Shown here piece after piece: positions 1 through 10,396 of a stretch of DNA of 10,396 nucleotides. Position numbers and translations under genes: made by a program. Origin of the DNA: Turicibacter sp. (GTDB taxonomy: Bacteria > Bacillota > Bacilli > MOL361 > Turicibacteraceae). A model generated the notes under the pieces. It ran no database searches and was not told the origin of the DNA. It saw only the letters and a list, made by a program, of their open reading frames with translations. How positions within the stretch are numbered: position 1 is the stretch's first letter; every line of letters starts with the position of its first letter. The DNA is taken from the NCBI GenBank assembly GCA_030531025.1, contig JAUMTV010000108.1, forward strand, positions 1 through 10,396, in the 5' to 3' direction.

Positions 1-34
1 GAGATGTATATGATGGGAGTTCGGGAGATTAATA

Positions 35-63
35 TTTATGAATGGAATTTGAACGCCTATAAT
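35..63 (+). promoter_or_regulatory. Possible second promoter for the recombinase
   Basis: TATAAT at 58-63 has a weak -35 match (TTTATG, 35-40) at 17 bp spacing. Immediately downstream is an 11-bp palindrome, TGATATTATCA (67-77). The support is the -10 box only. Confidence 0.25.
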
Positions 64-128
64 CGTTGATATTATCATATTCTTGAGTTCAGTGGTTAAT
101 CAAAGAGGTCATTACTTACTAAAAATAT

Positions 129-169
129 GTTCCATTTCCTTTTGAGTAAAATTCATATGAAATGGAGAC
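129..169. repeat. Inverted GAAATGGA repeats at the recombinase start
   Basis: GTTCCATTTCCTTTT (129-143) is the exact reverse complement of 10264-10278. ATGAAATGGAGAC (157-169) repeats the core in the opposite orientation and contains the GGAGA ribosome-binding site of the recombinase at 176. The arms are separated by more than the 6-8 bp of a usual tyrosine-recombinase crossover site. Regulatory or arm-type sites are therefore as likely as a core attachment site. Confidence 0.55.
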
Positions 170-175
170 TAATTT

Positions 176-1126
176 ATGGCAACTAAAACAGTAAAAAATA
201 GGCTTAGAATCAATCAAACTAAAGAGATGACATTGAAACAACTTTATGATGAACACATGGAATATAGCAAAGCTAGAAACTTTAGACCGCAAACATTAGA
301 GAACAATGAATTTAACTTTATTGTAATGGCTGATTACTTTGGTGATGATTTCCTAATCGAGGATATAACAACAGGTGCTATCAATGGATACATTAATTAT
401 CTACTTGATAAGCGTAAGGTTAAAGTAATTACTGTAAACGAAAGGCTCAAGCACCTTAGAAAACTTATGAATTATGCGTATAAATGTGGTTATTGTCATA
501 AGGTTAATATTGAATTATTAAAGGATACAAGAGAGAATAAGACACCGCTGACACAAGAGGAAGTGCAAAAGCTAATTGCTAAGCCAACGAAAATGATGTT
601 CTCAGAGGTAAGGTCGTGGACTATTGCTAATCTTGTTATATCTACGGGGATTAGAAGTAGAAACGTTAGGGAGGTAAAGGTAAAGGATTTAGACTTACAC
701 AATCGTACACTTTATTTACGAGATACTAAGTCACATAAACCACAAACAATCTACTTGAGTCATAGTATCATTAAAATACTTAATGAATGGCTTAAGATTA
801 CTCAATTAAAGGGTGATAGTCCATTGTTTCCTAGCGTTTATGGTGAAGAATTGAGCAATAGGTCACTAAAGAATATTTTTAGAGCGTATGCACGTTCTAG
901 GGGAGTTGAAACCTCATTGCATATCCTTAGACATACCTATGCACGTGACCTTGTGAAAGCAGATGTAAATCCTGTTATTATCAAGGAATTGTTAAATCAT
1001 TCGTCTTTAGAAACTACTCAACGTTATATAAAACTATTTGGTTCAGAAATTCAACAAGCTACAGAAGGATTAGATACACTTGCTCAATATCAAAAGAATC
1101 GTATCAAGTTAGGAGGTAGTAAATAA
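176..1126 (+). CDS. Tyrosine recombinase/integrase (phage integrase family)
   Basis: This 316-aa site-specific recombinase would join or resolve DNA through a covalent 3'-phosphotyrosine intermediate. Residues 17-110 form an N-terminal SAM-like core-binding domain. The catalytic domain follows, with Arg160 (STGIRSRNV), Lys185 (TKSHK), His249 and Arg252 (HILRHT), His275 (LLNHSS) and nucleophile Tyr284 (QRYIKL). All six canonical residues are present, so it should be active. Its length is typical of XerC/XerD and small phage integrases. The ATG at 176 is preceded by TGGAGA at suitable spacing, and that site lies inside a GAAATGGA repeat, so binding there could also affect translation. It shares a transcript with the next gene, whose ATG overlaps its stop codon. 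On a circular plasmid the likely roles are dimer resolution or integration; the partner site is not proven. Confidence 0.93.
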   Translation: MATKTVKNRLRINQTKEMTLKQLYDEHMEYSKARNFRPQTLENNEFNFIVMADYFGDDFLIEDITTGAINGYINYLLDKRKVKVITVNERLKHLRKLMNYAYKCGYCHKVNIELLKDTRENKTPLTQEEVQKLIAKPTKMMFSEVRSWTIANLVISTGIRSRNVREVKVKDLDLHNRTLYLRDTKSHKPQTIYLSHSIIKILNEWLKITQLKGDSPLFPSVYGEELSNRSLKNIFRAYARSRGVETSLHILRHTYARDLVKADVNPVIIKELLNHSSLETTQRYIKLFGSEIQQATEGLDTLAQYQKNRIKLGGSK

Positions 1127-1356
1127 TGCTAACTCTTAGATATAATACCGCTTCTCAACGTTTTGATTTGCTTTCCCAAAATAGTGAGCAAATTGATACA
1201 TTAACTTGTGGCACAAGGTTTAATTTATATTGTGATGATGAAGATATATTTGTAGCAGGAAGAATTGAACATCATAATACGAATGGCTACTACTTCATAT
1301 GTGATGAAGGATATGTGACTTATTTATATGATGGAATGTTAGGCACTCTTAGTTGA
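1126..1356 (+). CDS. Small DUF5348-like protein coupled to the recombinase
   Basis: This 76-aa acidic soluble protein has an ATG that overlaps the recombinase stop (TAATG), with its own AGGAGG at 1111-1116, so the two genes are translationally coupled. The stretch LTCGTRFNLYCDDEDIFVAG followed by RIEHHNTNGYYF resembles, from memory, the DUF5348 fold found in many Gram-positive mobile elements (a Cys-Gly turn, a short beta strand, then a conserved GRIE/RxE and a WY-like pair). No catalytic motif is visible and its function is unknown. Its place behind the integrase hints at a recombination accessory role, but this is inference. Its stop codon lies within the following terminator hairpin. Confidence 0.8.
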   Translation: MLTLRYNTASQRFDLLSQNSEQIDTLTCGTRFNLYCDDEDIFVAGRIEHHNTNGYYFICDEGYVTYLYDGMLGTLS

Positions 1357-1366
1357 GTGTCTTTTT
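1341..1366 (+). terminator. Intrinsic terminator of the recombinase operon
   Basis: GGCACTC (1342-1348) pairs with GAGTGTC (1355-1361) over a six-base loop with one G-U pair, followed by TTTTT. The stop codon of the preceding gene (1354-1356) is inside the hairpin. Confidence 0.8.
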
Positions 1367-1398
1367 GTTATGTGTCGATATTTGGTGAGTGATAGTGA

Positions 1399-1428
1399 TT
1401 GTGTAAAATATTGGAGTTTATGTATAAT
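1399..1428 (+). promoter_or_regulatory. Possible promoter for the SHOCT-domain gene
   Basis: TATAAT at 1423-1428 follows a weak -35 (TTGTGT, 1399-1404) with an 18-bp spacer. An alternative pair is TTGGTG (1382-1387) with TAAAAT (1404-1409), 16 bp apart. A promoter is expected here because a terminator closes the preceding operon. Confidence 0.4.
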
Positions 1429-1465
1429 TATGAAGGGTATTTATAAATTAAGGGGGATTAGTAAA

Positions 1466-2158
1466 ATGAAGAAGGAAGATATTAAGTTAGAAAGAGTTAG
1501 AAATTATTTAGCTAAACATAATGTACCGGTTCATCCCAAAATAATTAAATATATATCTGGTATTGATGAGTTTGATATTAACATTGAAAGAAAGAAAAAT
1601 CGATATGCACCGGAATTACAAAAGTATTACTTTTGGAAAAATGGTGAAGAGATTATTATATTAAGTAAGCCAGATGATATAAGAAACAGAGTGCTTATTC
1701 AAAATAAAATAGCTTTAGATATAAACAAGATTAACTACTACACTATTCAAGGAGATAGATATGTTACTACTGATGTTCAAGGTGGTGGTGCTTCGCTAGG
1801 GAAAGCGTTGATTGGTGGAGTTATAGCAGGTGGAGCAGGAGCTGTAATTGCTAGTAGAGAAAAGATTACAAGTAATACTAATGTTGTAGATGAAAGGAAT
1901 ACTATGATTTCATATAATGAAAATGGGATAGATATAAATATAATATTATCATCTGATGCGTATAATTATTTGTTGAAGTGGATTCCAAACAAGGAGTACC
2001 AATTTGTTATAAATAGTGAAACTAAATTGAATAAGAATGATAAAAATGAAACAAAAAGCTTGCTGAATGAAATTAAAGAGTTAGTTAAGTTAAAGGAAAT
2101 GGGAATGTTGAACGAAGAAGAGTTCAATCTGATGAAGAAAGAGATATTAGGATTATAG
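1466..2158 (+). CDS. SHOCT-domain protein with glycine-zipper hairpin
   Basis: This 230-aa protein starts at the ATG behind AGGGGGA (1451-1457). The reading frame stays open upstream, but no ribosome-binding site supports an earlier start. The centre (about 55-155) looks like a bacterial PH-like beta domain interrupted by a Gly/Ala-rich segment at 106-130 (GGGASLGKALIGGVIAGGAG), which could be a glycine zipper touching membranes. The C-terminal 32 residues (LLNEIKELVKLKEMGMLNEE and following) match the SHOCT pattern, a short oligomerisation or interaction module with the typical leucine repeat, Gly-Met-Leu turn and EEF. The family is common in Gram-positive bacteria and prophages, but no defined activity is known. 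It sits alone between two recombination genes with its own terminator, like cargo. Function is not assignable. Confidence 0.85.
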   Translation: MKKEDIKLERVRNYLAKHNVPVHPKIIKYISGIDEFDINIERKKNRYAPELQKYYFWKNGEEIIILSKPDDIRNRVLIQNKIALDINKINYYTIQGDRYVTTDVQGGGASLGKALIGGVIAGGAGAVIASREKITSNTNVVDERNTMISYNENGIDINIILSSDAYNYLLKWIPNKEYQFVINSETKLNKNDKNETKSLLNEIKELVKLKEMGMLNEEEFNLMKKEILGL

Positions 2159-2170
2159 TAATGTTGCCCA

Positions 2171-2203
2171 AGGCACTAGCATAAAGTTGTTAGTGTCTTT
2201 TAT
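2171..2203 (+). terminator. Intrinsic terminator after the SHOCT gene
   Basis: GGCACTAGC (2172-2180) pairs with GTTAGTGTC (2189-2197) over nine base pairs, two of them G-U, followed by TTTTATTAT. The core GGCACT/AGTGTC is shared with the terminator at 1341-1366. Confidence 0.75.
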
Positions 2204-2213
2204 TATACGCAAG

Positions 2214-2332
2214 AGTGTCAAAATAACTATATAATGAAAGGTTTTAATCAGAAGTGTCAAAATATATTGATTGATAGTTAAAATGATGATACAATTTCAG
2301 TATCAAATTAAGTATAGTTTAAATGACACTTT
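2214..2332. other. Candidate res site for the serine resolvase
   Basis: A roughly 120-bp stretch directly upstream of the resolvase holds at least five copies of the half-site AGTRTCAWWWT. Forward copies are AGTGTCAAAAT at 2214-2224, AGTGTCAAAAT at 2253-2263 and AGTATCAAATT at 2299-2309. Reverse copies are TGTATCA (2287-2293) and AAAGTGTCATTT (2321-2332). This matches the usual design of a res site, in which several resolvase dimers bind degenerate inverted 12-mers next to the gene. The crossover subsite cannot be identified by eye. The promoter lies within the array, so autoregulation is likely. Confidence 0.65.
2267..2295 (+). promoter_or_regulatory. Promoter of the serine resolvase
   Basis: TTGATT (2267-2272) and TACAAT (2290-2295) are spaced by 17 bp and lie inside the repeated half-sites of the res-like region. 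Resolvase binding should therefore occlude the promoter, the standard autoregulatory arrangement in this family. Confidence 0.55.
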
Positions 2333-2343
2333 GGAGGTTTAAC

Positions 2344-3018
2344 ATGGCAACATATTTCTATTTACGTATCAGTACTAAAGAATCTAGTGATAGACAATCA
2401 TTTGCACGACAAGAGAAGTCGTTGAAAGCATATGCTGAATCTAATGATATTAAATATACAGTTCGCAATGTGTTCAAGGATGATATCAGTGGGTCAACGT
2501 TCGACAGAGCAGAATGGCTAGAGTTGGAATCTAATCTTAATGAGGGTGACACAGTTGTATTCAAAGAGATATCTCGCTTCACTAGACAAGCAGAAGCAGG
2601 GTATGAAAAGTATATGCAACTAATGAACAAAGGGATTAACTTAGTGTTCTTAGACAATCCCACCGTTTCAACCGACTACATTAGTCAATTAACATCAGTT
2701 GCTAACTCACAACAGTTAGTGACTAAGACAGCATTAGAAAGCACAATCAAGCTATTGTTAATCGTAGAACTAGACAGAGTACAACAAGAACGTGAGATAA
2801 TCGTCAAACGAATCAAGCAGGGGATTGAAGCTAGTGAGAAGAAGCAGGGTCGTAAAGTTGGACAACTCGATAAGATGTCAGATGGGTTAAGAGCAGATAT
2901 AATTGCATTCATTGGTGATAGAACAATCAAGCAAGTAGACCTTATGAATAAGCATAATATCAGTCGAAATACATTGAAGAAATATGTTGAGTTTGTTAAG
3001 GGTGAAAAAGACCATTAG
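2344..3018 (+). CDS. Serine recombinase/resolvase (small, with C-terminal HTH)
   Basis: This 224-aa site-specific recombinase belongs to the resolvase/invertase family. The N-terminal catalytic domain has the nucleophile Ser10 in YLRIST, with Arg8 just before it. It also has an ISRFTR motif near residue 70, equivalent to the active-site Arg loop of gamma-delta resolvase, and a long E-helix around 120-155. The C-terminal residues (about 180-222, SDGLRADIIAFIGDRTIKQV then NKHNISRNTLKKY) form a Hin-like helix-turn-helix for res binding. The ATG at 2344 has GGAGG (2333-2337) seven bases upstream; a possible earlier start is not supported. Its role is most likely resolution of plasmid multimers at the adjacent repeats. 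It duplicates in purpose the tyrosine recombinase, which may serve a different reaction. Confidence 0.93.
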   Translation: MATYFYLRISTKESSDRQSFARQEKSLKAYAESNDIKYTVRNVFKDDISGSTFDRAEWLELESNLNEGDTVVFKEISRFTRQAEAGYEKYMQLMNKGINLVFLDNPTVSTDYISQLTSVANSQQLVTKTALESTIKLLLIVELDRVQQEREIIVKRIKQGIEASEKKQGRKVGQLDKMSDGLRADIIAFIGDRTIKQVDLMNKHNISRNTLKKYVEFVKGEKDH

Positions 3019-3037
3019 TCTCTATATTAGTCATTTA

Positions 3038-3066
3038 TTGACAATAATTGTATGTGATATTATAAT
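3038..3066 (+). promoter_or_regulatory. Perfect consensus SigA promoter
   Basis: TTGACA (3038-3043) and TATAAT (3061-3066) are separated by exactly 17 bp. No operator-like palindrome overlaps it, so expression is expected to be strong and constitutive unless an unrecognised repressor acts. Confidence 0.85.
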
Positions 3067-3108
3067 CAAACTTATCTAAATAAATTGAGATTTAGAAAGG
3101 ATGAGCAT

Positions 3109-3705
3109 ATGGAGTTGAAAACTCTTATTAAAAATGATATTGATAAGATTAAAGATGAGGTTTTAAATGGTACATATGAAAGCCAGAAGAATCTATATAT
3201 TTTAATTGTAAAAGGATATAGAATTCAGTTTCCGAATATAGGAAGAGGGATTTATTTTAGTGATACACCTGATTACAAACATTGTTTAGAGGTATTAGCG
3301 AAACGTTTAGAAATGAAGATGATAGCATGCGATTATGAACAAGAAAAGCTTTTGAGAGATAATGGTAATATTCAATCACCAGTTAATGTTAACGTAAATA
3401 ACACGAATACAAGTAGCAGTGATAATCACAGTACAAACACAAATAGTAATGCTAATACAGCTAATATTGATTTAAAGGTTATGTTTGAGCAGGCTCGTAA
3501 AACTATCGATGATGATGAAAGTTTAAATGATATTGAAGTAAGTGAAATCTTCGAGAGAATCAATCAGTTAGAAGAACTGGCGAGTTCAGATGAAAACAAA
3601 CGTAGTAAATGGAATAAGTGCAAGGAAGTAATGACATGGCTTTTTGAAAAGGGCGCTAAAGTAGCGGGAACTATCTTACCGCTTATCACTGAAATAATTA
3701 AATAG
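3109..3705 (+). CDS. Unknown 198-aa protein with AbiTii-associated-like C-terminus
   Basis: The ATG at 3109 is chosen because AGAAAGGA lies just upstream; an in-frame TTG at 3085 has no such site. Residues 1-85 form a charged, mainly helical domain that I do not recognise. Residues 88-120 are a low-complexity Asn/Ser/Thr linker (NVNVNNTNTSSS and so on). Residues 121-198 form a helical C-terminal module: an acidic helix (NDIEVSEIFERINQLEELAS), a basic KRSKWNKCKEVMTWLF segment, and a small hydrophobic end (GAKVAGTILPLITEII). From memory this order resembles the C-terminus of many AbiTii-type and related proteins, which suggests but does not prove a defence or membrane-acting role. It is a one-gene unit with a perfect promoter and its own terminator. 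Confidence 0.75.
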   Translation: MELKTLIKNDIDKIKDEVLNGTYESQKNLYILIVKGYRIQFPNIGRGIYFSDTPDYKHCLEVLAKRLEMKMIACDYEQEKLLRDNGNIQSPVNVNVNNTNTSSSDNHSTNTNSNANTANIDLKVMFEQARKTIDDDESLNDIEVSEIFERINQLEELASSDENKRSKWNKCKEVMTWLFEKGAKVAGTILPLITEIIK

Positions 3706-3712
3706 TATGAAT

Positions 3713-3741
3713 GGGCATGACTCGAGTAGTTATGCCTTTTT
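3713..3741 (+). terminator. Intrinsic terminator after the 198-aa gene
   Basis: GGCATGACT (3714-3722) pairs with AGTTATGCC (3728-3736), nine base pairs with one G-U around a five-base loop, followed by TTTTTATT. Confidence 0.85.
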
Positions 3742-3832
3742 ATTATGCTTAGAATACCCTTGAGAGCTGATTCTGGGCTGTTTGAGAGGTCTTATGTATC
3801 ATCATGAGCGTAGATAGGGGGGGAGGTTTACG

Positions 3833-3961
3833 TTGAAAAAGGTATGCGTGGTTGTATGGGGTGAGGTATCAGTTCCACTCCCACGCATGACAAAATTGTC
3901 GAATGTGGTTCTCGACATTATGTCGAGCGGTAATAACATAATGATTTTGCAATCAGTTTAG
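3833..3961 (+). CDS. Possible 42-codon small ORF (TTG start)
   Basis: A TTG codon at 3833 follows a very strong GGGGGGAGG (from 3817) at normal spacing and opens a 42-codon frame beginning MKKVCVVVWGEVSVPLPRMT and ending with TAG at 3959-3961. The product is moderately hydrophobic and matches nothing I know. The same DNA contains two strong inverted repeats (3843-3850 with 3882-3889, and 3911-3927). The frame may therefore be a by-product of a structured RNA or origin element. The good ribosome-binding site is the main argument for translation; no clear promoter is seen. Confidence 0.3.
   Translation: MKKVCVVVWGEVSVPLPRMTKLSNVVLDIMSSGNNIMILQSV
3843..3889. other. Long imperfect hairpin
   Basis: ATGCGTGG (3844-3851) pairs with CCACGCAT (3881-3888, approximate ends). 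Inside, GGGGTG pairs with CACTCC. The resulting rod of about 45 nt has no T-run, so it is not a terminator. It could be a single-strand origin, a nicking-site hairpin, or part of an RNA. Confidence 0.45.
3911..3927. promoter_or_regulatory. 17-bp perfect palindrome, operator-like
   Basis: CTCGACAT-T-ATGTCGAG has 8-bp arms around a single central base. A related half (AATTGTCGAAT) lies just upstream at 3894-3904, and that 11-mer recurs at 10174-10184 right after the partition gene. It looks like a dimeric protein-binding site; the binder is unknown. Confidence 0.4.
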
Positions 3962-3977
3962 GGTTCGTAATTAGGTT

Positions 3978-4018
3978 AAAACAAAAGAAAAGCTAGTGCA
4001 TACAATCCTCACACTAGC
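3978..4018 (-). terminator. Minus-strand intrinsic terminator (distal)
   Basis: Read on the minus strand, GCTAGTG (4018-4012) pairs with CACTAGC (3998-3992) across a 13-nt loop and is followed by TTTTCTTTTGTTTT. It would catch read-through from the minus-strand unit that starts near 4300. Confidence 0.6.
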
Positions 4019-4059
4019 CCAACGCTTAAATATTATAAAACTCATGCTTTAATACTATA

Positions 4060-4090
4060 AAATAAAAAATCCCACCGCAATGGGTAGGGA
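4060..4090 (-). terminator. Minus-strand intrinsic terminator (proximal)
   Basis: On the minus strand TCCCTACC pairs with GGTGGGA (one bulged T) around CATTGC and is followed by TTTTTTATTTT. It would end a minus-strand transcript of about 230 nt carrying the 24-codon peptide ORF. The roughly 100 nt between that ORF and the hairpin are rich in short repeats (ACGCTTTG twice, AGCATATGCT), so the 3' untranslated region is probably folded. Confidence 0.7.
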
Positions 4091-4194
4091 AGTGGTAACA
4101 CGCTTTGGCTGACGCTTACCTGCGTTACGCTTTGCTAAAGCATATGCTCGTGCGTGTGTAAATTATGCTAATTCCCGAAAAGTTTCAAAAAATC

Positions 4195-4269
4195 TTAGTA
4201 GCGATTGAAGAATTTAACCCATTCAACAGCTTCGATTACCCAAAGAACACCTAGCCCTAGATATGCCAT
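4195..4269 (-). CDS. 24-aa hydrophobic peptide, possible type I toxin-like
   Basis: On the minus strand an ATG (4269) follows GAAAGGAAG (4286-4278) at good spacing and opens a frame of 24 residues, beginning MAYLGLGVLWVIEAVEWVKF and ending FNRY before TAA. It is hydrophobic and aromatic-rich with a basic tail, long enough to span or lie on a membrane. The unit has a ribosome-binding site, a long structured 3' region and two terminators. That resembles small toxin mRNAs of type I systems, or a small bacteriocin-like or regulatory peptide. No known toxin sequence (Fst, TxpA, BsrG, PepA1) is matched, and no antisense promoter is obvious. It is the only minus-strand gene supported here. Confidence 0.5.
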   Translation of the reverse strand: MAYLGLGVLWVIEAVEWVKFFNRY

Positions 4270-4390
4270 AGTCGTCACTTCCTTTCGTTTGATAGTAATA
4301 ACATTATGAGCTAACTTTAGATTTAATAATCAAATTGTTGATGAAAAAACCGAAAAATTAGAAAATTCCGTAAAACATAAATACCCTCAA

Positions 4391-4410
4391 GCCCAAGAAG
4401 TACTTGGGCT
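4391..4410. other. Short perfect hairpin
   Basis: AGCCCAAG pairs with CTTGGGCT around AAGTA (20 nt in all). There is no T-run on either strand, so it is not a clear terminator. It sits between the divergent minus-strand peptide unit and the leader of the HU-like gene. Confidence 0.4.
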
Positions 4411-4434
4411 CTAGCGGTTTGTAAAAATTGTCTG

Positions 4435-4541
4435 AACATGGAGAGGAGTATAGTGAAAAAGCTCGACCTCTCCATGTTTCATTTCATTTTTCATTCTCTC
4501 TCTTTCCTTTATTACGTGGGCGACCTAGTGTCGCTCTTTTT
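4435..4541 (+). ncRNA. Candidate leader or small RNA upstream of the HU-like gene
   Basis: Two structures follow each other. The first is a perfect 12-bp inverted repeat, AACATGGAGAGG (4435-4446) with CCTCTCCATGTT (4467-4478), around a 20-nt loop. The second is an intrinsic terminator, GGGCGAC (4518-4524) with GTCGCTC (4530-4536), followed by TTTTT. They are separated by a pyrimidine-rich linker. The terminator ends about 50 bp before the HU-like gene, so this is either an attenuating leader or a free small RNA of about 100 nt. A promoter is not clear. Confidence 0.5.
4518..4541 (+). terminator. Intrinsic terminator before the HU-like gene
   Basis: A seven-pair stem with one G-U, a CTAGT loop and five T residues. 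No complete supported gene lies upstream on the plus strand within 500 bp, so it belongs to the leader or small RNA above. Confidence 0.75.
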
Positions 4542-4592
4542 AATTAGACTTAACAAACATAACATATACACAAATTTTAAGGAGGATTTTAA

Positions 4593-4790
4593 GTGTCAAA
4601 GGCGAAAAAGAAACCGAAGAAAATGCCAAAGCAAGAGATCATTCGCTTGTTGTCACGACGACTAGACATCTCTCAAGAAGCTACCTCACTTGTCATTGAC
4701 ACAGTGCAAGGAGTTATCCTAGAGGCACTAGAAGATTACGACTCGGTAAAGTTTGGAGACTTAGTAGTTAATAGAGAGAATCATGAGTGA
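4593..4790 (+). CDS. Truncated HU/IHF-like DNA-binding protein
   Basis: This 65-aa protein starts at a GTG behind AAGGAGG (4579-4585). After a Lys-rich N-terminus (AKKKPKKMPK), residues 14-50 follow the HU helix-turn-helix dimer fold: an acidic helix with KQEIIRLLSRRLDISQEATS, then an amphipathic helix ending LEALEDYDSVKFG. The FGDLVVNRE end corresponds to the first beta strand of HU (the GFGNF region). HU proteins are about 90 residues. This one stops where the DNA-embracing beta arm with its proline tip would begin, and the next frames show no continuation, so it is not a simple frameshift. It may dimerise, or bind DNA through its basic tail, or modulate host HU. It heads the phage-like cassette. 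Confidence 0.7.
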   Translation: MSKAKKKPKKMPKQEIIRLLSRRLDISQEATSLVIDTVQGVILEALEDYDSVKFGDLVVNRENHE

Positions 4791-4800
4791 AACAATATAT

Positions 4801-5073
4801 ATTTTTAGCAAAAGTGTATTACCACTTGAAAGGATGTGATACAGATGATTCAAGCAAATCAAGAGTTCAGAAACTTAAAGCACCTATTGTATGTTCTCAA
4901 CATTGATTGTGAGTACAAAGGTGGCTATCAAAAGCAACTACGATTGAATAAAGCACAAAAGCAGTTAGCAGAACTAGGCTTACAAGCAGTACGTGTTGAC
5001 AGCTCACAAAAGTTAGTGATTAAAGCTATTGATTAAGGTCAGTAGTTTTTATTTTTAACCAAAAGTGTAATAC
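4801..5073 (+). repeat. Two copies of an intergenic ATTTTTARC-AAAAGTGTAWTAC element
   Basis: ATTTTTAGCAAAAGTGTATT (4801-4820, continuing AC) and ATTTTTAACCAAAAGTGTAA (5051-5070, continuing TAC) differ by one indel and two substitutions. Each lies just after a stop codon and shortly before the ribosome-binding site of the next small gene. They may be promoter, processing or regulatory elements of the cassette. Confidence 0.5.
4845..5036 (+). CDS. Unknown 63-aa small protein
   Basis: The ATG at 4845 is preferred over the in-frame GTG at 4836 because GAAAGGA (4828-4834) is about ten bases from the ATG but touches the GTG. The product is a basic, soluble alpha/beta peptide (NQEFRNLKHLLYVLNIDCEY, then GGYQKQLRLNKAQKQLAEL, then a short beta end VDSSQKLVIKAI). 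I recognise no family. Its size, spacing and placement between a HU-like gene and DUF5659-like genes are those of phage early or accessory genes. No signal peptide or membrane segment is present. Confidence 0.7.
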   Translation: MIQANQEFRNLKHLLYVLNIDCEYKGGYQKQLRLNKAQKQLAELGLQAVRVDSSQKLVIKAID

Positions 5074-5079
5074 ATACAG

Positions 5080-5110
5080 TTTGCTCACCCAAACGGGGGA
5101 GCACTCAACG
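5080..5110 (+). other. Imperfect hairpin before the membrane peptide gene
   Basis: TGCTCACCC pairs with GGGGGAGCA (one mismatch) around AAAC. It has no T-run and lies in the 116-bp gap between the 63-aa and 41-aa genes. It may influence RNA stability within the operon. Confidence 0.35.
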
Positions 5111-5152
5111 ATATCAAAAATGGAATCGTAACAATAGAAAGGATTGATAAGA

Positions 5153-5278
5153 TTGAACCTATCAGTAATTATAATCATGACATTATTATTCATTATTCAA
5201 GTACAAGAGACCTTTGCTAAGCATAACAGAGTTATGGAACGTGCATATAATGAAGTTCGTAAAGAACTGTACAAATAA
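5153..5278 (+). CDS. 41-aa single-pass membrane peptide
   Basis: A TTG start at 5153 has GAAAGGA (5137-5143) nine bases upstream. The product begins MNLSVIIIMTLLFIIQVQET and continues with a charged helical tail ending YNEVRKELYK. Residues 3-16 form a hydrophobic segment, short for a transmembrane span but consistent with an N-in membrane anchor, and the tail would be an exposed amphipathic helix. The gene ends at 5278, overlapping the AAGGAGG of the next gene, so the two are cotranscribed and probably coupled. No family is recognised; small membrane peptides of this type are frequent in phage and plasmid accessory cassettes. Confidence 0.6.
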   Translation: MNLSVIIIMTLLFIIQVQETFAKHNRVMERAYNEVRKELYK

Positions 5279-5291
5279 GGAGGAAATCATC

Positions 5292-5492
5292 ATGCAATAT
5301 CAAGATAAAAACCATTATGTCGTAAAGTCATTATACTTATGTCGATTCTTACAGAACAAAGGATTTGAGCTTAAGCGAGTAAAAATTAACAAGTTCAATC
5401 CCAAACACAATGTGTTCTTATTTGAGAATACAGATGAGCTACAACAAGCATTAACTGAATATCGTAAGATGAAAGAAGAAGCAGGGTACTAA
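5292..5492 (+). CDS. DUF5659-like small protein
   Basis: This 66-aa protein starts at the ATG behind AAGGAGGA (5277-5284); an in-frame upstream ATG at 5214 overlaps the preceding gene and lacks a site. The core HYVVKSLYLCRFLQNKGFEL, then RVKINKFNPKHNVFLFEN, then an acidic helix with EYRKMKEE, matches my memory of DUF5659. That small fold (a 'KS..LA..L...GF' helix and a NPK-NVF.F strand) is widespread in phages and mobile elements of Gram-positives, and its biochemical role is unknown. It closes the first four-gene transcription unit; its stop codon lies in the terminator stem. Confidence 0.8.
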   Translation: MQYQDKNHYVVKSLYLCRFLQNKGFELKRVKINKFNPKHNVFLFENTDELQQALTEYRKMKEEAGY

Positions 5493-5515
5493 TTCAACAG
5501 TAGACCTGCTTTTTA
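5480..5515 (+). terminator. Intrinsic terminator after the DUF5659-like gene
   Basis: AGCAGG-G-TACT (5480-5490) pairs with AGTA-GA-CCTGCT (5499-5510), followed by TTTTATT. The gene's TAA (5490-5492) is in the loop edge of the hairpin. Confidence 0.8.
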
Positions 5516-5547
5516 TTATGAATTGAAAATATAGGAGGAATTAACCA

Positions 5548-6168
5548 ATGGCAAAGAAACAACAACAATCACAAGCATTAGAAGTATTATCAAAATTAGA
5601 TGGAGCTACATTAGAGAACCTATTGAACTTATTACAAGGTCAACAGGCTCAAGTAGTAGCAGATGCACCAGTAGAACAACCAAAGCAGGAAGTAGCACAG
5701 CCTAAACCAAAGGCAACTAAGGCTACATTATTCCAAGACCGTAACCGTCAAATAATCGTGCGTTCATGTATAGAAGGTCGAGTAATCTACAAGTCAAAAC
5801 GTTCGGGCATGACCTATAAATGGTTAGATAAAGGGGCTTATGAGGTCTTAACAGTAGAGGAATTGTTAAACATGGAATCACAAAGTCATAAGTTCTTACA
5901 TAGCCCATGGCTCATGGTGGATGACGAAGATATTATTGAAGCATTTAACCTAGCAGAACTGTATGATCTAGTAGCAAAAGTTGAAGACATTGACTCATTT
6001 ATCAATATGACACTAGATGAGCAAAAGCAGATTTACAACAAGTTACCTAAAGCATCACAAAATCAAGTGTACAATCACATCTGTTTCAAAGTAGACTCGG
6101 GGGAAATTGACAGTAGAGCTAAGATTCGTCAGCTTGAAGAACTCGTTGGCATGGAGCTTGAGTATTAA
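5548..6168 (+). CDS. Unknown 206-aa phage-like protein
   Basis: The ATG follows TAGGAGGAATTAACC at good spacing. Residues 1-30 form an amphipathic helix (ALEVLSKLDGATLENLLNLL), 31-58 a Gln/Pro/Ala/Lys-rich flexible linker, and 60-135 a compact domain. That domain has VRSCIEGRVIYKSKRSGMTY, KWLDKGAYEVLTVEELLNM and a WLMVDDEDIIEAF stretch. The rest is helical and charged. From memory the central domain resembles a protein found in large myophages of Gram-positive hosts and in related plasmids, sometimes listed as a virion-associated or hypothetical protein; this is weak recall. It is a monocistronic unit lying between two terminators. Its function is unknown. Confidence 0.75.
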   Translation: MAKKQQQSQALEVLSKLDGATLENLLNLLQGQQAQVVADAPVEQPKQEVAQPKPKATKATLFQDRNRQIIVRSCIEGRVIYKSKRSGMTYKWLDKGAYEVLTVEELLNMESQSHKFLHSPWLMVDDEDIIEAFNLAELYDLVAKVEDIDSFINMTLDEQKQIYNKLPKASQNQVYNHICFKVDSGEIDSRAKIRQLEELVGMELEY

Positions 6169-6205
6169 TACACGCTCAAAAATGGCTAACTAATGACAAG
6201 AACGG

Positions 6206-6237
6206 AGCGGGAGTACATGGATATTCCCGCTTTTTAT
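6206..6237 (+). terminator. Intrinsic terminator after the 206-aa gene
   Basis: AGCGGGA (6206-6212) pairs perfectly with TCCCGCT (6225-6231), followed by TTTTTAT. Confidence 0.85.
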
Positions 6238-6260
6238 ATGAGATTAAAGGAGACATACAA

Positions 6261-6941
6261 ATGACATTATATCAATCAATGCAACAGAACTTAAACGAAG
6301 GGATGATTGGAGTTCATCCATCAATTCAATCATTAGCACAGAAGTTACGAATCACAAAGCAATTTAACTATGATGACTTCTTAGTGACATTAGGGTGCTT
6401 TTGTGACTTTACAGTGTCTAAAGAAAGAAAGGCAATACGTGTTGAGATTCATGAGATTGATGACCAACCAATGCCCGATTTTCATAGCACAGTCAGAGGA
6501 GATTACAGTAAACTTAAATGTGAAGTAGAAGACCGTGAACGTGCGTGTGTTTATATCATTTATTCTAAAGAACATGACATGATTTATGTTGGCTCTACAT
6601 TGTGTTTAAAAAGTCGCTACAGCTACTGGAAATGTGTTAGTGCAAAAGGCTCACAAGAAGCAGGAGCAAGAGTATTTAGGTTTGAAGATTCATTAATGAT
6701 GCCTTTGTTAATTGCAAATGGTGAGGACTGTACAGAAGAAAAGTTGAGATTATTCGAGAAGTGCATGATTAACTTTGCTAAGTTTACAAAAGGTGAGTAT
6801 TGTGTAAATGATACAATGTATGACACAGATATGGTTAATAACTTTGGAGCGATTGGAGAGGTTAATTGGGATGTTCTTAAGTTGTTGACTGATAAGCATG
6901 TGTCAGTGATTGATAGCAATGCAGAAGTGAATGCAGCATAA
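6261..6941 (+). CDS. GIY-YIG nuclease-domain protein
   Basis: This 226-aa protein has AAAGGAG upstream of its ATG. An N-terminal part of about 90 residues is unassigned. The GIY-YIG domain runs from about 94 to 185: Tyr98 in VYII, Tyr109-Val-Gly in IYVGST, Arg119 on the following helix (LKSRYSYW), Glu166 in FEKCMIN, and a CVND end. Tyr, Tyr, Arg and Glu are the residues expected for single-metal hydrolysis of DNA, so it is probably catalytically competent. The domain is known from homing endonucleases, restriction enzymes and repair nucleases. Here it is free-standing, not inside an intron. It is the last gene of the phage-like cassette and may act in host-DNA degradation, competitor exclusion or plasmid processing. 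Its target cannot be inferred. Confidence 0.85.
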   Translation: MTLYQSMQQNLNEGMIGVHPSIQSLAQKLRITKQFNYDDFLVTLGCFCDFTVSKERKAIRVEIHEIDDQPMPDFHSTVRGDYSKLKCEVEDRERACVYIIYSKEHDMIYVGSTLCLKSRYSYWKCVSAKGSQEAGARVFRFEDSLMMPLLIANGEDCTEEKLRLFEKCMINFAKFTKGEYCVNDTMYDTDMVNNFGAIGEVNWDVLKLLTDKHVSVIDSNAEVNAA

Positions 6942-6945
6942 TTCA

Positions 6946-7039
6946 CTCACTACGTTCGCTCACACTCGACACTAACCACTAGCCCATACGGACTTATCTC
7001 TCACTACGTTCGTTCTGTCCTAGGGCATATGGGTGAGTG
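6946..7039. repeat. Cloverleaf-like repeat region before the replication module
   Basis: The 13-mer CTCACTACGTTCG occurs exactly at 6946-6958 and 7000-7012. Around the second copy is a long imperfect inverted repeat: CACT (6977-6980), CCCATA (6983-6988) and GGAC (6990-6993) pair with GTCC (7017-7020), TATGGG (7028-7033) and AGTG (7036-7039). There is no T-run. The local GC content is higher than its surroundings. It could be an origin structure, a protein-binding cruciform or an RNA fold; it is the only structured part of the gap before the leader promoter. Confidence 0.5.
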
Positions 7040-7062
7040 CTCGTGGCGATAAATTTAAAAAG

Positions 7063-7104
7063 TTGAATGAAAATATTTAATATTTCAAGTCAATTGTATA
7101 TAAT
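7063..7104 (+). promoter_or_regulatory. Promoter of the candidate rep leader with overlapping palindrome
   Basis: TATAAT lies at 7099-7104. The -35 is unclear (TTTAAT at 7076-7081 fits 17 bp). An imperfect palindrome built on TGAAAATATT and AATATTTCA covers the -35 region, as expected for an operator. The leader to the candidate initiator would be about 240 nt. Confidence 0.5.
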
Positions 7105-7144
7105 ATATAAGCAATCATAAGTAAACAAATAATCGACATTAATC

Positions 7145-7211
7145 ATACTAAACAAAGAACTAAATTGCTCAAGGGATATATAAGCGTATCCTTTTTGAGT
7201 TATGTAGTTCT
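7145..7211 (-). ncRNA. Candidate countertranscribed copy-control RNA
   Basis: On the minus strand a perfect TATAAT (7223-7218) would start transcription near 7211 and copy the whole attenuator stem-loop. The mirror of the stem ends in TAGTTCTTTGTTT, a usable terminator, giving an RNA of about 65-70 nt fully complementary to the leader hairpin. The -35 is poor (TTTTTG, 17 bp away). The layout matches attenuation control of rep genes in pIP501/pAMbeta1-type plasmids, but no sequence similarity to those is claimed. Confidence 0.45.
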
Positions 7212-7217
7212 TTTTTT
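7156..7217 (+). terminator. Attenuator-like terminator in the rep leader
   Basis: An interrupted stem: AGAACTA (7156-7162) with TAGTTCT (7205-7211), CTCAA (7168-7172) with TTGAG (7195-7199), GGATA (7174-7178) with TATCC (7187-7191), followed by a run of seven T. It lies between the leader promoter and the gene, so transcription must pass it for the gene to be expressed. Conditional termination, set by an antisense RNA, is the likely mode. Confidence 0.7.
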
Positions 7218-7241
7218 ATTATATGTTTTAAAACCCCTTAC

Positions 7242-7322
7242 AAAAACCGACCAAGTTATCTGGTATATATAAATATTAATAGTATATATACTTATATATG
7301 CCATCTTATTTGGTCGGTTTTT
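7242..7322. terminator. Long bidirectional terminator-like hairpin before the candidate rep
   Basis: AAAAACCGACCAA (7242-7254) and TTGGTCGGTTTTT (7310-7322) are perfect 13-bp inverted repeats around an AT-rich 55-nt arm that can pair internally (ATATATAA-type tracts). Both strands end in a T-run. It lies 30 bp before the gene, so it either terminates leader transcripts or insulates the antisense promoter. Confidence 0.65.
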
Positions 7323-7352
7323 AAAACGCTAACAATAGGAGATGGTAACTAA

Positions 7353-8696
7353 ATGATAGGTTTAACACGTGAAAGAAAACCACAGGTAAAAAAACAAACG
7401 ATTCAACAAGAAAAACTATTTGAGGGAAAAGTATTCAAGAATCATAGAGCAATGTGTGATGAGCTTGGATGGGAGTATATTGACTCGACAAATAGTAAGA
7501 AAGCTCAATTAAAGGTATTATCACAATATTGCGAATGGTATAAGCAAGGTCAAAAGATAATTATTGGGAAGGCACATGGGAATATCGGGCAAACAACTAA
7601 TTCATCACGTATGACAGAGAGTAAATTAATCAAGTTAGGAGTTCAATACAACCTCTTGAGAATTATGTTATCTGATTTAAATGAGGAAGATATTGAGATA
7701 CTGAATACAGGACAAGGGGAACTGTTGCATACGAATTACTTTGTGATGCCGACGTTGCAAAAGGCAACAGGATTAGTAGGTGATTATTACTATGTTAGTC
7801 GTCATCATCAAGAGCGAATAGCTGAGATTGAGGAGATGCCTGTTGAGCATGTGTACGACTTCTTTAATTGTACTCACAAGAAGATAACTCGCTACATAGC
7901 TGAATCACTTGAGGATTTAAAGAGTAAGCGACTATTGACATATAGTGAAACTAAGAAATTAACGTTTTCACGTATAGTGTTAGATGATGATGTAATAAAT
8001 AGATTGAAACGAACTAAAAAAGCTACAACTAAGCGAGTATATAGTTCTTCATTTGCTACTAAAGGTCAACTTGCATTCATTATGAAGTGCGAACGTGAAA
8101 TTATGGATAAATTTGGTTTAACAACATTCAATCAAATTTATAGTCGTTCAAAGAAGGAGCGTAAGAAGTTCTTTGCCCTATGTGTTAAGCAAATCAGAGA
8201 TAATGCTGAACGTTATGCTCGTGTAAGTGATGACGAAAGCGTTGCACAATTGAAGGATTTACATAAGTATGCTAAATGTTATGAAATGACCTTTGTTCCT
8301 AATTGGATACAAAAAGAAATGCAGCGAGTAAATAAACAATTAAGCAATGAGCAATCAAGTTTCATTGAGTTGTTGAATGCCCATACGTTTGAAGGTGTAA
8401 GCCATTTGCCCGTCGGTAATGATGTTCGAGAATATGTGAATGGTAAGAATGTTAAATCACTCAAGAAGAATGTACAGAGCCGACATAAGAACGCTAAAGA
8501 TGACTCCTGCCGAGTTAGTGAGACCTATGTTAGCAATGGCAATACTTTAGTAGATAATTATGTTGGTCGTTCTTGTGAAGGAGTACGTGAGAAACTTGAA
8601 GAGCATGGCTTAATTAAAAAGGCTGACTTTAAAATAGGTGATAGTGACGATATTGTAATGATAACCATTGAGGAAGTAGACCGTGACGTCGCATAA
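7353..8696 (+). CDS. Candidate plasmid replication initiator, 447 aa
   Basis: The ATG has AGGAG (7337-7341) eleven bases upstream. Residues 24-73 (GKVFKNHRAMCDELGWEYID through SKKAQLKVLSQYCEWY and KIII) form a module I recall from DNA-binding and replication-type proteins of Gram-positive plasmids and phages. Residues 165-207 (KKITRYIAESLEDLKSKRLL) look like a winged-helix unit, and 235-310 contain a basic helical region. No HUH, primase or polymerase motif is visible, so a rolling-circle mechanism is unlikely. The role as initiator is inferred from size, basic character, the attenuator/antisense leader and the position beside the partition gene; no other gene here is a better candidate. A large transcription regulator is the alternative. 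Confidence 0.55.
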   Translation: MIGLTRERKPQVKKQTIQQEKLFEGKVFKNHRAMCDELGWEYIDSTNSKKAQLKVLSQYCEWYKQGQKIIIGKAHGNIGQTTNSSRMTESKLIKLGVQYNLLRIMLSDLNEEDIEILNTGQGELLHTNYFVMPTLQKATGLVGDYYYVSRHHQERIAEIEEMPVEHVYDFFNCTHKKITRYIAESLEDLKSKRLLTYSETKKLTFSRIVLDDDVINRLKRTKKATTKRVYSSSFATKGQLAFIMKCEREIMDKFGLTTFNQIYSRSKKERKKFFALCVKQIRDNAERYARVSDDESVAQLKDLHKYAKCYEMTFVPNWIQKEMQRVNKQLSNEQSSFIELLNAHTFEGVSHLPVGNDVREYVNGKNVKSLKKNVQSRHKNAKDDSCRVSETYVSNGNTLVDNYVGRSCEGVREKLEEHGLIKKADFKIGDSDDIVMITIEEVDRDVA

Positions 8697-8705
8697 CATT
8701 CTTCG

Positions 8706-8748
8706 AGCTACTACATGAGCATGAGCTTGTGTGGTGGCTTTCTTATAA
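8706..8748 (+). terminator. Probable terminator after the candidate rep gene
   Basis: AGCTACTACA (8706-8715) pairs with TGTGGTGGCT (8730-8739) with two G-U pairs around a 14-nt loop, followed by the weak tract TTCTTAT. Confidence 0.55.
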
Positions 8749-8814
8749 AGAGGTATTATTCAAAAATGAGCAATAGCTAAGTAAAGGTTAAAAGTACTGA
8801 ATAACACAGCCATT

Positions 8815-8842
8815 TTGACTCTATCGTCACTTATACGATAAA
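8815..8842 (+). promoter_or_regulatory. Possible partition-operon promoter with internal operator
   Basis: TTGACT (8815-8820) and GATAAA (8837-8842) are 16 bp apart. The spacer contains the inverted repeat TATCGT (8822-8827) and ACGATA (8835-8840). CTATCGTCA recurs at 8900-8908. A protein bound there would block the promoter, fitting autoregulation by the HTH-bearing partition protein. The leader to the gene at 9056 would be about 200 nt. Confidence 0.4.
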
Positions 8843-8990
8843 AACAACTCATAAAAAAACACCGATAAATTCGGAATAAATCAAGGGTAGGTAGTAAAAC
8901 TATCGTCAGTAAATCCCTCAACATGATTACTTGCGTTAAAATTCGCATTTTACTGTCATTATAGGGTATGAAAAGTTCCGATTAATTCGG
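8821..8990. other. Candidate centromere (parC-like) repeat cluster
   Basis: Upstream of the partition gene two 13-mers, CCGATAAATTCGG (8862-8874) and CCGATTAATTCGG (8978-8990), differ by one base and have the palindromic form CCGA-N5-TCGG. CTATCGTCA occurs at 8821-8829 and 8900-8908, and GTCAGTAAA/TTTTACTGTC form a further inverted pair around 8905-8957. Clusters of this kind directly before an actin-type partition gene are the usual place for the centromere. Nothing resembling a gene is supported in 8750-9040. Confidence 0.5.
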
Positions 8991-9055
8991 TATTTTTGAA
9001 AATTGAGAAATGGGCTAATGCTCAATTTAATGAAATATATGGAGGATTGGTATTA

Positions 9056-10174
9056 ATGTTCAAATGGATTGATAAGATAAAGCAATTATTTAAGAAGCAA
9101 AAAACCACGATTAATAATAGTAGTAGTGATATTTTATATATAGATTTAGGAGCAAGTAGTATTAAAATGAGCTACAAGGGGAAGTTTATTACCTTCCGTT
9201 CTAGTGTACGTCAAGCAACAGATGAAGAAGTGACGTTCCAAGATAACAAGATTCTAGTGGATGGAAAATGGTATATCATTGGTGAATCAAGTCAACCAAC
9301 GGGAACGTATCAATATAAGTATATGAAAGAAAATCTACATGTGTTGGTTCTGTATGGATTGCAACTACTTGAGTTTAAGCAGGATGAAGCTCAGCTACAT
9401 GTACTGTTGCCTTACGGTGAGCTAGGAACTACTAAGGAGTTACGGACAAAAATGTCCAACCAATATCAACTACATGATGCTAAGGTGAAGTTACAAGTGG
9501 CAAAAGTTTATGTAGAAGGTGAATCAAGTAAGCACTACATCAATAATAAGCTCAAGTTGAAAGGTAAGAATGTATGTGTAGTGAACATTGGATATTCAAC
9601 TACTGATATTGCATTATTTAGTAGCCAAGGATATAGAGAGAAAATGGTGTCGGTGTCAATGGGAACTAATGCGCTATTGTCGGAAGTAGTTGGTCATACT
9701 CAAGCACCTACAAGCTCAATTCTTAACGCATGGCTAGTAGATGGTTATAAGTTTACTAAGGATGAGCAGTTAAAAGTGAGTAGTGTCACAAGTAGATTCT
9801 TGAGTATGATTAAAAGTGATTTAGAGTCAACGGTGTTTAAGGTAGCAAATCCTCAGAATCTGATAATTGTGTGGTGCGGTGGCGGTAGTCAGTTGGTACA
9901 TAGTGAAATTGATAAGGTATTCAAAGGCTACTCATGTAAGGTGTTAAATGTAGAAGACTCTATTTATACAGACCTTAAGGGGATGATTGAGCTACATAAT
10001 CCCGCTAATGATGATGAGAAAGTATTGACTAAAGAAGAACGTGAGCAGAAGATAATCGAGTTAAAGGCTCAAGGTTATAAGAGTAAAGAGGTGGCTCAAA
10101 TGGTGGGATGTAGTGAGTCAACGGTTAATAACTTTATGACTAAATGGAATAAATCAAATGGAAATGCGGCTTGA
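9056..10174 (+). CDS. ParM-family actin-like ATPase fused to a C-terminal HTH
   Basis: This 372-aa protein starts at the ATG behind GGAGG (9041-9045); the in-frame TTG at 8996 lacks a site. Residues 1-16 (MFKWIDKIKQLFKKQK) are a basic amphipathic helix, then a Ser/Asn linker. The actin-like core has phosphate-1 DLGASSIK (30-37), phosphate-2 VVNIGYSTTDI (175-185) and adenosine motif IIVWCGGGSQLV (270-281), the ParM/Alp7 pattern. Position 177 is Asn where family members normally have the catalytic Asp. Residues 323-372 form a helix-turn-helix (EEREQKIIELKAQGY, KSKEVAQMVG, SESTVNNFMTKWNK). Family members polymerise to push plasmid copies apart and use a separate ParR adaptor; none is evident here, so this protein may bind its own centromere. 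Confidence is high for the fold, moderate for the one-protein model. Confidence 0.88.
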   Translation: MFKWIDKIKQLFKKQKTTINNSSSDILYIDLGASSIKMSYKGKFITFRSSVRQATDEEVTFQDNKILVDGKWYIIGESSQPTGTYQYKYMKENLHVLVLYGLQLLEFKQDEAQLHVLLPYGELGTTKELRTKMSNQYQLHDAKVKLQVAKVYVEGESSKHYINNKLKLKGKNVCVVNIGYSTTDIALFSSQGYREKMVSVSMGTNALLSEVVGHTQAPTSSILNAWLVDGYKFTKDEQLKVSSVTSRFLSMIKSDLESTVFKVANPQNLIIVWCGGGSQLVHSEIDKVFKGYSCKVLNVEDSIYTDLKGMIELHNPANDDEKVLTKEEREQKIIELKAQGYKSKEVAQMVGCSESTVNNFMTKWNKSNGNAA

Positions 10175-10207
10175 ATTGTCGAATTATTACTATGAGTTAA
10201 AAGGAAC

Positions 10208-10237
10208 TTGACAAAGGCGGTTATCCTTATTTATAAT
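10208..10237 (+). promoter_or_regulatory. Strong SigA-type promoter reading toward the tyrosine recombinase
   Basis: TTGACA (10208-10213) and TATAAT (10232-10237) are separated by 18 bp, so both hexamers are perfect consensus. The predicted start, near 10244, lies on the first of two GAAATGGAAC repeats, which suits repression by a protein binding there. On the circular map the transcript would run about 290 nt across the contig junction to the recombinase start codon at 176, with no gene in between. Confidence 0.75.
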
Positions 10238-10242
10238 TACCG

Positions 10243-10278
10243 ATGAAATGGAACATACTTTTAAAAAGGAAATGGAAC
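10243..10278 (+). repeat. Pair of direct GAAATGGAAC repeats
   Basis: ATGAAATGGAACAT (10243-10256) and AAAAGGAAATGGAAC (10264-10278) share the core GAAATGGAAC and lie about two helical turns apart, at the predicted start of transcription. The second copy has an exact 15-bp inverted match at 129-143. They may be operator sites, recombinase arm sites or iterons; the sequence does not decide. Confidence 0.6.
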
Positions 10279-10354
10279 TAACAAACTCAAAATATGATAA
10301 CATCAATGCATATGGTTATTCCTACTGTTTAATAATCCCAAACCTTTTCACTTA

Positions 10355-10396
10355 GAGATGTATATGATGGGAGTTCGGGAGATTAATATTTATGAA
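10355..10396. repeat. Terminal direct repeat marking a circular molecule
   Basis: The final 42 bases are identical to bases 1-42 (both begin GAGATGTATATGATGGGAGT). The repeat falls exactly at the two ends of the window, so the simplest reading is assembly overlap of a circular molecule, giving a unique length of 10,354 bp. The leader of the tyrosine recombinase gene therefore runs continuously from about 10240 through the junction to 176. A genuine terminal repeat of a linear element cannot be excluded from sequence alone. Confidence 0.9.

Follow-up and report, generated by a model that had tools for sequence, protein, structure and literature searches.

Can one actin-like protein that carries its own DNA-binding domain maintain a plasmid? 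In the actin-based plasmid systems that we found in the literature, the motor and the DNA adaptor are two separate proteins, and a first-pass annotation of the DNA analyzed here (the window, 10,396 nt) had proposed that both are joined in a single polypeptide encoded at 9056–10174, as a minimal segregation machine. The actin-HTH gene (9056–10174, + strand, 372 aa) starts with ATG, with a putative Shine-Dalgarno sequence, GGAGG (9041–9045, +), 10 nt 5′ of it, and an in-frame TTG at 8996 gives an alternative 392-aa reading. That this frame combines an actin signature with a C-terminal helix-turn-helix (HTH) is borne out by Pfam, PHROG and AlphaFold2, the last of which, run on residues 1–372 as the annotation had suggested, models an actin fold and a three-helix HTH. 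The actin-like domain (residues 27–313; 9134–9994, +) matches Pfam ALP_N over residues 29–144 (4.6e-8) and the PHROG 691 'partition protein' family over residues 25–310 (4.1e-23), and the nearest solved folds to the AlphaFold2 model, compared by Foldseek/VIA over residues 22–320, include ParM/Alp proteins, so that the ParM-like fold of type II ParMRC systems is present by both routes.

The C-terminal HTH (residues 326–367; 10031–10156, +) is recognized by Pfam (HTH_23, 3.6e-7, residues 326–367; GerE, 7.2e-7) and PHROG, and is modeled by AlphaFold2 as helices 326–338, 343–350 and 354–367, with block pLDDT values of 81–90 over residues 331–370 and 72 over 321–330. Searching protein databases for actin-HTH fusions, as the annotation had also suggested, returns 60 relatives (51 + 6 + 3) in three clades, with BLASTP identities to the actin-HTH protein of 81–91% in clade 1 (one member labeled as a Turicibacter sanguinis MAG), 39–47% in clade 2 (which includes Clostridium records) and 35–40% in clade 3. 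These labels make Turicibacter the probable host of the window, and a gut bacterium the probable source of this small plasmid. The HTH column is occupied in 57 of the 61 family proteins, all 57 with an invariant Thr; the other four are gaps, and by inspection P0017, P0018 and P0049, which lack an intact HTH, end before or inside it, while P0050 is a partial record. An AlphaFold2 model of the clade-3 protein P0056 has the same order of parts, namely a helix (2–15), an actin fold, a low-confidence linker and an HTH (helices 351–360, 365–372 and 376–392; mean pLDDT 79). A chimera or assembly artefact was rejected, since the relatives share this order.

The HTH diverges further than the actin domain. 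In an alignment of 16, 28 and 7 proteins of clades 1, 2 and 3 (A3), mean identity to the 9056–10174 protein is 88, 48 and 42% over the actin domain and 81, 33 and 24% over the HTH, and across the family the linker between them ranges from 11 to 70 residues. Outside clade 1 the Pfam HTH matches are weak and fall under the curated cut-offs, and the Pfam search finds no HTH family in P0044, P0051, P0060 or P0061; for 41 of 52 members there is a match to the HTH DNA-binding family PHROG 3855. One relative, P0005, is named 'LuxR C-terminal-related transcriptional regulator' by NCBI, presumably from its HTH alone. Within clade 1 there are about two types of HTH helices 1–2, e.g., KAQGYKSKEVAQ.LG and K.EGHKNSEIAK.LG, some of them mixed, and residues 352–362 are identical across both (alignment A1), a pattern in which tail exchange is possible.

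To place the family among ParMs, we used 19 controls, namely phage G gp506 and 18 of its tblastn matches chosen for diversity (12 of 129 phage records and 6 of 1612 plasmid records), and find that 12 family members are monophyletic against them in an actin-domain tree (support 1.0, stem 1.89). As a candidate known actin-HTH protein, gp506 itself was rejected, for it aligns over 366 columns but has no HTH tail; it overlaps a 129-aa neighbor, gp505. Searches of nucleotide records were negative: tblastn with the 9056–10174 protein and with P0033 finds no match in 72,556 plasmid and 50,697 phage records (E limits 1e-3 to 1e-2), P0056 finds none in the phage records at E up to 5, and pattern scans of IMG/VR confirm no relative, whether with the actin-HTH protein or its 447-aa neighbor as query. 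Scans of GTDB contigs give either no match or a single locus, L001, that matches residues 283–357 only and whose ORF ends, by eye, in a LuxR-like HTH. The genomic context is thus known from one replicon only, because these searches yielded no relative's DNA. No actin-HTH single-protein system appears in the literature among the matches listed, in a search that left most subscription journals and bioRxiv preprints outside its scope, and a search for CorM returned unrelated papers throughout, again among the matches listed. The actin-HTH protein is a real feature of the sequence and a conserved one, and our searches turned up no earlier description of it.

All three nucleotide-binding motifs named in the first-pass annotation are present, with one departure from the usual ParM pattern. 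The alignment places phosphate-1 at DLGASSIKM (residues 30–38; 9143–9169, +), with D30, G32 and K37 in 59 of the 61 family proteins and gaps in the other two, and the adenosine motif at GGG (275–277; 9878–9886, +), where 60 of 61 proteins have G276 and G277 and the remaining one a gap, and 51 of 52 have G275. Phosphate-2, NIGYSTTD (177–184; 9584–9607, +), has Asn177 (codon 9584–9586) instead of the catalytic Asp, and this position is Asn in all 61 family members versus Asp in all 19 ParM controls. Of the intact actin NTPase site of type II ParMRC, then, Asp30 and Glu156 are kept (the latter, aligned with the catalytic Glu, in 61/61) and the phosphate-2 Asp is not. The assignment comes from aligning the family profile directly to Cbc-ParM, whose residue at this position is Asp, and gp506 has Asp at the position aligned with Asn177, which aligns in turn with an Asp of pCBH ParM, Dh-cParM1, pSK41 ParM and B. 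thuringiensis ParM; counting along the gp506 alignment makes it Asp190 of pSK41 ParM, which we infer to correspond to Asp170 of R1 ParM. Passages of PMC3794156 name Asp170 and Glu148 as the catalytic residues of R1 ParM, and passages of PMC4911067 report that equivalent mutations in R1 ParM and AlfA abolished ATPase activity and spared polymerization, and that D190A in pSK41 ParM led to loss of filaments. With Asn in 61 of 61 members, ATP-driven dynamics are doubtful; Asn177 could also abolish assembly instead of turnover, given the reported effect of pSK41 D190A (PMC4911067).

These data bear on the reading closest to the annotation, a one-protein type II motor that, Asn177 notwithstanding, forms dynamic polymers with ATP or GTP, attaches to its centromere by means of the HTH and separates plasmids by pushing or pulling. 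The ParM-like fold, the fully conserved Glu156 and the HTH fused to the actin domain are all compatible with such a motor, but the invariant Asn, set against an equally invariant Asp in the controls, argues against it, as does the N-terminus, where a likely membrane helix would be ill-suited to a cytosolic spindle; we regard this motor as unlikely.

That N-terminal helix (residues 1–16; 9056–9103, +) is cationic and amphipathic. The best 18-residue segment of the actin-HTH protein, residues 3–20, has a moment of 0.63 and a net charge of +5, and one of 300 shuffles reaches this moment; AlphaFold2 models a helix over residues 2–14 at pLDDT < 50. With significance called at no more than 15 of 300 shuffles, 38 of the 52 family members tested have a significantly amphipathic and mostly cationic N-terminal segment, P0002 being counted via a segment that follows from a probably misplaced upstream start. 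The other 14 are all seven clade-3 members, P0048 and six clade-1 members, some of the last with an annotated start upstream of the likely one. Twelve family members have 29–37 residues before phosphate-1 and 56–116 after the actin domain, versus 5–32 and 1–29 in the 19 controls; an N-terminal extension is not unique to the family, since 4 of the 19 controls carry 20–32 residues there. From its sequence, the N-terminal helix is likely a membrane anchor.

A conventional system would also need a ParR. The window is a circular replicon of 10,354 bp, its first 42 bases being identical to its last 42, and the gene that follows the actin-HTH gene is an integrase at 176, ≈355 nt on around the circle. 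The annotation's statement that no ParR-like ORF intervenes stands: from 10175 round to 176, the + strand has a single start-to-stop frame of at least 30 aa (35 aa, at 10248, with no Shine-Dalgarno sequence by eye), and the − strand has two, of 38 and 57 aa. All 18 annotated control ParM loci, in contrast, have a co-directional ORF that starts −50 to +145 nt from the ParM stop; one of them carries an exonuclease annotation, and most others are candidate ParRs by position. The adjacent adaptor of type II ParMRC is thus not seen here, in a sequence search of limited sensitivity. Single-strand folding of the region 3′ of the gene gave nothing (z 0.98), and Rfam has no match on the window.

An ordinary ParM whose ParR lies elsewhere on the replicon or acts in trans, with the HTH serving only autoregulation, is the alternative that these observations address. 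A recognizable ParR, which the annotation would have taken as refuting its proposal, is not found elsewhere on the replicon: the 18 control downstream ORFs have no phmmer match at E 10 among 143 frames taken with joined ends (a few counted twice), a weak negative because many of these queries also miss each other, and Pfam matches no RHH family in any of the 12 ORFs scanned. ParR sequences change so quickly that a search by sequence is unable to exclude one, small ORFs with no assigned function lie at 4593–4790, 4836–5036, 5292–5492 and 5548–6168, and passages of a 2025 survey describe some chromosomal ParM cassettes that appear without ParR (PMC12270681), a survey whose main text does not contain 'helix-turn-helix' or 'fusion'. 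With no adjacent ORF and no match among the frames, we consider a hidden ParR very improbable.

The replicon carries several other features. A sigma-70 promoter, TTGACA-18-TATAAT (12/12 consensus, 10208–10237, +), lies just 3′ of the actin-HTH gene and is oriented towards the tyrosine recombinase, over the junction of the circle, in a scan whose overall site count is about that of shuffles. Four GAAATGGAAC repeats, at 10245 (+), 10269 (+), 129 (−) and 4476 (−, one mismatch), are possible recombinase or origin sites; three of them flank the region before the tyrosine recombinase, and none of 200 shuffles has as many. The two recombinases are a tyrosine recombinase (176–1126) and a serine recombinase (2344–3018), and positions 2216–3000 share 75% DNA identity with an uncultured-bacterium plasmid, HG796307.1. 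A 65-aa HU/IHF-like protein (4593–4790, +), shorter than the family profile, matches PF00216 just under the cut-off (1.8e-4) and phrog_379 (6.3e-7). The 447-aa gene (7353–8696, +), preceded by a long inverted repeat (7242–7322; 40-nt arms, 80% complementary), matches phrog_36702 (4.9e-23) and has a single plasmid relative (22%), located within a phage-like stretch of Bacillus velezensis pDMB05-1, with no match among phage records; our guess is that it encodes a replication initiator.

If the protein binds DNA near its own gene, where would it do so? The palindromic repeats that the annotation placed just upstream are there, as two copies of CCGA-N5-TCGG, palindrome 1 (CCGATAAATTCGG, 8862–8874) and, 116 bp past it, palindrome 2 (CCGATTAATTCGG, 8978–8990), both candidate operator or centromere sites. 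The motif occurs at no other place in the window, and no shuffle of the intergenic region (0/2000) holds a repeated GC-rich palindrome with 4-bp arms; if one mismatch is tolerated, at least two matches turn up in 17 of 200 shuffles of the whole window, and the palindromes are seen on one replicon only, in two copies. A single inverted repeat, TATCGT-N7-ACGATA (8822–8840), and the recurrence of its half site CTATCGTCA at 8900 could be chance. A tandem-repeat search reveals no clear iteron or centromere-like array, and no sigma-70-like promoter was found on the + strand from 8650 to 9056, which leaves autoregulation without a visible target.

In ROK repressors an HTH is joined to an actin/sugar-kinase fold, and the palindromes could be operators of a ROK-like, nucleotide-sensing transcription regulator that represses its own gene, perhaps also replication genes, and has no part in plasmid stability. 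The resemblance of the HTH to LuxR and homeodomain types, the NCBI name of P0005, the position of the palindromes in the intergenic region before the gene and Asn177, which suits a non-hydrolyzing sensor, are consistent with this. The domains, however, match ALP_N and a phage partition-protein family, none of the 22 Pfam matches is ROK, and the HTH is C-terminal (326–367) where that of ROK repressors is N-terminal; a regulator also gives the N-terminal amphipathic helix no role and has no promoter-like site on the + strand upstream. We assign it a low probability.

What stands of the minimal segregation machine is the predicted fusion and its domain order, conserved across the family, the lack of a recognizable ParR and the repeated palindromes; in the ParM sense it does not hold, given Asn in 61/61 and the N-terminal helix. 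With Asn at the catalytic Asp and a likely membrane helix, the protein is better read as a DNA tether anchored to the membrane than as a spindle. At about an even chance, then, the actin-HTH protein is a one-protein plasmid maintenance factor that acts as a tether or scaffold and not as a ParM-type pushing spindle, with DNA binding, assembly, membrane binding and plasmid stabilization all inferred activities. The HTH, as a dimer or as an array on an actin-like oligomer, would bind the two palindromes that precede the gene, which would make the protein its own ParR-like adaptor and, probably, also its own repressor. The actin domain would bind nucleotide and assemble, with turnover slow or nil given Asn177, and the N-terminal helix, multivalent through assembly, would hold the complex at the membrane, where plasmid copies would be kept as positioned foci and split at division. 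Membrane binding may need oligomerization, as passages of PMC11500499 describe for the amphipathic membrane helix of RocS.

More tentatively, the family may represent a new class of plasmid partition, in which one protein is filament, centromere binder and membrane anchor, and an actin permanently without its catalytic Asp is a static scaffold. The Asn fixed in the family stands at a position where mutation is reported, in the passages cited above, to abolish ATPase activity in standard systems. If the proposal is true, a static actin scaffold is able to serve DNA inheritance, the need for filament dynamics in segregation becomes testable, and actin-type partition is linked to membrane-tether systems such as RocS.

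Compared with type II ParMRC systems (R1 ParM, pSK41 ParM, Alp7A, AlfA, Alp12 and Cbc-ParM), the actin-HTH protein shares the actin fold with its ALP-type domain and keeps the phosphate-1, adenosine and catalytic Glu motifs, but adds a C-terminal HTH and an N-terminal amphipathic helix. We keep it apart from ParMRC systems, because it lacks two defining features, the catalytic Asp and an adjacent recognizable ParR, although it may serve the same end. ParA is a Walker ATPase that works with ParB, and ParAs with an N-terminal DNA-binding domain differ from this protein, which is an actin with no partner seen. Type III TubZRC-TubY is a polymer-based plasmid system with one component for membrane and DNA, TubY, which binds both according to passages of PMC7762940, but it has a tubulin fold and uses three proteins rather than one. 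RocS of S. pneumoniae and pSK1 Par are single-protein segregation systems whose DNA-binding domain has a predicted counterpart in the actin-HTH protein, and RocS, as passages of PMC11500499 describe it, joins that domain to an amphipathic membrane helix; here both are predicted, the helix being significant in 38 of 52 members, the 9056–10174 protein included. RocS self-associates through a coiled coil, whereas residues 27–313 of the actin-HTH protein are modeled as an actin fold, and the order of domains is reversed.
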